57,229 nt of DNA. Origin: a virus. This document shows, one piece after another, positions 1 to 57,229 of this stretch. How positions within the stretch are numbered: the first letter of the stretch is position 1; every line of letters begins with the position of its first letter. The position numbers and the translations under genes were made by a program. The notes under the pieces are model-generated. The model was not told the DNA's origin. It did not search any database and was given only the letters and a program-made list of their open reading frames with translations. Where the stretch lies: positions 1 through 57,229 of IMG/VR virus record IMGVR_UViG_3300005471_000018, one strand, 5' to 3'.

Positions 1-120
1 GGCGATGTAGAAACCAGCTCAGAGCATGTTTCGTAACGGCATCCCTCGATGTCCAGGCGAGAGTCTGCGCCTCCCGGGTTGGCGGCTAGACACAGGAAGG
101 TAGAGGAAGGTAGAATCGGG
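1..120. repeat. Left terminal inverted repeat (120 bp)
   Basis: Positions 1-120 are, base for base, the reverse complement of 57110-57229; the match breaks at 121 (a against g). The repeat contains an inward promoter whose -10 box lies at 111-116. If the two ends were joined they would form a 240-bp perfect palindrome. Known sources of such ends are protein-primed linear genomes, hairpin telomeres, or an assembly that stops at the axis of a palindrome. None of the enzymes for the first two was recognised here. Confidence 0.97.
87..116 (+). promoter_or_regulatory. Inward promoter in the left inverted repeat
   Basis: A TAGACA -35 box (87-92), an 18-nt spacer and a TAGAAT -10 box (111-116) sit at the inner edge of the repeat. 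The predicted start is near 123, which leaves a leader of about 30 nt with a good Shine-Dalgarno before the first gene at 153. The motif AAGGTAGAAT recurs at 8518-8527 and at the right end. Confidence 0.6.
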
Positions 121-152
121 AAGCTAAGTAAGAAGGAGCAGAGGAGAGACGC

Positions 153-746
153 ATGAGCAATGATGAAGATCTTCTGGTTGCCGACATCCCGGTGCGGGGA
201 CGTGTCAGCAACCAACTCACCCCAGACCAAGCCACTCACATGCACGCCTGGATCCAGGCGCTGCGCTCCGGCGACTACGTGCAAGCCCAGTCCCGGCTGC
301 GCACGCCCGTGTACGTCGGAGACCAACGCAAAACCGGCTACTGCTGCCTCGGCGTCGCCGCAGAAATCGCCATCACACAGGGCTGCCCCATCGCCTGGGG
401 CACCAACAGCATCACCTCCAACACCATCGGCTCCATCGGCTCCATCGGCTCGGACAACACCGGGTACCACGACAGCAGCGGCAGCCTCGCCATCGGGCCG
501 ATGATCGAATGGTTCGGGTTCACTGGGAAATACGCCGCCATCGAGGTGCCCTGCAAGATGCTCGGCCGCCGGGGCAGCCGCAACCCCTGCATCGGCTACA
601 GGTTCGGCCACCATGACCCGCACACCTGCGCCCGGCCCGCGTTCGTTGAAGCCACCTCACTCAACGACCACTACAAGTGGGGTTTCGGCCAGATCGCCTC
701 CGCGTTCGAAGACTTCTACTTCCCGGCGGCCTCTGATGGTGAATAA
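153..746 (+). CDS. YCCLGV-family protein, paralogue 1
   Basis: This 197-aa protein of unknown function is the first of three tandem paralogues. The shared core runs: an alpha-helical W-x-x-x-LRSG segment, a Gln-rich LR segment, then Y-C-C-L-G-V-A-x-E-I-A (about residues 63-73) and a C-terminal G-F-x-Q-I-A-x-x-F-E block. Proteins with this YCCLGV core are common and uncharacterised in actinophages. An extra Cys/His-containing insert precedes the last block. A strong purine-rich ribosome binding site lies just upstream of the ATG, and the gene is the first behind the terminal promoter. Confidence 0.8.
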   Translation: MSNDEDLLVADIPVRGRVSNQLTPDQATHMHAWIQALRSGDYVQAQSRLRTPVYVGDQRKTGYCCLGVAAEIAITQGCPIAWGTNSITSNTIGSIGSIGSDNTGYHDSSGSLAIGPMIEWFGFTGKYAAIEVPCKMLGRRGSRNPCIGYRFGHHDPHTCARPAFVEATSLNDHYKWGFGQIASAFEDFYFPAASDGE

Positions 747-1212
747 GGAACGGGTCAGCGAACTGGTTGTCGCGTTGCGTTCCGGGGCGTGGCCGCAAAC
801 CACCGGCCGTCTCCGCAAAGACGACAATGGCAGCGCCAGCTTCTGCTGCCTGGGTGTCGCCTGCGAACTGGCCCTGCGCCAGGGTGTCGGCCACCGCATC
901 GACAGCCTCTACTACAGCGGCCCGCAAGACGTGTCCGGCGAGGTGGGCCACCGCTACCAGCTGCCCGCATCAGCGATCGAATGGTACGGGTTCAGCAACT
1001 CCAACCCGTTGATCAAAATCCTGTGCCGTGAGCTCCCGGCCAACCATCACGCCGCCTGGTGCGAGGACTGCCGCGCCGAGGGTGGCGTGCACCGCAATGA
1101 GGAATGCGACAACCTGATCGTCGTCGCTGCCACCGACGCCAACGACGAATACGGCCTGGACTTCAACCAGATCGCCGACGGTTTCGAACGCATGTACTTG
1201 GAAGGGGCATGA
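736..1212 (+). CDS. YCCLGV-family protein, paralogue 2
   Basis: A 158-aa relative of the flanking genes. It shares the LRSG, FCCLGVACELA and E-W-Y-G-F motifs, a CxxC pair and the C-terminal F-N-Q-I-A-D-G-F-E block. The reading frame is open further upstream (to 613), but the ATG at 736 starts the homology and overlaps the end of paralogue 1 by 11 nt, so it is preferred. Expression is probably translationally coupled. Function unknown. Confidence 0.78.
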   Translation: MVNKERVSELVVALRSGAWPQTTGRLRKDDNGSASFCCLGVACELALRQGVGHRIDSLYYSGPQDVSGEVGHRYQLPASAIEWYGFSNSNPLIKILCRELPANHHAAWCEDCRAEGGVHRNEECDNLIVVAATDANDEYGLDFNQIADGFERMYLEGA

Positions 1213-1709
1213 TGCTCGACCAGATCCACGCCGCCCGCCTGTCCGGTTTCATTACCGAACTGCGGTCCGGGCATTGGCTGCAAGCCCAGGCTGTGCTGCG
1301 CGAGGAAGATCACGAGGGGAAGGCGTCGTACTGCTGCCTTGGGGTGGCGTCGGAGATCGCCGCCAGCCACGGCGTGTGCACCCGCGAAGACGACACCTAC
1401 TACTCCCACGACCATGATCCAGACGAGGACGAAGGCGAAGCCAACGAATCTGATCTTCTCTGGGTGGTTTACGAGTGGTACGGGCTGCGCGAATCCAACC
1501 CGAAGATCAAAGTGTTGTGCGGCGAAATCCCCGACCAAGCCTCCGTCACCCTGTGCGAAACCTGCAGGCGAGTAGGGGACCGCGACGTCGACTGCAACAA
1601 CCTCGTCGAAGTCTGCGCGACAGAAGCCAACGACGAAACGGGGCTGGACTTCAACACGATCGCGGACGCGTTCGAACGCACCTACCTGCAGCCGGTCGCC
1701 GGTGAATAG
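1209..1709 (+). CDS. YCCLGV-family protein, paralogue 3
   Basis: A 166-aa third copy with LRSG, YCCLGVASEIA, E-W-Y-G, a CxxC pair and the F-N-T-I-A-D-A-F-E block, plus an acidic insert after the core. The ATG at 1209 overlaps the previous stop (ATGA); a second in-frame ATG at 1212 has the better spacing to the GAAGGGG ribosome binding site. The divergence among the three copies suggests an old duplication. Function unknown. Confidence 0.78.
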   Translation: MMLDQIHAARLSGFITELRSGHWLQAQAVLREEDHEGKASYCCLGVASEIAASHGVCTREDDTYYSHDHDPDEDEGEANESDLLWVVYEWYGLRESNPKIKVLCGEIPDQASVTLCETCRRVGDRDVDCNNLVEVCATEANDETGLDFNTIADAFERTYLQPVAGE

Positions 1710-2046
1710 GCCACACGTCGACCCGCAAACCGCCCTGACCATCCACGCGCTGTTGCACAAATGCGCCACGGAAGGCCGCGACCCGATCAGGGCCTTGGAC
1801 GAACTGGGGCATCTGAACTTCCCAGCCCTGGAGGAGCACCAGCTCAAGACAACACTCGGATCGGTAGCCGCTGTGCTCAACATGCTGTCGCTGGACACCA
1901 TCGTGAAGGTGCTCACCGACCGCATCGGGCAGCCACGTAGACAGCCCATGACTCCACACGAAACAAAGCAGCTGATCGTCGACTGGCTACTTACTTTCGC
2001 CGAAGATCCAATCAAACCCACACAGAAGGAGAAACCGACGCAATGA
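1702..2046 (+). CDS. Small helical protein of unknown function
   Basis: A 114-aa, predicted mostly helical protein starting at a GTG that overlaps the previous gene by 8 nt. It ends in an ATGA overlap with the next gene, so it is embedded in the operon. No motif was recognised. Confidence 0.65.
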   Translation: MNRPHVDPQTALTIHALLHKCATEGRDPIRALDELGHLNFPALEEHQLKTTLGSVAAVLNMLSLDTIVKVLTDRIGQPRRQPMTPHETKQLIVDWLLTFAEDPIKPTQKEKPTQ

Positions 2047-2915
2047 CCGCCGATCAGATCATCCTCACCCTCAACAAAACACCGGAAGGCGACTGGAAAC
2101 TCGGCGTCGCCCAACCACACACCAACAGCGCACCCAAGCCGAAGTACCGGCTGGAACCGGCACGCGACGGCCTGTTCCGGCCGGTGGCTTTGCGTAACGT
2201 CTACGACCAGTCCGGCTCCCTTGTCATCCGTGAAGGCAGCCGTGGCGGCCTGATCTGGGGCGAGGAAGCCCTGTCCCAGTTCGGCTCGTGCTGGGTTTCG
2301 GAACACGCCCAGGTCACCGAGCGTGCCCGTGTCAGGGAAGGCGCATCTGTTCTGTCCGATGCCAAGCTGTCAGGCAACGTGGTCGCCACCGGTAACTGCT
2401 ACATCTCCACCCGCGCGCAGATCTCCGGCTACGCCCAAATCTCTGGCACAGCCCAGATCTCCGGCGACGCCCAGGTGAAAAACCACGCCCAGATCCTGGG
2501 TAACTCCATCGTCGACGGCAACGCTGTGATCGACGCCGGGGTGCAACTTGTCGGCACCCAGGTCACTGACAGCGCCCACATCGAAAGCGACGATGGTTTC
2601 TTCCTGGGCAGCATCTACTTGACCGGCGACATGCAGGTCACCGGCTGCCGCAGCGTTCTTTCGATCTCTACCTGCTGGGGGCCGTTGACGGTGGCCCCGT
2701 GCCGGTCGGGTCGCTGGCTCGGCTCGGTCGGATGCCAGCGGTTCCAAACGTTCCACCAGCTGGGTTATCTGGCACGGGAGCACGGCCAGGACTTCGAGCA
2801 GGAGATGCTGCCGCATTGGTTTGAGATGATGCGCCGCGCGTTCCAGGAATGGGGGCTGGCTAAGAGCGTCATCGACGAGACCACCGCAGCCCGCGAAACC
2901 CACGCGATCTTCTAG
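2043..2915 (+). CDS. Left-handed beta-helix (hexapeptide-like) repeat protein
   Basis: A 290-aa protein. Residues about 80-190 consist of short repeats with alternating Ala/Ile/Val and Gln, such as AQISG and AQVTE, typical of a polymer-forming left-handed beta-helix. A globular, Cys/Trp-rich C-terminal region follows. The repeats resemble those of hexapeptide acyltransferases and of YadA-like stalks, but no catalytic histidine was identified. A structural or polymer-forming role is as likely as an enzyme. It starts in an ATGA overlap with the preceding gene. Confidence 0.7.
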   Translation: MTADQIILTLNKTPEGDWKLGVAQPHTNSAPKPKYRLEPARDGLFRPVALRNVYDQSGSLVIREGSRGGLIWGEEALSQFGSCWVSEHAQVTERARVREGASVLSDAKLSGNVVATGNCYISTRAQISGYAQISGTAQISGDAQVKNHAQILGNSIVDGNAVIDAGVQLVGTQVTDSAHIESDDGFFLGSIYLTGDMQVTGCRSVLSISTCWGPLTVAPCRSGRWLGSVGCQRFQTFHQLGYLAREHGQDFEQEMLPHWFEMMRRAFQEWGLAKSVIDETTAARETHAIF

Positions 2916-2941
2916 ACGGTTCGCCTCGCCGACGAAACAAG

Positions 2942-3415
2942 ATGCGGCGCACAATCCAGATCATGGGTTGTGCGCCGCACGAGTTGGAATGGATCAGGGA
3001 ACACATGGAAGAGATCATCGACGCAACCGATGCGGCGTTTGCTGTCCAGGCCGACGGGGATATGCCGTTGGTGTGGTTTGAGCAGGTCGCCGCGCAGTTC
3101 GATTTGACGCCGCCGGTTATTGAGGACCCGGCCCCGTGGGAGTGGGACACCGACCCGCCGTTGGGGGTGTTGGTGCGTGAGATTGCTCAGCGTCTGCACC
3201 CGGGCGAGGATGTGACGGGTTGGCTTTATACGCAGCAGCAGCTGGCGTGGTATATCCAGGACCGGGACTTCGTTGATCAGCATCGGGAAGATCTTGAGGA
3301 GAGTCTCGCGCAGATGCGCACGGGTGAAGGTGTAGACGTTGATCCGGATGAGTTGCGGGCCGACGTCTTGGATGTGCAGGGGGCCGCTGATTGTGGTGAG
3401 GTACAACCCTCGTAG
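2942..3415 (+). CDS. Acidic protein of unknown function
   Basis: A 157-aa acidic, predicted helical protein rich in Trp and Glu/Asp. A second possible start lies at 2963. The 3' end overlaps the next small gene in another frame. No family recognised. Confidence 0.6.
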   Translation: MRRTIQIMGCAPHELEWIREHMEEIIDATDAAFAVQADGDMPLVWFEQVAAQFDLTPPVIEDPAPWEWDTDPPLGVLVREIAQRLHPGEDVTGWLYTQQQLAWYIQDRDFVDQHREDLEESLAQMRTGEGVDVDPDELRADVLDVQGAADCGEVQPS

Positions 3416-3536
3416 GGCGCTGGTGGGGTTGCTGGTGGTCCTGGCGGCGGCGGGGGTGTCGTTGATTTTTTTGTGCAGTGTCGCGTTTTGGGAGGTTGTT
3501 CCTTGCCCCATGATGATGAGTTCATGCGGCTGGTGA
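3393..3536 (+). CDS. Small membrane protein
   Basis: A 47-aa reading frame from a GTG at 3393 (or 3396), with one hydrophobic helix (VGLLVVLAAAGVSLIFL) after a short basic N-terminus. It overlaps the end of the preceding gene and the start of the next. Small single-pass proteins of this type are frequent in actinophages; function unknown. Confidence 0.45.
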   Translation: MVRYNPRRALVGLLVVLAAAGVSLIFLCSVAFWEVVPCPMMMSSCGW

Positions 3537-3625
3537 TCCATGATGCGGTGGTGCGCCGGATTGAGGCTAGGTGGCGTCTGCTGCGCCGCCGCAGACGTAG
3601 TTATGTGATGCGGAGGTGGTGGTGA
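3503..3625 (+). CDS. Very small basic protein
   Basis: A 40-aa frame starting at TTG 3503, directly behind a strong GGGAGG ribosome binding site. It is rich in Arg (a run of five near the C-terminus) and ends in a TGATG overlap with the next gene. Placement between tightly coupled genes is the main support. Confidence 0.4.
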   Translation: MPHDDEFMRLVIHDAVVRRIEARWRLLRRRRRSYVMRRWW

Positions 3626-4161
3626 TGTCGGGGTTTTATCCGGTGGCTGGCGAGGACCGGGCTGTGTTGGAGGCGTTGCGGGATGAGTTGAAAGCTCAGC
3701 GGCTGCAACGGAATTGGACGTATGGGCATGCTGCTGCGCAGGTGGATCGGTCGCATAATTTTCTGTATGAGATGGAGAATTTGCGGTCTGGTTTGAAAAT
3801 GGACAACCTGCAGTTATGGGCGTCTATATATGATTTGCGGATTGAGTTCAGCCTGGACGGGTTCTGGAATTTTGTCTGGCCCCACGACGAACTGACGATG
3901 CTCTACCAACTGTCCCGGCCCTTTGATGCCAAGGATTTTCAGCGGCTGTGGCTGGTTTCTGCGTTGCAGGCGTGGCGGGAAAGGCTTGGCATCACGTCGG
4001 CGGAGGTGGGTTATTGGATGGGGCTTACCGCCGGTGCGGTCACCGAGTGGGAACGCACGACGAGTAACCCGTTGATGTTGCGGGCTATGGCGCAGGCCCG
4101 GATGGTGAAGACTTCGGTGACGATGAAACTATGGAAACGAGAAGATTGGATATTCAAATGA
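3625..4161 (+). CDS. Double helix-turn-helix regulator (XRE-like)
   Basis: A 178-aa protein. Residues about 12-55 and 110-150 each look like an XRE-type HTH; the second contains G-I-T-S-A-E-V-G-Y-W-M-G-L-T. The ATG at 3625 is chosen because of a GGAGG box 8 nt upstream and a TGATG overlap with the preceding stop. It is likely a DNA-binding regulator of the early operon; targets unknown. Confidence 0.65.
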   Translation: MSGFYPVAGEDRAVLEALRDELKAQRLQRNWTYGHAAAQVDRSHNFLYEMENLRSGLKMDNLQLWASIYDLRIEFSLDGFWNFVWPHDELTMLYQLSRPFDAKDFQRLWLVSALQAWRERLGITSAEVGYWMGLTAGAVTEWERTTSNPLMLRAMAQARMVKTSVTMKLWKREDWIFK

Positions 4162-4565
4162 GCCGATACAAGATTCTGGTTGGCGTCAACGGCAGCGAAT
4201 ACCACACCCTGGACGTTGACGCCGACACCATCGTCCAAGACCCGGTCACCGAGGTCATCGAATTCCGCCGCGACGATGACCTGTTCCCTGTGGCTTATGT
4301 GCCACGCGCCCGGATCATCTACATCCAGAACATGACTATGGTCCTGGACAATCTTGTGAAGGACAAACTCGCCACCGGCGGCGTCGTCAGCACGCCGTGG
4401 CAGGAAAAGATCCGTCCCCCCAGCCCAGATGTGGACCAGAGATTGGTGATGCGCTACCGCGAGGGGCTGGTCCCAGACCCGATCGGCGACGCGGCCCGCG
4501 ACGCAGCGAAACGCTTCAACATCCAGGTCAAGGCTGCCGGGGAGCTGGGCGAAAACTGCGCCTGA
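4158..4565 (+). CDS. Unknown protein after the HTH regulator
   Basis: A 135-aa protein starting in an ATGA overlap with the regulator gene. The N-terminal half looks beta-rich and the C-terminus helical. A strong hairpin follows its stop codon, so it is probably the last gene of its transcription unit. No family recognised. Confidence 0.65.
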   Translation: MSRYKILVGVNGSEYHTLDVDADTIVQDPVTEVIEFRRDDDLFPVAYVPRARIIYIQNMTMVLDNLVKDKLATGGVVSTPWQEKIRPPSPDVDQRLVMRYREGLVPDPIGDAARDAAKRFNIQVKAAGELGENCA

Positions 4566-4574
4566 ACATGATTT

Positions 4575-4609
4575 GAGGCCCGAGCCTGCTAACGACAGGT
4601 TCGGGCCTC
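4575..4609 (+). terminator. Hairpin terminator after the first early operon
   Basis: A 14-bp stem with one G-T pair (4575-4588 with 4596-4609) and a 7-nt loop follows the stop at 4565. There is no long T-run, so termination strength is uncertain. The rest of 4610-4809 holds no convincing gene. Confidence 0.55.
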
Positions 4610-4809
4610 ACTGTCTTCAAGCGTCTCCACGTAGCCCCGCACCAGTGTGCTGAGACCAGCGGCGAGTTTCAGTCGCGCCGGGTCCGCCGAGTTCCTTGAA
4701 GGTTTCCTTCCGGTGAAGGTTCCACCATGATGGCACGCCAGTCTTCGAAACGTCAAGGATGTACGTGGAAGGTCGTCGGAGGTTGCGCACGATCATCGGA
4801 GGGGGTATT

Positions 4810-5064
4810 GTGCCCCACATGAACATCCTGAACGTCAAACTGATCTACACCGTGCTTCTGTGCACGGTTACGGCCATGGCAGCAATCTGGATGATCCCAC
4901 CACTGCTGCGCGAACTCGGATACCACAGCGCAGGCATCGCGCTTAAACCCCTGTGGTTCGCAGGCAAAAGCAACAACCCGCACGACCTGCGCCCGTGGAA
5001 CCGGCTTCGGTTCTACAACCACCGCCGCGCCTACGCTGGAGAACACCGTGGCGTCAAATGGTGA
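4810..5064 (+). CDS. Small membrane protein
   Basis: An 84-aa protein with one N-terminal transmembrane helix (about residues 10-30) and a basic C-terminal tail. GTG 4810 is chosen because a GGAGGGGG box lies 4-5 nt upstream; ATG 4819 is an alternative. It overlaps the next gene by 17 nt. Confidence 0.55.
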   Translation: MPHMNILNVKLIYTVLLCTVTAMAAIWMIPPLLRELGYHSAGIALKPLWFAGKSNNPHDLRPWNRLRFYNHRRAYAGEHRGVKW

Positions 5065-5251
5065 AACGAACATCGACAAACTGATCGAAGAAGTCCGACG
5101 CCCGTTCCTGCCCGACTACCTTGCAGTCCAAAGACTGGCCATCATCTGCGAGCTGCAACAGGCACGCATCAAAGCCCTCGAAACAGAAATCTTCGACCGC
5201 TGCATGGACCTGCGCCAGCGCGTGGCGTCCATGGAACAAACCCACCGATAG
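5048..5251 (+). CDS. Small coiled-coil protein
   Basis: A 67-aa protein from GTG 5048 with a GGAG box upstream. Residues about 28-65 form a likely coiled coil (heptad-like Leu/Ile/Ala spacing). Function unknown. Confidence 0.6.
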   Translation: MASNGETNIDKLIEEVRRPFLPDYLAVQRLAIICELQQARIKALETEIFDRCMDLRQRVASMEQTHR

Positions 5252-5263
5252 GAGAGATCGTTG

Positions 5264-5716
5264 ATGAGTTGGCCCCAACTGCCCCAGGAACGGATAGCCG
5301 CCGCTACACACCGCGCTGTTGCCCGGGTGCTTTCCGGCGAACCATCGTCAAGTGTGGTCCCGGTGGGACCAGGTCAGGACAAAATCTGCGACCTTGACCA
5401 GCTCGGCGTGCTGTACGAAGAATTCGTCGCCCGCCATTCCCGCCACGCCGAAGACGAGCAGTGGCTCAAGGAGTTCAAGGCCCAGGTCAGGCAGTTCTCC
5501 GGCGACGCCAACGTGTACCGCTACCGGGGCCGTGTCGTGTTCACCGACGACCGCAACGGCCGCTTCTCCGTCAAAGAACTCGAATCCTTCGATCCTGACA
5601 TGGTGGCGCAGTACACCCGCATCGTTGCCAAAGAACAATTCGACGAAGACGCCTTCCGCAACGACCACCCGGAACTGTGGGAACGTCTGCGCGCCCAACG
5701 GTTCCTCGTCAAATAA
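5264..5716 (+). CDS. Unknown protein upstream of the ParB-like gene
   Basis: A 150-aa protein; ATG 5264 follows an AGGAGAG box. The C-terminal half is charged and helical. It lies immediately upstream of the ParB-like gene. No family recognised. Confidence 0.65.
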   Translation: MSWPQLPQERIAAATHRAVARVLSGEPSSSVVPVGPGQDKICDLDQLGVLYEEFVARHSRHAEDEQWLKEFKAQVRQFSGDANVYRYRGRVVFTDDRNGRFSVKELESFDPDMVAQYTRIVAKEQFDEDAFRNDHPELWERLRAQRFLVK

Positions 5717-5748
5717 ACCTACGCAACATCCGAGAGGAGAACGCAGAA

Positions 5749-6768
5749 ATGACCGAAGAAAGGGTGCCCCCAGCTGAACTGGTGCTGCGGGCGGATCCCG
5801 TCGACACACCCATGCTGTACTTCGTGGTGTGGGCCGACGGCCCTCTCGCCCGTGACCTGCTGCAATGGAACCAGGAACCCGAACTGGGCAAGGCGGGCAC
5901 CAACCGCAAAGCCTCCGACATCAAGGTCGCCGAGTACTGCGCCACCATGCTCGCCGACGAATGGCAAACCAACCCGCACCCAGTGGTGTTCTCCGAAACC
6001 GGCTGGCAGGAAGACGGCCAGCAGCGGCTCAAGGCCTTGGTGAAGGCGTCGCTGACCCGGCCCAACATCCGGGTTCCGCTGACGATTTGCATCAACGCCC
6101 CCGACGAGTCGCGGATGGTGATGGACCTCGGCAAACGCCGCACCCCGTCGGACTTCCTGAAGATGGCTGGGCAGTCCAACACTGTCGTCCTCGCGTCGGC
6201 GCTCAAGATGCTTTACAACTACGACCACACCCCCCGCACCGGCCCTGAGGTGTGGCGTAAAACCCGGTGGACGCCGACGCTGCAGGCCGAAGTCCTTGCC
6301 GCGCACCCGATGATCCGTGAAGGGATCAAGGCAGCGACGCGGTCTAAACATCTGCTGACTGTCGTGCCCGGCGCGGTGCTGTGGTATCTGATCTACCGGG
6401 CGATGGAGGACGGCGGCGAGAAGGCCAACTGGTTCTTCCGTGGCCTGGAACGCGGCACCAACCCCGACGAGCTCGACGCCCGTTACACGTTCCGTGAGGG
6501 TTTGGCCCGCGCCTCTCTGGTGCACCGTGACTGGGATTCGGCTGACTACCTTGGTATCGGCATCAAAGCGTTCAACGCGTGGGCTGTCGGCGAGAACAAG
6601 TGGGTGTTCGGTCTGCGTAAGAACGAACGCTTCCCGAAGGTCATCTCGGCGGCGCAGTCGCTGCCGCTGCAGAAGATCCTCACCGAGGCGGAGCTCAAGG
6701 CCATCGGCGACGCGACGAAGGAGATCAAGACCGGCGACAAGCCGTACGTGAAGTTTGAGCAGCCGTAA
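5749..6768 (+). CDS. ParB-like DNA-binding protein
   Basis: A 339-aa protein. Around residues 55-130 it carries the pattern of phage ParB/Srx-like domains: a helix, W-x-x-N-P-x-P-V-V-F, then DGQQRL (the usual DGxHRL/DGQQRL signature), then M-D-L-G-K-R-R-T-P-S-D-F. The rest is helical. In actinophages such proteins are usually annotated as ParB-like nuclease-domain proteins; a role in DNA binding or regulation is inferred. The start at 5749 is supported by GAGAGGAGA upstream. Confidence 0.7.
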   Translation: MTEERVPPAELVLRADPVDTPMLYFVVWADGPLARDLLQWNQEPELGKAGTNRKASDIKVAEYCATMLADEWQTNPHPVVFSETGWQEDGQQRLKALVKASLTRPNIRVPLTICINAPDESRMVMDLGKRRTPSDFLKMAGQSNTVVLASALKMLYNYDHTPRTGPEVWRKTRWTPTLQAEVLAAHPMIREGIKAATRSKHLLTVVPGAVLWYLIYRAMEDGGEKANWFFRGLERGTNPDELDARYTFREGLARASLVHRDWDSADYLGIGIKAFNAWAVGENKWVFGLRKNERFPKVISAAQSLPLQKILTEAELKAIGDATKEIKTGDKPYVKFEQP

Positions 6769-6783
6769 CCAGCAAACGAACCT

Positions 6784-6821
6784 AGTAGAGGTGCCATACT
6801 ATGTCGTATGGCACCTCTACT
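6784..6821 (+). promoter_or_regulatory. Perfect hairpin over the rusA start codon
   Basis: A perfect 16-bp stem (6784-6799 with 6806-6821) with a 6-nt loop includes the only AGAGGTG-like ribosome binding site and the ATG (6808) of rusA. In the mRNA both would be paired, which suggests translational control. The DNA palindrome could equally be a protein-binding operator. There is no T-run, so it is not a typical terminator. Confidence 0.65.
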
Positions 6822-7263
6822 TACTTTCAACGTCCTTGGGGTTCCGGCCCCGCAAGGCTCCAAGATAGCCCGATACAATAAGAAAACGGGCCAAGCCTAC
6901 GTTGTGGAACAAAACGACCAGGCGAAGACGAGCTGGCGGCAGGATGTCATCAACGCCGCCATGATCGCCCGTAAGGCGATCAACTTAGACACCATCGACG
7001 GTCCCGTGTGGATCGACGTCGAATTCCGGCTGCCGCGTCCCCCGTCGGTGAACGTCAAAAGGCGTCCCTACCCTTGCGTGAAACCGGACGGCGACAAGCT
7101 GGACCGCAACACCCGCGACGCGTTGACGCAGGCAGGGGTGTATCGAGACGATGCTCAGGTGGTGAACTGGCGCGGGTCCAAGCGTTACGCCACCGACGAT
7201 CCGCTTGGTGCGCCGGGCGCGACGATCAGGGTGGGGCTGGTTCCGTTGCCTGAGATCATTTAA
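6808..7263 (+). CDS. rusA: RusA-family Holliday junction resolvase
   Basis: A 151-aa protein of the usual length for RusA, an endonuclease that resolves four-way junctions during recombination or before packaging. The family signature is clear: an N-terminal G-x-P-x-P-Q-G-S-K, then K-P-D-G-D-K-L-D-R (about residue 88) and G-V-Y-R-D-D-A-Q-V. The aspartates in these two motifs are the metal ligands. The start lies inside a perfect hairpin. Confidence 0.88.
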   Translation: MAPLLTFNVLGVPAPQGSKIARYNKKTGQAYVVEQNDQAKTSWRQDVINAAMIARKAINLDTIDGPVWIDVEFRLPRPPSVNVKRRPYPCVKPDGDKLDRNTRDALTQAGVYRDDAQVVNWRGSKRYATDDPLGAPGATIRVGLVPLPEII

Positions 7264-7299
7264 AGTGCGTGTAAGCACCGACACGTACCAGGGGGCACG

Positions 7300-7500
7300 A
7301 TGAACCTAGGCAACTACGACGCGGACGATCAACTGTCCACAAACGAATGCGCCGCGCTGGCCAGAGTCAACCGGCGCACAGTGGTGACATGGATCCGTTC
7401 CGGCCAACTGGAAGCCTCACGGCTGCCGGGACGGCGGGGGCATTACCGCATCCGCTACGCCGACTTCAAACGCTTGGTCACTAAACCAGCAACGGAATAG
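7300..7500 (+). CDS. Small HTH protein (excisionase/MerR-like)
   Basis: A 66-aa protein with an L-S-T-N-E-C-A-A-L-x-x-V-N-x-x-T-V-x-x-W-I-x-S-G-x-L pattern and a basic wing (RRGHYRI), as in excisionase-type winged HTH domains. No integrase is present, so a regulatory role is more likely than excision. An AGGGGG ribosome binding site precedes the ATG. Confidence 0.75.
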   Translation: MNLGNYDADDQLSTNECAALARVNRRTVVTWIRSGQLEASRLPGRRGHYRIRYADFKRLVTKPATE

Positions 7501-7503
7501 GAG

Positions 7504-7857
7504 TCACGCGCTGGCCGGTCCACGCGGCGCGTGACTGAACTCGCGGCCTTGCCCCTTGGTCAGATGCCGGGCGGAGGGTTCTGACTCGGCACGCAGCCAT
7601 TCAGCCTGTTTGTAGGGCAGCCCTGCTCTGCGTGTCATGACAGTGGCGAGCATCCGGGCGTTGTGTTGGACGCGCCAGCGGTCGTGTCCGGACACGCGCA
7701 GCCAAATTTCTACAGCGCCTTTCGGGTTGTTGATGGTCATGCCGAGAAGCGCCGGGTGTTTGCCGGTCATGATCTCGTAGGCCTTGTGCAGCGCGGCGAC
7801 AGCGTCGGTGTGGGTGAACTGCCCGAGAGGTATCCGGAACACATGGACCTGGATCAC
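7504..7857 (-). CDS. Unknown protein downstream of the holin
   Basis: A 117-aa protein; GTG 7857 lies 5 nt beyond the holin stop. The frame stays open upstream, but that part is antisense to the holin frame and Arg/His-rich, so the short form is preferred. It converges with the HTH gene ending at 7500. Function unknown. Confidence 0.5.
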   Translation of the reverse strand: MIQVHVFRIPLGQFTHTDAVAALHKAYEIMTGKHPALLGMTINNPKGAVEIWLRVSGHDRWRVQHNARMLATVMTRRAGLPYKQAEWLRAESEPSARHLTKGQGREFSHAPRGPASA

Positions 7858-7862
7858 GGTGT

Positions 7863-8078
7863 TCAGGATACGGCAGATGGGCTGTCGGTGCCTTTTTTGG
7901 TGGTGATGATCGACGTGAGCAGCGAGAGCAACATCATGAATCCTGTCGCTTCGGCGGCGAACGAAATGTCGAGGTCTTTGAGGCCGGTGACGTCGGTGCC
8001 GAGGAACATAATCAGCGACTGGGCACCGGTTTTGATCATGCGCTCGGTGACTTCTTTCCACCACTGTTTGGTGAACAT
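7863..8078 (-). CDS. Holin, r1t type
   Basis: A 71-aa protein with the r1t holin pattern: an N-terminal W-W-K-E-V-x-E-R segment, a first hydrophobic helix (about 18-28), an A-A-E-A linker and a second helix (47-60), then a polar tail. Holins of this family form the membrane lesion that releases the endolysin. The lysin gene lies about 2 kb away at 10147-10836. Confidence 0.8.
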   Translation of the reverse strand: MFTKQWWKEVTERMIKTGAQSLIMFLGTDVTGLKDLDISFAAEATGFMMLLSLLTSIITTKKGTDSPSAVS

Positions 8079-8081
8079 CGC

Positions 8082-8417
8082 TTACCTCACAAGGGTTACG
8101 AGGACGTTGACTGCCAGCAGCACCAGCGACACGAGCGCGGTCAAGCCTGCGCCGGTGACTTGGTTGCGCAGGGTTTTGCGGTCGATGCGATCTTTTTCGA
8201 TTTCTGTGTCTACGCGGTGGACTTCGGCGCTGGCGTCTGATTCGATGCGTCGTTGTTCAATGGCAAGGTTTTCGATGCGCACCTCTAGGACGCGCATCTC
8301 TGCGATGTAGACGTCTCTGCGGACCATGCCTGAGATGGCTTCGCGGAATTCTGAACGGAAGTCGGAGATGGTCCGGGCGATCTCCGCGAGTCGGGGGCCG
8401 TCGTCGGGTTCAGGCAT
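8082..8417 (-). CDS. Membrane-anchored coiled-coil protein of the lysis group
   Basis: A 111-aa protein: acidic N-terminus, a long coiled coil (about 30-85) and one C-terminal transmembrane helix. Such proteins often accompany holins in actinophages and may modulate lysis. ATG 8417 is preferred over the upstream extension, which lacks coding character. Confidence 0.6.
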   Translation of the reverse strand: MPEPDDGPRLAEIARTISDFRSEFREAISGMVRRDVYIAEMRVLEVRIENLAIEQRRIESDASAEVHRVDTEIEKDRIDRKTLRNQVTGAGLTALVSLVLLAVNVLVTLVR

Positions 8418-8499
8418 TGTCACACCTTGATCATGGCATCGGGATATTGACTTGGGCAACGTAGCTGACGATACGCCGTGCTGTTGCGGACGGGAAGCA

Positions 8500-8533
8500 T
8501 TGACACCAAGTACAAGCAAGGTAGAATTGGGGC
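8500..8533 (+). promoter_or_regulatory. Consensus promoter giving a leaderless mRNA
   Basis: TTGACA (8500-8505), a 16-nt spacer and TAGAAT (8522-8527). The seventh base after the -10 box is the G of the GTG start codon at 8534, so the transcript is predicted to begin at the start codon. No ribosome binding site is present. Confidence 0.75.
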
Positions 8534-8959
8534 GTGACGATTACACCGGACAACCCCAAACTCGACCCGATCTCGGCCACCCTCATGGCATTGCGCCAAC
8601 ACGACCCCGTCCTGGGCGTCATGGCCGAAGTCCGCGAAACCTTCTACGAAGCCACCCGCATGCTCTGGGACGAAGGCGTCTCCCGCTACATCAAAATGCG
8701 CTACGACGCCATCGTCGACACCAACTTCGGCGGCGACCCAGGCCTGGCATCCGCATGCATGGACGCCAACCTTGCCAACTTCGACGTCGCCCCGACCATC
8801 CACCGCGCCTGCGACGTCAGCGACGCACCCCTGATGATGGAAATCGCCGCCTACGCCATGGCGCTGGCCGCCATCAACCAGCAACGCGCTGTATGGCGCA
8901 CCTTCGAAACGATCATCGACCACCTCTACCGGCAGCTGCCCGCGAAAGCCACCACATGA
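8534..8959 (+). CDS. Unknown protein with leaderless start
   Basis: A 141-aa, Ala/Met-rich, probably all-helical protein. The GTG coincides with the predicted transcription start of the promoter just upstream. It ends in an ATGA overlap with the next gene. No family recognised. Confidence 0.7.
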   Translation: MTITPDNPKLDPISATLMALRQHDPVLGVMAEVRETFYEATRMLWDEGVSRYIKMRYDAIVDTNFGGDPGLASACMDANLANFDVAPTIHRACDVSDAPLMMEIAAYAMALAAINQQRAVWRTFETIIDHLYRQLPAKATT

Positions 8960-9195
8960 TCCAGATCAACGAAACGCGATGGCAGGAAATGCTCGCCGAC
9001 CGGCGGCGTCTCATCGGCGAAATACGCACCATGCGCCGCATCATCCACACCCTCATGCGCGCAGCCGCGTTCCACCACGCAGCCACCGCCCCGCAGGAAC
9101 CATTCCCTGCGTTCGTCGGGCTAACCGAGGCCCAATACGCCTGGTGGCTCGCCGACATCATCGACGCAGAACTTGGCCCGCCAGAGGAGAATTAA
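8956..9195 (+). CDS. Small helical protein
   Basis: A 79-aa protein in the leaderless operon with an Arg-rich N-terminal helix. Starts by ATGA overlap with the preceding gene and overlaps the next start by one base. Function unknown. Confidence 0.6.
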   Translation: MIQINETRWQEMLADRRRLIGEIRTMRRIIHTLMRAAAFHHAATAPQEPFPAFVGLTEAQYAWWLADIIDAELGPPEEN

Positions 9196-9656
9196 TGCTC
9201 TACCTGCTTGTCACCGGCTCTGGGACCTGGGACGACGACGCCTACATCTGGAGCCAACTGTCCAAGCTGTACCTGCAACACGGGTCCATCGAACTGCACC
9301 ACGGCATGTGCCCCGAAGGCGGAGCCGACCTGATCGCCGACGCGTGGGGCAACGCGTTCTTCTTCCAAGGAGCCGACGTCGCGGTGGTCCGCCACCCGAT
9401 GGACCGTCACCAGTTCGGCAAAGCCGCCGGACCCATCCGCAACACCGCCATGGTCAACATCTTCAAAGGCTTCATCAACCAAGGCAAAAACGTTGCCTGC
9501 CACGCCTTCCACCGCAACAACTCACGCGGCACCAGCGACTGCGCCTACAAAGCCCTCACGGCCGGGATCCCCGTCGTCACCCATGTGCGCAACGGCGACC
9601 AGCCCATCAAAACCGTTGTCGAAGAACAACTCGCGCTGTTCCAGGACGCCGCATGA
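9195..9656 (+). CDS. SLOG-family nucleotide-binding protein (DUF2493/YspA-like)
   Basis: A 153-aa Rossmann-type protein. It shows V-T-G-S-G-T-W-D-D near the N-terminus, H-G-M-C-P-E-G-G-A-D, G-K-A-A-G-P-I-R-N and a C-terminal S-R-G-T-S-D, the pattern of YspA-like SLOG domains that bind nucleotides or nucleotide-derived ligands. Phages carry many uncharacterised members. The substrate cannot be told from sequence. Confidence 0.75.
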   Translation: MLYLLVTGSGTWDDDAYIWSQLSKLYLQHGSIELHHGMCPEGGADLIADAWGNAFFFQGADVAVVRHPMDRHQFGKAAGPIRNTAMVNIFKGFINQGKNVACHAFHRNNSRGTSDCAYKALTAGIPVVTHVRNGDQPIKTVVEEQLALFQDAA

Positions 9657-9970
9657 GCACCAAAATCGTCTACATCAACATCGGCAACAGCGACCACAAA
9701 CTCAGCCAACACGACTGGTCGCTGTTCTGGCAGCAAGTCGACGCCGAAATCCGGTTCAGCTCCCGCGACATGGGCGGCCCAGTCATCTTCGGAGCCTGGA
9801 TTTCCTCGCCCGTCTCACCGTTCCAAAACGCCTGCTGGTGCGTCGAGTTGACCGTGCCGCTGGAGCTGCGGCTGCGGCGCACACTCGCGCTGGCCGCCCG
9901 CGACTGGGACCAAGACTCCATCGCCTGGACGGAGGTGACGGCTGTTGACTTCATCAAGCCACACCAATGA
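9653..9970 (+). CDS. Unknown protein after the SLOG gene
   Basis: A 105-aa protein starting by ATGA overlap with the SLOG gene, which suggests a functional partner. Mixed alpha/beta; no motif recognised. Confidence 0.6.
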   Translation: MSTKIVYINIGNSDHKLSQHDWSLFWQQVDAEIRFSSRDMGGPVIFGAWISSPVSPFQNACWCVELTVPLELRLRRTLALAARDWDQDSIAWTEVTAVDFIKPHQ

Positions 9971-10352
9971 CATCGTCAGACAACTCACCGCCCGGCGTAA
10001 ACAGCTCGGCCTCACCCAATCCCAAGTCGCCTGCCGCGTACGCGTCGTACGCCAAACCATCGTCGCCTGGGAAAACGGCTACAGCTGGCCCAGTTCCAAA
10101 CTTCTAGACGCATGGGCGCAGGCGCTGGGAGCCGAAAAGATCGCTCTTATCCTGCCAGGGCAGCTTGTGTGCGAGGTCCCACCAGGCCATCAACAGCTAG
10201 TTTCCGACGAGCTTGAAACGCCCGGACCGCAGCATCGGTGGCTGGACCGAAAGACCCGTCTACAAACAAGCTTGCCCCCCACGCGTTCAAGAGCGCCTGG
10301 AGTGCCCTTGCGTCTTTACCGAGGATCCCGAGCCGCAGCTCCGGCCACTTAA
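9945..10352 (+). CDS. XRE-family HTH regulator with an overprinted tail
   Basis: A 135-aa frame from TTG 9945, with a GGAGGTG box 7 nt upstream. Residues about 9-65 form an XRE HTH (L-T-A-R-R-K-Q-L-G-L-T-Q-S-Q-V, then V-R-Q-T-I-V-A-W-E-N-G). Everything after about residue 67 is read antisense to the 3' end of the lysin gene and is Pro/Arg-rich. The HTH part is convincing; the tail may be a consequence of losing an earlier stop codon. Confidence 0.65.
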   Translation: MTSSSHTNDIVRQLTARRKQLGLTQSQVACRVRVVRQTIVAWENGYSWPSSKLLDAWAQALGAEKIALILPGQLVCEVPPGHQQLVSDELETPGPQHRWLDRKTRLQTSLPPTRSRAPGVPLRLYRGSRAAAPAT

Positions 10353-10836
10353 ATCCCATGATCAGCTGCCATGGCGCGGACGAGTTTTCCGCCGCGATCT
10401 CATGCAGGATGCTTTCGTGGATGTGGTCGGTGTGCGGGTTCGACCCGTCGTACACCCGTGGCCGGAACCGGTCAGCGACACGGTAGATCCGCCGGTTGTA
10501 GATCGTGTACCGGGTCGCCGGGTGCAGCATGCACGAAGCCACCACAACCTCCGGCACAATGCCGTCCTTGTCGATGTCGCGGGCGCGGACGACACCCGTG
10601 TTCGGGTCCGGGTTGTGGTCGGAAACCTGCGCCTGATGCGCGGCGTCGCCGATCCATCCGCATGCGCCGTGGTCACGGTTGGGCCAGCGCAGATCAAGGG
10701 TGGCCTTCAAGTTTTTCAGGCTGCGCGCCTCATACGCTGCTGGCATCTTCTTCGCCTTCTTCGCCTTGTTCGTGCGCGGGGAGCTGCGATACGTCGAAGT
10801 CGCCCAGTAGGGCCTCTGGAAAGTCATCTTCGCCAT
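10147..10836 (-). CDS. Endolysin: M15-like peptidase plus peptidoglycan-binding domain
   Basis: A 229-aa protein. Residues about 70-150 carry S-D-H-N-P ... A-R-D-I-D ... H-T-D-H-I-H, the zinc-binding pattern of M15/VanY-like peptidases. Residues about 170-229 form a PG_binding_1 domain (G-S-F-G-P-A-T and V-D-G-L-V-G-P-x-T). It should cut peptide cross-links of the cell wall after holin action. An internal ATG at 10746 has a good ribosome binding site and removes a very basic, low-complexity N-terminus; it may be the true start. Confidence 0.82.
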   Translation of the reverse strand: MAKMTFQRPYWATSTYRSSPRTNKAKKAKKMPAAYEARSLKNLKATLDLRWPNRDHGACGWIGDAAHQAQVSDHNPDPNTGVVRARDIDKDGIVPEVVVASCMLHPATRYTIYNRRIYRVADRFRPRVYDGSNPHTDHIHESILHEIAAENSSAPWQLIMGFKWPELRLGILGKDARALQALLNAWGASLFVDGSFGPATDAAVRAFQARRKLAVDGLVGPRTQAALAG

Positions 10837-10873
10837 TCGCAGCTACATCACCTGGGTTGTCTTTCACGACCAT
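10730..10873 (-). CDS. Possible small acidic protein overlapping the lysin start
   Basis: A 47-aa, strongly acidic frame (GEDDF, EEGEED) that begins 22 nt after the end of the adjacent tail gene and overlaps the alternative lysin start at 10746 by 17 nt. This spacing fits the compact operon better than a lysin start at 10836, but there is no other support. Confidence 0.35.
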   Translation of the reverse strand: MVVKDNPGDVAANGEDDFPEALLGDFDVSQLPAHEQGEEGEEDASSV

Positions 10874-10895
10874 GTCACGATGGTACACAAAGACG

Positions 10896-11558
10896 TCACA
10901 CGGTGGGGGCGACCACAACACGACGCCGTGAAATGGTGCCCGTCCCAGAGATCACCCGGTGGTACAAGGCGCAGTTGTACTGCGTGCCCGGCGTCAACCC
11001 GGAAACAAGATCAGTGTGTGAGGTGCGGTTGACGCCGGTGTTGTCGTTGCGGACTGTCCGGTCGTCTGAGACGGCTTGACCGGCGACCACTGTCCCCGAC
11101 GCTGGGCCTGGCCCGGTGGCGATCTGCGGCGAGATCAGGCAGATGATCGCCGAGCTTGCCGCGATCTCCGCCGTCCACGTGATCAAAACCTTGCCGCTGG
11201 GCGGCGCGATGAAAGCCACCGAACAAAACGAAGAGGGGCCTGCTGTGGTGTAGGACGTGGAGGTGGTGGTGTACGCCTCCTGAGCGAAGTTGGACACCGC
11301 ACCCCATGCGGTGTTCGCCGCCAAGGCCACCTCGCCGAGGACCAGCCACGACGAACCGTCTGCGCTGATCGCCGACTGCCCCAGCAACGCAACAACATCG
11401 CCTACCGCCGGGACATAAAACCCTGCGACACCAACGCTTTCAGAGTCGAACGTGCCGCCTTGCACGGACACGACAAGCGGGTTGACGCCGATGACGGTGC
11501 CGATACGCACCGTCGCGGGTTGCCCCCGGTCCTTGGATATTTGATCCAGAAAATTCAC
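10896..11558 (-). CDS. Minor tail protein, beta-rich
   Basis: A 220-aa protein at the distal end of the tail operon. The N-terminal part (I-G-T-V-x-G-V-N-P-L-V-V-S-V-Q-G, then V-P-A-V-G-D-V-V-A-L-L) resembles the small OB/beta-barrel of actinophage tail-tip proteins; the rest is Ser/Thr-rich beta structure. GTG 11558 overlaps the upstream stop (GTGA); TTG 11570 is an alternative. Receptor binding or tip assembly is inferred from position. Confidence 0.65.
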   Translation of the reverse strand: MNFLDQISKDRGQPATVRIGTVIGVNPLVVSVQGGTFDSESVGVAGFYVPAVGDVVALLGQSAISADGSSWLVLGEVALAANTAWGAVSNFAQEAYTTTSTSYTTAGPSSFCSVAFIAPPSGKVLITWTAEIAASSAIICLISPQIATGPGPASGTVVAGQAVSDDRTVRNDNTGVNRTSHTDLVSGLTPGTQYNCALYHRVISGTGTISRRRVVVAPTV

Positions 11559-12256
11559 GAGGTACGCCAAACCTGCAGCCGCGACCTCGCCGCAACCGTT
11601 GTCGCTGTAGCGTCCGAAGAGCTTTGCGCCGCCTGCAGTTGCAGGTTCCCGGCGTTGGTGCTTTGGGTCAGTTCACCTTCCAGCATCGCGATCAGGGTGG
11701 TGCCGACGCCGTTGCCGCCGACGGCAAGGGCTGTACCCGAAGCGGTTGTTGTGGACCAGCTGGGGTCGCCGAACGTAACCACACCGCCGCCTGCGCCGAC
11801 CAAACCCCACAACATCGTCGCGCCGCTGGGGATGGTGAACGCGAACTTGATGTCAGCCGACGTTGATGCGTCGTAGAACAGCACCGCCCGGAACGCGAAG
11901 ATAGCACCGTTTATCGCAGGCAAAGCCACGACCAGATCGGTGACGTTTTGCAGCGTCGTGTTCGACGGGCCAACGTTTTGGCTTGCCGTTTTGCGGACGG
12001 TCGCGAACAGGCTACGCGTGTACAGGCTGATGTCGTTGGCACCGTCGTAGATGTCGACACGGTTTTCCGTTGCCAGACCGGAGATTTCGTTCTCCGCCAC
12101 CACAGCGCGTTTAGCTGTGCGGTCAGCGACGTCGGTGTAAAGCCGCACCAGTTTCGGTTCTACACCGGCGACGAAGTTCGAAAACGCTGTCGGATTGTTG
12201 GCGGCGTCGGCTCCGACGGGGAGGCTGATGCCTTGGTCTGTAGTGGTAGTAGGCAT
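11555..12256 (-). CDS. Minor tail/fibre protein
   Basis: A 233-aa protein with an N-terminal helical segment of fibre-base type (D-Q-G-I-S-L-P-V-G-A-D-A-A-N-N-P) and a Ser/Thr/Gly-rich beta C-terminus. ATG 12256 follows an AGGAGG box. It belongs to a run of similarly built tail genes. Confidence 0.65.
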   Translation of the reverse strand: MPTTTTDQGISLPVGADAANNPTAFSNFVAGVEPKLVRLYTDVADRTAKRAVVAENEISGLATENRVDIYDGANDISLYTRSLFATVRKTASQNVGPSNTTLQNVTDLVVALPAINGAIFAFRAVLFYDASTSADIKFAFTIPSGATMLWGLVGAGGGVVTFGDPSWSTTTASGTALAVGGNGVGTTLIAMLEGELTQSTNAGNLQLQAAQSSSDATATTVAARSRLQVWRTS

Positions 12257-12269
12257 TACGGCCCTCCTA

Positions 12270-12785
12270 TTATGCGAGCCTGACAATCAGACGGACATTT
12301 AAATGCAATGTTGCGGTGCCGGTACCGGTGCCGGTGAAAGTTATGACAGTGTCAATGGTTTGCCCTGCCGTCACTATCACCGCCCCGCCAGGAAACGACC
12401 ACGTACCCGACAACGGCGAACCTGTTTCGTTGTTCACCGACCGGGCGAACTTCGCCGTCGCAGCAACACGGATCTGGATACGGGCATAGGTAACCGTTGT
12501 GGCCGTAACGCTTGTGTACCCGTCGACAACATAAATGCCGGACACCGGCGCGACATACGTCGACCCCGCGTTCGTCAACGGTGTAGCCACACCGGAGGCG
12601 ATACCACCCTGGTTTGGGCTCATGTCCTGCTGCACGTTGTAACGGCCGATGGCGAAATCCCGGTCGGCTGCAATGTCCAACAGTTTCGCGTCGATCTGAT
12701 TCGCCAACGTCGAAAACGCTGACGCGTTGATCGCGTCGGATTCGCATGGATAGGTGAACCCGTAGATGGGGGTGTTGGCTGGCAT
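12270..12785 (-). CDS. Minor tail/fibre protein
   Basis: A 171-aa protein. The N-terminus (T-P-I-Y-G-F-T-Y-P-C-E-S-D) resembles that of the neighbouring fibre genes, followed by beta-rich Thr/Val sequence of the C1q-like or jelly-roll kind often seen in tail fibres. The exact fold is inferred. Confidence 0.65.
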   Translation of the reverse strand: MPANTPIYGFTYPCESDAINASAFSTLANQIDAKLLDIAADRDFAIGRYNVQQDMSPNQGGIASGVATPLTNAGSTYVAPVSGIYVVDGYTSVTATTVTYARIQIRVAATAKFARSVNNETGSPLSGTWSFPGGAVIVTAGQTIDTVITFTGTGTGTATLHLNVRLIVRLA

Positions 12786-12788
12786 CGT

Positions 12789-13388
12789 CTACACCACCTT
12801 CAACGCGATCTCGTCGGAAAGCCGGTGCGCCCAAAAGAAAGAGCCCGTGGCAGCGTTCAAGGTGCTCGACGTGTTGCCGTGCAAGAACTGAAACTGGATG
12901 CTTTCATTGCCGTTCAACGCCACCGTTGTACACAAAGTCAAGTCGACGCCGATACCGACGTTGGCTTCGAACTGGGTTTCCAGCATCGTGTATGTGTTCG
13001 CGACGCTGGTCGGCGAGAACAAGGTGCGGGTGACAATGGACAGTTGCCGGTAGGTGTTGTCGTCGACTGTGCCGGTGGCGGTGGCGTTGACGAACGCGCC
13101 GACCTGCCACACGCCAGCCGGGAGTTGGCTGAACGTGGACCCGAACGTCGGCGACGGGGTGAAGTTGGTGAACGTCAACGTGGCGAAGGTGTCCAACACT
13201 TTCATGACGTTCGCTGTGCACGCCACCGGCGCGGCCAAGGTGCGGATCAGCGTCGGCAGGTTGGCCGCCGAACGCAGCGAACGTTCCACCGGGAACAGGC
13301 ATGCCTCGGCCGCCAACGCGGTCTGCTGCAGTTTCAATGCGACAGCCGCGTAGTTCGCCGGGTCCATGCAGTCGAAACATTCGGTCAC
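12789..13388 (-). CDS. Minor tail protein
   Basis: A 199-aa protein from GTG 13388, helical in the first 60 residues and beta-rich afterwards. It overlaps the preceding gene by 4 nt. The role is inferred from its place between fibre genes. Confidence 0.62.
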   Translation of the reverse strand: MTECFDCMDPANYAAVALKLQQTALAAEACLFPVERSLRSAANLPTLIRTLAAPVACTANVMKVLDTFATLTFTNFTPSPTFGSTFSQLPAGVWQVGAFVNATATGTVDDNTYRQLSIVTRTLFSPTSVANTYTMLETQFEANVGIGVDLTLCTTVALNGNESIQFQFLHGNTSSTLNAATGSFFWAHRLSDEIALKVV

Positions 13389-13945
13389 GGCGTTGCCCGA
13401 TCAGCGATCCAATAGGCGGTGAACGTTGCCTTTTCCACGATCACCGACAAGGTGGTGGAGTCCGTCCGGGTCACAGTCAACTTGCGGCGCACGGTGCCTG
13501 TGGAGACGGTGACGTTGGAGGTGTTCAACCCGACCGGGGTGTAGTTGGTGCGGTCCAAAACCTGGTCCTGGTCGCCGCTGATGGCCAGGACGATGAAGTT
13601 GTTGTTTACGCCGGTGGCTGTGACCGTCGCCGATCCGATCAGTGCGATGCGGCCAGCCCGGTTGATGGTGATACCTGAAGGGTCGGCATCGAAATCTACC
13701 CATCCCACAGTGTCGGATGTGACGCTGTCGAACGGGATTTCCGACCCGGACACAAGCGTCACCGGTGTGGTGACTTCCATCCGGGCGATAGGTATCACCG
13801 GCACAGTGCGGTCGATGACCGCCTGGAACCCGTCAATGACCACTTGCAAAGCGTCGGTGAAGTCGCACCATTGATCAGCGAAGTCGCATGGGGCGTCTGT
13901 GCCGGTGGGGTACGGCAACGCGAAGTTTGCGGTGGTCGCAGTCAA
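13385..13945 (-). CDS. Minor tail/fibre protein
   Basis: A 186-aa protein starting at TTG 13945. N-terminal A-L-P-Y-P-T-G-T-D-A-P matches the base motif of the fibre paralogues downstream, and the C-terminal part is beta-rich. The four proteins from 11555 to 13945 share architecture and may be alternative or combined receptor-binding subunits. Confidence 0.62.
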   Translation of the reverse strand: MTATTANFALPYPTGTDAPCDFADQWCDFTDALQVVIDGFQAVIDRTVPVIPIARMEVTTPVTLVSGSEIPFDSVTSDTVGWVDFDADPSGITINRAGRIALIGSATVTATGVNNNFIVLAISGDQDQVLDRTNYTPVGLNTSNVTVSTGTVRRKLTVTRTDSTTLSVIVEKATFTAYWIADRATP

Positions 13946-13958
13946 CGCCGTCCCCTTC

Positions 13959-15101
13959 CTACACCTTGCTCAGCACAAGTGACCTAGTAGACACCATCAT
14001 GTCACCCGAAAGGTCCAGCGGCATAGTTAACCCAGACACCACCTGGATCACCCCCACCCGGCCGTTGATGTCCAGGCTGAGCACATCCCCCAGTTCAAGC
14101 GACGCGTCAGGTGTCAGCGTCAAATCCCACGCCTCCACCGGGGCCACCGAGTTCGCCAGCAACGTCGCTGCAGCGCCCTGCGCAGCCACTTGCGTCGACG
14201 GGGTTTGCAGCCGCTCCAGAAGACTTCTGACACCGAACCCGCCGCCGACGTAGGTGGGGCTGGCCGGGTTGTTGTCCGACGCTGTGGCGTACACCGGGGC
14301 GTCTCCGTTGAGCCGTTCCCCGCTGACCGTCACCACGTTGAAAATCGACTCCCGGGAACGTTTCGCTGTCCAGTCGTTGACCGTGCCGCCGTCCTTGTCC
14401 GTCAACGTGATCACCGGCGAGGACGCGACAGTCCACGGCAACACCCGCATCACAAACGAACCGTCAGCCAGCGCATACCACACCGCAGACGCCGAAGACG
14501 CCATCTCATCCAACGCCGCCGCCCGGTCCAGTTCCCACGTCAACGGCTTCACCGGCGTCGAGAACGTGTCCGACACCCCGAACTCGGCGTCGGGTACAGC
14601 GTCGCTGACCAGACGAACGAACTCGGTGTAGACAGTGTTGACTGTTTGAGAACTTTGCGGCGAAACAAACTCGGCGTCGACGACATCGGCTGCCCTGTCC
14701 GCGCAGGACACAAGCACCTCCGCCGAGGAACCCGACTGGGCGACGTCGCGGATCCTGCCCCGGAACACCGGCCACGTGTACTTCGCGGACCCGTCGCCGA
14801 GACGCACCCCACGGAACACCCGCAGCTCGTTGCCGAAAGGTGCCAGCAAGTCGCCGGTGTCGGCTGGGTACAGGTCGAACGGGACGCTGATCTGCAGGTT
14901 ACGTGTCACCCTGGATCCGAGGGTGGCGGTGATGGTGCCGCTGTAGAAAACCAGGCCGCCTTCCGGGTCGCCTCGGTCCGCCGCTGGGATCAGCATCGCC
15001 AGCGGCGAACCGGTCCCGGACCACACCTCTATGCGCACATAGTGTTCGTGTCCTGCCGCGAGGACGTCGCGGTACAGGGCGTCTGTTCCACCGGCCAGCA
15101 T
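13959..15101 (-). CDS. Minor tail protein (DUF5047-like)
   Basis: A 380-aa protein. The layout (an N-terminal R-I-E-V-W-S-G domain, central D-L-Y-P-A-D-x-G-D-L-L-A-P-F-G-N-E-L, C-terminal beta repeats) matches DUF5047-type proteins found next to the tail tip in actinophages. Presumably a baseplate or tip hub component. Confidence 0.65.
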   Translation of the reverse strand: MLAGGTDALYRDVLAAGHEHYVRIEVWSGTGSPLAMLIPAADRGDPEGGLVFYSGTITATLGSRVTRNLQISVPFDLYPADTGDLLAPFGNELRVFRGVRLGDGSAKYTWPVFRGRIRDVAQSGSSAEVLVSCADRAADVVDAEFVSPQSSQTVNTVYTEFVRLVSDAVPDAEFGVSDTFSTPVKPLTWELDRAAALDEMASSASAVWYALADGSFVMRVLPWTVASSPVITLTDKDGGTVNDWTAKRSRESIFNVVTVSGERLNGDAPVYATASDNNPASPTYVGGGFGVRSLLERLQTPSTQVAAQGAAATLLANSVAPVEAWDLTLTPDASLELGDVLSLDINGRVGVIQVVSGLTMPLDLSGDMMVSTRSLVLSKV

Positions 15102-15103
15102 GG

Positions 15104-16531
15104 CTACAGCCCGTTCAATAGCTGGGTCCAGGTACGGCCGCCGCCGGACACTGCTGTCCAGTCGGCGAATTCGGTGTTGACTTCGTCCCAGGTGCGCAAC
15201 GCTTCGGGGTCGGATCCGGGGCCGTCGGTGGAGGCGCTGCCCAGTAGAAGGTCAAGCCATGTCAAAGCGCCGATGGTCATCGACGTCCACGAGGTGTAGA
15301 CGTCGCACATGTCTTGGATGCGTGTTCCGCAGACACCGTTGGACGGGCCAGCGGGTCTTTGTGTGGTGACGTAGGGCAGCGATATGACGCGGAAGTCGTC
15401 GCGTTGGTCGACGCCGATGCGGGCTTCGACTTCCTGCCCGACGGTGATGTAGCGGTCGGCCATGCAGTAGGTGGCGGGTAGCTGCAGCAGCAGTTCGTTG
15501 CCGGGTTCGTTGATGTCGATGACAGCGTCGCGGGCTTGGCAGTCGTGGGTGATCAGCCGCAGCTCTGAACGTGGGGAACGGCGGGAACGGTTGGTGGGTA
15601 TGGGGAATTGGCGGTTGACTGGTTCGTTGACGACGGTTGACGGCGGCCGTTCGTCTTGGGCCTGCCCGGCATATGAGATGCGGTGGTCTTCGTTGCAGTC
15701 ATTCAGCATTGGGCTGCACAGGCCGATGGTCAGGTCCAGGCAGGGGTTGGTGGGGTTTTTGAGGCGTACGTTGGTGGTGTCTGTGACGGTGATGGTTGTG
15801 CATACGTTGACGGTGACTGGCCGTTCCTGGGTTAGTTGTACTTGGTCGTAGTAGAACAGTGTGGTGTTGGGTGCGATGCCCAAGGCGACCACTCGCATGT
15901 CGGTGACGGTGGCGGTTTGGGTTGGGGTGTAGGAGACGCTGATATAGCGCCATTCGTTGTCGTCGATGATTTCGGCGTTGCTGTAGAACGTCACCACACT
16001 ACTGTCCGCATAGGACAAAGTGACCTGGATTTGGACAGCGTTGTAGCCCTGCGGCGACATCACCCACGCCGACACCGTAATCGGGACGTCGGCCAGGATC
16101 CCGGCGATGGCAGGTTGAACAATGCCGCCGGACGCTGAGGTTCCATCCGGTGTAAACAGGCCCGAGAAAGCCCCAGAATGGAAAAACGCACCCGACTGCA
16201 CCAGCGTGCCGCCCGAAGGCGTCCACGGCGCTGTGCCTGTTTCAAAGTCAGGGTTCTGCGACAAAGTCGTTTCGACACCCGAAGCGATCAAACAGTACTG
16301 CAGCAACACATTCAGCGGCGGCTCAGTGTCATACCAGATCCCCTTCGAACACGACAGCAACAAATTGCCGTCGCTGTCGTAGGCGACATACGGCCGCAGC
16401 GTCACCACCTCACCGGTGACAGTGTTGGTGCGCTGCACACCCGCATAGGTGACCGAAGGGGTGTCCGTCCAGTCAGCCTGGACACGGACGTAAGCCTCCG
16501 TGGCGAAGGCAGTCGCGGAGATCGTCGGCAT
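15104..16531 (-). CDS. Tail protein with carbohydrate-binding-like domain
   Basis: A 475-aa protein directly downstream of the tape measure gene, where distal tail proteins usually lie. Residues about 90-230 (N-P-D-F-E-T-G-T-A-P-W, then V-S-A-W-V) look like a CBM4/9-type jelly roll. The C-terminal half contains Cys pairs. Adsorption to cell-surface sugars is a plausible role. Confidence 0.68.
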   Translation of the reverse strand: MPTISATAFATEAYVRVQADWTDTPSVTYAGVQRTNTVTGEVVTLRPYVAYDSDGNLLLSCSKGIWYDTEPPLNVLLQYCLIASGVETTLSQNPDFETGTAPWTPSGGTLVQSGAFFHSGAFSGLFTPDGTSASGGIVQPAIAGILADVPITVSAWVMSPQGYNAVQIQVTLSYADSSVVTFYSNAEIIDDNEWRYISVSYTPTQTATVTDMRVVALGIAPNTTLFYYDQVQLTQERPVTVNVCTTITVTDTTNVRLKNPTNPCLDLTIGLCSPMLNDCNEDHRISYAGQAQDERPPSTVVNEPVNRQFPIPTNRSRRSPRSELRLITHDCQARDAVIDINEPGNELLLQLPATYCMADRYITVGQEVEARIGVDQRDDFRVISLPYVTTQRPAGPSNGVCGTRIQDMCDVYTSWTSMTIGALTWLDLLLGSASTDGPGSDPEALRTWDEVNTEFADWTAVSGGGRTWTQLLNGL

Positions 16532-18340
16532 TTACAACCCCCTCGAACCGAACGCCATGCTTGTCGCCAAAGCTTTGTTGTTACGGTCCACCACACGCAC
16601 CAGGTACGGCTCCAACTGGTCGTTACCCAGGTAGACGTAAACCATAGTTTGGCCGCTGCTGCCCAGCATGTCCGCCAAACCTGACTGCTGCGCCAGCTGC
16701 GCCGCCCGTCCAGGCCGCGACAGCGGGATGATGACTTCCGGCCCTGCCTCACCAACAATCGCGGCGGTTGGGCCGTCGACGATACCTCCGGCGGCGTACT
16801 CGGAGAACGGCCTGGTGCCGCTGGAAGGCAACGCGTGGCCGTTGAGTTGGGTGGCCTGATAGTTCGCCCGCGCCAACGCGTCTGCGGCTTTGTTGGCGTC
16901 GTAAAGGATTTTGTTAAGCCACCCAGTGTTTGGCTCTGGAAGGTTGACAAGGTTCACCGACTCGCCGTAAAGCCGGTGGAGCATGTCGACGTCGACACCG
17001 CGTGCCCTGGCGATCGCTTCGATCTGGCGGACTTCCTGCTCGTAGAATCCCCGGGCTTCTTCAGCGTTGAATTTGCCTTGCTGGTAGTACAGTTCCGCCT
17101 GAGTCTGGGCGTCTTTGAACGCGTCGGTGAACGCGCGAATGTTCTCGCGGCCTTCTTTGCCGGTGGTGTCCAGGGTCCGGCCGTTCTCTTTCAATGTTTC
17201 GTCTAGCCGGTCGATGGATTCTTCGTAGTCCACGTTGGCGTCGATCAGGTTGAACGCTGCGTCGCGGGCTTGGTCCATGGCCTTGGCGGCGTCTTTGATT
17301 GCCTTCTCTTGGTTTTTGGTGGCGGCGACGGTGCCTTCGATTTCGTATGACAGGTCGTTGAGCGTTGCGCCGTACTGCCCTGTCGACTCCTGGGCAACGT
17401 CTGATGCTTCAAAGAATTTGGACAGTGTTCCGGTGAGAAGCGGCACGGCTGTATAGATTTTGCGGATGAACCCGTAAACCTCGGTGAGGATCTTGATAAG
17501 GTATCCGAGTTCGACGATGAAATCTGCGGTGAGGTGGATCAGGTCACGGAACGCGGCCTGGCCGTCTTCTCCTGTAGAGACAAGGATTTCCAGGAAGTCG
17601 CCCAGCGCGTCGCCTATGACTTCGAACCCGCCGGATAGTTCTTTGACGAACGGGTCAAGGTCGTCGGACACGTTGGCGATCGACCCGATGATTTTGTCGA
17701 ACGCGCCGAGGACACCACGTTCCAAAGGTTCGACGAACCCGGACGCGTTGGCGAAGATTTTGCGTAGCTGCGGTTCCCAGTCCAGGAACGCCAAACCGAT
17801 CCGGTCCAGGCCTTTGAGTGTTTCTGCCACGAACGGCTGTGCCAGGTTGGCCAGGAACACACGCAGCCCGCCGAATATATCGCTGGCCTTGGTGCGGACC
17901 TCTTCGAACTGGAAGGCCAGCAAAACACCAAGTCCTGCAACGGCTGCGCCCAACGCGCCGGAGACGGCACCGGCCAACGCGCCGGAGATGAACGGCAACG
18001 CGAGCAGGATGCCGCCGACAATCGACGCTTTTACCTGCATAGGCAGGGCGGAGATACCGTCGTCGAGCGCACCGGCCAGAGCGGCGGCGATGCTGATCAT
18101 CCACGGCTGTTTCTCTTTTTTGGCGTACCGTTTCTTGGTTTTCTTGTCGAATTCGTTGGCGAATTCGTCGGATGCTTTGCCGCCTGCGTCGTGTGCGCCT
18201 TTGGTCAGGGCGTCGCCGAGTCCCTTGTGGACGTTGTTTTCGGCGTCTTTGACCACCTTTTCGACTTCTTTTTTGAGGTCGCGGGTGAAGGGACGCATGT
18301 CCGCTTTGACGGCGATGTACGCCTCACCCAGGGTTGCCAC
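16532..18340 (-). CDS. Tape measure protein
   Basis: A 602-aa protein: helical N-terminus, a Gly/Ala-rich hydrophobic central segment (about residues 80-145) and long coiled-coil stretches. It follows the two tail-chaperone frames, as in siphoviruses generally. By the usual rule of about 0.15 nm per residue the tail would be about 90 nm long. Confidence 0.85.
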   Translation of the reverse strand: MATLGEAYIAVKADMRPFTRDLKKEVEKVVKDAENNVHKGLGDALTKGAHDAGGKASDEFANEFDKKTKKRYAKKEKQPWMISIAAALAGALDDGISALPMQVKASIVGGILLALPFISGALAGAVSGALGAAVAGLGVLLAFQFEEVRTKASDIFGGLRVFLANLAQPFVAETLKGLDRIGLAFLDWEPQLRKIFANASGFVEPLERGVLGAFDKIIGSIANVSDDLDPFVKELSGGFEVIGDALGDFLEILVSTGEDGQAAFRDLIHLTADFIVELGYLIKILTEVYGFIRKIYTAVPLLTGTLSKFFEASDVAQESTGQYGATLNDLSYEIEGTVAATKNQEKAIKDAAKAMDQARDAAFNLIDANVDYEESIDRLDETLKENGRTLDTTGKEGRENIRAFTDAFKDAQTQAELYYQQGKFNAEEARGFYEQEVRQIEAIARARGVDVDMLHRLYGESVNLVNLPEPNTGWLNKILYDANKAADALARANYQATQLNGHALPSSGTRPFSEYAAGGIVDGPTAAIVGEAGPEVIIPLSRPGRAAQLAQQSGLADMLGSSGQTMVYVYLGNDQLEPYLVRVVDRNNKALATSMAFGSRGL

Positions 18341-18368
18341 AAGGACATAGTAGATCAGAGCGTCTTAG

Positions 18369-18911
18369 TTAGTCAGCGGCGAATGCCTGCGCCATCGCCT
18401 GGATCTGGGTGAAGTCCCGGCGTACGGCTACACCGGCGGGGATACGGTTGAGTTCGATGTCGAACAAGGTGCGGCCTTTGTCGTCCTGCCCGTCCCACAG
18501 CATCATGTAGGCGGCGTCCAGCCAGTCGGGGAACAGTACGGTTCGGGCGTTGATCCCTTCGCGGAGCAGTCGTCCGTTGACGTACTGCCAGCCTTGTAGG
18601 CATCGCCGGGACAGGTTGAGTACCCACCACCAATCACGCCCGCCCGCTCGGCCAAGGGCAACACGAGCTGCGTTGGCCCATCGATCGTCACGATCATCGA
18701 AAGAGTGCGACACCGCGAGCATGGCCTCGCATTGATCGTCACAAACCCCTCCGGGGAACACACCGGCGAGGGTTTCCATGTCTGCCCCGACCAGCCCCAG
18801 CCAGTCATATGCGCAGTCAGGGTACAGGTCCCATTCGATATCGAAACATGTAACGCGTACTCGTTCGGGACGGAGCCGGGAGAGGACGTCAACGCTGCGC
18901 CCGGGACGCAT
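18369..18911 (-). CDS. Tail assembly chaperone, downstream (T-like) frame
   Basis: A 180-aa open frame overlapping the end of the G-like gene and ending just before the tape measure gene. In siphoviruses this segment is usually made as a C-terminal extension of the G protein by ribosomal frameshifting. The two frames are related by +1 (equivalently -2), not -1; the shift must fall between about 18955 and 18892, because the second frame has a stop just upstream. Independent start at ATG 18911 is the alternative. Confidence 0.65.
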   Translation of the reverse strand: MRPGRSVDVLSRLRPERVRVTCFDIEWDLYPDCAYDWLGLVGADMETLAGVFPGGVCDDQCEAMLAVSHSFDDRDDRWANAARVALGRAGGRDWWWVLNLSRRCLQGWQYVNGRLLREGINARTVLFPDWLDAAYMMLWDGQDDKGRTLFDIELNRIPAGVAVRRDFTQIQAMAQAFAAD

Positions 18912-19293
18912 TCGCCGTCTTCTTCGCCGGGGCTTTCCTGGCTGGTGTCTTCTTCACCGGCGGCGGGGCGTCGTCCGGTGCGGGTTTAGGTTTCATGGCA
19001 CCGTTGGCGAACACCGGCATGATGTCAGGGATGTCGATGTTACCTAGAAGCATCTGCTCTTCGACCCAGTCACGGTCTTCGGGATCGACAAACTTTGTTT
19101 CCACAATGTCCAGGATGGTTTTGCCTATACGTTCGGCCAGGTCGCGGCGGGTTTTCGTGTCGGTGCTTGCGTCGAACTGTGATTCCAGCCGGGTCAGGAC
19201 GCGTTGCAGCATCATCAGCTGGCCTTCGGAGCTGGGGTGGAACCGCATGGCCCGCCCCTTAATCGTCAGCTCAAAAATACCTTTGTCAGCCAT
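18889..19293 (-). CDS. Tail assembly chaperone, G-like
   Basis: A 134-aa protein with an N-terminal beta segment (F-E-L-T-I-K-G-R), a helical core and a Lys/Pro/Ala-rich tail where the reading frame can change to the T-like frame. It is expected to bind the tape measure protein during tail assembly. Confidence 0.72.
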   Translation of the reverse strand: MADKGIFELTIKGRAMRFHPSSEGQLMMLQRVLTRLESQFDASTDTKTRRDLAERIGKTILDIVETKFVDPEDRDWVEEQMLLGNIDIPDIMPVFANGAMKPKPAPDDAPPPVKKTPARKAPAKKTANASRAQR

Positions 19294-19303
19294 GCCGACT
19301 ATG

Positions 19304-19831
19304 TTACGGCAAGCGCGAACGAGTCACAGGAAGTGACGTCGTCCGGAACCCGTTAGCCCGCCCGAACTGATGCATCGGCGTCGTCAAATACCGGATAGGA
19401 CGCTTGTTACCCGGGTGGGTCACCTGCGCGAAGAAGAAGAACCGGCGCGCGTGGACACGGGAGCGGCCTTTGCGGCGGCGGCCACGAGCAGTCAGGACCG
19501 CCATCCCCCGCTCCCACTCAAACTTGAGCGTCTTACCCTTCTTCGAATAGATCCGATGCGGCTGCGAACCCTGATGCACAGTCGCCGCCCAGTTCGCACT
19601 TGAACCGACCCGGCCCTCCACCACATCCAAGCTCATCGTCACCGCAGACTTCAGGCTGGTCTGCAGCGGCTGCCCCAGTTTGCGTTTCCCTGAACCAGAC
19701 ATGTGCGTGCCCCGAGGCGCAAGCCGTCTGGCACCCAACAGGATTTCGTTGCAGGTACGCCGCACCAACGGCCGGGTCACCTTCTGCGCGAAGGCATGCG
19801 TCTTAGGTTTGTCAATCACGACCCTTGCCAT
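19304..19831 (-). CDS. HK97 gp10-like tail completion/connector protein
   Basis: A 175-aa basic protein. Helical N-terminus, then G-A-R-R-L-A-P-R-G-T-x-x-S-G and a beta segment with V-G-S-S-A-N-W-A-A-T-V-H-Q-G-S, the pattern of HK97-gp10/Neck-type proteins (A-x-Y-V-E-x-G-T). ATG 19831 follows AGGAGAC; an upstream extension overlaps a separate small gene. Confidence 0.7.
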   Translation of the reverse strand: MARVVIDKPKTHAFAQKVTRPLVRRTCNEILLGARRLAPRGTHMSGSGKRKLGQPLQTSLKSAVTMSLDVVEGRVGSSANWAATVHQGSQPHRIYSKKGKTLKFEWERGMAVLTARGRRRKGRSRVHARRFFFFAQVTHPGNKRPIRYLTTPMHQFGRANGFRTTSLPVTRSRLP

Positions 19832-19916
19832 GACGTCTCCTATCCGCCCAGTCCCAACCCCACACCACCGCCAGGAACACACCCAGCCCCAGCAAAATCC
19901 AGTGGATCGGCTGCAT
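19812..19916 (-). CDS. Small membrane protein
   Basis: A 34-aa frame with a single Trp-rich transmembrane helix (W-I-L-L-G-L-G-V-F-L-A-V-V-W-G-W) and a basic tail. It fills the gap between two structural-operon genes and overlaps the next start by 20 nt. The start lies 2 nt from the previous stop. Confidence 0.45.
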   Translation of the reverse strand: MQPIHWILLGLGVFLAVVWGWDWADRRRHGKGRD

Positions 19917-19918
19917 GG

Positions 19919-20146
19919 CTAGTCGCCTAGGGCGGCACGCACAAAGCAATCCTTCGCCTCAAGTAGCTTACGCAACCCGGCGGTAAGCTCCGGCCCGTCC
20001 GCGAGCTCGTTCAGCATCACCTCCGCCAGCAAGCAGCACTGCTGCGAAATCTTCTGCAGGTCATCGCGGCCCAGATGGGTGAAGCTGAAAAATTTGGCCA
20101 GCGACACCACGCTGGGGTGGCGGCCTTCGTAAACCTCCGGTGACAT
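19919..20146 (-). CDS. Small helical-hairpin protein, possible Acb2/Tad1-like
   Basis: A 75-aa protein: H-P-S-V-V-S-L-A-K-F-F-S-F-T-H-L, then L-A-x-x-M-L-N-E-L-A-D-G-P-E-L-T-A-G-L-R-K-L-L-E-A-K-D. The second block follows the helix-turn-helix pattern of the Acb2/Tad1 hairpin family, phage proteins that bind cyclic nucleotide signals of CBASS and Thoeris immunity. Family membership is inferred from pattern only. It lies among connector genes, so it would be made late. Confidence 0.5.
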   Translation of the reverse strand: MSPEVYEGRHPSVVSLAKFFSFTHLGRDDLQKISQQCCLLAEVMLNELADGPELTAGLRKLLEAKDCFVRAALGD

Positions 20147-20156
20147 AGCGGACTCC

Positions 20157-20684
20157 TTAGCAGCAGCGCGGCAACGACATGATCACCGGAAGTGACCGTT
20201 CGATACAGTCGGCCGTCAGGTTGACAGTTGATGTTCCTGCCAACCACAGCGTGCCACGTGAAAGCTGCGGAGACCAGCAACAAAGCGCCTTCCGCATCGC
20301 CTCAAGATCGTTCGCGTCGGTTTGTGTCGCAGCCGTCCAATCCACACACGTCGGCCCGGCCGGATCCCCCATCCCCGGCACACACCGCACCGTCCCCAAC
20401 GTCAACTCCACCGCCCAAGACACCGGGAAACAACCCGTCCCCTTACCCGGCTCCACATCAGGGGCAGGGAAATTCGACGACGGATACATGTTCCCCAAAC
20501 GCACATACGCCAACCCGGGGCAGCACGACTTGTCGATGCTGTTCTCCGCATTGAAATCGTGGATAGTCAAATCGCCGGTGCGCAGACAACAGTCCGCCGG
20601 AGGGTTCGGATACGCATCCAACGCCTCACACAAACAAGTCAACAGCAGATTCGCCCTGGTGATCAGAGTCGTCTCATCAGCCAT
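20157..20684 (-). CDS. Head-tail connector-type protein
   Basis: A 175-aa Cys-rich protein located between the head-tail adaptor and the gp10-like gene. In related actinophages a protein of this size here is a connector component. It overlaps the adaptor gene by one base. No motif beyond the Cys pairs. Confidence 0.55.
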   Translation of the reverse strand: MADETTLITRANLLLTCLCEALDAYPNPPADCCLRTGDLTIHDFNAENSIDKSCCPGLAYVRLGNMYPSSNFPAPDVEPGKGTGCFPVSWAVELTLGTVRCVPGMGDPAGPTCVDWTAATQTDANDLEAMRKALCCWSPQLSRGTLWLAGTSTVNLTADCIERSLPVIMSLPRCC

Positions 20685-21460
20685 CAGGGACTCGTCACCG
20701 TGCGAGGCACGTTAAGTTCCGGCGCGTAAATCCGCAAACGTTGATGGTTCTTGTACGGGTTGAACGCCATGATGATCGTGTCGACCTCCCACAAACCAGT
20801 CAGCCCACCTTCCAGAATCGCCTGCGGATCCATCATGTCGATGGTGATGCCGTTACGCACCAACGAAGACACCCGAGGCGACAGACGGCAATCCCCGCCA
20901 GTGCACGCCTTACCCCACTCACACGCCAACGTCGACGCCGCCCGCAGCAACGCAGGCGGTGTCGGATCCCCGCGCATGTACGTCACCGTGAACACGTTGC
21001 TGCCATCGTCGGTGTCCATGTCGGCGCAGATCGGCCAGCAGTCACCGTCAGTGCGGACAAGCCAATGATTGTCGTCCACACGATAGGCGGAAGGATCCAC
21101 CACCACCCCGCCGACGGTGACTTCCAGAACCGAATCGACCGGCCCCATCAGCCGCACCTGGCAACGCGGGTCGCAGCAGCACACACCTGGGCATGCACAG
21201 TTGAACCACTGCCCGTTGAAAATGTACGGAGTCCACGTGCCGCCGGACCAGTCGTAGCCCCAAAACTCGCCCAGACCGTCCTGGCAACGTTTCATCCCAC
21301 ACGGCCGCACAGTCATCTGGCAGGTGCCGAAAATCCGGCCGGTGGCGGCCCACAACACCACCGCCGCATAGTCTTTCGCATCCGCCTTGATGGTGGTCGA
21401 AAACCCTGCCCAGTCGGTGCAGCAGACAGGGTCGGGGATAGCCCATCCGCATGGCCCCAT
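20684..21460 (-). CDS. Internally initiated head-tail adaptor (258 aa)
   Basis: This is the in-frame product of the strong internal start at 21460 described for the long frame. It begins M-G-P-C-G-W-A-I-P-D-P-V-C-C, where the adaptor homology starts, and corresponds to the stand-alone adaptor of related phages. Production of both forms is an inference from the ribosome binding site. Confidence 0.6.
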   Translation of the reverse strand: MGPCGWAIPDPVCCTDWAGFSTTIKADAKDYAAVVLWAATGRIFGTCQMTVRPCGMKRCQDGLGEFWGYDWSGGTWTPYIFNGQWFNCACPGVCCCDPRCQVRLMGPVDSVLEVTVGGVVVDPSAYRVDDNHWLVRTDGDCWPICADMDTDDGSNVFTVTYMRGDPTPPALLRAASTLACEWGKACTGGDCRLSPRVSSLVRNGITIDMMDPQAILEGGLTGLWEVDTIIMAFNPYKNHQRLRIYAPELNVPRTVTSP

Positions 21461-22252
21461 AATCGTTCCTCCTGCCGCCGAAGCACCTGTGAGATCAAGA
21501 GTAAGCGGTGGCAGCGTCAGATTCAGCACGCCGCTGACCGGCAGCTGGCCTTGGCTGTCGAACTCCAACGCTGGCAGGTTCAAGTCGACGACACCGGAGA
21601 TGGTGACCTCGCCAGCAGAATCGAACTCCAACGCGGGAACGGTGGCGTTGAGCACCCCGGCGGCTGTCAGCTCACCCGCAGAATCGAATTCCAACGCCGG
21701 AACATTCAGGTTGACGGTGCCGGTGATGGTCGAATCGTCAACAGCGATGTCGACAGCGAAGCTGCCGTTGGTGAAAGATTCGTCGTCCGGCGGCGTCGAC
21801 GCGCTTGTCCCGCCGGAGTCGCGGAAGATGCAGTTACCCGACAGCGACCCGTTGCTCGGGTTACCGAAACCGGATTTGAACCAGTAGTTTGATGTCTCCG
21901 AACCGGGGTGGAAGATGGTGACGAAATAGAAATCGTTTTGCACCAACGCCGTGTTCGCGACACCTGGCACCGCAACCTCGACACCAGCCGAACCGGTCAG
22001 GCCGCCGATGTCGATGTCCTGGATCAGTGTGGACGCAGAGATCGGCGCGGCGCGTTTCCACAACTGCCAACGCGTCCCGGCAGCGAACACCCCGGCGTTG
22101 TTCATCTTCACATAACCGGCCACCACAATTTTGCCGGTGGCGTTGGTTTTGAAGTTCCAGCCAAGCTGACGCGCCTGCGGCGAAACCGCCCCACCCGAAG
22201 TGTTGATCGACTCCAGCGTTGCAGTGTCAGTAAGTAGTCGTGTCGCGACCAC
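20684..22252 (-). CDS. Head-tail adaptor fused to an N-terminal DUF4082-like decoration module
   Basis: A 522-aa frame in three parts. Residues 1-150 resemble DUF4082 (G-W-N-F-K, then a W-Q-L-W-K strand), a beta-sandwich usually seen on surface proteins. Residues about 175-250 hold three repeats of about 22 aa with the core PALEFDS. Residues 265-522 are the Cys-rich actinophage head-tail adaptor (G-R-I-F-G-T-C-Q-M-T-V-R-P-C; D-P-S-A-Y-R-V-D). An internal ATG at 21460, with an AGGAGG box 7 nt upstream, starts the adaptor part, so two products are likely. Confidence 0.75.
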   Translation of the reverse strand: MVATRLLTDTATLESINTSGGAVSPQARQLGWNFKTNATGKIVVAGYVKMNNAGVFAAGTRWQLWKRAAPISASTLIQDIDIGGLTGSAGVEVAVPGVANTALVQNDFYFVTIFHPGSETSNYWFKSGFGNPSNGSLSGNCIFRDSGGTSASTPPDDESFTNGSFAVDIAVDDSTITGTVNLNVPALEFDSAGELTAAGVLNATVPALEFDSAGEVTISGVVDLNLPALEFDSQGQLPVSGVLNLTLPPLTLDLTGASAAGGTIMGPCGWAIPDPVCCTDWAGFSTTIKADAKDYAAVVLWAATGRIFGTCQMTVRPCGMKRCQDGLGEFWGYDWSGGTWTPYIFNGQWFNCACPGVCCCDPRCQVRLMGPVDSVLEVTVGGVVVDPSAYRVDDNHWLVRTDGDCWPICADMDTDDGSNVFTVTYMRGDPTPPALLRAASTLACEWGKACTGGDCRLSPRVSSLVRNGITIDMMDPQAILEGGLTGLWEVDTIIMAFNPYKNHQRLRIYAPELNVPRTVTSP

Positions 22253-22262
22253 GCCAGCCTCC

Positions 22263-22682
22263 TTATGTGCTGGCTGGCGTTGTCAGCGTTCCCGCAGTGA
22301 TCTCCACTGTCACACCGGTGCTGATGGAAGTCGTGTTCAACTCCAGCTCCCCGCCGCCGCCCGTCGCGGTGACCGCCCCGTCCATGACAGTGTCGCCGGA
22401 GTTGTCGGTGATACGGAACCAGCCAGCCGTACCCGTGGCCGCGCCAGTCGTCGACAGAACCGGTGTGGCGTCCAACGTGTTGACACCCAACGCCGCAGCA
22501 CCAAACGACGGATCAGCCAAAGCGAACGTGGCTAGCACAGTGCCGGTTGCGGGGTCGTTGGCTGTCGCTGGCTGCGCACCGGTGCGGATTATCAGAGCGC
22601 CCGCGCCGACGTCGGCGTCGACCAACGCCGCCACAGCGTTACCGGCAGCGTTACGCGCTGCTGTCGCTAGACGTGTCGCCAT
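22263..22682 (-). CDS. Structural-operon protein, beta-rich
   Basis: A 139-aa protein; ATG 22682 follows CAGGAGAAGG. The core (N-A-A-G-N-A-V-A-A-L-V-D-A-D ... G-A-L-I-I-R-T-G-A-Q-P) recurs in small proteins beside tail and connector genes of many phages; function unknown. Confidence 0.6.
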   Translation of the reverse strand: MATRLATAARNAAGNAVAALVDADVGAGALIIRTGAQPATANDPATGTVLATFALADPSFGAAALGVNTLDATPVLSTTGAATGTAGWFRITDNSGDTVMDGAVTATGGGGELELNTTSISTGVTVEITAGTLTTPAST

Positions 22683-22745
22683 ACCCCTTCTCCTGCCCAA
22701 GTTGAGACGGCGCAACCTTTTGCGGGGCTGCGCCGCCCTGCACAT

Positions 22746-23306
22746 TTACGGAATGTAGATCTGCTGTTCAGTCCACACCGTTGTCACCGACGCGTCGGCC
22801 ACCCGGATCGTGAACACACCAGGCCGGTAGGCGTAGGTGTGGTTCGACGCACCGGATTCGGCTGCCCCGTTGGTGGCGTTGCCGTCGCCCCAGGTGATGT
22901 TGACTGTGCCGTTGCCGGTGAAGTTGGCGTAGTTCAACGTGGTCGCCAACGGGTTACCGCCGACGTTCATGGTGATGCTGGAAATCGTCGGCGACGCAGC
23001 ATTGTCCGCAGCGCATGTCGTCGGGTTTTGGAACGCTGCTGTGCCGTTGTTCGCATCGAACGTGATGTTCGTACCGGCGACATACCCGGACAGCAGGTCC
23101 GCGCCGCCTGGCTCCAACGCCAACGCGCCGATCGAAAACAGCTCTTCCGGAATCCAAATCGACGGCTGCGCAGTTGTCGACAACACCCGGATCCGGGCGT
23201 TGTTTGCCGTGTTCCCGACACCGCCCGCCCAGCAGGAGACACGCTGAGCAACCGTCTGCAGCATCGCATACGTCGGGACGGTGATGGTCAAAGATCCGCC
23301 TGCCAC
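22746..23306 (-). CDS. Structural protein with PKD/Ig-like C-terminal domain
   Basis: A 186-aa protein from GTG 23306. Residues about 115-186 (N-I-T-W-G-D-G-N-A-T-N ... N-H-T-Y-A-Y-R-P-G-V-F-T-I-R-V) form a PKD-like domain. The preceding major tail protein ends in a related domain, which suggests a shared decoration module. Confidence 0.6.
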   Translation of the reverse strand: MAGGSLTITVPTYAMLQTVAQRVSCWAGGVGNTANNARIRVLSTTAQPSIWIPEELFSIGALALEPGGADLLSGYVAGTNITFDANNGTAAFQNPTTCAADNAASPTISSITMNVGGNPLATTLNYANFTGNGTVNITWGDGNATNGAAESGASNHTYAYRPGVFTIRVADASVTTVWTEQQIYIP

Positions 23307-23318
23307 AGTGAACCCCCT

Positions 23319-24260
23319 TTACGAGACGGTGATGGTTGAGGAAACGTAGTCGGGACCTGAGTAGTTCAACGGCCGGAACCTTGCCGTGTAAGAACCCACG
23401 GCGTAGGTGTGGTTCGCCGACGTGCCTGATGTGACTGTTTCCACGGTCAGGTCGCCCCAGTCGATGACAGCCGGAAGGATCGGGGTGCCTTCGAACGTTG
23501 GGAACGTGCCAACGCGGACCACAGCGGCCAGACCGGTCAGCGGGGCAACCGCAAACGTCGGTGTTAGATCCTGGCAGCCGCAGTGTCCCGGAGGCGGACC
23601 CAGCTTCGTCCACTGGAAACACTTGTGCGCGGCCGGGTTGATAGCCACCAACAGGTCGTTCGGTAGACCTGCGTTGGTGCCGGTTTCGTTGAGGATGACG
23701 TTGTACGGGCCGGTGCTCCACTGGTTACCGCCCCGGGTGATGCCGGAGACGGTGAAGTTGACGACACCGTTGTTGATGGTGACGTCGCCGATCATTCCCT
23801 GTGTGATACGCGGCAGGACACCGTATCCGTAGGCGACTGCTTCGTCTTGGCATTCGTCTTCGGTGTTGGTCCAAAACTCCAACGCGAAGTTCGACGCCGC
23901 CGGTGAGTCCGGCATTGTGCACCAGCCGACAGCTTCCGGCGTCACCGCATCGTTGAAGATCAAAGGTTCGGCGGAAACAATGTTGAACAGTTCCGGGTCG
24001 ACGTTGCAGAAGGTGACCGTCACTTCGTACCAGCGAAGGATCGGGGACTTCGGCTTGTCCACGCAGATGTCGCCGTTCGCGTTGAGCTGCAACGCGTCCT
24101 GGCGTTCCTGCAACACTTTCGTCAGGGCGATGTCGACAAACGATTCGGTGGTTGCGAAGTCGCATCCGTCCGAAGCGGATGTCGGCAGTTCCCCGCAGGT
24201 GCCTAGGCGTGTGACCCGTGCCGCTGGCGCACGGACAACGGAGTGGCATACCGACGGCAT
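23319..24260 (-). CDS. Major tail protein
   Basis: A 313-aa protein matching the actinophage major tail protein pattern: R-V-T-R-L-G-T-C-G, L-N-A-N-G-D-I-C-V, Y-E-V-T-V-T-F-C-N-V-D-P-E-L-F and G-P-Y-N-V-I-L. The last 80 residues are an added PKD/Ig-like domain (V-I-D-W-G-D; A-N-H-T-Y-A-V-G-S-Y) likely displayed on the tail surface. It lies upstream of the connectors instead of after them, an uncommon order. Confidence 0.78.
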   Translation of the reverse strand: MPSVCHSVVRAPAARVTRLGTCGELPTSASDGCDFATTESFVDIALTKVLQERQDALQLNANGDICVDKPKSPILRWYEVTVTFCNVDPELFNIVSAEPLIFNDAVTPEAVGWCTMPDSPAASNFALEFWTNTEDECQDEAVAYGYGVLPRITQGMIGDVTINNGVVNFTVSGITRGGNQWSTGPYNVILNETGTNAGLPNDLLVAINPAAHKCFQWTKLGPPPGHCGCQDLTPTFAVAPLTGLAAVVRVGTFPTFEGTPILPAVIDWGDLTVETVTSGTSANHTYAVGSYTARFRPLNYSGPDYVSSTITVS

Positions 24261-24553
24261 TACTCCTCCTTCTCAGGGTTGTCGTCCGTGTTTTCCACGG
24301 CTGTTTTGCGTGGCCGCCCACGCTTCTTCGGCTCCGGCAGCGGCGTGTCCGGTGTGTCGTCGAAAACTGTGCTGCCGGAAAGGTTTCCTTTGCCGTCTTC
24401 TTCCATCCGGGCCAACAGTTCGATCGGCACGGAGAAACCAGCCGTTGGCCAGGTCACCCACTGGACTTGGTTAGGATGGTTGGCGACGGCGAGAAGCCGC
24501 TGGCCGATTTCCTTTTCCCGCCCAGGTTCCGGGCTGACAATGATCACGTCCAC
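24260..24553 (-). CDS. Small protein with C-terminal AT-hook-like motif
   Basis: A 97-aa protein from GTG 24553. The N-terminal 50 residues look folded; the C-terminus contains K-K-R-G-R-P-R-K-T, an AT-hook core that binds the DNA minor groove, followed by an acidic tail. The role in the structural operon is unknown. Confidence 0.6.
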   Translation of the reverse strand: MDVIIVSPEPGREKEIGQRLLAVANHPNQVQWVTWPTAGFSVPIELLARMEEDGKGNLSGSTVFDDTPDTPLPEPKKRGRPRKTAVENTDDNPEKEE

Positions 24554-25404
24554 AGGGTCACCGCCTTAGCGAACCCGCCGCACTCGTATGTGACTACATA
24601 TTCGCGTTCGGCGAGCATCAGCATCTGGTTCGTGGCGCGGTTCAAGGAACCTTCCACCGGCGCAACCTGAATGTCGTTGTCTGAGGTGCGCCACACTGTG
24701 GTCTGCCCGGTCAAATACATCCAGAACACGCCGTCGGCTGGCGCGGCACCGGCCGGGTCGTTGTTGGCGTAGCAGCCCGTCGACACGACAGTGCCGATCG
24801 GTGTGCGCCAACGCGTCCCGTCGAATTCGATCAGGTGCGCCTCTTTGAGCGCGTTGAACACCGGGATGGCCACATGCAGATATCCGGGCACACCGTACTG
24901 GGTGGTGTTGCCGGTGAACCCGCAGTAGCGTGCCCGTTCCAGCTCGGACAGGACCTGTACAACTGTGTCGCCTGCGCCGGTGACAGTGATGATGCCGTCG
25001 GCGGTGACAAGGCCTGGGCCTTGCCCGAACGACGAGTTGGAGAAGATCTGTTCCACCATCGACTGTTCGACGCCTTTGAGGCGTTCGATGACGAAGGCTC
25101 GTTGCTCGTCGAATGTGTAGCCAGCCGAACCGCATTGCACTGTCGCAGCGACCATGAACGGCAACCCGACGACATTGGTCAAACCGTTGCCGGTCCAAAA
25201 CCCTGCCTTAGAGTTTTGATCCAGCAGGCATTCGATTTCGTAGCCTTGCCCGATGCCGCAGATCGCTGTCTCGTAGCGCACACCGCCGTTGCGGGCGTGG
25301 GTTGGCAGATCCAGCGGGCCGACCGCAGCCTGGAACAGGCCGTAACGCAAAGGCGCGTTAGGTGTCGGCTTGGCAACTGGTACTGCCGGGATTGTCGCTA
25401 CCAT
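24544..25404 (-). CDS. Virion protein encoded after the major capsid gene
   Basis: A 286-aa protein of a type seen immediately downstream of capsid genes in many actinophages (R-Y-G-L-F-Q-A-A-V-G-P-L; C-G-S-A-G-Y-T-F-D-E; G-V-P-G-Y-L-H-V). It is probably a structural component, but its place in the particle is not known to me. Confidence 0.6.
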   Translation of the reverse strand: MVATIPAVPVAKPTPNAPLRYGLFQAAVGPLDLPTHARNGGVRYETAICGIGQGYEIECLLDQNSKAGFWTGNGLTNVVGLPFMVAATVQCGSAGYTFDEQRAFVIERLKGVEQSMVEQIFSNSSFGQGPGLVTADGIITVTGAGDTVVQVLSELERARYCGFTGNTTQYGVPGYLHVAIPVFNALKEAHLIEFDGTRWRTPIGTVVSTGCYANNDPAGAAPADGVFWMYLTGQTTVWRTSDNDIQVAPVEGSLNRATNQMLMLAEREYVVTYECGGFAKAVTLWT

Positions 25405-25432
25405 CGGTCACCTCCTTAAGCGACTTGATGAA

Positions 25433-25458
25433 GGGGAGCATCCGGGTGGATGCTCCCC
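25433..25458 (-). terminator. Hairpin after the major capsid gene
   Basis: A perfect 11-bp stem (25433-25443 with 25448-25458) and 4-nt loop lie between the capsid stop and the next gene. This position suits a partial terminator or mRNA-stabilising hairpin that raises capsid output relative to downstream genes. Confidence 0.6.
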
Positions 25459-25468
25459 GTCAGTTCAC

Positions 25469-27277
25469 TTACGGAGTCACGTCCGCGCAGGCGACTGCAC
25501 GCTGGACGCCTGTTGAACCGTTGGCGCAGATGTTGATGGTGTATGCCCACGAGAACTGGCACATCTTCATCGGCTTGAAGCCGTCCTCCACAAACAGCTG
25601 CGTTACGAGGTTCTGCTGCAAATTCGTTGAGTCGTAAACCGTGTCAAGGCGCACGACGTCTTGACGGCCGACAACCCATGTGCCTGGCAAGTACACCAGG
25701 AATGTGACAGCTGTCGGGTTGTTGAACAGCGCTGCAGCGATCGGCCCGGCCGGGTTACCGAACTGGTGGTTGACGTCGATCGCGCCTGCACCGTTGGTCG
25801 GGTCGAACGCGTCCTGCCAGTTGTAGATCCACTGGACGGACACGTAGCGCCGGGCCAGCGCGGCGTCGATCATTTGGTCGGTTAGCTCTTCGGTGTGGGT
25901 GGCGTTGCGGCGCAACCAGTCCGAACGAAGCGCTGTGCGTACCCAGTACGGGAACACCATCTCCACCATTTGGGTGCGTGATGTGCGGTAGGCGTAGCGC
26001 ACGTTCATCGCCACCATGTCGATAGCGCCCATCAGCTGCGACCACACCGAACCGTCGGTGACCCACGGGTCCAGCGTCGACAAGACGATGGAGGTGGAGT
26101 TCGTTTCGATTTCGTTGACGATTTCGCGTGACACCAGATGCGCCATCGCAGCGGTTGCGCCGCGTACGAACTCGGAAACGAACTCTGGGTAGCCACGGTT
26201 TTGCAGCAGCGAACCGGTCAAACAGAGCGCGGCGACGTTGAGACGGTCGTCGACGAAGCTTGGGCATGGGATTTCCACACAGGTCTTTGCTGTGTCGGCG
26301 ATGACCTGGGCTTCGGTCAGGATGTTGAATCCTGGGATCGGAAGGACGAGGTCGTTGCCGAAGAAGTCAGCGAAGTCCAGGCCCTGGTTGTGTAGCAGGC
26401 CGCCGCGACGCAGGATCATTTCCGGGGCGTTGAACAGGCCGTCGGTGGTGATCGGTGAACAGATCGAGTAGTCCGGTTCGGATGGTGCACACCAGCCGTT
26501 CGCGGCGACCAGCGCGCCTTCTTTGCCTGCAGAGTCGGAAACTGACTTCAGTTTCTGGAAGGCGGTGTCGTGTCCGTCGCCTTCGTTGATGACCTGCTTG
26601 TCGGGGAAGTTGCGCTGGATACGGGCCAGCGGGTGTTGCATCCGTGCGCGTGCTGCTCCACGTGTTGTGGTTGGGTATGCGCGGACGCGTGACTCGAACG
26701 CTTTTCCGATGGTTTCCCATGTCAGGACTGAGCCGGTTGGGAAGTCGGCGATGTCGGCTGCAGCCACGATGGTGAACGTGTCGCCGCCTTCAGCGATGTC
26801 AGCAGCCGGGGCGTGGACGGCTGCGTCAGCAATTTGCACGCTGCGGCGCGGGGCGTTTTCTGTTGCTCCGGCTGCGGTGATGGTTGCTTCGACGATGGTT
26901 GCTTGGTCGCCGATGCCGACTGTGGTTGTGGTTGCTGCGACGTCTTTGTTGCCTTCGGCGTCGAAGCCTTGGTTGGCGTCGGCGACAACGACGGCTGGTT
27001 CGTTGACTGGTTCGACGGTTTCGGCTGGCGCTGGGGTGTGGGAGACGGAGGCGGCGCGGAGGCGTTCTGCGCGGGCCTGGCGTGTTTCCAGTTCGGTGGC
27101 AACTGAGGCGACGAAGGCCTGCAGTTCTTCCATGTGGCCGAGCTGTTCGTCGGTGACTGTCTCTTCGGAGACGGAGGCGGTGAGGGTTTCCAGTTCAGAC
27201 TTGGCGAGTCCGGCTAGGTCGGATAGGCCTGCGACGCTGAAGTTTTTGAACTGGTCGACCGCTGGAGGTGTGAACAT
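25469..27277 (-). CDS. Major capsid protein with N-terminal scaffold-like domain
   Basis: A 602-aa protein. The first ~180 residues are helical, Glu/Ala-rich and low in complexity, like a fused delta/scaffolding domain removed by the protease. The remaining ~400 residues show HK97-type capsid features (an N-arm with R-V-R-A-Y-P, a long spine helix near E-F-V-R-G-A-T-A-A-M-A-H-L, C-terminal beta strands). It has its own predicted promoter and a downstream hairpin. Confidence 0.8.
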   Translation of the reverse strand: MFTPPAVDQFKNFSVAGLSDLAGLAKSELETLTASVSEETVTDEQLGHMEELQAFVASVATELETRQARAERLRAASVSHTPAPAETVEPVNEPAVVVADANQGFDAEGNKDVAATTTTVGIGDQATIVEATITAAGATENAPRRSVQIADAAVHAPAADIAEGGDTFTIVAAADIADFPTGSVLTWETIGKAFESRVRAYPTTTRGAARARMQHPLARIQRNFPDKQVINEGDGHDTAFQKLKSVSDSAGKEGALVAANGWCAPSEPDYSICSPITTDGLFNAPEMILRRGGLLHNQGLDFADFFGNDLVLPIPGFNILTEAQVIADTAKTCVEIPCPSFVDDRLNVAALCLTGSLLQNRGYPEFVSEFVRGATAAMAHLVSREIVNEIETNSTSIVLSTLDPWVTDGSVWSQLMGAIDMVAMNVRYAYRTSRTQMVEMVFPYWVRTALRSDWLRRNATHTEELTDQMIDAALARRYVSVQWIYNWQDAFDPTNGAGAIDVNHQFGNPAGPIAAALFNNPTAVTFLVYLPGTWVVGRQDVVRLDTVYDSTNLQQNLVTQLFVEDGFKPMKMCQFSWAYTINICANGSTGVQRAVACADVTP

Positions 27278-27349
27278 TTGCGGTGTCCTTCCGGCACGTG
27301 GATATGTGTTTCCGTGTCGGCAGGCTCACAGCGCATCACCTGGGTGTTG

Positions 27350-27378
27350 ATGATATCGGATGTTGTCGCCTATGTCTA
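27350..27378 (-). promoter_or_regulatory. Minus-strand promoter for the capsid gene
   Basis: On the minus strand, TAGACA (27378-27373), a 17-nt spacer and TATCAT (27355-27350). The -35 box is identical to that of the terminal repeats. The predicted leader before the capsid ATG (27277) is about 66 nt. Confidence 0.6.
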
Positions 27379-27382
27379 TTAG

Positions 27383-27417
27383 GTGACAGGCAAGTCAGAG
27401 TAAGGTAGTATTCGGGC
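27383..27417 (+). promoter_or_regulatory. Plus-strand promoter giving a leaderless mRNA
   Basis: GTGACA (27383-27388), 17 nt, TAGTAT (27406-27411). The seventh base after the -10 box is the A of the ATG at 27418. It stands back to back with the capsid promoter, their -35 boxes only 4 nt apart. Confidence 0.65.
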
Positions 27418-27495
27418 ATGAAGGTGTGGGCCATAGTCACCACAGCACTAATCGTCACCGTCATAGCCCAACTCATCACCGCCAGGAGCCTGTGA
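27418..27495 (+). CDS. Leaderless 25-aa membrane peptide
   Basis: A 25-codon frame (M-K-V-W-A-I-V-T-T-A-L-I-V-T-V-I-A) forming one hydrophobic helix with a short polar end. The ATG coincides with the predicted transcription start, and the stop overlaps the next start (TGATG). It opens a three-gene cassette running against the structural operon. Confidence 0.55.
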   Translation: MKVWAIVTTALIVTVIAQLITARSL

Positions 27496-27833
27496 TGGAC
27501 ATAGAAAACTACGCCGCCATGACCGACCTGCAACTGCTCGCCCTGGCCGAAGACTGGTTCAACCGGATGGTCTACCGCTCCGAAAAAGCCCGCATCGCCA
27601 GCGAAAAATGGGAAGCCAAAAAACCCGGCGTCGTCGAGCACCTCAAACGGATCCCCGGCAACGAAACCGACTACAACCTGCGCGCGGCCATCGCCAAAAA
27701 CTACACACTCACCGACCTGATGGACGCCTGGTCGTGGAACGAACGCGACGCCAAACTATGGGCGTCCAACCTCGCCGGGCTACACGCATTCCTGCAGATC
27801 AGTGTGATCCTCACCCCGCTGGAGGAACAATGA
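27495..27833 (+). CDS. Unknown protein of the antisense cassette
   Basis: A 112-aa, helical, Trp-rich soluble protein between two membrane peptides. Start by TGATG overlap, end by ATGA overlap. No family recognised. Late antisense position next to the capsid gene is typical of small accessory cassettes such as exclusion or anti-defence genes, but this is inference. Confidence 0.6.
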   Translation: MDIENYAAMTDLQLLALAEDWFNRMVYRSEKARIASEKWEAKKPGVVEHLKRIPGNETDYNLRAAIAKNYTLTDLMDAWSWNERDAKLWASNLAGLHAFLQISVILTPLEEQ

Positions 27834-27913
27834 AAACCGTCATCATCATCTGCGACCGGATCTCCCATGCAGTGCTACTCGCCGCCCCGCTGATCGCCTA
27901 CTACATGGCCTAA
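27830..27913 (+). CDS. 27-aa membrane peptide
   Basis: A 27-aa hydrophobic peptide with a GGAGG box at 27821-27825 and an ATGA overlap with the previous gene. A strong hairpin follows 10 nt after its stop. Confidence 0.5.
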   Translation: MKTVIIICDRISHAVLLAAPLIAYYMA

Positions 27914-27922
27914 ACGCAAAGA

Positions 27923-27958
27923 GAAGCCCCGAGGGAACCCACATACCCTCGGGGCTTC
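27923..27958. terminator. Bidirectional hairpin terminator
   Basis: A perfect 13-bp stem (27923-27935 with 27946-27958) and 10-nt loop end the leaderless cassette. On the minus strand it would also reduce read-through from the protease genes towards the capsid gene, which has its own promoter. Confidence 0.65.
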
Positions 27959-27972
27959 GCGCACCCATTGCC

Positions 27973-28158
27973 CTACCTGCTCGAAACAGTGTAGCCCTTC
28001 TGCGCGGCCTCACGCCGCATCCGCGCCTGAACATTCTGCGTCTGCACCCGCAGATCAGACATAGAGGACACCAACACCTTCGAACCGTCCGGCATCACAG
28101 CCTCATACGGGAACTGCTGCGCTGCAGCCGCCCGGCCGCCGCACGACGAACAACCCAT
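27973..28158 (-). CDS. Small CxxC protein between protease and capsid genes
   Basis: A 61-aa protein beginning M-G-C-S-S-C-G-G-R, with a central Y-E-A-V-M-P-D-G-S segment. Proteins with this layout occur at this place in many actinophages. ATG 28158 overlaps the protease stop (TGATG). Function unknown. Confidence 0.65.
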   Translation of the reverse strand: MGCSSCGGRAAAAQQFPYEAVMPDGSKVLVSSMSDLRVQTQNVQARMRREAAQKGYTVSSR

Positions 28159-29708
28159 CACCTGTCTCCCTTCGGCAACCCTGCCAGGACATTACGCAGC
28201 CGGGTACCGCGCAGCTTCTGCTCCAACCCGGCAACCTTCTGGTCGTAGGCGTTGATGCGCTGCAACAGCACCTCATCCGCCTCCGTGACCTGCTCCGGTT
28301 TCAACGCCGCGATCTCCTCCTCCGAAAGCACCATGCCCGCCGCAACCAGCGACTGGATTTCACCCGACGCGGTGAACCCGACAATCGGGAACCCGGGGCT
28401 GTTCACAGCCAACGCCGCCACCAGCTCCAAGCCGTCCGGCGTCGGCCGCCAGTCACCGGACAGAGGCGAACGGCGCAGCTCCGCGATGCGGGCCTCCGTC
28501 GCGTCGGCGGTCAACGCGCCGTGCACCCAAATGCCGAACTTGTCCTCGCCTGCAGCCACGATCGCCACCGCGTTGCCGGTGTTGTCGTAGTGGTCAGCGG
28601 CCGGGACATAACCCAGCCGCAGATTGGCGTGGCCTGTCCCGACGGTGATCTTCCCAACTTTCTGTTCAGAACCGTCCGCAGTGAGAACGGTTCCGTCCAT
28701 GAAGTATTTGTACCCCGAACGGCTTTTCGGGGCCATCCGGCAAACATCACGGATCCCGAAGTGACACACATTCCACAAAGCCAGATGGCCTGTGACCTGC
28801 CCATCTGCCGTGATAGCCAAAGGCGTCGGACCCTGAAGCGTTGGGTTGGTGAACCATTCAGCAGGTGGACGGATAGGCACAACGGATGATGCAGTCGTTG
28901 AACGTTCAGACTCTGAATCATTTGTTTCCTCGGCCTGTTCAGCCCCGAATCGTTTCTGCATGCGATCCACCAAACCTTGAATCTTCGACGCGTCCGCGTC
29001 GGGGATGTCCACACCGCCGCGTCCGCCGCCCAGCACAGAAGCGACCGCGTTGACGGCACGAGGGATCAGGGTCAGCTTGCCGTCGATGACGTCGGCGACA
29101 GGCAACTTGTATGATCCTTTTTGTTCCGGGTTGCCGGAGTCCCACCACAAAAACCCTTTACGGTATTTGCGGTAGTCGCCGCCCGACCACGACCACAGCC
29201 GGGCGCGGGCAGCACCCGCGTCCCACGACCTGGACGTGTCAGCCAGCGGCAAAGACGCAGCGCTGCCGTTGACAGCAGCGGTCAGCGAGGCGAGCACCTT
29301 CTCCTCCTTATTGCCTCCTCGAAGCCACGGCGGGACCACCCTCGGGTCGCCGTACGCCTTCTGCAACGTGTCATAGATTTCGGTGATGACCCGTTTGAGG
29401 CTGTTGCGTTCCTCTTCCCCCACAACGTTTTCCAAACCGCCGTGGGCACCAGACAGAATCGACGCCGCAGTGAACACCGCATGTGGAATCATCGTCAACT
29501 TCCCGTTGACCACATCGGCGATCGGCAGCCGGTAAGAGTTTTTGTTGTTCGCCGGGGCCTGACTGTTGCGCCACAGAAACGCCGAGTTGAACCGTTGCAC
29601 CGACCCCGCCGAAAACGACTGCAGCCTGGCGATCGCGTCGTCGGCGTTGAAGTTCGTGTCGCGGGGGGCGATGGGGAACTTGCGCCACGCGGTGCTATTG
29701 ACGGCCAT
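28158..29708 (-). CDS. Capsid maturation protease with duplicated N-terminal domain
   Basis: A 516-aa protein. The C-terminal ~230 residues match actinophage prohead proteases: G-H-L-A-L-W-N-V-C-H, T-G-H-A-N-L, A-D-H-Y-D-N-T-G, G-E-D-K-F-G-I-W-V, S-G-D-W-R and N-S-P-G-F-P-I. Residues about 20-110 and 155-245 are two copies of one domain, each with P-[IV]-A-D-V-[VI]-[ND]-G-K-L-T-[ML]-I-P and a Gly-rich end. The N-terminal domains may bind portal or scaffold. Confidence 0.78.
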   Translation of the reverse strand: MAVNSTAWRKFPIAPRDTNFNADDAIARLQSFSAGSVQRFNSAFLWRNSQAPANNKNSYRLPIADVVNGKLTMIPHAVFTAASILSGAHGGLENVVGEEERNSLKRVITEIYDTLQKAYGDPRVVPPWLRGGNKEEKVLASLTAAVNGSAASLPLADTSRSWDAGAARARLWSWSGGDYRKYRKGFLWWDSGNPEQKGSYKLPVADVIDGKLTLIPRAVNAVASVLGGGRGGVDIPDADASKIQGLVDRMQKRFGAEQAEETNDSESERSTTASSVVPIRPPAEWFTNPTLQGPTPLAITADGQVTGHLALWNVCHFGIRDVCRMAPKSRSGYKYFMDGTVLTADGSEQKVGKITVGTGHANLRLGYVPAADHYDNTGNAVAIVAAGEDKFGIWVHGALTADATEARIAELRRSPLSGDWRPTPDGLELVAALAVNSPGFPIVGFTASGEIQSLVAAGMVLSEEEIAALKPEQVTEADEVLLQRINAYDQKVAGLEQKLRGTRLRNVLAGLPKGDR

Positions 29709-30510
29709 TGTTCCCCCTGCGGTACACGGCTTTGCAGCGGCAGTTGATGACGTTGCTCGGTGATCCGGCCGGGTCGCCAGGTGCCATCAACGGCTCAAGG
29801 TTAACTATGAAAGGTTGGTTGACGGGGACAGTTTCGCTGATGCGATGCCCGGCCCGGACCTTCAGGTCGTGTTTGTGAAGCCACGTTTTGGTCAACACCG
29901 AAAGATCACGCATCTGGGCGCGTTGAGCTGCGGCGATCCCGCCGAAGTTGTACGCACGGTGCACCTCGGTAACCGCCACTGTCTGCGCGCGGGCAGGCCA
30001 GTTCTGTGTACCCGACACGTTGAGCACGTTGCGGACCCGGGCGGCCAGCTGCGCCGCGCTTTCCTGCCGGTCATGTCCCACACCGAGTTCGGAGATGATG
30101 GTGCGGTACACCTCGTCGGGGGTGCGGACCATCAGGTTACGGGTCCTCTGCAGCGTGTCCGCCAAGATCGGGTCGTCGGGGTTGAACGGGATGTCCTGCA
30201 GCCCCAACTGGCGAACCGTGTCCTCCCAGCCGGTCTGCGCGATCCGTTTAAGGGAATCGATCAACCGGTCAACGGAACGTTCCCACTGCGGCACCGTCGA
30301 CCAGATCGCCGAAGGGTCCGGTGCCGCCCCGAACTTCAAATAGGCAGCCAACACGACAGCGCCGACGGTTGCCAGCCACGCCCCGAAAAGCGACAACACC
30401 AACGCCGCCACGGTCGCTTCGAACGCCAGCAGGCCCAGCGCGACACCTTCCGGCATCGGCTCTTCAGCCGGAACAGTGTTGGGCGGCGGCAGCGGCTGCG
30501 GGGCGGTCAT
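29695..30510 (-). CDS. MuF-like head morphogenesis protein
   Basis: A 271-aa protein. Two N-terminal hydrophobic helices are followed by the MuF-type region: V-A-V-T-E-V-H-R-A-Y-N, W-L-H-K-H-D-L-K-V-R-A-G-H and the terminal C-R-C motif. These minor capsid proteins are packaged near the portal. It overlaps the portal gene by 4 nt. Confidence 0.78.
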   Translation of the reverse strand: MTAPQPLPPPNTVPAEEPMPEGVALGLLAFEATVAALVLSLFGAWLATVGAVVLAAYLKFGAAPDPSAIWSTVPQWERSVDRLIDSLKRIAQTGWEDTVRQLGLQDIPFNPDDPILADTLQRTRNLMVRTPDEVYRTIISELGVGHDRQESAAQLAARVRNVLNVSGTQNWPARAQTVAVTEVHRAYNFGGIAAAQRAQMRDLSVLTKTWLHKHDLKVRAGHRISETVPVNQPFIVNLEPLMAPGDPAGSPSNVINCRCKAVYRRGNNGRQ

Positions 30511-32366
30511 CGCGTCGTCTCGCGTTCGGACAGCAGCGCCGCCAACAGCGACGGCCGATGCTCAATCGACTTACGCAGCAACCCTTTCGTGTAGGCGTGC
30601 AACGTTTGCGTCAAGGTTTTGATGTCAGCGTTTGTCCCGTCGAAGTACAGGCCTGCGTTGTCCCACGCCCCAGCCAGCAACGTTTCCGCATGCGCCTCCG
30701 ACGCCACCCGGATCTTGGTGTGCAACTCATGCGCTGGGGTGTCCGGGAACATGCCCCTGTGGGTGGGGGTCAGCATCTTCTTCCCCGCGATTTCCAACGC
30801 CCGGACCACCAACCCGTTAGCGGCCATCACCACCGGCGAAGGCTGCCCCACCAGCGACGCGATCAGATCACCCTGATTGGCGGGCGGTTCGTTGATGCCG
30901 TCGGTGATGGCAGGCTGCTTAGGTTTCTGCCCCGGCTGCGGCTCAGACGGCACCCTGCCCGGCGCTGGCGGCGGCGGCGGTGGTGTGGAAAGTTCCGGCA
31001 TCATGTCTTCGATTTCGATGCCGATCTCTTCGCGGACCGCCTGCGACGCGAACAAGGTCGGGTCGCGCAGGATGACTTCCTTGATGTAGCGGGTGTTTTC
31101 CTCTTCCTTGCTTGGGGCGTCCGCTTCGGTGTATGAACCTTCGCGGCGCACGGTGGACGCGGACACGATGCCTTGCGCGTACAGGTTCAGGGCGTCGGCG
31201 AGTTTGTTGGCCGAGTTGGCAAGCGGCGCGGTGTCATACCAGTAGGTGTACTTCGCCGGGTCTTTCCCCAACGCTTTCAACGCCGGGACAAGGTAGGCGG
31301 TGGTGAGCGCGTCGACGATGCGGTTCATCAACGGCATCACCGTTTTGATGATGAACTCTTCACCGGCCCACCAGATCGACCAGTGGTTCATTTCCCGTCC
31401 GCCGACCTGGATTTCGGTGGGGACGTTGATGCCGATGGCCAACTTCTGCTGCTGCTCTTTACGCAGTTCGATGGCCTGGTCGGACAGCGGCGAGTCGAAC
31501 CGGATCGGCTGCACCCCAGCCATCGCGGTCAGTTCCGCCAACGGCATCTGCCACAAGATCGGAGCGACCTGCGCGGCGGTGCCTCGCCCTTCCAAGTTGG
31601 AGGTGATGACTTCGAACAGCTGCTGATAGATGTCGTCGGTGCCGACTGCCTGGGAGTCGCCTTTCGGCGCAGCCAACGTCGACGGCACAGGCAGGATGGT
31701 GGCATTGGCGATGCGGGAGTTCATCTGGGAGCGGATGAACATTTGCATCTGTTCCATTTCGAACAGCAGCGACAGCAGCGCACGGACTGGGCTGTCGGCG
31801 AGGAACGCGCGGCGTGGGTGTGGTGTCCACACGCGGATGACGATGTCGCGGCCGGGGTTGAGTTCTTCGCGGACAGCACGTCCCATTTGGACGTAGACGA
31901 TGTCGCCTTGGCGGCGGACCTCAGACGGGGCTGCGACCCACCACCGGTCGAACGGGTCTTCGGTTTTCGCGGCCCGGCCGAGGATGAAACACTCCCCCGC
32001 CACCGACAGCGATTCGCCTATGGCCCGCAGGATTTCGGCTTTGTTCGCGGGGCCGCCGAACAAGGTTTCGGACAGGGCACCGATTTCGGAGTCGTGGTCG
32101 ACTTCGCCTTGGCGGACACCGTTTTCGTCTACCTCGGCGACGTAGACGCGGATCATGGAGCAGGCCGCGCCGATGTAGTCGATGGCGTTGTGCAGCTGCG
32201 GGTTGGTGTCGTAGAAGTCCCAGGCCTGTTTCTGCCAGGCTTCGTCGGTGAACCGGTAGCCGCGCCATGCCTCTTCCGACAAGCCCATCCGGACAGCGGA
32301 CGCGATCAGGCTTCCCGTGTCGGCGGGTGGCGCTTCAATGACTGGTTTGCTGCGCCGCAGGCCCAT
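30507..32366 (-). CDS. Portal protein
   Basis: A 619-aa protein of portal size, located between terminase and MuF genes. Features include D-F-Y-D-T-N-P-Q-L-H-N-A-I-D-Y near the N-terminus, V-R-I-W-T-P-H-P-R-R, a long helical region and a Pro-rich segment (about 475-495) before a helical C-terminal extension. It forms the dodecameric DNA channel. Confidence 0.85.
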   Translation of the reverse strand: MGLRRSKPVIEAPPADTGSLIASAVRMGLSEEAWRGYRFTDEAWQKQAWDFYDTNPQLHNAIDYIGAACSMIRVYVAEVDENGVRQGEVDHDSEIGALSETLFGGPANKAEILRAIGESLSVAGECFILGRAAKTEDPFDRWWVAAPSEVRRQGDIVYVQMGRAVREELNPGRDIVIRVWTPHPRRAFLADSPVRALLSLLFEMEQMQMFIRSQMNSRIANATILPVPSTLAAPKGDSQAVGTDDIYQQLFEVITSNLEGRGTAAQVAPILWQMPLAELTAMAGVQPIRFDSPLSDQAIELRKEQQQKLAIGINVPTEIQVGGREMNHWSIWWAGEEFIIKTVMPLMNRIVDALTTAYLVPALKALGKDPAKYTYWYDTAPLANSANKLADALNLYAQGIVSASTVRREGSYTEADAPSKEEENTRYIKEVILRDPTLFASQAVREEIGIEIEDMMPELSTPPPPPPAPGRVPSEPQPGQKPKQPAITDGINEPPANQGDLIASLVGQPSPVVMAANGLVVRALEIAGKKMLTPTHRGMFPDTPAHELHTKIRVASEAHAETLLAGAWDNAGLYFDGTNADIKTLTQTLHAYTKGLLRKSIEHRPSLLAALLSERETTR

Positions 32367-32369
32367 CGG

Positions 32370-32684
32370 CTAGTTCTCCTCTTTGTTCAGGATCCATGAG
32401 GCGGCGTAGGCGACGGCGGGGAAGATGAGTGGGTAGCCCCACCAGACGATGCCGGGCAGCAGGTGTGTGGCGGTGAGAACTGTCAGGGTGTAGGCGGTGG
32501 TGGCGGCGGAGATCCACCAGCCGCAGCACCAGTAGCAGATGACAAGTTCGTAGATGAATGAGGCTTGTCCGTATTTGGTGCCGAGTTTGAGACGCAGCGG
32601 CAGTGTGATGTCGTCGATGCTTGCTGCCCTGGTCAGTCTCGCTGTGGCGAGGACTAGGACGATGAAGGCAGCAAGGGTGATCAC
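32370..32684 (-). CDS. Membrane protein, DUF1360-like
   Basis: A 104-aa protein with three to four hydrophobic segments and the DUF1360 signature C-Y-W-C-C-G-W-W preceded by R-L-T-R and D-D-I-T-L-P-L-R. Found near terminase and portal genes in other phages; function unknown. Confidence 0.7.
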   Translation of the reverse strand: MITLAAFIVLVLATARLTRAASIDDITLPLRLKLGTKYGQASFIYELVICYWCCGWWISAATTAYTLTVLTATHLLPGIVWWGYPLIFPAVAYAASWILNKEEN

Positions 32685-32729
32685 ATCGACTAAGTTAGCA
32701 TCCGGGTGGCCTGCGATGATAGCAGCGGC

Positions 32730-34196
32730 TCAGTACGGGCGTACAGGGGCAAGCGCCGCGATCTCGTAGTGGGCCGGGGAGATGATCCGGGACCGTCGTT
32801 TTTCGCCGTCCATCAAATGTCGGCAGGCATGCACCAATGCGTCTAGACGGTCGGGTGAAACCTTCGAAGATATAGGGTCGAACATCAGCATTTGCTTCTC
32901 TAGTTGATCGAAGGTGCCGATGTGATGCACACGCCCTTGGCTGTAGCGCATAGCCACTGGCTCTGCGCGAAGTTTTTTACCCTGATTCGAGAAGACAGGT
33001 ACCAGGGGTGGCTGCTGGATCTCCATTGGAAAGACTCCGGCGCGTTGCAGCTCAGCAAACGCGTCGGTGAAAACTTGGTGCATCCAGGCTTTTCCGAGGT
33101 TCGACTCGTACACGAGGGTGTCGGCCCCGTACTGTTCGTAAACCCGCCAAGCGTGAAGGGCGGCATCACGGCCAGCAGCACGCGTGGTCTCGTCCGCTAC
33201 GACATAGATGTGGTCGTCGGCGTCACGCACAGCCACGATTACGCCCATCTCGTCGCCGTCCTCCGACCCGGTCAGGCCTGGGTCTACCCCGACTGTGCGG
33301 TGTGCGACGCGTTGCGGTCCGATAGCGACGCGGTGATTGTTGATGGCCGTCCATCCGAACAGCGCCCCTTCGAACGCGTCGATCATCTCGCCGTAGAGTT
33401 CCTGGCGGCCAAGAGCCGAGTCCCCGTACATCTCCTGGACTTCTTTGATGAAGTCGTCGGAGAGGTTGTCGGCGTTGTCGAAGGTGGATCCGCGCGCCCA
33501 GGAGATCGACCCGTCGGTTTTGGCGAGCCACTCATGCAGGAGCCGGATGGGTTTTGGTGTAGTGGTGACGAAGGCTCGGGGTTTGTCCCCGGGGACGTCA
33601 GCGCGCAGGGCGGGTCGGACGCCTTCTTTCCAGACGGTGTCGGCGGCTTCAAGCCATTTGCAGGGTTCGTCCATCCACACGTCGGCGAGGTTGTAGCCAC
33701 GTGCCGCGTCCGCGTTCGCCCCGGTGAAGTGGATTTTCGCGCCGGTTTCTAGCAGGGTGATGTGCGGCTTGGGTGATTTGGTGTAGTGGTATTTCCCTTC
33801 GCCCAGGCCGGTGTAGTAGTTGGTGACTTCTTCGTAGCCGCGCCGGTTCAGGACACGCAGGACACCGGAGGCCCCTTCGATGCAGACGACTCGGGTGTCT
33901 GAGAGGTTGTGGGCCATGACGAGTCGTTCGGTGGGGAAGCCGGAGTTGTCGTAGGGGAAGCGGATGGTGCGTTCGACGAGCCATTCGGCTCCGGAGCGGG
34001 TTTTGCCGCAGCCGCGTCCGGCGAGGTAGCAGTGGACGGACCAGTCGCCTTCGGGTGGGTTTTGTTCGGGGCGGGAGATCCACCACCATTCGTCTCGGCG
34101 CATTTGTTCGAGGGTGTCTGCGTCGAGGGAATCGAGGATGGCGAGTTGTTCGTGTTCGGACAGCTCGGCGAACGCTCGTTTAAGTGATGTGCCCAC
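32730..34196 (-). CDS. terL: Terminase large subunit
   Basis: A 488-aa packaging motor. Walker A is A-G-R-G-C-G-K-T (about residues 59-66), Walker B-like D-V-W-M-D-E-P lies near 172-178, and the nuclease part has D-P-G-L-T-G-S-E-D-G-D-E near 300. GTG 34196 is the start. No small terminase was recognised nearby. Confidence 0.9.
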   Translation of the reverse strand: MGTSLKRAFAELSEHEQLAILDSLDADTLEQMRRDEWWWISRPEQNPPEGDWSVHCYLAGRGCGKTRSGAEWLVERTIRFPYDNSGFPTERLVMAHNLSDTRVVCIEGASGVLRVLNRRGYEEVTNYYTGLGEGKYHYTKSPKPHITLLETGAKIHFTGANADAARGYNLADVWMDEPCKWLEAADTVWKEGVRPALRADVPGDKPRAFVTTTPKPIRLLHEWLAKTDGSISWARGSTFDNADNLSDDFIKEVQEMYGDSALGRQELYGEMIDAFEGALFGWTAINNHRVAIGPQRVAHRTVGVDPGLTGSEDGDEMGVIVAVRDADDHIYVVADETTRAAGRDAALHAWRVYEQYGADTLVYESNLGKAWMHQVFTDAFAELQRAGVFPMEIQQPPLVPVFSNQGKKLRAEPVAMRYSQGRVHHIGTFDQLEKQMLMFDPISSKVSPDRLDALVHACRHLMDGEKRRSRIISPAHYEIAALAPVRPY

Positions 34197-34199
34197 CTG

Positions 34200-34463
34200 A
34201 TCACTTTATCAACTTAGGTCACTAGCTGGGGTTTTTGGTATTGTTCCAGGTGGGGTTATCGGCCTAAAGTTTCCGGGGTTACAGCTTGACGATCACGCCC
34301 CAGAAATGCCATGCTCTTACATGCAACACCACCCCGCACTGGGGGGCGGCAAGACCCCACCGCCACATTGGAGGGACGATGCCGCCGTTCCTTAAAAACT
34401 AAAGCGGGGTGCGGCCACCCTTGAAGCACGTGGACCGCACCACCATCACGAGGAGAGGTTGAG
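34200..34463. promoter_or_regulatory. Divergent region between terminase and DUF7873 genes
   Basis: This 264-nt gap separates the leftward structural operon from the rightward tRNA operon. It contains a possible 7-codon leader frame (M-P-P-F-L-K-N) at about 34379-34402 behind a GGAGGG box, and GC-rich inverted repeats on both sides (for example around 34404-34440). Promoters for both directions are expected here, but no clear consensus boxes could be assigned. Confidence 0.4.
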
Positions 34464-35198
34464 TTGAGACTCAATCAAATTCTTGCTGCGCTGAAGACGC
34501 ACAAGACAGACGCCAACACCGGCATCACCAGCGTGTACCACACGTTCCAGAAACCTGCACTGTTCGGTGGACATTCGCGCACCTACCAGCCCAAAGACGA
34601 AGAAGGCGAACAGCTTCCGTCCGAAAGCCAGCTGGTGCAGCAGAACGTCCCGGACCTTCTGAGCTCCCTGCGCCGCCACATGGAACGTCTGTTCGATGCT
34701 GTCGGCGCAGTCGACATGACCAACACCGTCGCCGCCGCCGACGTCGTCATGGATGGCACAGTCCTCCTGACGAACGTGCCGGTGCCGCATCTGCTGTTCC
34801 TGGAAAAGCAGCTCGCTGACCTGCACACCATGCTTGGCAAGCTGCCCACCCTGGACCCGGCGTTCACCTGGCACCGCAACAAGGACACGGACCTGAACCA
34901 AACCGACCCGGTCGAAACAATCCGCTCGAAGAAGATCAAGGAACACGTCGTTGCGGTCCCGCCGACCGACAAACACCCGGCGCAGGTGTATTTCAACGAA
35001 ACCGATGTGCCGGTGGGTACCTGGTCGACGGTGCGGCTGTCCGGCGCGGTCAGCGAGCAGAGCAAACGCAAGATGCTCGCCCGGGTCCTGCAACTGCAGG
35101 CAGCGGTCAAAGCGGCACGTGAAGCCGCCAACTCCGTCGAAGCGGTCACGTTCAACTCCGGGCAGATCCTGGGGTACGTGTTCGACGTCGACTGGTGA
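34464..35198 (+). CDS. DUF7873-family protein
   Basis: A 244-aa protein of a family widespread in phages and recognisable by S-R-T-Y-Q-P-K-D-E-E-G-E-Q-L-P, V-P-H-L-L-F-L-E-K-Q-L-A-D-L-H-T and K-H-P-A-Q-V. Biochemical role unknown. It starts at TTG 34464 behind AGGAGAGG and is the first gene of the tRNA operon. Confidence 0.8.
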   Translation: MRLNQILAALKTHKTDANTGITSVYHTFQKPALFGGHSRTYQPKDEEGEQLPSESQLVQQNVPDLLSSLRRHMERLFDAVGAVDMTNTVAAADVVMDGTVLLTNVPVPHLLFLEKQLADLHTMLGKLPTLDPAFTWHRNKDTDLNQTDPVETIRSKKIKEHVVAVPPTDKHPAQVYFNETDVPVGTWSTVRLSGAVSEQSKRKMLARVLQLQAAVKAAREAANSVEAVTFNSGQILGYVFDVDW

Positions 35199-35207
35199 CA
35201 TAGACTC

Positions 35208-35224
35208 CCCGGCCTTGCCGGGGT
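35208..35224 (+). terminator. Short GC hairpin after the DUF7873 gene
   Basis: A perfect 7-bp stem (35208-35214 with 35218-35224) and 3-nt loop lie 10 nt after the stop at 35198. It has no T-run, so it may stabilise or process the mRNA instead of terminating it. Confidence 0.4.
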
Positions 35225-35260
35225 GAGCACAAGCTGAAACTCAAGTTGACGGGTCAGATC

Positions 35261-35353
35261 TGACAGCTTCGCGGTGACAATGTCCAGGTTCGAGTCCTGG
35301 CCGGGGTTCGTGCCCCGGTAGCCCAATTGGTAGAGGCGGCTAGAAGCTACTCA
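35261..35353 (+). ncRNA. Permuted tRNA-like element A (possible YrlA-type Y RNA)
   Basis: Order of parts is reversed relative to a tRNA. First comes a T-arm (35284-35300, loop TTCGAGT), then the 3' acceptor strand (35301-35307), a 4-nt loop, the 5' acceptor strand (35312-35318, GCCCCGG), TA, and a D-arm (from 35321). Flanking sequences pair as a terminal stem: 35261-35263 and 35265-35270 with 35343-35348 and 35351-35353, leaving small bulges. No anticodon arm can be formed. The layout resembles YrlA bacterial Y RNAs, which mimic tRNA. Confidence 0.45.
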
Positions 35354-35402
35354 AGTTCTTGCTCCAATTTGAATTCAGCCCGCCGGAACCTACATCGAAG
35401 TC

Positions 35403-35513
35403 GTTACAGGCGAGGCACTTGTGGTTGGGGGTTCGATTCCCTCCCGCCCCTCCAAACTCGTGGGGCGGTAGCTCAACGGTAGAGCGGCATTGCATTCAAA
35501 CGTGACCTGTAAC
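35403..35513 (+). ncRNA. Permuted tRNA-like element B (possible YrlA-type Y RNA)
   Basis: T-arm 35427-35443 (loop TTCGATT), acceptor strands 35444-35450 and 35462-35468 (perfect 7 bp) closed by an 11-nt loop, TA, and D-arm 35471-35485. The ends pair: 35403-35410 with 35106-type complement at 35506-35513 (8 bp), then 35416-35418 with 35502-35504 and 35419-35421 with 35497-35499, separated by bulges. There is no anticodon arm. The terminal bulged stem is where Ro60-type proteins bind in Y RNAs; binding here is inference. Confidence 0.5.
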
Positions 35514-35543
35514 CCAGCGGCGGTAGGGGAAGAGCTACGGGTT

Positions 35544-35618
35544 TCTGACTTAGCCCAGTTGGAAAGGGCATCGGTCCTGAGGAACCGAAGATCGCAGGTT
35601 CGAATCCTGCAGTCAAAA
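35544..35618 (+). tRNA. tRNA-Leu(GAG), short variable loop
   Basis: Cloverleaf with a TCTGACT/AGTCAAA acceptor (one mismatch). The anticodon stem TCGGT/ACCGA is perfect only if the loop has 8 nt (CCTGAGGA); a 7-nt loop needs a mismatched pair. The variable loop is of the short type, unusual for Leu. Confidence 0.75.
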
Positions 35619-35628
35619 ACACTTTTAT

Positions 35629-35658
35629 CGGGGGGCCTCCAGGGTAGGAGGCTCCCCG
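35629..35658 (+). repeat. Inter-tRNA hairpin
   Basis: A 12-bp stem with one G-T pair (35629-35640 with 35647-35658) and 6-nt loop between two tRNA genes. See the other spacer hairpins of this array. Confidence 0.7.
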
Positions 35659-35665
35659 AGCCAAC

Positions 35666-35740
35666 CGGGATATGGCCAAATTTGGTAAGGCACCTGCTTT
35701 GGGAGCAGGCGATTTGGGAGTTCGAATCTCTCTATCCCGA
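35666..35740 (+). tRNA. tRNA-Pro(TGG)
   Basis: Perfect CGGGATA/TATCCCG acceptor, anticodon stem CCTGC/GCAGG with loop TTTGGGA, regular T-arm. Confidence 0.93.
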
Positions 35741-35779
35741 CTGACCTATGGACATCGCTGGTAGTGGTGCATCAGGGTC

Positions 35780-35890
35780 GCGGGCTGTCCACTCGTCGCG
35801 GGCAGCCCGCAATAGAGCTTCCTTTGGCTTTAGGGTCGCCGGAGGAGGGGGTAAGCCGTTTCCAGATTGTCGGCGCTCAAAACAATCTGG
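35780..35890 (+). repeat. Inter-tRNA spacer with two hairpins
   Basis: Two perfect inverted repeats fill the spacer: 35780-35787 with 35803-35810 (8 bp) and 35862-35870 with 35882-35890 (9 bp). No gene was found here. Confidence 0.7.
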
Positions 35891-35894
35891 GCTT

Positions 35895-35967
35895 GGGCTT
35901 GCAGCTCGATTGGTCGAGCACCGCTCTGGCAGGGCGGAGGTTCCGGGTTCGAACCCCGGCTGGTCCA
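35895..35967 (+). tRNA. tRNA-Ala(GGC)
   Basis: Anticodon loop CTGGCAG in stem CCGCT/GGCGG. The acceptor has the G3-U70 pair that defines alanine tRNAs and one mismatch. Confidence 0.85.
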
Positions 35968-35988
35968 CAAGGCGTGAAGGCCACTATG

Positions 35989-36042
35989 CCAGGGGATGGC
36001 TCATTCCTGTCCCCTGGAGATAACACCCACAAGAGAATGAGC
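35989..36042 (+). repeat. Inter-tRNA interleaved hairpins
   Basis: Two perfect 8-bp inverted repeats overlap so that only one can form at a time: 35989-35996 with 36010-36017, and 35999-36006 with 36035-36042. Confidence 0.65.
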
Positions 36043-36067
36043 ACGATGGGACGCCTTCCGCCCCCTT

Positions 36068-36140
36068 GGGGTTGTAGCTCAACTGGTAGAGCACCGGTCC
36101 TGCAAACCGGATGTTAGGGGTTCGAGTCCCCTCCTCTCCA
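36068..36140 (+). tRNA. tRNA-Ala(TGC)
   Basis: Anticodon loop CCTGCAA in stem CCGGT/ACCGG. G3-U70 is present. The acceptor stem has two mismatches, so the gene may be weakened. Confidence 0.8.
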
Positions 36141-36144
36141 CGAA

Positions 36145-36216
36145 GGTGGATACATGCGATCGGGATGTTAGGCACCGTGTCTGCAGCACAGTTCCGAATT
36201 CCGATGGGTATCCACC
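36145..36216 (+). other. tRNA-sized structured element
   Basis: The ends form a perfect 7-bp stem (36145-36151 with 36210-36216), an inner ATCGG/CCGAT pairing follows, and a small GTG/CAC hairpin with TCTGCAG lies in the middle. There is no canonical T-loop, so this is not a functional tRNA; it could be a decayed tRNA or a separate structured RNA. Confidence 0.4.
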
Positions 36217-36221
36217 CTTAA

Positions 36222-36293
36222 CCCCCTGAAGCTCAATGGAGGAGCGACCGCCTACGGAGCGGTAGGGTGCAGGTTCGACTCCTGTCAGGGGGA
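36222..36293 (+). tRNA. tRNA-Arg(ACG)
   Basis: CCCCCTG/CAGGGGG acceptor and anticodon stem ACCGC/GCGGT with loop CTACGGA. Confidence 0.93.
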
Positions 36294-36317
36294 CGATGTT
36301 CCTCGCTGGACATCACC

Positions 36318-36373
36318 GGAAGGCGGCGCGGTCCTCCACGCTCATCCAATGCGGTCACGCCGCGCCGCCTTCC
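36318..36373 (+). repeat. Long inter-tRNA hairpin
   Basis: A perfect 14-bp stem (36318-36331 with 36360-36373) closes a 28-nt loop and ends 6 nt before the next tRNA. Confidence 0.75.
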
Positions 36374-36379
36374 ACCTGT

Positions 36380-36452
36380 CCCCTGGTAGCTCAACGGACA
36401 GAGCGCCCGCCTTCTAAGCGGGTGGATGTAGGTTCGACTCCTGTCCAGGGGA
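36380..36452 (+). tRNA. tRNA-Arg(TCT)
   Basis: Perfect CCCCTGG/CCAGGGG acceptor, anticodon stem CCCGC/GCGGG with loop CTTCTAA. Confidence 0.94.
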
Positions 36453-36456
36453 TCAA

Positions 36457-36528
36457 CCCCTTGTAGCTCAACGGAAAGAGCGCCCTTCTCCTAAGAGGGA
36501 TGTCCAGGTTCGATTCCTGGTGGGGGGA
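36457..36528 (+). tRNA. tRNA-Arg(CCT)
   Basis: Acceptor CCCCTTG/TGGGGGG with wobble pairs, anticodon loop CTCCTAA, regular T-arm. It starts 4 nt after tRNA-Arg(TCT). Confidence 0.92.
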
Positions 36529-36551
36529 CGTGACGATAAGGGAGGACAACC

Positions 36552-36767
36552 ATGCGGCTACATGAGTCGTTGCACGTCGGAACGTTGAACATGGTGCATG
36601 AGATCGTCGTGCGGATGAATACCGACATGGAATGCGAACTGGACTGGGGTCAACTTTCCGAGCTTGACAAGGAAGCCAAACGTCTGCGCGAGGCCTACGA
36701 CCGGTGGGTATACCGCAAAGTGCAGATCGCGGAGGAGAAACTCCGCAAGCAACACGAGGGGGTGTGA
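36552..36767 (+). CDS. Small helical protein ending inside tRNA-Tyr
   Basis: A 71-aa charged, helical protein with an AAGGGAGG box before the ATG. Its last 8 nt, including the TGA stop, are also the first bases of tRNA-Tyr. Function unknown. Confidence 0.65.
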   Translation: MRLHESLHVGTLNMVHEIVVRMNTDMECELDWGQLSELDKEAKRLREAYDRWVYRKVQIAEEKLRKQHEGV

Positions 36768-36838
36768 GTCACCTGGTGGTGAAGCCTGACTGTAAATCAG
36801 GTGCTTACGCACGGCAGGTTCGATCCCTGCCACACCCA
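36760..36838 (+). tRNA. tRNA-Tyr(GTA)
   Basis: Perfect GGGTGTG/CACACCC acceptor, anticodon loop CTGTAAA, long variable arm as expected for bacterial Tyr tRNA. Confidence 0.93.
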
Positions 36839-36896
36839 CGGGGTCGAAGGGTTGCCACTAACTGGACGACTCCCCACTAAAACAAGAAGTGGATGC

Positions 36897-36927
36897 GGGG
36901 CCAGTGACGCCGGATACAACTGGCCCC
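36897..36927 (+). repeat. Inter-tRNA hairpin
   Basis: A perfect 9-bp stem (36897-36905 with 36919-36927) ends 7 nt before tRNA-Lys(TTT). Confidence 0.7.
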
Positions 36928-36934
36928 TACAAAT

Positions 36935-37008
36935 GCCTCCGTAGCTCAGCTGGTAGCAGCAGCGCACTTTTAATGCGCGGGTCGCAGGTTCGAACCCTGC
37001 CGGGGGTA
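36935..37008 (+). tRNA. tRNA-Lys(TTT)
   Basis: Anticodon stem GCGCA/TGCGC with loop CTTTTAA; acceptor GCCTCCG/CGGGGGT. The following spacer (37009-37195) holds no gene that I can support. Confidence 0.9.
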
Positions 37009-37195
37009 CGCGTGAGATGAACGTGAGTACGGACAGGCGGTCGCAGCACCGACGGGTGCCTAACCCCGCACGTAGGGGCGAAGACCAATAAAAGGCGGGA
37101 ACGCGGCAGAAGCGTGCACGTCAGGTAGCCGACTAGCGTCAAAAGCAGCAAAGCCCTAGATATGTGTCAGGTTCATCTCCGTTCCAACGCTCCGA

Positions 37196-37267
37196 GTCTC
37201 TGAAGCTCAATGGAGGAGCGTCGGTTTCCGAAGCCGAAGGTTGCCAGTTCGACTCTGGTCAGGGACA
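37196..37267 (+). tRNA. tRNA-Arg(CCG)
   Basis: Acceptor GTCTCTG/CAGGGAC, anticodon loop TTCCGAA. The bases after the discriminator read CCA (37268-37270), perhaps by chance. Confidence 0.9.
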
Positions 37268-37273
37268 CCAACT

Positions 37274-37888
37274 ATGCCAAGACAACCCGGACAACACGCA
37301 CCCGAAGACTTGTGTATCCACTGCAGACGCCGCAAGAAACACAAAAGCGGCGACCACTGCCCCTCATGCAAAGCCGTCCTCGTCGCTGATGGTGTCATCA
37401 AACCACGCAAAGGCGTGCCGTTCATGACCCGCTACAAGCAGTACCTCACACGGTTTGAAAAAGGCATGACCCAACAGGAAATCGCTAAAGACCTGGGTTT
37501 GGACATCAGCTACGTCGAAAACATTGCCACCCGGGCACGCAACATCGGCCTGTACGTGCCGACCAGGCCGCCCGGCATAGCAAACAAAATCACCGAACAC
37601 GGCGGCGGCACCACCGGGGTCCGTGGCTGTAACTGTGGAAAGTGTGTGGCCACACGCCGCGAATACAAGGCGCTGTGGAAGAAGAACACCGCCGAACGCA
37701 TCGCCCGAGGCGAACAGGAACCCAAAACAAACCATGGGGAGGGTTCGCGGGGTGTGCAGGGCTGCAAATGTGATCTGTGTGTCCAATGCCGCCGGGCGTA
37801 CCGCCGGGCGTGGGAAGCCGATGTGAAAGCCAACGGTAAACGGCGCAGCCGCAATGCCTCTGTAGCTCAGTCTGGTAGCAGCAGCTGA
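37274..37888 (+). CDS. HTH protein with paired Cys clusters, ending inside tRNA-Lys
   Basis: A 204-aa protein. C-I-H-C ... C-P-S-C near the N-terminus forms a zinc ribbon. A sigma-like HTH follows (M-T-Q-Q-E-I-A-K-D-L-G-L-D-I-S-Y-V, about residues 68-85). The C-terminal part has two similar repeats, G-x-R-G-C-N-C-G-K-C and G-V-Q-G-C-K-C-D-L-C, each followed by R-R-x-Y. The final 33 nt are read from tRNA-Lys(CTT). DNA or RNA binding is likely. Confidence 0.68.
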   Translation: MPRQPGQHAPEDLCIHCRRRKKHKSGDHCPSCKAVLVADGVIKPRKGVPFMTRYKQYLTRFEKGMTQQEIAKDLGLDISYVENIATRARNIGLYVPTRPPGIANKITEHGGGTTGVRGCNCGKCVATRREYKALWKKNTAERIARGEQEPKTNHGEGSRGVQGCKCDLCVQCRRAYRRAWEADVKANGKRRSRNASVAQSGSSS

Positions 37889-37930
37889 CTCTTAATCAGC
37901 GGGTCGCAGGTTCAAATCCTGCCAGGGGCA
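37856..37930 (+). tRNA. tRNA-Lys(CTT)
   Basis: Perfect GCCTCTG/CAGGGGC acceptor and loop CTCTTAA. Its first 33 nt encode the C-terminus and stop codon of the upstream protein. Confidence 0.92.
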
Positions 37931-38081
37931 CAGGTGCCAGAAACCTCAAATCCGATAGACGGTGCTAGGCGGAAGAGCAACTGCTTGCGGTTGTGCCCAA
38001 CTCCCAAAGCATTCGTGACACCTCGGGCAAACTGGTGGAGTCCATGGGAGCGTGGGGACGTTAAGCTGCGCGCTCCGCCTT

Positions 38082-38156
38082 GCCTCTGTAGCTCAGGCTG
38101 GTCAGAGCGGCTGCCTTGTAAGCAGCGGGTCGGCGGTTCGAATCCGTCCGGAGGCT
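38082..38156 (+). tRNA. tRNA-Thr(TGT)
   Basis: Acceptor GCCTCTG/CGGAGGC, anticodon stem GCTGC/GCAGC with loop CTTGTAA. Confidence 0.93.
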
Positions 38157-38530
38157 CTCTTAGCCCTATAGTCCCTTGCGCGTTGGGCGTGCGCCGAACG
38201 ACATGTGTCGCAACGGCAGCGATGCTTGTTATACATGCCTTTGGTCCCGTGACCAGGAATCTTGTATGCGTTGGTTTTGGCGAGATGGCATGCACGACAA
38301 AGGACCTGACATTTTGCGAGCTCAACCAGGCGTACATCTTCTGCGTAAGACCAAAGATGACTTGGGTTAGTTGCCTTTGTTTGTGGATCGATATGATCGA
38401 TCTCTAACTCTTCCCAGGAACCACATTGTCGACATAGTCCATTGGCATTTAGCCATTCATCACGCCTGCGATTGCGCCAGATTCTTTGATATGTGCGCTG
38501 GTCATCCCGGTTCGCGTATGACATAGCCAC
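38102..38530 (-). CDS. HNH endonuclease, antisense between two tRNA genes
   Basis: A 142-aa protein with C-R-Q-C-G, E-I-D-H-I-D-P, N-x-S-H-L-W and C-Q-V-L-C-R-A-C-H, the zinc-stabilised HNH nuclease pattern of homing-type enzymes. The start codon GTG 38530 uses a ribosome binding site that lies in the reverse complement of the tRNA-Phe acceptor. The C-terminal ~18 residues are antisense to tRNA-Thr. A selfish insertion into the array is likely. Confidence 0.8.
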   Translation of the reverse strand: MAMSYANRDDQRTYQRIWRNRRRDEWLNANGLCRQCGSWEELEIDHIDPQTKATNPSHLWSYAEDVRLVELAKCQVLCRACHLAKTNAYKIPGHGTKGMYNKHRCRCDTCRSAHAQRARDYRAKRASGRIRTADPLLTRQPL

Positions 38531-38537
38531 ATTGTAC

Positions 38538-38609
38538 GGCTCCTTAGCTTAGTTGGCAGAGCATCCGTCTGAAACACGGAGGACATACGTTCGAGTCGTG
38601 TAGGAGCCA
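38538..38609 (+). tRNA. tRNA-Phe(GAA)
   Basis: Perfect GGCTCCT/AGGAGCC acceptor and loop CTGAAAC. Confidence 0.93.
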
Positions 38610-38635
38610 CGGTCCTGGCTTGGGACTGCGCAAAG

Positions 38636-38662
38636 CCTCGACGGCCCGCTAAGCCGTCGAGG
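38636..38662 (+). repeat. Inter-tRNA hairpin
   Basis: A perfect 10-bp stem (38636-38645 with 38653-38662), 7-nt loop, ending 6 nt before tRNA-Val(TAC). Confidence 0.75.
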
Positions 38663-38668
38663 TGATAT

Positions 38669-38739
38669 GTCCTCTTAGCTCAACGGGAGAGCACCTGGTT
38701 TACACCCAGGGGATGGCAGTTCGATCCTGTCAGGGGATA
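38669..38739 (+). tRNA. tRNA-Val(TAC)
   Basis: Acceptor GTCCTCT/AGGGGAT, anticodon stem CCTGG/CCAGG with loop TTTACAC. The spacer after it (38740-38890) contains several further stem-loops and no gene. Confidence 0.92.
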
Positions 38740-38890
38740 CAACACCCGGGGCTAGAAGGGGGTGTTTCCGCCGCCGCAGTATTGGAACAGCTGCGGCGGT
38801 TTGAGTGACGACAGTGCGAGGGGTTCGCAGTCACGGCGCATCATGTTCCCGTGCCCGGTGCTGGGGGAACGGTTGCCGGGCACGTTCTAA

Positions 38891-38962
38891 GGTCTTGTAG
38901 CTCAGTGGGAGAGCGCCACCATGACAGGGTGGAGGCCGGTAGTTCGATCCTACCTAAGACCA
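38891..38962 (+). tRNA. tRNA-Val(GAC)
   Basis: Acceptor GGTCTTG/TAAGACC, anticodon stem CCACC/GGTGG with loop ATGACAG. Confidence 0.92.
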
Positions 38963-38963
38963 C

Positions 38964-39242
38964 ATGCCAGCCACAGTCGAGGTGATGCCTCGCGATATGC
39001 AAAAGTTTGACTGGAACGGGCCAGCGTTCCATTGGGTGTGCCACAGATGCCAACGCGCTGGGGCGATAGCCACCGAATCGGATGCGCGTAAGCAGGCCGC
39101 TGACCATAACGGGGTAAAGCACGGGTGCAGCTGCGAATGGTATTCGATCTTCGAGGGGGAAGCTGGCGGCACCTCTTACCACATCTTCGAGTACAACCGA
39201 CGCTGCCCGAAACACGGCAAGCCGCGCCACGTGGCCAAGTAG
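38964..39242 (+). CDS. Small zinc-finger-like protein between tRNA genes
   Basis: A 92-aa protein starting 2 nt after tRNA-Val and ending 18 nt inside tRNA-Ile(TAT). C-H-R-C, H-G-C-S-C and C-P-K-H suggest metal binding. No upstream ribosome binding site is visible because the upstream bases are tRNA. Function unknown. Confidence 0.62.
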   Translation: MPATVEVMPRDMQKFDWNGPAFHWVCHRCQRAGAIATESDARKQAADHNGVKHGCSCEWYSIFEGEAGGTSYHIFEYNRRCPKHGKPRHVAK

Positions 39243-39299
39243 GTGAAGGCACCCGCCTTATATGCGGGGGACGCGCAGGTTCGAACCCTGCCGTGGCGA
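39225..39299 (+). tRNA. tRNA-Ile(TAT)
   Basis: Perfect CGCCACG/CGTGGCG acceptor, anticodon stem CCCGC/GCGGG with loop CTTATAT. Confidence 0.92.
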
Positions 39300-39319
39300 C
39301 GCAGAGAGGGGAGAAACTG

Positions 39320-40135
39320 TTGAACCTGAACCAGGAAGGCCTGTCCAAACTGGACAGCATGACCAAATATCCTTCCATCGGCACCTACCACGCCCTTGAC
39401 CCTGCCACCGGAATGTTGCAGGAGGACAAGGTGACCTCGTTTGTGGGGACGGTGGTGGTCACCGAAAAAATCGACGGATGCAACGCCCGGATCATCTTGC
39501 TGCCCAACGGAACCTACATCCTCGGATCCCGCGACACACTGCTGTACGCGCAAGGTGACCTGATCCAAAACCCTGCACACGGCATCGTCGACACGTTGAA
39601 AAACATCGGGGAACGTATCGCCGGGGCGGAACGCAACAACATCATGGTGATTTTCGGCGAGGTGTACGGCATCGGCAACGGGCCGTGGGGTAACTACACC
39701 AGCCGTAAGGAGGTCGGCGGGTTCCGGGTGTTCGATGTGATGACCATCGACAACTGGCCGGAGCTGATGGGTTCCGAGCGGGCCAGGTTGGCGTTGTGGC
39801 GTGAGTCCGGCGGGCAACAGTTTTACGCCGAGCCTGGCCTGACCAGGTTCGCCCGTGAGGCCGGTTTGGAGCTGGTGCCTAGGTTGCTGGTGGACCACCG
39901 TGAACAGCTGCCGACGACGTTGCAGGACACCCTGGATTGGATGTCGGAGATCCTTCCGGAGTCGCAGGCGAAGTTGTCGCCGGGCGGCAGCGGCGCACCG
40001 GAGGGTGTGGTGATCCGTTCGTGGGCCAGGTCGATCATTGTGAAGGCCAGGTTCAAGGACTATCGGAGCACGCTGCGCCGTTCCGCACAGAACGTGTTGC
40101 GGGAGATGGCTGCAGCAGATAAGGCCCCTGCATAG
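39320..40135 (+). CDS. RNA ligase (ATP-dependent nucleotidyltransferase)
   Basis: A 271-aa protein with covalent nucleotidyltransferase motifs: motif I K-I-D-G (Lys50 is the adenylated residue), motif III F-G-E-V-Y-G, motif IV E-G-V-V-I-R and motif V I-V-K-A-R-F. The overall pattern fits phage RNA ligases more than DNA ligases. TTG 39320 follows AGAGGGGAG. Lying inside the tRNA array, it could reseal tRNAs cut by host anticodon nucleases, as T4 Rnl1 does. Confidence 0.82.
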   Translation: MNLNQEGLSKLDSMTKYPSIGTYHALDPATGMLQEDKVTSFVGTVVVTEKIDGCNARIILLPNGTYILGSRDTLLYAQGDLIQNPAHGIVDTLKNIGERIAGAERNNIMVIFGEVYGIGNGPWGNYTSRKEVGGFRVFDVMTIDNWPELMGSERARLALWRESGGQQFYAEPGLTRFAREAGLELVPRLLVDHREQLPTTLQDTLDWMSEILPESQAKLSPGGSGAPEGVVIRSWARSIIVKARFKDYRSTLRRSAQNVLREMAAADKAPA

Positions 40136-40158
40136 ACCGCCGCAACGACCTATGCAGG
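40127..40158 (+). terminator. Hairpin overlapping the RNA ligase stop
   Basis: A perfect 9-bp stem (40127-40135 with 40150-40158), whose 5' arm contains the TAG stop. No T-run; may protect or process the transcript. Confidence 0.5.
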
Positions 40159-40196
40159 ATGAGGCAGGCCTAGTGGTGCAGCTGGGCCTGTCGCCT

Positions 40197-40271
40197 CGCC
40201 ATGGAGCACGGTCTGGTTTGTGCATCCGTCTGATAAGCGGAAGGTCCCAGGTTCAAATCCTGGCTTGGCGA
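40197..40271 (+). tRNA. tRNA-Ile(GAT)
   Basis: Acceptor CGCCATG/CTTGGCG with one mismatch, D-stem GCAC/GTGC, loop CTGATAA, T-loop TTCAAAT. Confidence 0.88.
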
Positions 40272-40353
40272 CGAGGGAGCCGGGGCTGGTTCTAGATTGG
40301 GCAGCCCCCATGAGGCGGGGAGGCGTGATGGGTTTGACTCCGCGAGAATTGAT

Positions 40354-40427
40354 GGCGCGTTGGTGTAGTTGGTTAGCATAGGAGTCCTTCAAACTTCAGG
40401 TCACGGGTTCGAGCCCCGTACGCGCTA
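40354..40427 (+). tRNA. tRNA-Glu(TTC)
   Basis: Acceptor GGCGCGT/ACGCGCT, loop CCTTCAA, regular T-arm. Confidence 0.92.
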
Positions 40428-40456
40428 CAACACCCAAACAGGTAGGGAGCACAGCA

Positions 40457-40741
40457 GTGCGAGAAAACGTGTGGTTCAAGTCGTCACGCTCTAACGGCGG
40501 CGATTGCGTCGAGGTGCAGTGGCACACGGCGGCTGGCTGCTATGACAGCAACTGTGTCGAGGTGGGATTTCAGACAGCTTCGGCGTGCGACGACAACGGC
40601 TGCGTCGGTGTGCACCTAGGTGAGGATGAAATTCTTCTCCGCGACACGAAAGACGGCGGGAAGGGGCCGGTGCTGAAGTTCACCCCCAGCGAGTGGGAAG
40701 CGTTCGTCGGCGGTATCAAGCTCGGCGAGTTTGACTTCTAG
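40457..40741 (+). CDS. DUF397-domain protein
   Basis: A 94-aa protein: W-F-K-S-S-R-S-N-G-G-D-C-V-E-V at the N-terminus, L-R-D-T-K-D-G and F-T-P-S-E-W-E-A-F at the C-terminus, the DUF397 pattern. The domain is essentially confined to Actinobacteria, where it is usually paired with an XRE regulator. The middle holds two extra short Cys repeats (C-V-E-V-G-F; C-V-G-V-H). It supports an actinobacterial host. Confidence 0.82.
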   Translation: MRENVWFKSSRSNGGDCVEVQWHTAAGCYDSNCVEVGFQTASACDDNGCVGVHLGEDEILLRDTKDGGKGPVLKFTPSEWEAFVGGIKLGEFDF

Positions 40742-40762
40742 CAGCAATGAGAGGAGAGCACG

Positions 40763-41122
40763 GTGTACGCAGAGGCGCAGGTTCGGGCGGGGATCGCGTT
40801 CCTAGATGAACGCGCCGACCACGAGTGGCGGCAGGAGATCAACCTGGAGACGTTGGACATGCGCGACGAGTATGCGTGTGTGTTCGGGCAGCTGTTCGGC
40901 GACTACACGACAGCGCAGAACCAGTTCGGGCTCACCGCGATTGAGGCGTCCGGGTTGGGGTTCTACCGCTGCGACGGGTTCTGGTGGCCGGTGCAGGAAC
41001 ACGAGACGGTCGGCGAGGGTGGTTTCGACGCTGAAGGGAACTGGTACATGTCGCCGTGGGAGTACCGCTACGAGCTGCTGACGGCCACATGGAAGGAACT
41101 TTTGCAGCCGGTGGCGGTGTGA
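40763..41122 (+). CDS. Unknown actinophage-type protein
   Basis: A 119-aa protein from GTG 40763 with A-G-I-A-F-L-D-E and L-E-T-L-D-M near the N-terminus, a layout seen in other actinophage proteins. An AGGAGAG box precedes it. Function unknown. Confidence 0.62.
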   Translation: MYAEAQVRAGIAFLDERADHEWRQEINLETLDMRDEYACVFGQLFGDYTTAQNQFGLTAIEASGLGFYRCDGFWWPVQEHETVGEGGFDAEGNWYMSPWEYRYELLTATWKELLQPVAV

Positions 41123-41199
41123 CCAAGGGTCTGTTCTGGTTTGTGGTGTTGGTCGTTGTCGTCCTTGCGGCGACAGCGGCCAATCTGCTAGGAATGTAA
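41119..41199 (+). CDS. 26-aa membrane peptide
   Basis: A hydrophobic peptide (F-W-F-V-V-L-V-V-V-V-L-A-A-T) starting by GTGA overlap with the previous gene and ending 10 nt before tRNA-Asp. Confidence 0.5.
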   Translation: MTKGLFWFVVLVVVVLAATAANLLGM

Positions 41200-41209
41200 G
41201 GTAGTTTAG

Positions 41210-41282
41210 GGACCGTTAGCTCAGGGGTCAGAGCATCGGACTGTCGATCCGAAGGCCACGGGTTCGAGACCCGTACGGTTCG
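41210..41282 (+). tRNA. tRNA-Asp(GTC)
   Basis: Acceptor GGACCGT/ACGGTTC, loop CTGTCGA, discriminator G as expected for Asp. An AAGGTAGTTT motif lies just upstream (41198-41207). Confidence 0.93.
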
Positions 41283-41284
41283 CT

Positions 41285-41377
41285 GAAGGCGGGGCAAGAC
41301 AACACCTTCCAGGTTGTCCCCCTTTGTCACAACAACCATGAGGTCGCCACCTAGCGGTTGAAAAGTGCCCCGCCTTC
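41285..41377 (+). repeat. Spacer closed by a 12-bp stem
   Basis: The tRNA-Asp to tRNA-Gly spacer is bounded by a perfect 12-bp inverted repeat (41285-41296 with 41366-41377), so the spacer would fold into one arm with an inner stem. Confidence 0.75.
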
Positions 41378-41380
41378 CTA

Positions 41381-41451
41381 GCGTCACTGGTGTAGTGGTC
41401 GCACGTGACCTTGCCATGGTCACGGAGCCGGTTCGATTCCGGCGTGACGCT
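41381..41451 (+). tRNA. tRNA-Gly(GCC)
   Basis: Perfect GCGTCAC/GTGACGC acceptor, anticodon stem TGACC/GGTCA with loop TTGCCAT. Confidence 0.93.
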
Positions 41452-41531
41452 CGTTTCCTTCTGTTCTTCCCCTTGGACCGGGCGGGCAGGAGAAACCCTC
41501 GGAGCCTGGCTAGAGACAGGCACCGAGGCAT

Positions 41532-41602
41532 GCGTGATTGGTGTAGCGGTAACACGCCTTCCTTCCAAGTAGGAACCACCAGTTCGATTCTGGTATCACG
41601 CT
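41532..41602 (+). tRNA. tRNA-Gly(TCC)
   Basis: Perfect GCGTGAT/ATCACGC acceptor, loop CTTCCAA; one mismatch in the anticodon stem. Confidence 0.9.
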
Positions 41603-41607
41603 CTGCT

Positions 41608-41689
41608 CCACCCTCCGGTCCAGGGCAGCTCGGGGCACACCACCTCAGAGCAGTCAGACATACGTATGCACCTGTACCCCGGAGGGTGG
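41608..41689 (+). repeat. Spacer closed by an 11-bp stem
   Basis: Perfect inverted repeat 41608-41618 with 41679-41689 encloses the whole spacer between tRNA-Gly and tRNA-Leu. Confidence 0.75.
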
Positions 41690-41695
41690 GGTCAA

Positions 41696-41769
41696 GCCCG
41701 AGTAGCCTAACTGGCAGCGGCGTCTGACTTAGGATCAGAAGGTTGGGGGTTCGAATCCCTCCTCGGGTA
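41696..41769 (+). tRNA. tRNA-Leu(TAG), short variable loop
   Basis: Acceptor GCCCGAG/CTCGGGT, anticodon stem TCTGA/TCAGA with loop CTTAGGA. Only 5 nt separate the anticodon and T-arms, although bacterial Leu tRNAs normally have a long variable arm. Confidence 0.85.
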
Positions 41770-41770
41770 C

Positions 41771-42334
41771 ATGGCAACTTGGTTCACTGCAGATCTACAT
41801 TTCGGCCACGAACGAATCATTGAACTGTGCAACCGGCCGTTCTCCAATGTGGACGAGATGAATACCGAACTGATCGACCGGTGGAACAGCCTGGTTGATC
41901 AGGGCGACAGCGTCTATGTTCTTGGCGATGTGGCCATGGGGAAGATCGCCGACACCTTGCCGCTTGTCGAACAGCTTCGCGGCACCAAATATCTGGTGCC
42001 AGGCAACCATGACCGGTGCTGGCCCGGACACAAGAAAGTCCGCCCCGCCGACATCGAAGCCTACAAACATGTTGGTTTCAAAATCCTTGACCCGCAACAT
42101 GTTTACGGCCGCTGGCTGCTGTGCCACTTCCCGCAGACAGGCGACAGCCACGACCGTGACCGTTACGCCGAACACCGGCCGACACTGACCGGCTACAAGG
42201 CGATCATCCACGGCCACGTCCACAACCAATGGAGAATCAACGCCCGGCAAATCAACGTCGGTGTAGATGTGTGGGGTTACGCCCCTGTCCACCTCAACCA
42301 GCTGCGGGAACTGATTGACTCTTTGTCCGGGTAG
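41771..42334 (+). CDS. Calcineurin-like metallophosphoesterase
   Basis: A 187-aa phosphoesterase with all metal-binding motifs: D-L-H-F-G-H (Asp8, His10), L-G-D-V, P-G-N-H-D, C-H-F-P and G-H-V-H. Family members cleave phosphomono- or diesters of nucleotides and nucleic acids. It starts 1 nt after tRNA-Leu(TAG) and ends 10 nt inside tRNA-Leu(CAA). Together with the RNA ligase it could heal RNA ends, but the substrate is unknown. Confidence 0.85.
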   Translation: MATWFTADLHFGHERIIELCNRPFSNVDEMNTELIDRWNSLVDQGDSVYVLGDVAMGKIADTLPLVEQLRGTKYLVPGNHDRCWPGHKKVRPADIEAYKHVGFKILDPQHVYGRWLLCHFPQTGDSHDRDRYAEHRPTLTGYKAIIHGHVHNQWRINARQINVGVDVWGYAPVHLNQLRELIDSLSG

Positions 42335-42397
42335 CCCAACGGTAGAGGCCGCGCTCCCAAAAAGCGTGGGTTGCCGGTTCGAATCCGGCTCCGGATA
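42325..42397 (+). tRNA. tRNA-Leu(CAA), C33 variant
   Basis: Acceptor GTCCGGG/TCCGGAT, anticodon stem GCGCT/AGCGT, loop CCCAAAA. Base 33 is C instead of the near-universal U, and the variable loop is short. The D-arm matches the other Leu genes. Confidence 0.75.
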
Positions 42398-42398
42398 C

Positions 42399-43415
42399 GT
42401 GATCGAAACACTGAAACAAAACACTATCAACCACATCGGCTTAGTCATCGACGGGTCATCATCGATGGCGCACCTATCCCGCGAAGTCATCAAAGTCGCC
42501 GACGCCCAAATCGCCTACCTAGCAAAACGATCCCAAGAACTCAAACAGGAAACCCGAGTCTCGGTCTACATCTTCAACCACATCGTCCGCTGCGTCATCT
42601 TCGACATGGACGTGCTGCGGCTGCCGTCGATCGCGCAGCTGTACGGCACCAGCGGACGCACCGCCCTGATCGACGCCGCCTTAAAATCCCAGCAGGATTT
42701 GGAAACCACGTCGACGATCTACGGTGACCACTCGTTCCTCACCTTCATCCTCACCGACGGCGAAGAGAACGAGTCGAAACACCCCGCCGGGATGCTCACC
42801 AAATATTTGCAGGCACAAGGCGACAACTGGACCGTCGCCGTCCTGGTACCCAACGCCACCGGCAAGTTCGAGGCGAAACGGTTCGGGTTCCCGGCGGACA
42901 ACATCGCGATCTGGGACGCCACAACAGTTGCCGGGGTCACCGAGGTCGGCGAAACGATCCGTAAGGCCACCGACAACTACATGATGGCCCGGTCGACGGG
43001 CACATTCCGGGGGACGCGTTCGCTGTTCTCCATGGGCAACGCCACCTTGAACAGCACGGCGGTGTTGCAGGCCGATCTGAAACCGTTGCGGCCAGGACAG
43101 TTCGTCCTCTTCGATGTGGATCAGCCGTGGGCGATCCGGGAGTGGGTAGAGTCGCGGGGGCTGCCCTACAACATGGGTTCGGCGTTCTATCAACTGACGA
43201 AGTCGGAGCTGATCCAGGCCCGCAAGGACATCCTGGTGCGCAACAAGAAAACTGGGCTGGTGTATTCGGGGGCGAACGCTCGTGCAATTGTCGGCCTGCC
43301 CGACGACGAGATCCGTGTCCGGCCCGAACACAATCCCGACTTCGATGTGTTTGTGCAGTCGACGTCGGTGAACCGTAAACTGGTTCCTGGTACCAAACTG
43401 TTGGTACTGCGGTAA
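42399..43415 (+). CDS. von Willebrand factor A-domain protein
   Basis: A 338-aa protein starting one base after tRNA-Leu(CAA). Residues about 10-190 are a vWA domain with a complete MIDAS: D18-x-S20-x-S22, Thr in S-G-R-T-A-L, Asp in L-T-D-G-E-E-N. The C-terminal ~130 residues are unassigned. vWA domains mediate metal-dependent protein contacts; Ro60 also ends in one, but this protein has no room for the RNA-binding TROVE domain. Confidence 0.78.
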   Translation: MIETLKQNTINHIGLVIDGSSSMAHLSREVIKVADAQIAYLAKRSQELKQETRVSVYIFNHIVRCVIFDMDVLRLPSIAQLYGTSGRTALIDAALKSQQDLETTSTIYGDHSFLTFILTDGEENESKHPAGMLTKYLQAQGDNWTVAVLVPNATGKFEAKRFGFPADNIAIWDATTVAGVTEVGETIRKATDNYMMARSTGTFRGTRSLFSMGNATLNSTAVLQADLKPLRPGQFVLFDVDQPWAIREWVESRGLPYNMGSAFYQLTKSELIQARKDILVRNKKTGLVYSGANARAIVGLPDDEIRVRPEHNPDFDVFVQSTSVNRKLVPGTKLLVLR

Positions 43416-43422
43416 ATCGAGT

Positions 43423-43496
43423 GTGTGTGTAGCTTAATTGGAAGAGCGGCCCGCCTCCAAAGCGGGAGGGCGCAGGTTCGATTCCTGCTGCATGCG
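43423..43496 (+). tRNA. tRNA-Trp(CCA)
   Basis: Anticodon stem CCCGC/GCGGG with loop CTCCAAA, discriminator G. The acceptor is built largely from wobble pairs. Confidence 0.88.
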
Positions 43497-43567
43497 CGCG
43501 GCCCCCCATTGGGGCACTGGTGCATGGCGGAGCCACCCGTTGAAGCCGGGATAAACACCGCCCCTAT

Positions 43568-43640
43568 TCCTCCATGGCGCAATGGGTAGCGCAACGCACT
43601 GTTAATGCGTGGGTTCTAGGTTCGAGTCCTGGTGGAGGAG
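43568..43640 (+). tRNA. tRNA-Asn(GTT)
   Basis: Perfect TCCTCCA/TGGAGGA acceptor, loop CTGTTAA, discriminator G. Confidence 0.94.
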
Positions 43641-43792
43641 CTGGGGAAAGCATCGGGAATAGCGGACCTGGTCTGTATGTGATGCGCACAACTGGGCATA
43701 GGTTGGATCCGCCTTTGCCACTGCTACCGGCTGCTAGCGCCGTATGCAATATAAAGGTTGTTGAGAGCTGGGTTCGAGTCCCAGTCCCCTAC
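43641..43792 (+). other. tRNA-like remnant or interrupted tRNA
   Basis: A clear T-arm (43768-43784, loop TTCGAGT) with 3' acceptor strand TCCCCTA (43785-43791) has no good 5' half beside it. A possible 5' part near 43642-43670 gives only a 5-bp acceptor match and a GACCT/AGGTT anticodon stem about 75 nt apart. It may be a decayed tRNA or one carrying an insert. It could not be assigned an amino acid. Confidence 0.35.
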
Positions 43793-43795
43793 CCA

Positions 43796-43866
43796 CTCGG
43801 GTTCGGCTAATGGCAGGCCGCCGGATTTTGGTTCCGGTAATTGGAGTTCGAATCTCTGCCCCGAGG
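43796..43866 (+). tRNA. tRNA-Gln(TTG)
   Basis: Acceptor CTCGGGT/CCCCGAG with one mismatch, anticodon stem CCGGA/TCCGG with loop TTTTGGT. Confidence 0.87.
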
Positions 43867-43878
43867 CAAAAGCCAATA

Positions 43879-44006
43879 GGGAAGTTAGTACTGGTCGGGC
43901 GAGAACGCTTGCAGAACGCTACGAAGGATGGCTGGCCGCAGGAAGAGCTATATGGCGGCCGAAAACTTCCCAGGCCCACAGACGCCGACAAGCACGTCTG
44001 TGGGCC
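43879..44006 (+). repeat. Inter-tRNA spacer with nested hairpins
   Basis: Perfect inverted repeats 43879-43886 with 43964-43971 (8 bp) and 43973-43984 with 43995-44006 (12 bp, 10-nt loop). The second ends 4 nt before tRNA-Gln(CTG). No gene in the spacer. Confidence 0.75.
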
Positions 44007-44010
44007 GCAT

Positions 44011-44082
44011 TCCAGATTCGTCTAACGGGTAAGACGCCGGGCTCTGGACCTGGAAATTGGAGTTCGAATCTTCGATCTGGAG
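44011..44082 (+). tRNA. tRNA-Gln(CTG)
   Basis: Perfect TCCAGAT/ATCTGGA acceptor, anticodon loop CTCTGGA. Confidence 0.92.
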
Positions 44083-44086
44083 CGCT

Positions 44087-44404
44087 ATGGAAACCTTCAT
44101 TTGGACCCTTATCGGCACCTATGTGTGCGGCGGAATGATCGCGGTCGTGGCCGTGATCATCGCACCACGGTCGTGGGAGAAATTCCCGCAGCTGAACAGA
44201 AGCCCCGGCCTTGACGCGGCCCTGCAACGGCAATGGGAAGGATTCAAAGCCGAGCACGGCTGCTATCCGAACGAGCTGCGTAAGCCGTGGAATTTGAAGC
44301 TGTGGTTCAACCAACGGTTCCCGTATTACCGGCTGTGTTTCCACCGCTGGTGCCTGCGATTCCAAACCTATGATCACAGATGTGAGCGACACCAGGACGA
44401 TTGA
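44087..44404 (+). CDS. Membrane-anchored basic protein
   Basis: A 105-aa protein starting 4 nt after tRNA-Gln, with an N-terminal transmembrane helix (about 3-27) and an aromatic, Arg-rich cytoplasmic part. Function unknown. Confidence 0.6.
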   Translation: METFIWTLIGTYVCGGMIAVVAVIIAPRSWEKFPQLNRSPGLDAALQRQWEGFKAEHGCYPNELRKPWNLKLWFNQRFPYYRLCFHRWCLRFQTYDHRCERHQDD

Positions 44405-44567
44405 CCCGGGGCGGCTGTGTGTGTGGCCGCCGTGCCGGGGGCCTCGCAAATGCTGGCAGTACGACTACTGCTGGTATTACGCCGACCCCCCGGAACACAA
44501 GGAAAAGCAGATGATCCGTGAGGCGGCGCAACGTAACCGTGCCGCCTTGGATCGGCTGGCAGATTGA
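44370..44567 (+). CDS. Small Cys/Trp-rich protein
   Basis: A 65-aa protein overlapping the previous gene by 35 nt, with C-V-W-P-P-C, C-W-Q and Y-C-W-Y. It ends 3 nt before tRNA-Ser(TGA). Function unknown. Confidence 0.5.
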   Translation: MITDVSDTRTIDPGRLCVWPPCRGPRKCWQYDYCWYYADPPEHKEKQMIREAAQRNRAALDRLAD

Positions 44568-44570
44568 GTT

Positions 44571-44654
44571 GGAGAGACTACCCGATTGGAGACGGGCGCA
44601 ATCTTGAAAATTGTTTGACCGAAAGGTTTGGGGGTTCGAATCCCTCTCTCTCCG
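44571..44654 (+). tRNA. tRNA-Ser(TGA)
   Basis: Perfect GGAGAGA/TCTCTCC acceptor, loop CTTGAAA, long variable arm, discriminator G. Confidence 0.93.
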
Positions 44655-44656
44655 CT

Positions 44657-44730
44657 GTGGCTGAAGCCGGTAGGTATTAGGCGCTGGTTTGTGGTACCAG
44701 TTCTCGTCGGTTCGAACCCGACCAGTCACC
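44657..44730 (+). tRNA. tRNA-His(GTG)
   Basis: Acceptor GTGGCTG/CAGTCAC with C73, anticodon stem CTGGT/ACCAG and loop TTGTGGT. The base before position 1 is T, so the usual encoded G(-1) is missing. Confidence 0.9.
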
Positions 44731-44756
44731 CGCATCAGAAAAAAGGGGGAGGCAAA

Positions 44757-44891
44757 TTGAAAGCAGTGTTCATCGTCGCCGCGCTGATAGGCGTCGGCCT
44801 GGCCGCCTGGTGGCTGATCATCCTCACCAACGCCGCACGAGACCGTATGCGGCGCATCAACAACAACCCACGGAAGAGAAGGTTCTTTTGA
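44757..44891 (+). CDS. Small membrane protein
   Basis: A 44-aa protein from TTG 44757 behind a GGGGGAGG box: one transmembrane helix and a basic tail. It overlaps the lipoprotein start by 4 nt, which suggests the two act together at the membrane. Confidence 0.6.
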   Translation: MKAVFIVAALIGVGLAAWWLIILTNAARDRMRRINNNPRKRRFF

Positions 44892-45847
44892 AACCCACAC
44901 GCACCTTGGCCGTCTTGGCGGCCGTCGCAGCCCTGACCGGTTTGGCTGCCTGCTCCACCGTCGCGCCCAACGACGAGGTTGGCCTGTACTACATGCAAGG
45001 GCCGTCCGACGGCGACGAGTTCGGGTTCTGCATCGACCCGTCCAAGGCAGGCGACTTCGAATGGAACAACGAAGTCATCTTCCTGCCGACGAATCTGCGG
45101 ACATGGGTCATCGCCAACCAGGACGGCGCGGACTCGAAAGACACCATCACCGTCTCAGCGAAACCCGAGGAGGGGCAACCTTCCGGGGTTCAGGTGAACG
45201 TGTGGACGAAGACGAACTTCAAACTGAACACATACTGCGACAAGAACGGCGGGGTGGTGCGCCAGTTCTGGGAAACCATCGGGCACCGCTACAACGCCAA
45301 CACCGAAGACGGCTGGAAGAAGATGCTGCTGGCCGAATTCGTTCCCACGCAACAGAAAATCATCGCCGATGTGGTGCGCCAATATTCGGCTGATGATTTG
45401 GTGGCGAACAAGAACGGCATCCGCACCGTCGCGCAAACCGATGTCGGTAAGGCGTTGGCGGTCGAGTTCAACCGGATCACCGGCGGCCCGTTCTTCTGCG
45501 GCCCCAGCTTCAACCGGGCCAGCTCGGAATGCCCGCTGCTGGAGCTGTCCATCATCAACGTGGAGTTCTCCGACCCTGGTATTCAGCAGGCCCGTAATGA
45601 GAAGCAGAAGGCTATCGAGTTGGGCGCGGCTAAGGTCGCTGCGGCGGAGGCTGAGGCGCGGGCGTTGGTGGCTGAGGCTCAGGGTAAGGCGGATGCGGCT
45701 GCGAAGCTGGACGCGTTGTACCGTTCGCCGGGCTGGTTGGAGTTGCAGAAGAAGATCACCGAGATGAACGGGTTGATCGAGGCGTGCAAGGTGGCTAAGG
45801 AATGCCGCCTGATCGTGGGGGCCGACGGCAACCTGATCATGGCGTAG
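44888..45847 (+). CDS. SPFH/band-7-like lipoprotein
   Basis: A 319-aa protein with a signal peptide and lipobox L-T-G-L-A-A-C (Cys about residue 21). A beta-rich SPFH-like domain follows, with D-G-W-K-K-M-L and a helical Q-Q-K-I-I-A-D-V-V, then a long Ala/Glu coiled coil (about 240-290) of the prohibitin/HflC kind. In bacteria such proteins organise membranes or control FtsH. A lipid-anchored form would face outside the membrane. A role in exclusion or membrane remodelling is inference. Confidence 0.72.
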   Translation: MKPTRTLAVLAAVAALTGLAACSTVAPNDEVGLYYMQGPSDGDEFGFCIDPSKAGDFEWNNEVIFLPTNLRTWVIANQDGADSKDTITVSAKPEEGQPSGVQVNVWTKTNFKLNTYCDKNGGVVRQFWETIGHRYNANTEDGWKKMLLAEFVPTQQKIIADVVRQYSADDLVANKNGIRTVAQTDVGKALAVEFNRITGGPFFCGPSFNRASSECPLLELSIINVEFSDPGIQQARNEKQKAIELGAAKVAAAEAEARALVAEAQGKADAAAKLDALYRSPGWLELQKKITEMNGLIEACKVAKECRLIVGADGNLIMA

Positions 45848-45854
45848 GTAAATC

Positions 45855-45942
45855 GGAGGGATGCCAGAGCGGGAATGGGGCCGGTTGCTAGCCGGTGGCT
45901 GCGGCGATGAGTCGCACGGAGGTTCGATCCCTTCTCCCTTCG
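45855..45942 (+). tRNA. tRNA-Ser(GCT)
   Basis: Acceptor GGAGGGA/TCCCTTC, anticodon stem GCCGG/CCGGT with loop TTGCTAG, long variable arm, discriminator G. Confidence 0.9.
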
Positions 45943-45948
45943 CACTTT

Positions 45949-46021
45949 GGGGTGTTCGACTAGCGGCTAAGTCGCCTGTCTCTCGAACAGGTCATCGCGG
46001 GTTCGAGTCCCGCACACCCTA
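45949..46021 (+). tRNA. tRNA-Glu(CTC)
   Basis: Acceptor GGGGTGT/ACACCCT, anticodon stem CCTGT/ACAGG with loop CTCTCGA. Confidence 0.92.
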
Positions 46022-46034
46022 CGCAAAAGAAACG

Positions 46035-46062
46035 GTGCGGCAACAGTTTCCTGTTGCCGCAC
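46035..46062. terminator. Bidirectional hairpin terminator
   Basis: A perfect 12-bp stem (46035-46046 with 46051-46062) with a 4-nt loop separates the end of the main tRNA run from the convergent minus-strand gene. Confidence 0.7.
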
Positions 46063-46077
46063 CAAGGTTTTCGGTGG

Positions 46078-46587
46078 CTACACGTCCGGGGTTACTTCTT
46101 CCGGTGTGCCCGCGACGATCGTGAACCGTTCGGCTAGACCCGCGACCACAACCAGTTGCAGGTCCGCGCTTTGTGGTGAGCCGCCGTTGATGGTGGCTTC
46201 GGCGTGGACGTTGGCTGTGCCTAGGGTGCCGGTGGCGGCTGCTACGGCTGAGCCGTCGCCGTTGTCGGTGAGGTTGATGATGGTGGGGTCGTCGACTGTG
46301 TAGGTTACGGTGAACACCGCTGGCGGCGAGGTCGGGTTTCCTACCTCATCGGTCCATCCTGGTGTCAGCGCAACCTTCTGGTCTGCTAGCAGATCCATGA
46401 TGAGATCTACCCTTCCGGTAGCTGGTACTGGTGTTCCCCGGACTTGTCGGTCGGCCGCGACAGTGTTGGTTACTGGGCCGATGTGCCAGCCCAGTGTTGG
46501 TTGCCGCAGTCCTTTGACGATCCAGCGTGTTTGGACGATTACGTCGCCCATGTCCACGAGCTGGCCGTCTAGGTGCTGGTTGGGCAC
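46078..46587 (-). CDS. Ig-like domain protein on the minus strand
   Basis: A 169-aa protein from GTG 46587. Residues about 65-150 look like a bacterial Ig-like (BIg2-type) domain (V-A-L-T-P-G-W, then Y-T-V-D-D-P-T-I-I-N and A-T-G-T-L-G-T-A-N-V-H-A-E-A-T-I). Such domains decorate phage virions. It stands alone, opposite to its neighbours, and may be a horizontally acquired decoration protein. Confidence 0.65.
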   Translation of the reverse strand: MPNQHLDGQLVDMGDVIVQTRWIVKGLRQPTLGWHIGPVTNTVAADRQVRGTPVPATGRVDLIMDLLADQKVALTPGWTDEVGNPTSPPAVFTVTYTVDDPTIINLTDNGDGSAVAAATGTLGTANVHAEATINGGSPQSADLQLVVVAGLAERFTIVAGTPEEVTPDV

Positions 46588-46689
46588 GTCGGCATCAGTC
46601 CTTCCATGCGCGGGGCTGCCAACATAGTTTACCAGGGATACTGTGGGTCAAACATGGCCTCTGCCTGCACTTACATGAACATTGGGATA

Positions 46690-46748
46690 CTTTGAGGAGG
46701 TTGACATGAGCGAGTTGTAGGGGCACCGGCCCCGCTCAGGAGGAACTC
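46690..46748 (+). promoter_or_regulatory. Leader with a 4-codon frame and a hairpin over the ribosome binding site
   Basis: A GAGGAGG box precedes a tiny frame M-S-E-L followed by a stop (46706-46720). Downstream, GAGTT/AACTC and GAGC/GCTC pairings around a GGGGC-rich stem can hide the AGGAGG box of the gene at 46749. The arrangement suggests translational coupling or attenuation. The rest of 46588-46690 holds nothing I can assign. Confidence 0.4.
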
Positions 46749-47135
46749 ATGTCTAAAACGGACAAGACACGCCCGTATTGGGTGCAGTTGACTGACAGCC
46801 TTAAAGAGGTGAAGGTCAACATCGACCACAACTGCAACGGCCGTGAATGCACGCCTAGCATTTGGATGCCGCCGACCCGGCGAGGCCCATGGCCAAGCAT
46901 CAGCGAAAGACTTGCACGGTGCGGCATCTGGCCGCGCTATCAGGACAACGACAAGATCTACGGCCGCCGCCCCAAAAACCCGGACAGGCGCATGCTTTCC
47001 AAGGACGGCCGCGCCCGCATGGACCTGCGGCGGCTGCGGCATAAGTGGCTGACCGCCGTGGAGGTGGAAGACATTGACTCAACAGAGAACGCCCCCACCC
47101 AGCGGTGGCTCTGGCAGTGCTGGTACTGGGACTGA
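46749..47135 (+). CDS. Unknown actinophage-type protein
   Basis: A 128-aa basic protein beginning M-S-K-T-D-K-T-R-P-Y-W-V, a start shared by many actinophage proteins of unknown role. H-N-C-N-G-R-E-C could bind metal. AGGAGG lies upstream. Confidence 0.65.
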   Translation: MSKTDKTRPYWVQLTDSLKEVKVNIDHNCNGRECTPSIWMPPTRRGPWPSISERLARCGIWPRYQDNDKIYGRRPKNPDRRMLSKDGRARMDLRRLRHKWLTAVEVEDIDSTENAPTQRWLWQCWYWD

Positions 47136-47163
47136 GCCGCCGGTTCCGCCGGGGGTGGGGTTC

Positions 47164-47352
47164 ATGTGCACGGATGCTGACGAATGCGTTCCGGCCCAAG
47201 GCATCCACGTACATGCCGAACAGGCTGAGTGTGTGCGGTATCTACGCAATTGGCATGATGGCCGGTTCGCTGACATCCGCGATGATCAGTGTTGTGTCTG
47301 CTATTTCGAGACGTTCGACTGGGGCGAAGACGCGGTAGAGTCCGACCAATGA
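47164..47352 (+). CDS. Small Cys/His-rich protein
   Basis: A 62-aa protein from ATG 47164 (a GGGGGTGGGG stretch upstream); TTG 47074 would add 30 Pro/Gly-rich residues overlapping the previous gene. C-T-D-A-D-E-C and C-C-V-C suggest metal binding. It ends in an ATGA overlap. Confidence 0.55.
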   Translation: MCTDADECVPAQGIHVHAEQAECVRYLRNWHDGRFADIRDDQCCVCYFETFDWGEDAVESDQ

Positions 47353-47669
47353 CCGAGCCTGTGCAAAGAACGTCAACCGAGTCCCGCTGCGACGCGTGTG
47401 GGACGATTCGTTTCACCTTCGACCCGCCGATCGAGCTGGAAGAGTCGGACGAGATTCTGCTCGACGAGGTGTGGGCGGTGTTCCGGCAGCTGAAGCTAAA
47501 CGATCTGTGGTTCAGCTACATCGATAGTTTGTTCTACACCGAAACGTCGGCGCTGACGGAGCTGAACCGTCAGGCGGAGCGCCGTGCCGGGGTGTGGGAG
47601 TCGCAGCATGATTTCCGGTTCGCGGACGGGGAGTTGTTGTGTGCTGCCAAGGTGAATGTGCGTTTATGA
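47349..47669 (+). CDS. Unknown protein with N-terminal CxxC
   Basis: A 106-aa acidic protein with C-D-A-C-G near the N-terminus and an otherwise helical body. Starts by ATGA overlap. Function unknown. Confidence 0.6.
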   Translation: MTEPVQRTSTESRCDACGTIRFTFDPPIELEESDEILLDEVWAVFRQLKLNDLWFSYIDSLFYTETSALTELNRQAERRAGVWESQHDFRFADGELLCAAKVNVRL

Positions 47670-47764
47670 TGGCTTGGTGTTCTGCCTCTCGCCTGGCGAT
47701 GCAGTTCACCTTGCGGGTGCCGGGTGGTGACTTCCTCCCCGTCGTGCTTCCTGGCACCCGTCAT

Positions 47765-47836
47765 GCTCCTGTGACCGAGTGGTTGAGGTAGCGGCCTGCA
47801 AAGCCGTGTACGCCGGTTCGAGTCCGGCCAGGGGTT
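47765..47836 (+). tRNA. tRNA-Cys(GCA)
   Basis: Acceptor GCTCCTG/CAGGGGT, anticodon stem GCGGC/GCCGT with loop CTGCAAA, discriminator T as expected for Cys. It is the last tRNA of the array, 1.7 kb after the previous one. Confidence 0.92.
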
Positions 47837-47935
47837 CGGCGTTAAGGGGTTTAACTAGCATGCCTAGCTCCGCCCTAAGCTGCAGCCATGATCCTTTTAG
47901 TTACCTTTCTGGGGAGTTGCAGCTGCGCTTTTAAA

Positions 47936-47987
47936 GACTCAAGGTGACCAATTCTTTTGGAGCCCGACGGCTTGGTCGCCTTGAGTC
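47936..47987 (+). terminator. Long hairpin after the last tRNA
   Basis: A 16-bp stem with one wobble pair (47936-47951 with 47972-47987) and a 20-nt loop, followed by a pyrimidine-rich stretch. It probably ends the tRNA transcript. The region 47837-48043 otherwise contains no supported gene. Confidence 0.6.
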
Positions 47988-48043
47988 TCTTCCCTTCCTC
48001 CCGAAGGTATAGTAAGGTAGTTTCCAGACATAGGGAGGAAGCA

Positions 48044-48238
48044 ATGAAATCATCCGACTGGAAACAACTCATCAGCGCCTTAGAAAAACTCGGCTACACC
48101 TTCAAACGAGGCGGCTCCGGCCACTGGAAGATCTACAAAAACGACGCATACATCACCACCATGCCCCACAGCAGCAGCGACTACCGAGCCATACGAAACA
48201 AAAAATCCGACCTGAGACGACTAGGGATTGCGATATGA
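48044..48238 (+). CDS. HicA-like mRNA interferase, no HicB partner
   Basis: A 64-aa protein with the HicA/dsRBD-like pattern: L-E-K-L-G-Y-T-F-K-R-G-G-S-G-H-W-K-I-Y (His about residue 27 is the catalytic candidate), T-T-M-P-H-S-S-S-D-Y-R and a C-terminal R-N-K-K-S-D-L-R-R-L-G. HicA toxins cleave mRNA. No HicB antitoxin is adjacent. AGGGAGGA precedes the ATG, and AAGGTAGTTT lies at 48012-48021. Confidence 0.68.
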   Translation: MKSSDWKQLISALEKLGYTFKRGGSGHWKIYKNDAYITTMPHSSSDYRAIRNKKSDLRRLGIAI

Positions 48239-48618
48239 GCTACGACCTATACGCGCTGCCGAACGGAGACCTACTCAAAACCCACAGCGCACGCCTATGC
48301 GACGGAAACATCTGCTGCGTCCACAACCCCTCACACCACATCATGATCGGATTCCCGCAACACTGGCGCAGCGACCGCAACCTCATGGAACGCACCTGCC
48401 CCCACGGCATCGGACACCCCGACCCAGACGACATCGCCTACAAACGCACCATCTTCGGCGACCGGTTCGCCGACGCGGAATCCGTCCACGGCTGCGACGG
48501 CTGCTGCGGAGGCTGGACACCACCCACACCCGAAACCACACCAACACTGTGGGACCTCACCCGCTGGGCAGCACTGGCATGGTGGGAATGGATCAAGAGT
48601 TTCTTCGCACGCGGATGA
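48235..48618 (+). CDS. Cysteine-rich actinophage protein
   Basis: A 127-aa protein with L-C-D-G-N-I-C-C-V-H-N-P-S, C-P-H-G-I-G-H-P-D-P-D-D and C-D-G-C-C, a set of motifs shared by uncharacterised actinophage proteins and likely to bind zinc. Its start overlaps the toxin gene (ATGA). Its 3' end overlaps the convergent MGGRGG gene by 26 nt. Confidence 0.68.
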   Translation: MSYDLYALPNGDLLKTHSARLCDGNICCVHNPSHHIMIGFPQHWRSDRNLMERTCPHGIGHPDPDDIAYKRTIFGDRFADAESVHGCDGCCGGWTPPTPETTPTLWDLTRWAALAWWEWIKSFFARG

Positions 48619-48910
48619 GATGAAAATTACGGCCAGCATGACGAAACGCCGCCGCCCGCTCCCGAGCCCGAACCCCATGCGGATCCGGCTCAGGAATAAG
48701 ACTGATCCGACCCTCCTGCAACAGCCTGCCGATCGCCTGATCCTGACGTTCCCGCGACATACCCTCCAAGTTGTCCCGCAGCCTCGCCAGCGACACCCAC
48801 TCCTGCGAAATCGGCATCATCTGCTGCGTTAAACCAAGGATTCGGTTGTCATCGCGGGCTGCGCCAGGCGAAGACGACACCGTACGGCTGCCGCCGCCAC
48901 GCCCGCCCAT
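48593..48910 (-). CDS. MGGRGG-family protein, paralogue 3
   Basis: A 105-aa protein, the last of three tandem paralogues. It begins M-G-G-R-G-G-G-S, followed by a variable linker, then a small winged-helix-like domain (W-V-S-L-A-R-L-R-D-N-L-E-G-M-S-R, I-x-x-L-L-Q-E-G). It is the most diverged copy and lacks the N-Q-K-T-L-T motif. TGATG overlap with paralogue 2. Confidence 0.68.
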   Translation of the reverse strand: MGGRGGGSRTVSSSPGAARDDNRILGLTQQMMPISQEWVSLARLRDNLEGMSRERQDQAIGRLLQEGRISLIPEPDPHGVRARERAAAFRHAGRNFHLIRVRRNS

Positions 48911-49272
48911 CACGCCGCCCTGTAGATCCGCACGTAATGCTCGTCCTGGCCGCCCACCCGCAGAGCTCCGGCCCGGCGGTGTGGCGTCAATGTCTTCTGA
49001 TTGTCCTCGGCGCGCAGCGACAGCACCCTGTCCCGGCCTACGCTCATGCTGATGATCAACCGGTCGAAGTCGGCACGTGACATCTTCATGCGCTCACGCA
49101 GATCAGCTATGGGCACCCAGATGCTGTGGACAGGCATTTCCCGGATCAACGTAAGCATGTTCGCCTGCACCTGCTGCTGCAGTCCCAGTTGGGACTGTTC
49201 GCGCCGCAGCGCTTCGAAGTCGGCCTGCATCTGATTGCGGCTGACCGCGCTGCCTCCGCCACGCCCGCCCAT
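48910..49272 (-). CDS. MGGRGG-family protein, paralogue 2
   Basis: A 120-aa protein: M-G-G-R-G-G-G-S, a Gln-rich helix, then W-V-P-I-A-D-L-R-E-R-M-K-M-S-R, M-S-V-G-R-D and N-Q-K-T-L-T-P-H-R-R. The middle looks like a winged helix. ATG 49272 keeps the conserved N-terminus and forms TGATG with the upstream stop. Confidence 0.7.
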   Translation of the reverse strand: MGGRGGGSAVSRNQMQADFEALRREQSQLGLQQQVQANMLTLIREMPVHSIWVPIADLRERMKMSRADFDRLIISMSVGRDRVLSLRAEDNQKTLTPHRRAGALRVGGQDEHYVRIYRAA

Positions 49273-49598
49273 CATGGCCGCCTGATTTGGACGATGTGGT
49301 TGTTTTCGTTGCCCATCCGTATGGCGGCTTTACGGTCACGCGGGGTGAGGGTTTTCTGGTTCTCTTCCGGCAGGATTCTGAGCGTAGCGTTGGGGCCTAC
49401 GCTCATGTTCATGATCGTGCGCTCGAAGGTGTCGCGTGACATCCCCGGCATGGCGTCTTCCAGGTCAGCGATGCTCAGCCACCGTTCAGGACCCCGGCCT
49501 TTGCCCGCGAGGGTGTCCCGGATGGCTTGTTCCACTTGAGCTTCCGGCCCAAGCGCAGTGGTTGATTTGGATGGTCCGCTGCCGCCTCGGCCGCCCAT
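49272..49598 (-). CDS. MGGRGG-family protein, paralogue 1
   Basis: A 108-aa protein: M-G-G-R-G-G-S, a linker, then W-L-S-I-A-D-L-E-D-A-M-P-G-M-S-R, M-S-V-G-P-N and N-Q-K-T-L-T-P-R-D-R-K-A-A-I-R. Closest to paralogue 2. A GGAGGTGAG box lies at the end of the DUF4417 gene. DNA or RNA binding is plausible; the Gly/Arg N-terminus could be a tag or a nucleic-acid contact. Confidence 0.7.
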   Translation of the reverse strand: MGGRGGSGPSKSTTALGPEAQVEQAIRDTLAGKGRGPERWLSIADLEDAMPGMSRDTFERTIMNMSVGPNATLRILPEENQKTLTPRDRKAAIRMGNENNHIVQIRRP

Positions 49599-49601
49599 CA
49601 C

Positions 49602-50270
49602 TCACCTCCACCGGGTGGGGTAAAACTTGAACAGGTCACCATAGTAGTCGCGGTCAACTATGTCAGGTAACTTGCCATAGACAAGTATCTTTGCCGGCTC
49701 CAGTTGATCAACCATCTCTCTCAGGCCCGAGGCGAACGCGCCCTGGGCCTCTTTACGTCTGACCACCCCAACAGCCGACACCGCAACCGTCGACCACTTC
49801 GGCAAACCAGCGAAGCAAAACTCCCACGAATCCGGCGTCGACCAACCCACCGTCGGGATCACCTTCACCCCATGCTGGATCATCCACGCACCGCACCACC
49901 GCGCCCGGTACACCTGCCACAGCTGCATGATTTTCGGCATCTGCGACCACATCGAAAAGTCCGGTGTCAACGCTGTCCCGACACGCTGCAGCCGGGTGAT
50001 CGGCCGGGTCGGGTTGGTCCACAGCGTTTCGAAGCGGTAGTCGTCGAGGAAGAAGTGGACGCAGGCATTGTCTGGCGGGTTGGCGCAGGACCAGCGGTCG
50101 TTGTAGGCCAGCAGATGATCCGGGATCTCCATGGTGGCGGGCAGATCGGGGATGCCCCACTGGTTCGACGACTTGAACAACGCGCGGGTGTTGAGGACGT
50201 CGAAGTTGCCGGGCATCTCCGACCATTTCCACGAGGAACGCGTCGGCCCCAGCGAATCGAGCAAGGTCAT
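49602..50270 (-). CDS. DUF4417-domain protein
   Basis: A 222-aa protein with the DUF4417 features: a V-H-F-F-L-D-D-Y-R-F segment, L-T-P-D-F-S-M-W, V-I-P-T-V-G-W-S and a terminal A-K-I-L-V-Y-G. Found in phages and mobile elements; activity unknown. ATG 50270 is preferred; the frame is open to 50456 and that extension contains a C-S-V-C pair, but it crosses a strong hairpin. Confidence 0.72.
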   Translation of the reverse strand: MTLLDSLGPTRSSWKWSEMPGNFDVLNTRALFKSSNQWGIPDLPATMEIPDHLLAYNDRWSCANPPDNACVHFFLDDYRFETLWTNPTRPITRLQRVGTALTPDFSMWSQMPKIMQLWQVYRARWCGAWMIQHGVKVIPTVGWSTPDSWEFCFAGLPKWSTVAVSAVGVVRRKEAQGAFASGLREMVDQLEPAKILVYGKLPDIVDRDYYGDLFKFYPTRWR

Positions 50271-50290
50271 GGACGTGAGTGTAGATGCGG

Positions 50291-50323
50291 ACAAGCCCCG
50301 CCAGGGTGGATGGCGGGGCTTGT
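50291..50323 (+). terminator. Rho-independent terminator on the plus strand
   Basis: A perfect 12-bp stem (50291-50302 with 50312-50323) is followed by TTTCG. On the plus strand it would stop antisense transcription running through the MGGRGG and DUF4417 genes before it reaches the replication operon. Confidence 0.65.
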
Positions 50324-50488
50324 TTTCGTTGGTGGCGGTGACCGGCTCTGCCCCGGCGACCTCCGGGTTATGAGCCCGGCGAGGTACTGACTCCTCCACA
50401 CCGCACACAGAGCATAGCAGGAAATTGTCGGACCGTCGCAGTAGTGTCTCCTGCATCAGATCAAATACGGTCTTTGCAGGGAGAACAC

Positions 50489-50800
50489 ATGAAGCTGTAC
50501 CGAGTCACCGTCACCCGCCGCGCCGACGGCAAGATCATCCGCCGTCAGGTATTCACCAAACCCGCCTCGGTCAACTCGTTCAAAGGCTACTGGGGCAGCC
50601 GCTGGGGCGGCTCCACCGGCTACACCTATGAGGTGGTCGTAGAAACAGCGTTCGTCACCGACTGGGCACCGTACAACCCCGAGGTCGAAGCCATCGACAA
50701 AAAGATCGACCGGCTTAACGGTTCGGTGACCGCCGAAATGTTGCACGCCACCGCGATGCGGCTGCTGGCCGAAGTGGAAACACGCCGGGCTGCAGTGTGA
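50489..50800 (+). CDS. Small protein at the head of the replication operon
   Basis: A 103-aa protein with a basic N-terminal beta segment and an acidic helical C-terminus. GCAGGGAGA precedes the ATG, and it overlaps the nuclease start (GTGTGA). Function unknown. Confidence 0.65.
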   Translation: MKLYRVTVTRRADGKIIRRQVFTKPASVNSFKGYWGSRWGGSTGYTYEVVVETAFVTDWAPYNPEVEAIDKKIDRLNGSVTAEMLHATAMRLLAEVETRRAAV

Positions 50801-51642
50801 CCCGCACCGTCTGCGTCGGATGCCACAAACCCTTGATCGAATCGGTGGAAGGGTTCCCGTGGCATCCCGGCTGCATCCCCCAGTTCACCGAAATCCCCGG
50901 CACCAAAATGACCCCGTTCGACATGGAACTGCGCGAAGACCTGATCGCGATCATCCGCTGGGCGTCCAACCACGCCGCACGATCCAAACAGGTGGCCCTG
51001 GGCTGTTCTGAAGTGGGGCATGACTGTGATCTGCGGCTGGCCTACAAGATGGCAGGCGCGCCGGTCACAGGGTTCGGCAACGACCCGTGGCCTGCAGTGG
51101 TCGGCACCTCCATTCACTCCTGGATGGAGCAGGCCATCGCCGACTATCAGGCGGTCCACGGCATCTCCGAATGGATCACGGAGATGGAGGTGTTGCCGTC
51201 GCCGCTCGTGAAGGGCCACACCGACTTGTACCGCAAGGGTTTGGTGTTGGACTGGAAGTTCCCGTCGCCGGACAACTTGAAAAAGATGCGCGACGACGGG
51301 GTGCCGTGGCAGTACCAGGTGCAGGTGCACCTGTATGGGCTGGGGCATGTGAACGCGGGCAGGCCAGTTGACCGGGTTGGCATAGTTGCTTTAGGCCGTC
51401 AGGGTTGGCTCAAAGACATGTTCATCTGGACAACAGAGTTCGATGCGGGGATTGCGCAGGCGGCGCTGGAGCGGATCTATCGTATAGGTGGGCAGCTGAT
51501 CGACCTGGACATCGAAAACCACCCCGAGGCGTATGCGACGATTCCCCGTACACCTAGCCGTTTGTGTGGCTGGTGTCCGTGGTTCCGCCGCGACGTCACC
51601 AAGGTTTCCGGGCGGGGCTGCCCCGGCTACACGGCATCCTAG
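50797..51642 (+). CDS. PD-(D/E)XK nuclease, RecB/Cas4-like
   Basis: A 281-aa nuclease. G-T-S-I-H-S-W-M-E, then G-H-T-D-L-Y with V-L-D-W-K-F (the PD-(D/E)XK core) and Y-Q-V-Q-V-H-L-Y-G (QxxxY helix). A C-terminal C-G-W-C-P-W-F ... G-C-P-G cluster, with a Cys in the N-terminal part (C-S-E-V-G-H-D-C), resembles the Fe-S site of Cas4/AddB-type enzymes. Probably an exonuclease for recombination-dependent replication. N-terminal C-V-G-C adds a zinc-ribbon-like segment. Confidence 0.82.
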   Translation: MTRTVCVGCHKPLIESVEGFPWHPGCIPQFTEIPGTKMTPFDMELREDLIAIIRWASNHAARSKQVALGCSEVGHDCDLRLAYKMAGAPVTGFGNDPWPAVVGTSIHSWMEQAIADYQAVHGISEWITEMEVLPSPLVKGHTDLYRKGLVLDWKFPSPDNLKKMRDDGVPWQYQVQVHLYGLGHVNAGRPVDRVGIVALGRQGWLKDMFIWTTEFDAGIAQAALERIYRIGGQLIDLDIENHPEAYATIPRTPSRLCGWCPWFRRDVTKVSGRGCPGYTAS

Positions 51643-51683
51643 GAAACCATGAAACTTTTGAATCTTTCGAGGAGAAGATCGAG

Positions 51684-52415
51684 ATGACTAGTCCATTCAC
51701 GACAGTGCGCCCGGCCGAAGAGGTTATGGGAGAACGCAAATATGTTCCCATGGCCCGGACCCGGGGCAAGCTGATGATCGTGCGCCCGCTGGAATACCAG
51801 GCGACCGGGTTCGTCACCACCCACAAGCCGGAAGGCACCGATGTTGTGTTCTGCGACATCGCGGTGCTGGACGCGATCCCGGCGGCGACCGACGAGTACG
51901 GGGAGCCTTTGCCGGGGTTCGCTGCGGGGGAGCAGTTCCGGCGGCAGTCGGTGCTGCAGGGGTATTTGAAGGGGACGTTCAAGCGTTACATCGGCGGGAC
52001 GTTGATCGGGACGATCTACTTCGGGCCGCGTGAGAAGGGCAAGCCGCCGATGATGTGGCAGGACCTTTCGGCGGATGCGGCGTGTGTGCAGCGGGGTCAG
52101 CAGTTTTTGATGGAGCACCGCGAGTTTTTGGTGCCGGTGGAGGCTGCGTTTGCGCCTGCGGTTGCGGAGGTCCCTGCTGGGCCTGCACCGTACGTCGCGC
52201 CGGTGCCAGCGCAGCAGCATCCGTACGCGCAGCCGGATCCGTATCAGCAGCCTGTTGTACCGGCCGCTGCGCCTGCTTCAGCGCCGGTGGCTGGTCCTGT
52301 GTATCAGCAGCCGCAGGCGGATGCTGGGCAGCCGTTGACGACGTTGCAGCAGCTGCGGGCGGCGAATCAAGTCAATCACCTAGGTCAACCTCAATCGGAG
52401 CAGGTGCCGTTCTGA
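51684..52415 (+). CDS. Probable single-stranded DNA-binding protein
   Basis: A 243-aa protein: a beta-rich N-terminal domain (about 1-160) and a disordered Pro/Gln/Ala-rich tail ending in S-E-Q-V-P-F. A flexible tail with a terminal acidic-hydrophobic Pro-Phe tip is the hallmark of bacterial SSB (D-D-D-I-P-F). Position between nuclease and primase-helicase supports the role. The fold itself was not recognised. Confidence 0.58.
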   Translation: MTSPFTTVRPAEEVMGERKYVPMARTRGKLMIVRPLEYQATGFVTTHKPEGTDVVFCDIAVLDAIPAATDEYGEPLPGFAAGEQFRRQSVLQGYLKGTFKRYIGGTLIGTIYFGPREKGKPPMMWQDLSADAACVQRGQQFLMEHREFLVPVEAAFAPAVAEVPAGPAPYVAPVPAQQHPYAQPDPYQQPVVPAAAPASAPVAGPVYQQPQADAGQPLTTLQQLRAANQVNHLGQPQSEQVPF

Positions 52416-52624
52416 TGGATTGTTCAATGCTGCCAATGGATTTGACTGGTGCGACGGTGATTGTGGCCAAGCCAGGCGACGCATTGACCTTCGTCATTGA
52501 ACATGAGATGCCGCCGTGGGACGGCGACCAGATGCTCGCGGCCCTACACGAAATGTTCCCCGACAACAAAGTCAACATCGTCTCTTCCTGTCAGGCGGTG
52601 ATCCATGAACCCAAGCCCGAGTGA
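52415..52624 (+). CDS. Small protein of the replication operon
   Basis: A 69-aa protein starting by TGATG overlap with the SSB-like gene. Compact alpha/beta pattern; no family recognised. Confidence 0.6.
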   Translation: MDCSMLPMDLTGATVIVAKPGDALTFVIEHEMPPWDGDQMLAALHEMFPDNKVNIVSSCQAVIHEPKPE

Positions 52625-52880
52625 TCACCAGTGGCTGACCCTGCACCGCATCGACGACGGCGAAGTCTGGTACAACAGCGGGCAATGGTGGGCCAAAGGC
52701 ACATACCGCGACGCCAAGGTCACCGGACAGGTGAATCGACTATGGCAACTTGGTTACATCAAGCTACCCGAAAAGCTGGTGTACCTGGCCAAACCGGCGA
52801 TCACCGCCGAAGGCATGGAGATCCTGAAACGCCGCAGCGTCTACGACGTGCTGGAACGCGTCGGGCGGCGAGACAGGTGA
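52605..52880 (+). CDS. Winged-helix-like protein
   Basis: A 91-aa protein overlapping the previous gene by 20 nt. V-N-R-L-W-Q-L-G-Y-I-K, followed by strands and A-I-T-A-E-G-M-E-I-L, reads like a winged helix. Likely DNA binding. Confidence 0.58.
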   Translation: MNPSPSDHQWLTLHRIDDGEVWYNSGQWWAKGTYRDAKVTGQVNRLWQLGYIKLPEKLVYLAKPAITAEGMEILKRRSVYDVLERVGRRDR

Positions 52881-53047
52881 AGCCCTACGAGTCGTGGCTG
52901 TTCGGGCTGGCCCTTATCACCGCCTTGTGCGGTATCGGCTTCGCGTTGCTCAGTTATGCGCGCCCTGCGCGGATATGCCTGGCCTTCGCGTTGATCGATG
53001 TGATTCTGGCGGCGGCCCTGGTTGCTGCCGCACGTGTCTGGAAATAG
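52877..53047 (+). CDS. Small two-helix membrane protein
   Basis: A 56-aa protein from GTG 52877 (GTGA overlap) with two hydrophobic helices separated by R-P-A-R. A terminator hairpin follows. Confidence 0.6.
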   Translation: MKPYESWLFGLALITALCGIGFALLSYARPARICLAFALIDVILAAALVAAARVWK

Positions 53048-53051
53048 TGGT

Positions 53052-53083
53052 GGCCCCCGCCGGACGCAAATACGGCGGGGGCC
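53052..53083 (+). terminator. Hairpin terminator
   Basis: A perfect 11-bp GC-rich stem (53052-53062 with 53073-53083), 10-nt loop, 4 nt after the stop at 53047. No T-run. Confidence 0.55.
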
Positions 53084-53357
53084 GAGAGGAGAGCTGGGGG
53101 TTCGGGGATCGAGTTCCGAACTCCCGGCGAGGCCCACAGTAGCAGTTGTGCGACCTATGGGCCAGTGTGCGATCTTGCGGTATGCTGATCGTCATTCGTC
53201 CGGGCCGCCTGTTACCGCAGGTAGATAGCCCGATCGATGCCTTGAGCCACCACCGGCAGGTGTTGACGAGGAGAAGCCTCTGCAGGTGGCTCAGCAACCA
53301 TGTGAACATTGACGTAGTTCGCCGTTTAGTTTACGGCAGGATCGAGGGCATGTCAAA
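53084..53357 (+). promoter_or_regulatory. Non-coding region upstream of the primase-helicase
   Basis: A 274-nt stretch without a convincing gene. It holds TATGCT at about 53179 as a possible -10 box, TTGACG near 53309 and a small GCCGT/ACGGC inverted repeat just before the start. It may carry the promoter of the primase-helicase or an origin; neither can be shown from sequence. Confidence 0.3.
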
Positions 53358-56024
53358 GTGAGTCAGACCAAAGACATCCTGGGGTCCGCTCTGACGTGGC
53401 AGGAAGCAGGCTGCAGCGTCATCCCCATCCGCTCCGACGGAACCAAACGCCCCTACGTCGAGTGGAAGCCCTACATGACCATGAGGGCAGGCGAACAAGG
53501 CATCAAAGGGTGGTTCCACCCAACCCACCAAGGCAACTTCGGCATCGGCATCGTCTGCGGCCAAATCTCCGGCAACCTGGAAATGCTCGAACTGGAAGGC
53601 CGCGCCTGCACCGGAGACAACATTTCGGCCGTCGCCGAACAATGCTCCCAGCGCCACGTCCACGACATCTGGTTTTCCCTGCTAGAAAACGGATACGCCG
53701 AATGGACCCCGTCCGGCGGCCTGCACCTGCTGTACCGCGTAGAAGATCATCCGGTGCCCGGCAACACCAAGGTCGCCCGGCGCATGGCCACCGACGAAGA
53801 ACTCGCCGCCAACCCCCAAGACAAAATCAAAGTCCTGGCTGAGACACGAGGCGAAGGCGGCTACGTCATCGTCGCCCCCACCGGCGGCGACTGCCACCCC
53901 ACAGGAGACTCCTGGAGCGTCGCAGCCGGGCGCATAGGCCAAATCCCCACCATCACCTGGGAGCAACGCTGCGCCCTTGTGGAGGCCGTCAACGCCGCCC
54001 TGGACCAGATGCCCACCCAGGAGATCACCCAAGTCCGGCCGCATCCCTCCACGCTGCTGCCCGCCCGCAGCGACCGGCCCGGCGACGACTTCAACACGCG
54101 CACCTCGTGGGAGGAAATCCTCTTCCCCCACGGCTGGAGCGTGCACCACCGCACCCTCAAAGAGGTCTACTGGACCCGGCCCGGCAAACCGAAAACAGAA
54201 GGCTGGTCAGCGACCACCGGATACTCTGAGTCCGGCGACCGGCTCTACGTCTGGTCCACCTCCACAGTCTTCGAATCCGAGAAGCCGTACGACAAGTTTT
54301 CTGCCTACACACTGCTGGAGCACAATGGCGACTTCGCCGCCGCCGCAAAATCCCTTGCCGGACAAGGGTTCGGACAACCCAGGGCTGCCGCCGCCGCCTC
54401 GTATGTGGCGGGAACTATCACGCCCCCCGCTGTGGCAGCGAGCGTGGTGCCGGTGCGGGTGCAGACGCCGCCCTCCCCGGCGGTGGCCACGGGACAGCGG
54501 TCCGTCGCGATATCGCAAGCTGCTGTAGCCGCAACAGCAACGCGGCCGGTGGGGATGTATCAGCTGGCGCAGTGGACTGCGGATTGGGGGCAGCCGGTGG
54601 CTTTGCCTGGCGCGTTCGTCTGTGAGGATCCTTCGTATCAGGGGTTCGGGCGGATCTTCGGCGGCGTATTCGAAGACACATTTAAATTCATTCCCGAGAA
54701 GAAGAGGTGGGCCTACTTCAACGGCAGCACCTGGAAAATCGACAACGGCAACCGCGCCGAAATAGGCGCACGAGTCCTATTCGAAATGGCCCAAAACGAA
54801 CTGTGGCAAGCCAAACTAGAAGGCCAAAACCACCCTGAACTAGAAAAATGGCTGAAACGGGTCGCCCAGTCCTCAACCGACAAACTGTTCCACTGGGCCA
54901 AATCAGACCCCCGCGTCATCGCCGAACCCCACCACTTCGACGCCAACCGCCACCTGATCAGCCTAGCCAACGGTGTCATCGACTTAGACGGCCTGCACTT
55001 CCAACCAGGCCACGACCCCAAAGCAATGTTGACTAAGCAAATCAACGTCTCCTACGACAAAGACGCCGACGCTCCACAATGGACACAGTTCCTGCAGCAA
55101 GTCCTACCCGACCCCGAAATCCGTGGCTACGTCCAACGCGCCATCGGCCACACCCTCATAGGCGACGCCGACCGCCGCGCCCTGTTCCTACTCCACGGGC
55201 CGTCAGGCACCGGCAAAAGCCAGTTCGTGCGCATGATGGAGTTGATGTTCGGCGACTTCGCCGAAACCGCGTCAGCTGTCACCTTCAACTCAGCCTCAAA
55301 AACCGCGACGCTGACGAACGATCTTAACGACCTGCGCGGCAAACGTTTCGTCTCCCTCTCCGAACTGGATGAAGGGGAAACGCTCAACGAATCGTTGGTG
55401 AAGCGGCTCACCGGCGGGGACACAGCCAAATCGCGTGGCCTCTATCAGGAAAACGCTTCGTGGCGGGTCCAGTTCGTCATGTGGATGGCGACGAACCACC
55501 TTCCGCGTCTCAACAGCGACGACAACGCGATCTGGCGTCGTGTGAAGCCGGTGGCGTTCAACACCGTCATCGCCGACATCGGCGCGGAAACCGTAAATTT
55601 GGCGGAGAAGATCTTCGCCGAGGAAGCGTCGGGCATCCTTAACTGGATGTTGGAAGGTGTCCGCGCTTATCAGGAACACGGCCTGGACGATCTCACCCAA
55701 ATCTCGGACGCTGTGGCCGCCTACCGTCACAGCGTTGACCCGGTGGCCCAGTTCATCGACGCCGCGACGGAAGAGCATCTGATCGCTGTCGTAGAGGATG
55801 CGCAGATGCCAGTGCGGGTCATGCACGGCGTGTTCTCCGAGTGGTGTAAACGCAACGGCATCGGACGTCCTTTGGGGGAGCGCAGGTTCTCCGCCCGGAT
55901 GGAATCGTTGGGGTTCCGCAAACATCGGATCGCCTCCGGGATGGTGTGGGTGGGTGTGGGCGGCGGGTCGCATGGGCTGCTGGGCACCATCGACCACATG
56001 CTAGCCAGGGTGGGCGCAACATGA
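53358..56024 (+). CDS. Bifunctional primase-polymerase / SF3 (D5-type) helicase
   Basis: An 888-aa replication protein. Residues about 1-250 resemble prim-pol primases (G-C-S-V-I-P-I, K-R-P-Y-V-E-W-K, N-F-G-I-G-I-V-C-G and L-E-M-L-E-L-E). A Pro/Ala linker (about 340-400) leads to a D5_N-like region and an SF3 helicase: Walker A G-P-S-G-T-G-K-S (about 614-621), Walker B-like F-V-S-L-S-E-L-D-E, sensor M-A-T-N-H-L-P-R. A winged-helix C-terminus follows. It should unwind and prime DNA. Confidence 0.87.
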   Translation: MSQTKDILGSALTWQEAGCSVIPIRSDGTKRPYVEWKPYMTMRAGEQGIKGWFHPTHQGNFGIGIVCGQISGNLEMLELEGRACTGDNISAVAEQCSQRHVHDIWFSLLENGYAEWTPSGGLHLLYRVEDHPVPGNTKVARRMATDEELAANPQDKIKVLAETRGEGGYVIVAPTGGDCHPTGDSWSVAAGRIGQIPTITWEQRCALVEAVNAALDQMPTQEITQVRPHPSTLLPARSDRPGDDFNTRTSWEEILFPHGWSVHHRTLKEVYWTRPGKPKTEGWSATTGYSESGDRLYVWSTSTVFESEKPYDKFSAYTLLEHNGDFAAAAKSLAGQGFGQPRAAAAASYVAGTITPPAVAASVVPVRVQTPPSPAVATGQRSVAISQAAVAATATRPVGMYQLAQWTADWGQPVALPGAFVCEDPSYQGFGRIFGGVFEDTFKFIPEKKRWAYFNGSTWKIDNGNRAEIGARVLFEMAQNELWQAKLEGQNHPELEKWLKRVAQSSTDKLFHWAKSDPRVIAEPHHFDANRHLISLANGVIDLDGLHFQPGHDPKAMLTKQINVSYDKDADAPQWTQFLQQVLPDPEIRGYVQRAIGHTLIGDADRRALFLLHGPSGTGKSQFVRMMELMFGDFAETASAVTFNSASKTATLTNDLNDLRGKRFVSLSELDEGETLNESLVKRLTGGDTAKSRGLYQENASWRVQFVMWMATNHLPRLNSDDNAIWRRVKPVAFNTVIADIGAETVNLAEKIFAEEASGILNWMLEGVRAYQEHGLDDLTQISDAVAAYRHSVDPVAQFIDAATEEHLIAVVEDAQMPVRVMHGVFSEWCKRNGIGRPLGERRFSARMESLGFRKHRIASGMVWVGVGGGSHGLLGTIDHMLARVGAT

Positions 56025-56266
56025 GACCCGACGGTGTAGCACCCGCTACGTGGCGGGTGGTGCTGTCGGACTGGTACAACCAAAGCCTGACGGTCACCAT
56101 CACCCTGAAAAGCGGGCAGACGTTCACTGGCAAGGTGAAAGGCCACCCGGCGCATTGGCTGCACGACATGGCCACGCTGGAGACCGGCTACCCAAGCCTG
56201 GGCGAGAGGCACGTCGTCTACAACATCGACCTGAACGAGGTCGCGGCGGTCACTGCTTCCACATAA
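56021..56266 (+). CDS. Small SH3/LSm-like beta-barrel protein
   Basis: An 81-aa protein starting by ATGA overlap with the helicase gene. V-T-I-T-L-K-S-G-Q-T-F-T-G-K-V, then a loop and Y-N-I-D-L-N-E-V-A-A-V, is the strand pattern of Sm/LSm or similar small barrels. RNA or DNA binding is possible; no functional residues can be assigned. Confidence 0.5.
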   Translation: MRPDGVAPATWRVVLSDWYNQSLTVTITLKSGQTFTGKVKGHPAHWLHDMATLETGYPSLGERHVVYNIDLNEVAAVTAST

Positions 56267-56268
56267 AA

Positions 56269-56309
56269 GGACCCCTGCACCATTGCCGCCACAGCAGGTG
56301 CAGGGGTCC
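56269..56309. terminator. Bidirectional terminator between convergent operons
   Basis: A perfect 13-bp stem (56269-56281 with 56297-56309) with a 15-nt loop separates the rightward replication operon from the leftward right-end operon. Confidence 0.75.
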
Positions 56310-56321
56310 CGGTACCCCCGG

Positions 56322-56828
56322 CTAGTCCGCAGGCCCAGCCGGGGGTTGGTGGCCGGGGGCATCAGCCTGCGCGTCACCCTCTAGTTGCGCGCGGCGTGCC
56401 TTCAGCTCGGCCACCACCTTTTGGAGTTGTTCCAGCGGGACGCCGGACATGGCCGCGACTTCTTCTTGGCCGATGGGGTCGTCGAGTTCGGAGTTGGTGG
56501 GCAGCCAGCCTCGGTCGATGGCTTTGTTTGCGGCGGCGGCGAGCTGCCCGATGAGGATGTTGATCAGCAGGGATTTGTGTTGTTCGTCCAGGCCGAACAC
56601 CAGTTCTGCTGCTTCGAGGGCGTGTGCGTGGATGTGGGGGGCGTGTTCGGGGTTTTTGGGGTCGAGCATCTGGGCTGACATGGTCAGGTAGAACAGCCGG
56701 TGGGACACCTGGCGTAGGTATTGCAGGGTTTGGTCGTAGGCGGCCAGCAGGGCTGGGTCTATGTCGCCTAGGACGCGCAGCGGTGGTGGCGCGTCGATGC
56801 CGGACAGGTCGTCAGGGATGTCGGTCAT
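56322..56828 (-). CDS. Helical protein of the right-end operon
   Basis: A 168-aa protein, almost entirely helical, with a Pro-rich N-terminus and a polar C-terminal tail. ATG 56828 overlaps the zinc-ribbon stop (ATGA). Function unknown. Confidence 0.68.
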   Translation of the reverse strand: MTDIPDDLSGIDAPPPLRVLGDIDPALLAAYDQTLQYLRQVSHRLFYLTMSAQMLDPKNPEHAPHIHAHALEAAELVFGLDEQHKSLLINILIGQLAAAANKAIDRGWLPTNSELDDPIGQEEVAAMSGVPLEQLQKVVAELKARRAQLEGDAQADAPGHQPPAGPAD

Positions 56829-56962
56829 GAGGGTTCCCCTTCGCAGTCGTGGTCGTCTGTGCAGCCGCCGCAGTAGAGGTAGCCGCATTCTGGGCATTCT
56901 TCCACTTCGTCGCCGGGGTAGTCGGTGGCGCAGTTTTCGCACATTTGCATGTCTTCGTCCAT
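56825..56962 (-). CDS. Small zinc-ribbon protein
   Basis: A 45-aa acidic protein with C-E-N-C and C-P-E-C-G-Y-L-Y-C-G-G-C, plus a C-terminal H-D-C, giving enough ligands for one or two zinc ions. A GAGGAGA box lies upstream. Likely a small regulatory or adaptor protein. Confidence 0.62.
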   Translation of the reverse strand: MDEDMQMCENCATDYPGDEVEECPECGYLYCGGCTDDHDCEGEPS

Positions 56963-57001
56963 TTGCGTCTGTCTCCTCGATCCGGGTTGAGTGTAGTCGG
57001 C

Positions 57002-57106
57002 TCAACGTTTGGTGATCAGGTGCATGACCGCGGCCATCAAGATCAGGATGATCATGACGCAGAACGGCAGGGCTGCCGCCGCAAGCATGGTTGTGTTATC
57101 GTCCAT
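57002..57106 (-). CDS. 34-aa membrane peptide with near-leaderless start
   Basis: A 34-aa peptide with one Met/Leu/Ile-rich transmembrane helix. Its ATG is the eighth base after the -10 box of the right terminal promoter, so the mRNA is predicted to carry a leader of one base or none. It opens the right-end operon. Confidence 0.6.
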   Translation of the reverse strand: MDDNTTMLAAAALPFCVMIILILMAAVMHLITKR

Positions 57107-57109
57107 CGC

Positions 57110-57229
57110 CCCGATTCTACCTTCCTCTACCTTCCTGTGTCTAGCCGCCAACCCGGGAGGCGCAGACTCTCGCCTGGACATCGAGGGATGCCGTTACGAA
57201 ACATGCTCTGAGCTGGTTTCTACATCGCC
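57110..57229. repeat. Right terminal inverted repeat (120 bp)
   Basis: Exact reverse complement of 1-120. The repeat ends just inside the shared promoter, before the predicted transcription start. Confidence 0.97.
57114..57143 (-). promoter_or_regulatory. Inward promoter in the right inverted repeat
   Basis: Mirror copy of the left-end promoter: TAGACA (57143-57138), 18 nt, TAGAAT (57119-57114), firing leftwards into the right-end operon. Confidence 0.65.

What the first reader, a model, noticed from the sequence alone, without database searches (positions are those of the whole stretch)
35261..35513. Two permuted tRNA-like RNAs resembling YrlA-type Y RNAs at the head of the tRNA array
Seen: in both elements the T-arm comes first, then an acceptor stem closed by a short loop (7 bp each, one with a G-T pair), then TA and a D-arm. 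No anticodon arm exists; instead the outer sequences pair as a bulged stem (8+3+3 bp in element B). Known: YrlA bacterial Y RNAs mimic tRNA in this way and bind Ro60-family proteins; examples have been described in bacteria and in a mycobacteriophage. No Ro60 with a TROVE domain is encoded here, so a host Rsr or another partner would be needed.
Basis: partly seen in the sequence, partly recalled or inferred. Interest (0 to 1): 0.85.

Follow-up and report, generated by a model that had tools for sequence, protein, structure and literature searches.

The report
tRNA-mimic RNA paired with DUF7873 gene
A phage, and many soil actinobacteria, carry a small protein gene of unknown function (DUF7873) that is regularly followed by a structured non-coding RNA whose tips imitate rearranged transfer RNAs, which looks like a second kind of the Ro60/Y-RNA particle with a different protein.

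Summary
Two permuted tRNA-like modules (T-arm, 7-bp acceptor, TA, D-arm; no anticodon arm) lie at 35284-35337 (A) and 35427-35485 (B). They are not isolated YrlA RNAs. The pairing of protein and RNA holds in phages of Gordonia, Arthrobacter, Rhodococcus, Pseudanabaena, Klebsiella, Rhizobium and Vibrio, and in Streptomyces-type chromosomes. In 61 related genomes, 32 of 32 with DUF7873 have the RNA beside it, and 0 of 29 without DUF7873 have it full-length. A covariance model built without the window finds B full-length (56.7 bits, E about 1e-10). Its helices covary strongly (31 of 37 pairs changed on both sides, 0 of 500 shuffles). Ro60/TROVE is absent from the window record and from 9 of 10 phage records carrying the cassette. 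A different permuted RNA, with other outer motifs, goes with TROVE in phages. The best reading is a YrlA-like tRNA mimic in a Ro60-independent RNP with DUF7873. Binding, expression and function are inferred, not shown.

The parts
34464..35198 (+). DUF7873 protein (244 aa), constant neighbour and candidate RNA partner
   Evidence: Pfam PF25283 E 1.6e-85. Present beside the RNA in phages and 32/32 genomes. AF2 model pLDDT 80.7, no confident structural relative.
35207..35223 (+). G+C-rich hairpin CCCCGGC-ctt-GCCGGGG just after the DUF7873 stop; 5' boundary or processing hairpin of the RNA
   Evidence: Sequence. A similar hairpin follows the DUF7873 stop in L151, L154, L184 and L171.
35231..35251 (+). 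5' core strand AAGCTGAAACTCAAGTTGACG of the first domain
   Evidence: Conserved in L088, IMG/VR relatives and Streptomyces. Conserved in sequence; no covariation with its presumed partner.
35265..35348 (+). Tip A: stem AGCTTC/GAAGCT enclosing the permuted tRNA module
   Evidence: MFE fold. The tip is replaced by a plain hairpin in L088 and some Streptomyces.
35284..35337 (+). Module A: T-arm, 7-bp acceptor with 4-nt loop, TA, D-arm
   Evidence: Scanner; YrlA model positions 30-81, 28 bits; R1 30.4 bits.
35349..35380 (+). Conserved core strand ACTCAAGTTCTTGCTCCAATTTGAATTCAGCC between the tips (motif CTCGCTCCA/CTTGCTCCA)
   Evidence: Conserved in nearly all homologues.
35386..35529 (+). Domain B: basal helix CCTAC/GTAGG, ATCGA motif, 8-bp helix GTTACAGG/CCTGTAAC, permuted tRNA tip
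   Evidence: R1 full-length 1-140, 56.7 bits, E 1.6e-10 in 329 kb, window not in the model; 2.7e-11 in its own record.
35427..35485 (+). Module B: T-arm, 7-bp acceptor (loop begins TCCA), TA, D-arm
   Evidence: Scanner; YrlA 39.2 bits over 35404-35515.

Best explanation
The locus is a two-part module: a DUF7873 protein gene and, directly behind it, a structured non-coding RNA of about 320 nt with two hairpin domains. Each hairpin has conserved internal sequence (the likely protein-binding part) and is tipped by a tRNA mimic in permuted order (T-arm, acceptor closed by a loop, D-arm), the layout of YrlA Y RNAs. SHOWN: the RNA, its covarying helices, its near-perfect linkage to DUF7873, and its independence of Ro60 in most phages. 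INFERRED: DUF7873 binds this RNA as Ro60 binds Y RNA. The tRNA-like tips then present or compete for tRNA-handling enzymes (exoribonuclease, modification enzymes or anticodon nucleases) without offering an anticodon to cut. In the window it sits at the head of a 32-tRNA array that also holds an RNA ligase, so its most likely benefit to the phage is to protect or service its tRNAs during infection. The confidence below is for the Ro60-independent DUF7873-RNA particle. For the decoy or tether function specifically I would give about 0.3.
For: Linkage: 7/7 IMG/VR relatives found through DUF7873 have at least one permuted module just after it, and all but L010 have two. It also holds in phages of six other host genera and in Vibrio and in 80/80 best genome hits. 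In 61 genomes, all 33 DUF7873 genes (32 genomes) have an R1 hit within about 500 nt, and 0 of 29 genomes without the gene have a full-length hit. One genome, G458, has two copies of both. RNA: 90.6% of cells paired against 71.7% shuffled and 38-46% slid, and 31/37 pairs changed on both sides. The anticodon-position stems and B outer helix, which were not used to select loci, match their own partner better than other loci's (0/2000 permutations). Window B matches R1 full-length without being in it. Ro60: TROVE is absent from the window record and 9/10 phage records. L009's phage has TROVE with its own permuted RNAs and, about 5 kb away, DUF7873 with its pair. Proposal that YrlA's tRNA-like domain inhibits an anticodon nuclease: PMC7790460.
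Against: No RNA or protein experiment exists. DUF7873 is slightly acidic (pI 5.6-6.8), its model resembles no known RNA-binding protein, and Foldseek found nothing significant. Cassettes in Streptomyces were not seen beside tRNA arrays, so the tRNA-protection role may be wrong. The RNA could instead be a regulatory 3' region of the DUF7873 mRNA. The A outer helix shows no covariation. The window's B is a divergent member (56.7 bits against 100-144 for most Streptomyces copies). Genomes are not independent, so 32/32 overstates the number of independent events.
Confidence: 0.62

Rival explanations
1. They are ordinary YrlA Y RNAs that bind a Ro60/Rsr protein supplied by the host.
For: Same permuted topology. 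YrlA is the best Rfam hit, and real TROVE-linked phage RNAs score little better (31-48 bits). Two of four DUF7873 genomes tested have a TROVE gene.
Against: TROVE is missing from 9/10 phage records and 2/4 genomes with the cassette. Outer motifs differ from TROVE-linked RNAs. DUF7873 is the constant neighbour.
Confidence: 0.12
2. The RNA is a cis-acting 3' element of the DUF7873 mRNA (autoregulation, processing by tRNA enzymes, mRNA stability) and not a particle.
For: It always lies downstream on the same strand, mostly at 150-450 nt. No sigma-70-like promoter was found at 34197-35700, so co-transcription is possible.
Against: In Microcoleus phage another gene lies between DUF7873 and a likely copy. 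Two elaborate tRNA mimics exceed what an mRNA end needs. A recurring hairpin separates the ORF from the RNA.
Confidence: 0.15
3. They are circularly permuted tRNA genes that are spliced into functional tRNAs, as in some algae and archaea.
For: T, acceptor, variable and D parts are tRNA-like. Several acceptor loops begin with (A/T)CCA.
Against: No anticodon arm or anticodon loop is conserved. Many acceptor loops lack CCA and are 4-7 nt. In place of an anticodon loop lie long conserved strands. The A module is dispensable.
Confidence: 0.04
4. They are debris of tandem tRNA genes with complementary acceptors.
For: One tandem tRNA-Arg junction (36400-36515) does give a YrlA score of 29.4 bits.
Against: Conserved place, covariation and presence on chromosomes. 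Only one of the tRNA junctions in the window reaches 6 acceptor pairs.
Confidence: 0.02

Closest known systems
YrlA bacterial Y RNA (Rfam RF02553), bound by Ro60/Rsr
   Same: Hairpin with paired ends, capped by a tRNA mimic in the order T-arm, looped acceptor, D-arm. Adjacent gene for the (presumed) protein partner.
   Different: Partner gene is DUF7873, not TROVE. Two tips in one RNA. Different conserved outer motifs (ATCGACCG / CTTAAACGTG and CTCGCTCCA). Below the YrlA gathering score.
TROVE-linked permuted RNAs in phage contigs
   Same: Same permuted module and similar score range against YrlA.
   Different: Have TROVE and no DUF7873. An additional anticodon-arm-like hairpin before the T-arm. 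GCGnAG / TACTTC / CTCG motifs. Match R1 over the module region only, where matched.
Permuted tmRNA (RF04321) and cyanobacterial tmRNA (RF01851)
   Same: T-arm and acceptor precede the 5' acceptor strand.
   Different: 18.5 and 21.2 bits against cut-offs 47 and 70. A D-arm with a real stem, and no tmRNA reported by ARAGORN.
Circularly permuted tRNA genes of algae and archaea (own knowledge)
   Same: Order of parts.
   Different: No anticodon loop, no splice motif seen, optional module.

Membership tests
YrlA Y RNA (RF02553) | Permuted tRNA-like module (T-arm, looped acceptor, D-arm) inside an outer stem | tested here: met
   covariation.
YrlA Y RNA (RF02553) | Score at or above Rfam's gathering score (69) | tested here: not met
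   39.2 and 28 bits. TROVE-linked phage RNAs also fail, so this cut-off separates poorly.
YrlA Y RNA (RF02553) | Genetic link to a Ro60/TROVE gene | tested here: not met
   None in the window record; absent in 9/10 phage records with the cassette. The window is a fragment.
YrlA Y RNA (RF02553) | Conserved Ro60-binding motif in the outer stem | tested here: inconclusive
   Outer motifs differ from those of TROVE-linked phage RNAs, but the binding motif of phage Ro60 was not defined independently.
YrlA Y RNA (RF02553) | Binding to Ro60 and accumulation as a stable RNA | not testable with these tools
   Needs pull-down and northern blot.
DUF7873-linked RNA (defined here, model R1) | Full-length match to a model built from other loci | tested here: met
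   B: 1-140, 56.7 bits, E 1.6e-10.
DUF7873-linked RNA (defined here, model R1) | Lies directly downstream of a DUF7873 gene on the same strand | tested here: met
   Gene 34464-35198, RNA 35207-35529.
DUF7873-linked RNA (defined here, model R1) | CTTAAACGTG in the 3' internal loop of domain B | tested here: not met
   Window has CCAGCGGCG there; L088 likewise lacks it. It is a frequent and not an invariant feature; the window is a divergent branch.
tRNA (RF00005) | Score above cut-off, with anticodon arm | tested here: not met
   No call at 35284-35485.
Permuted tmRNA (RF04321) | Score above cut-off | tested here: not met
   18.5 bits against 47; ARAGORN reports no tmRNA.

The most novel reading that the evidence does not exclude
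DUF7873 is the protein of a second, Ro60-independent class of Y-RNA-like ribonucleoprotein, present in phages of several bacterial phyla and in actinobacterial chromosomes, whose RNA carries one or two permuted tRNA mimics that engage tRNA-handling or tRNA-cleaving enzymes.
Probability: 0.55. Interest if true: 0.85.

Novelty: new variant of a known kind. Interest (0 to 1): 0.74.

Why it matters
Ro60 and Y RNAs have long been known without a settled bacterial function. A parallel particle built on an unrelated protein, but using the same permuted tRNA mimic, would show that the mimic itself is what is being used. It would give a function to a protein family of unknown role (DUF7873) and to an RNA family that Rfam does not call, both testable in easily grown Streptomyces and in sequenced phages such as Phendrix, Racecar and NiceHouse.

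Tried and rejected
MFE folding alone: z-scores near 0, not informative. A strict single DNA pattern found nothing in IMG/VR; a gapped one found many permuted modules. Ro60 as partner: tested and mostly absent. RtcB link: absent from 9/10 phage records. Structural relatives of DUF7873: Foldseek against PDB and viral models gave no match at E <= 0.001. VIA-align best Z was 7.7 to TolC (rmsd 13.5, 159 aligned), which I read as a helical-bundle coincidence. PDB sequence search gave only weak 14-3-3 hits. Conserved neighbours beyond the cassette: none evident in the few loci examined. Covariation of the A outer helix: not found. Literature: no held paper mentions DUF7873, and none of those listed appears to describe permuted tRNA genes in phages (judged from titles and abstracts). 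The main YrlA papers are not held, so statements on YrlA biochemistry rest on PMC7790460 or own knowledge.

Full report
OBSERVATION. The sequence at 35261-35513 is as described. Module A is 35284-35337 and module B 35427-35485. Both have a 5-bp T-arm with the TTCGA loop, a 7-bp acceptor closed by a loop of 4 (A) or 11 nt (B), TA, and a D-arm. ARAGORN and the Rfam tRNA model call nothing there. The Rfam YrlA model matches B over its whole length with 39.2 bits, and A over the module with 28 bits; its gathering score is 69. Simulated windows give 4 strict hits in 150, the real one gives 2 side by side. Folding energy alone does not stand out.

WHAT IT BELONGS TO. Immediately upstream on the same strand is a 244-aa gene, 34464-35198, matching Pfam DUF7873 at E 1.6e-85. 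Searching IMG/VR with this protein gave seven contigs at 43-47% identity. All seven have at least one permuted module just after the gene, and all but L010 have two. Annotated phages with DUF7873 show the same, mostly in an unannotated gap after the gene: Gordonia phages Phendrix, Keelan and Ronaldo, Arthrobacter phage Racecar, Rhodococcus phage NiceHouse, Pseudanabaena phage PA-SR01, a Klebsiella jumbo phage, two Rhizobium phages and a Vibrio phage. In the two Rhizobium phages, the Vibrio phage and Ronaldo the strict scan found only one module.

CHROMOSOMES. A genome scan found at least 437 DUF7873 loci. The best 80 (Streptomyces, Streptacidiphilus, Actinomadura, Actinospica and an unclassified actinobacterium) all have at least one strict module after the gene. 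In 31 of 101 cassette loci only one module was found by the scanner. In L151, L154 and L184 the A tip is a plain hairpin in an otherwise conserved RNA. The window's close relative L088 (about 80% identical DNA) also has B but a plain A tip. So the tRNA mimic is an optional cap on a hairpin of a larger RNA.

STRUCTURE AND COVARIATION. I aligned 15 B domains without the window (A4) and wrote a structure with basal helix, outer helix, anticodon-position stem, T-stem, acceptor and D-stem. Of the cells, 90.6% form standard pairs against 71.7% in shuffles and 38-46% when slid. 31 of 37 pairs change on both sides and no shuffle reaches the observed values. The T-stem and acceptor were selection criteria of my scanner, but the outer helices were not: basal helix 100% paired with 5 of 6 pairs changing on both sides, outer helix 92.6% with 8 of 9. 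The anticodon-position stem is only 59% paired in this alignment, but a separate alignment-free permutation test supports it for both A and B (0/2000). The A outer strands are conserved in sequence and show no covariation.

MODEL TEST. Model R1 from A4 finds the window's B full-length with 56.7 bits, E 1.6e-10 in 329 kb and 2.7e-11 in its own record. TROVE-linked RNAs used as negatives match R1 over the module region only, where they match. In 61 genomes related to S. lavendulae, 32 have DUF7873 (33 genes). All 33 have an R1 match just downstream, 31 of them full-length at E below 1e-19 and two shorter. The 29 genomes without DUF7873 have only short, module-level matches or none. The genomes are related, so this is not 61 independent events, but presence is patchy and G458 has two copies of both.

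NOT Ro60. TROVE is absent from the window record, which is a fragment. It is absent from 9 of 10 phage records with the cassette and from 2 of 4 host genomes tested. Of 16 contigs chosen for permuted modules, 10 have TROVE; leaving out L088, none of the other 15 has DUF7873. The TROVE-linked RNAs have GCGnAG, TACTTC and CTCG motifs and a further hairpin resembling an anticodon arm. The L009 phage has both: TROVE with three permuted modules nearby and, about 5 kb away, DUF7873 with its pair.

HOW IT MAY WORK. Shown: the RNA, its helices, the linkage. Inferred: DUF7873 binds the RNA, the tips attract tRNA-handling enzymes, and the missing anticodon makes them uncuttable mimics. For YrlA, inhibition of an anticodon nuclease by its tRNA-like domain has been proposed (PMC7790460), and tethering of PNPase by Y RNA is known for Deinococcus Rsr (same paper). 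The window's array of 32 tRNAs and its RNA ligase at 39125-40135 fit a phage that defends its tRNAs. Against this, chromosomal cassettes were not seen in tRNA arrays, and DUF7873 is slightly acidic with no recognisable fold.

VERDICT. A real, conserved, uncatalogued RNA with a candidate protein partner: YrlA-like in its tips, not a Ro60 Y RNA by linkage. New variant of a known kind.

Noticed in passing
L069:4447, L119:7341, L072 (minus, near 1067), L068:7197, L038:1428: TROVE-linked permuted phage RNAs carry, before the T-arm, a hairpin like an anticodon arm (e.g. TTCTC-CTTCTAA-GAGAG plus a 5-nt variable loop). Together the parts make a complete tRNA permuted between positions 26 and 27; apparent anticodons TCT, GAT, CAT, GTT, GCT.
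   Followed up: partly
G424, G434, G436, G440, G447, G452, G453 and others: A second conserved match to model R1 (positions 21-119, 42-46 bits) recurs in Streptomyces-related genomes with and without DUF7873; perhaps a TROVE-linked or third permuted RNA family.
   Followed up: no
L009: 3231-3898 and 11055-11259: One phage contig holds both systems: TROVE with three permuted modules, and DUF7873 with its pair.
   Followed up: partly
window 36400-36515: Tandem tRNA-Arg genes with complementary acceptors give a false YrlA match (29.4 bits); a warning for model searches in tRNA arrays.
   Followed up: yes
window 39125-40135: RNA ligase gene (PF09414) inside the tRNA array, as expected for tRNA repair.
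   Followed up: no
window 35543-35620: First tRNA of the array has an undefined anticodon by ARAGORN; the counterpart in L088 is also undefined.
   Followed up: no
L142 about 5550-5900 (Microcoleus phage): A divergent copy of the RNA appears to lie one gene away from DUF7873, followed by further T-arm-like repeats.
   Followed up: partly
L136:1063-1591 (Gordonia phage Phendrix): A tmRNA gene sits in the tRNA array near the cassette (Rfam tmRNA 89 bits), not listed among the record's features there.
   Followed up: no
   Followed up: no

What the first reader, a model, noticed from the sequence alone, without database searches (positions are those of the whole stretch)
35629..44006. Nearly every inter-tRNA spacer is a different long hairpin
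Seen: perfect or near-perfect stems at 35629/35658 (12 bp), 35862/35890 (9), 36318/36373 (14), 36897/36927 (9), 38636/38662 (10), 41285/41377 (12), 41608/41689 (11), 43973/44006 (12) and others, mostly ending 4-7 nt before the next tRNA. The sequences differ, so structure and not sequence is conserved. Inference: RNase III-type processing sites or insulators that stop misfolding between tRNAs. They lack T-runs.
Basis: partly seen in the sequence, partly recalled or inferred. Interest (0 to 1): 0.7.

Follow-up and report, generated by a model that had tools for sequence, protein, structure and literature searches.

The report
Folded spacers between phage tRNA genes
In a group of uncultured phages the RNA between neighbouring tRNA genes is repeatedly a different but selected hairpin that stops 3-7 bases before the next tRNA, most likely keeping the tRNAs from misfolding so they can be cut out; the first of these hairpins belongs instead to an apparently undescribed, widespread phage RNA built partly from tRNA halves in reversed order.

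Summary
The stems are real, at the stated coordinates, and not chance. Twelve of 17 non-coding spacers of 45-186 nt fold more stably than shuffles (z -2.3 to -6.7). In seven related phage contigs, 59% of 81 spacers end in a helix of at least 9 bp that stops 3-8 nt before the next tRNA, against 7.8% of shuffles. Stems covary between relatives, and G.T outnumbers A.C, so the + strand RNA is what is conserved. "Nearly every spacer" is too strong: other gaps are 1-5 nt or hold ORFs.

Best reading: selected structural insulators of a multi-tRNA precursor that leave a short free leader for RNase P. In folding calculations native spacers protect both flanking acceptor stems better than shuffles. RNase III cutting cannot be tested here.

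Hairpin 1 (35628-35659) is something else: the terminal hairpin of a conserved RNA downstream of the DUF7873 gene, with UNA repeats every 6 nt, two circularly permuted tRNA-like modules (found in 69 of 78 DUF7873 loci, 4 of 3,646 control windows) and a fixed-loop hairpin. Rfam 15 gives it only weak, sub-threshold matches (YrlA, tmRNA). The upstream "tRNA-???" is probably part of it.

The parts
35628..35659 (+). 13-bp hairpin with AGGGTA loop (hairpin 1 of the finding); terminal hairpin of the DUF7873-linked RNA
   Evidence: (5 of 13 pairs changed on both sides, 0/500 shuffles)
35862..35890 (+). 9-bp spacer hairpin, 4 nt before tRNA-Ala(GGC)
35989..36017 (+). 11-bp (G.T allowed) hairpin inside the Ala-Ala spacer; the spacer is also closed by an outer stem
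36145..36216 (+). 9-bp stem spanning the Ala-Arg spacer, 5 nt before tRNA-Arg(ACG); not in the finding's list
36318..36373 (+). 14-bp stem, 5 nt before tRNA-Arg(TCT)
   Evidence: z -6.7
36897..36927 (+). 9-bp stem, 7 nt before tRNA-Lys(TTT); covaries in L090
38636..38662 (+). 10-bp stem, 6 nt before tRNA-Val(TAC)
38850..38884 (+). stem 6 nt before tRNA-Val(GAC); part of a conserved 150-nt spacer RNA
41285..41377 (+). 12-bp stem closing the whole Asp-Gly spacer, 3 nt before tRNA-Gly(GCC)
   Evidence: 4 of 12 pairs changed on both sides, 100% paired in 3 phages
41497..41528 (+). 6+5-bp hairpin, 3 nt before tRNA-Gly(TCC)
41605..41692 (+). 14-bp (G.T allowed) stem closing the Gly-Leu spacer, 3 nt before tRNA-Leu(TAG)
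43973..44006 (+). 12-bp stem, 4 nt before tRNA-Gln(CTG)
34464..35198 (+). gene of a DUF7873 protein (Pfam PF25283), first gene of the + strand tRNA region
   Evidence: E 8e-81
35235..35249 (+). UNA repeats every 6 nt (TGA-AAC-TCA-AGT-TGA) in the 5' part of the DUF7873-linked RNA
35284..35337 (+). permuted tRNA-like module 1: T-arm, 3' acceptor CCGGGGT 35301-35307, 5' acceptor GCCCCGG 35312-35318, D-arm
35350..35373 (+). second conserved block of the DUF7873-linked RNA (TCAAGTTCTTGCTCCAATTTGAA)
35391..35513 (+). permuted tRNA-like module 2 (YrlA-like): flanking helix GTTACAGG/CCTGTAAC, T-arm from 35427, 3' acceptor CCGCCCC 35444-35450, 5' acceptor GGGGCGG 35462-35468, D-arm
   Evidence: (YrlA 39.2 bits, below cut-off 69)
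35543..35620 (+). ARAGORN 'tRNA-???': tRNA-like cloverleaf without a usable anticodon, at a place where relatives show varying 'anticodons'; probably part of the DUF7873-linked RNA, not a decoding tRNA

Best explanation
The long non-coding spacers of this phage's tRNA array are selected RNA structures in a multi-tRNA transcript. Each structured spacer folds on itself and leaves only 3-7 unpaired bases before the next tRNA. Shown by computation: non-random folding, fixed position, conserved pairing with changing sequence, action at the level of the + strand RNA, and protection of the flanking acceptor stems in folding calculations. Inferred: the hairpins act as insulators and punctuation. They stop neighbouring tRNAs and leaders from mispairing and present a short free leader to RNase P; the tRNA is then finished at its 3' end by host enzymes, as most of these tRNA genes do not encode CCA. 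The longer stems may in addition be cut by RNase III. Hairpin 1 (35628-35659) is an exception: it is the terminal hairpin of a separate conserved RNA linked to the DUF7873 gene.
For: Stem and folding-energy significance in the window. In seven related contigs 59% of 81 spacers end in a helix of at least 9 bp stopping 3-8 nt before the next tRNA versus 7.8% in shuffles; weaker in two wider groups, 29% and 27% versus about 7%. Spacers are either up to about 15 nt or about 36 nt and more, with few between. Covariation: 75 cells with both sides changed and still paired, 87 with one side changed, 61 broken, over 15 homologous spacer sets; in terminal helices without hairpin 1, changed pairs stay paired in 75% against 23-35% for slid controls; Asp-Gly stem with 4 pairs changed on both sides. 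G.T 35 versus A.C 16 inside stems ending 2-8 nt before a tRNA, p 0.0055, as expected for the + strand RNA. Native spacers raise acceptor-stem pairing from 0.25 to 0.46 and from 0.27 to 0.44. Literature: stable structure in the leader near the cleavage site affects RNase P rate, and pairing of the leader with the 3' ACCA counteracts cleavage (PMC10731613). No promoter-like site on the + strand and no terminators at the stems. Most tRNAs in the array lack CCA.
Against: Five of the 17 spacers of 45-186 nt show no unusual structure. Only 15% of tRNAs that follow a gap over 200 nt have such a hairpin, against about 6% expected, so a hairpin is not needed for every tRNA. Any self-contained fold would give the insulation result, so one search is consistent with the mechanism and does not prove that insulation was the selected trait. 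Some spacers keep inner sequence, which hints at additional, specific roles. No expression or RNA-end data exist.
Confidence: 0.6

Rival explanations
1. The stems are primarily RNase III processing sites: RNase III cuts the double-stranded spacer and so separates the tRNAs before RNase P and 3' enzymes act.
For: Long, often perfect stems of 9-16 bp in most spacers, conserved by covariation.
Against: Median helix is only 10-11 bp, about one turn and short for efficient RNase III cutting (established knowledge, not tested). A cut inside the stem does not explain why the 3' end of the stem sits so sharply 3-6 nt before the tRNA. Neighbouring tRNAs 1-15 nt apart do without it.
Confidence: 0.2
2. 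The hairpins mainly keep the long, partly untranslated transcript free of unstructured RNA and so protect it from Rho termination or RNase E entry; tRNAs, ORFs and hairpins together leave little naked RNA.
For: Spacers are very short, translated or folded. RNase E direct entry needs unpaired segments next to tRNAs in E. coli (PMC3985628).
Against: Does not predict the fixed 3-7 nt distance to the next tRNA. Several spacers of 70-186 nt are not unusually structured.
Confidence: 0.12
3. The spacers are independent small RNAs (regulators or sponges) released when the tRNAs are cut out, and the hairpin is what stabilises them.
For: Some homologous spacers keep inner sequence and structure, e.g. 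Val-Val 38741-38890, Asp-Gly with 16 identical nt, Lys-Arg 37010-37195 nearly identical in L090. Spacer-derived sponges of tRNA transcripts are known in E. coli (general knowledge).
Against: Most spacers differ completely between relatives, and no Rfam family other than tRNA reaches its cut-off in the window.
Confidence: 0.08

Closest known systems
Polycistronic tRNA precursors of bacteria (e.g. E. coli argX-hisR-leuT-proM, valVW)
   Same: Several tRNAs in a row on one transcript, to be separated by endonucleases; leader and spacer structure is known to influence RNase P and RNase E.
   Different: Here most spacers of about 40-150 nt are closed hairpins with a fixed position and covarying stems; the E. 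coli RNase E sites need unpaired spacer segments.
tRNA arrays of phages T5 and T4
   Same: Dense tRNA arrays interrupted by small ORFs; T5 also has stable RNAs of unknown function in the array.
   Different: In T4 and T5 hardly any gaps fall in the 35-200 nt class and the hairpin pattern is not seen there (0 of 3); numbers are small.
YrlA (bacterial Y RNA-like RNA, RF02553), for the DUF7873-linked RNA
   Same: Module 2 matches the whole YrlA model with T-arm, D-arm and flanking stem (39.2 bits in the window; 38.2 bits in GodonK).
   Different: Below the family cut-off of 69. Two modules about 150 nt apart, UNA repeats, fixed-loop terminal hairpin and a DUF7873 neighbour are not features of YrlA.
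Permuted (two-piece) tmRNA, RF04321, for the DUF7873-linked RNA
   Same: Order T-arm, acceptor, often CCA, linker, acceptor, D-arm.
   Different: Only a partial weak match (19.3 bits versus cut-off 47 in GodonK); two modules; ARAGORN finds no tmRNA in the window.

Membership tests
Intrinsic terminator | G+C-rich stem directly followed by a T-run | tested here: not met
   No terminator-like hit coincides with a spacer stem; 9 found versus 7.4 in shuffles
RNase III processing site | Double-stranded RNA helix of sufficient length | tested here: inconclusive
   Median 10-11 bp, longest about 16 bp
RNase III processing site | RNase III-dependent RNA ends in the stem | not testable with these tools
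   No RNA data
Conserved RNA structure | Compensatory changes in stems between relatives | tested here: met
Conserved RNA structure | Strand bias of wobble pairs (G.T more than A.C) | tested here: met
   35 versus 16, p 0.0055
YrlA / Y RNA (module 2 of the DUF7873-linked RNA) | Rfam score above the family cut-off | tested here: not met
   39.2 and 38.2 bits versus 69
YrlA / Y RNA (module 2 of the DUF7873-linked RNA) | tRNA-like module between the arms of a flanking stem | tested here: met
   Helix of at least 7 bp in 88% versus 58% with swapped partners
YrlA / Y RNA (module 2 of the DUF7873-linked RNA) | Partner protein Ro60/Rsr | tested here: inconclusive
   The vWA-like protein 42399-43415 has no Pfam match and no match to Ro60 chains by sequence; the rest of the genome was not searched
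Permuted tmRNA (DUF7873-linked RNA) | Recognised tmRNA with tag reading frame | tested here: not met
   ARAGORN finds none; only partial sub-threshold matches
DUF7873 (PF25283) | Pfam score above gathering threshold | tested here: met
   271.7 bits versus 27

The most novel reading that the evidence does not exclude
Hairpin 1 and the upstream 'tRNA-???' are parts of an undescribed phage ribonucleoprotein: a DUF7873 protein and, directly downstream of its gene, an RNA of some 300-500 nt with UNA repeats every 6 nt (several protein subunits binding 6 nt each), two circularly permuted tRNA-like modules that often encode CCA, and a terminal hairpin with a fixed loop (AGGGTA or CGGATATG) on a freely varying stem. 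At least the permuted modules occur in phages of Gordonia, Arthrobacter, Rhodococcus, Pseudanabaena, Rhizobium and Klebsiella.
Probability: 0.7. Interest if true: 0.85.

Novelty: new variant of a known kind. Interest (0 to 1): 0.6.

Why it matters
It gives a testable layout rule for very long phage tRNA arrays (tRNAs abut, follow an ORF, or are separated by a closed hairpin with a 3-7 nt leader) and a clear prediction for RNase P processing. The by-product may matter more: a conserved, apparently unannotated RNA made of reversed tRNA halves next to a gene family of unknown function. It is present in phages that are in culture (GodonK, Racecar, NiceHouse), so it can be tested directly.

Tried and rejected
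Permuted tRNA genes for translation at 35270-35515: considered first, then replaced by the DUF7873-linked RNA reading, since what would be the anticodon region is a long insert with conserved blocks and the modules form a linked pair in most loci; the alternative of ordinary split tRNAs fails because the 5' strand of module 1 never pairs fully with the 3' strand of module 2 (0 of 29). Terminators and promoters: no support. DNA-level element: wobble bias favours RNA. Rfam families for the spacer hairpins: none above cut-off. Mobile hairpin with shared sequence: an all-against-all comparison of spacers shows almost only homologous positions plus the hairpin-1 family. DUF7873 fold: good AlphaFold model (pLDDT 91.7) but no convincing structural relative. 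Foldseek's top ranks are Cas7 subunits of Cascade at E 0.009 with TM-score about 0.12, and the VIA-align second look gave at best Z 6.7 to TolC at rmsd 12.5 A; that Cas7 also binds RNA in 6-nt steps (general knowledge) makes this a lead only. Searches with the RNA ligase and the vWA-like protein brought one and no relatives. Literature: no paper on DUF7873 in the library, none found on hairpins between phage tRNAs.
Full report
What the window is. The 57,229-base window is an uncultured virus record. Capsid, portal, terminase and head-protease genes lie on the - strand, the tRNA genes and a primase on the + strand. ARAGORN lists 32 tRNA genes, all on the + strand between 35,543 and 47,837. No deposited phage is close at DNA level; the portal protein resembles those of phages of actinobacteria at about 30% identity or less. 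IMG/VR holds relatives with the same tRNA order: L002/L090, L004/L092, L001/L015, L010/L109, L012/L019, L013/L131. The contig of L001 looks error-rich (frameshifts, short homopolymers), so its small deletions were not used as evidence.

Check of the observation. The named stems exist where stated and most are longer than dinucleotide-preserving shuffles give. Of 17 non-coding spacers of 45-186 nt, twelve have folding energies at z -2.3 or lower; those at 37010, 37932, 40273, 43498 and 43642 do not. Three gaps are 1-5 nt, and the 11 gaps over 200 nt mostly hold ORFs. So the statement is right for about two thirds of the spacers that could show it, not for nearly every one.

It is a family feature. 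In seven related contigs, 81 spacers of 35-200 nt have mean z -2.5, and 59% end in a helix of at least 9 bp whose last base lies 3-8 nt before the next tRNA, against 7.8% of shuffled spacers; the distance peaks at 3-6 nt. More distant phages found by their terminase or DUF7873 gene show the same to a lesser degree (29% and 27% versus about 7%). Cultured phages vary: NiceHouse has 7 of 23 such leaders against 1.4 expected, GodonK and Racecar few. T4 and T5 have almost no gaps of this class. Spacer lengths are split: up to about 15 nt, or from about 36 nt, with few between.

Structure is conserved, on the RNA strand. Aligned homologous spacers carry many compensatory changes (75 cells with both sides changed over 15 sets). 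The Asp-Gly stem is fully paired in three phages with 4 of 12 pairs changed on both sides. Pooled over six terminal helices, without hairpin 1, changed pairs stay paired in 75% of cells against 23-35% when the partner is slid by 1-3 columns. Inside stems next to tRNAs G.T mismatches outnumber A.C 35 to 16, p 0.0055; a DNA-level element should show no difference. Some spacers also keep inner sequence, such as 16 identical bases in the Asp-Gly spacer and the nearly invariant Lys-Arg spacer 37010-37195, so a few may have extra functions.

Mechanism. Folding two tRNAs with their native spacer gives acceptor-stem pairing probabilities of 0.46 and 0.44; with shuffled spacers 0.25 and 0.27 (63 pairs, p 3e-5 and 4e-4). 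This is what an insulator should do, though any self-contained fold would do it. The sharp 3-7 nt tail fits a leader that RNase P can hold: leader structure near the cleavage site changes RNase P rates, and leader pairing with the 3' end counteracts cleavage (PMC10731613). The tRNAs mostly lack an encoded CCA, so their 3' ends need a nuclease and CCA addition (established knowledge). RNase III remains possible for the longer stems but cannot be tested here; the helices are about one turn long.

Hairpin 1 is different. Its AGGGTA loop recurs on unrelated stems in other phages, a few hundred bases downstream of one gene, which in the window is 34464-35198 and belongs to Pfam DUF7873. Aligning the stretch after this gene in 15 contigs shows a conserved RNA, also present in cultured phages. 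From 5' to 3' in the window: UNA triplets every 6 nt (35235-35249); module 1, a tRNA with its halves in reversed order (T-arm, 3' acceptor strand, linker, 5' acceptor strand, D-arm; 35284-35337); a second block (35350-35373); module 2 of the same kind, closed by an outer helix and weakly matching YrlA (35391-35513); the tRNA-like cloverleaf that ARAGORN calls tRNA-??? (35543-35620); and hairpin 1 (35628-35659).

Statistics for this RNA. A permuted module with a 7-of-7 paired acceptor (the scan criterion) lies within 700 nt downstream in 69 of 78 non-redundant DUF7873 loci, but in 4 of 3,646 control windows of the same contigs; there are 69 different acceptor sequences, CCA follows the discriminator in 50 of about 98 modules, and two modules are 143-178 nt apart. 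The non-permuted pairing is never complete (0 of 29). UNA-UNA distances of 6 nt occur 306 times against 90 expected, with peaks near 12 and 18-19. A terminal hairpin with a GGGTA loop core (18 loci) or CGGATATG (17 loci) is found in 35 of 78 loci; in 1,213 control windows such hairpins occur once. The only Rfam 15 matches to it are weak and sub-threshold: YrlA (39.2 and 38.2 bits, cut-off 69) and partial tRNA or tmRNA hits. The scan patterns were chosen after seeing some of these sequences, so the counts for the first 15 to 27 contigs are not independent of the pattern; the remaining loci are.

What is shown and what is inferred. Shown by computation: existence, non-randomness, position, covariation, strand, insulation in silico, and the association of the permuted-module RNA with DUF7873. 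Inferred: the role in RNase P processing, any RNase III cutting, that the 'tRNA-???' does not decode, and that DUF7873 binds the RNA.

Noticed in passing
window 34464-35660: DUF7873 gene followed by a conserved RNA with UNA repeats every 6 nt, two circularly permuted tRNA-like modules, a tRNA-like cloverleaf and a fixed-loop hairpin; permuted modules in 69 of 78 DUF7873 loci, including cultured phages of several bacterial phyla.
   Followed up: yes
window 39293-40135: RNA ligase (Pfam RNA_ligase, E 7e-17) inside the tRNA array; Arthrobacter phage Racecar also has an RNA ligase in its array.
   Followed up: partly
window 42399-43415: Protein with a DxSxS motif like vWA domains (IDGSSSM near its start), no Pfam or PDB match; matches PHROG 26613 of unknown function.
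   Followed up: partly
window 37274-37867 with tRNA 37856; 38964-39236 with tRNA 39225; 41771-42334 with tRNA 42325: ORFs in the array end inside the next tRNA gene, taking their stop codon from the 5' part of the tRNA itself.
   Followed up: no
window 37010-37195: Lys-Arg spacer of 186 nt nearly identical in L090 although it folds no better than shuffles; may be a specific RNA or hold a short ORF.
   Followed up: no
window 38741-38890: Val-Val spacer with conserved motifs in related phages (GTTTCCG, GATTGGAAC, GAGTGAC, GGGGTTCGC, AGTCACG, TGTTCCCGTGCCC).
   Followed up: partly
window 43758-43795: Orphan T-arm (GAGCTGGGTTCGAGTCCCAGTCCCC) in the Asn-Gln spacer, conserved in L090; possibly a further tRNA-like element or a tRNA remnant.
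   Followed up: no
L090 Arg-Arg spacer 6619-6777: Contains an apparent tRNA missed by ARAGORN (D-arm, anticodon-like stem and T-arm).
   Followed up: no
L106:7133, L108:4057, L111:3667, L117:7179: Glu-Glu spacer of about 130 nt that starts with a D-arm-like GGGCTGTAGCTCAAAGTAGAGC and has a covarying structure; perhaps a tRNA-like RNA of its own.
   Followed up: no
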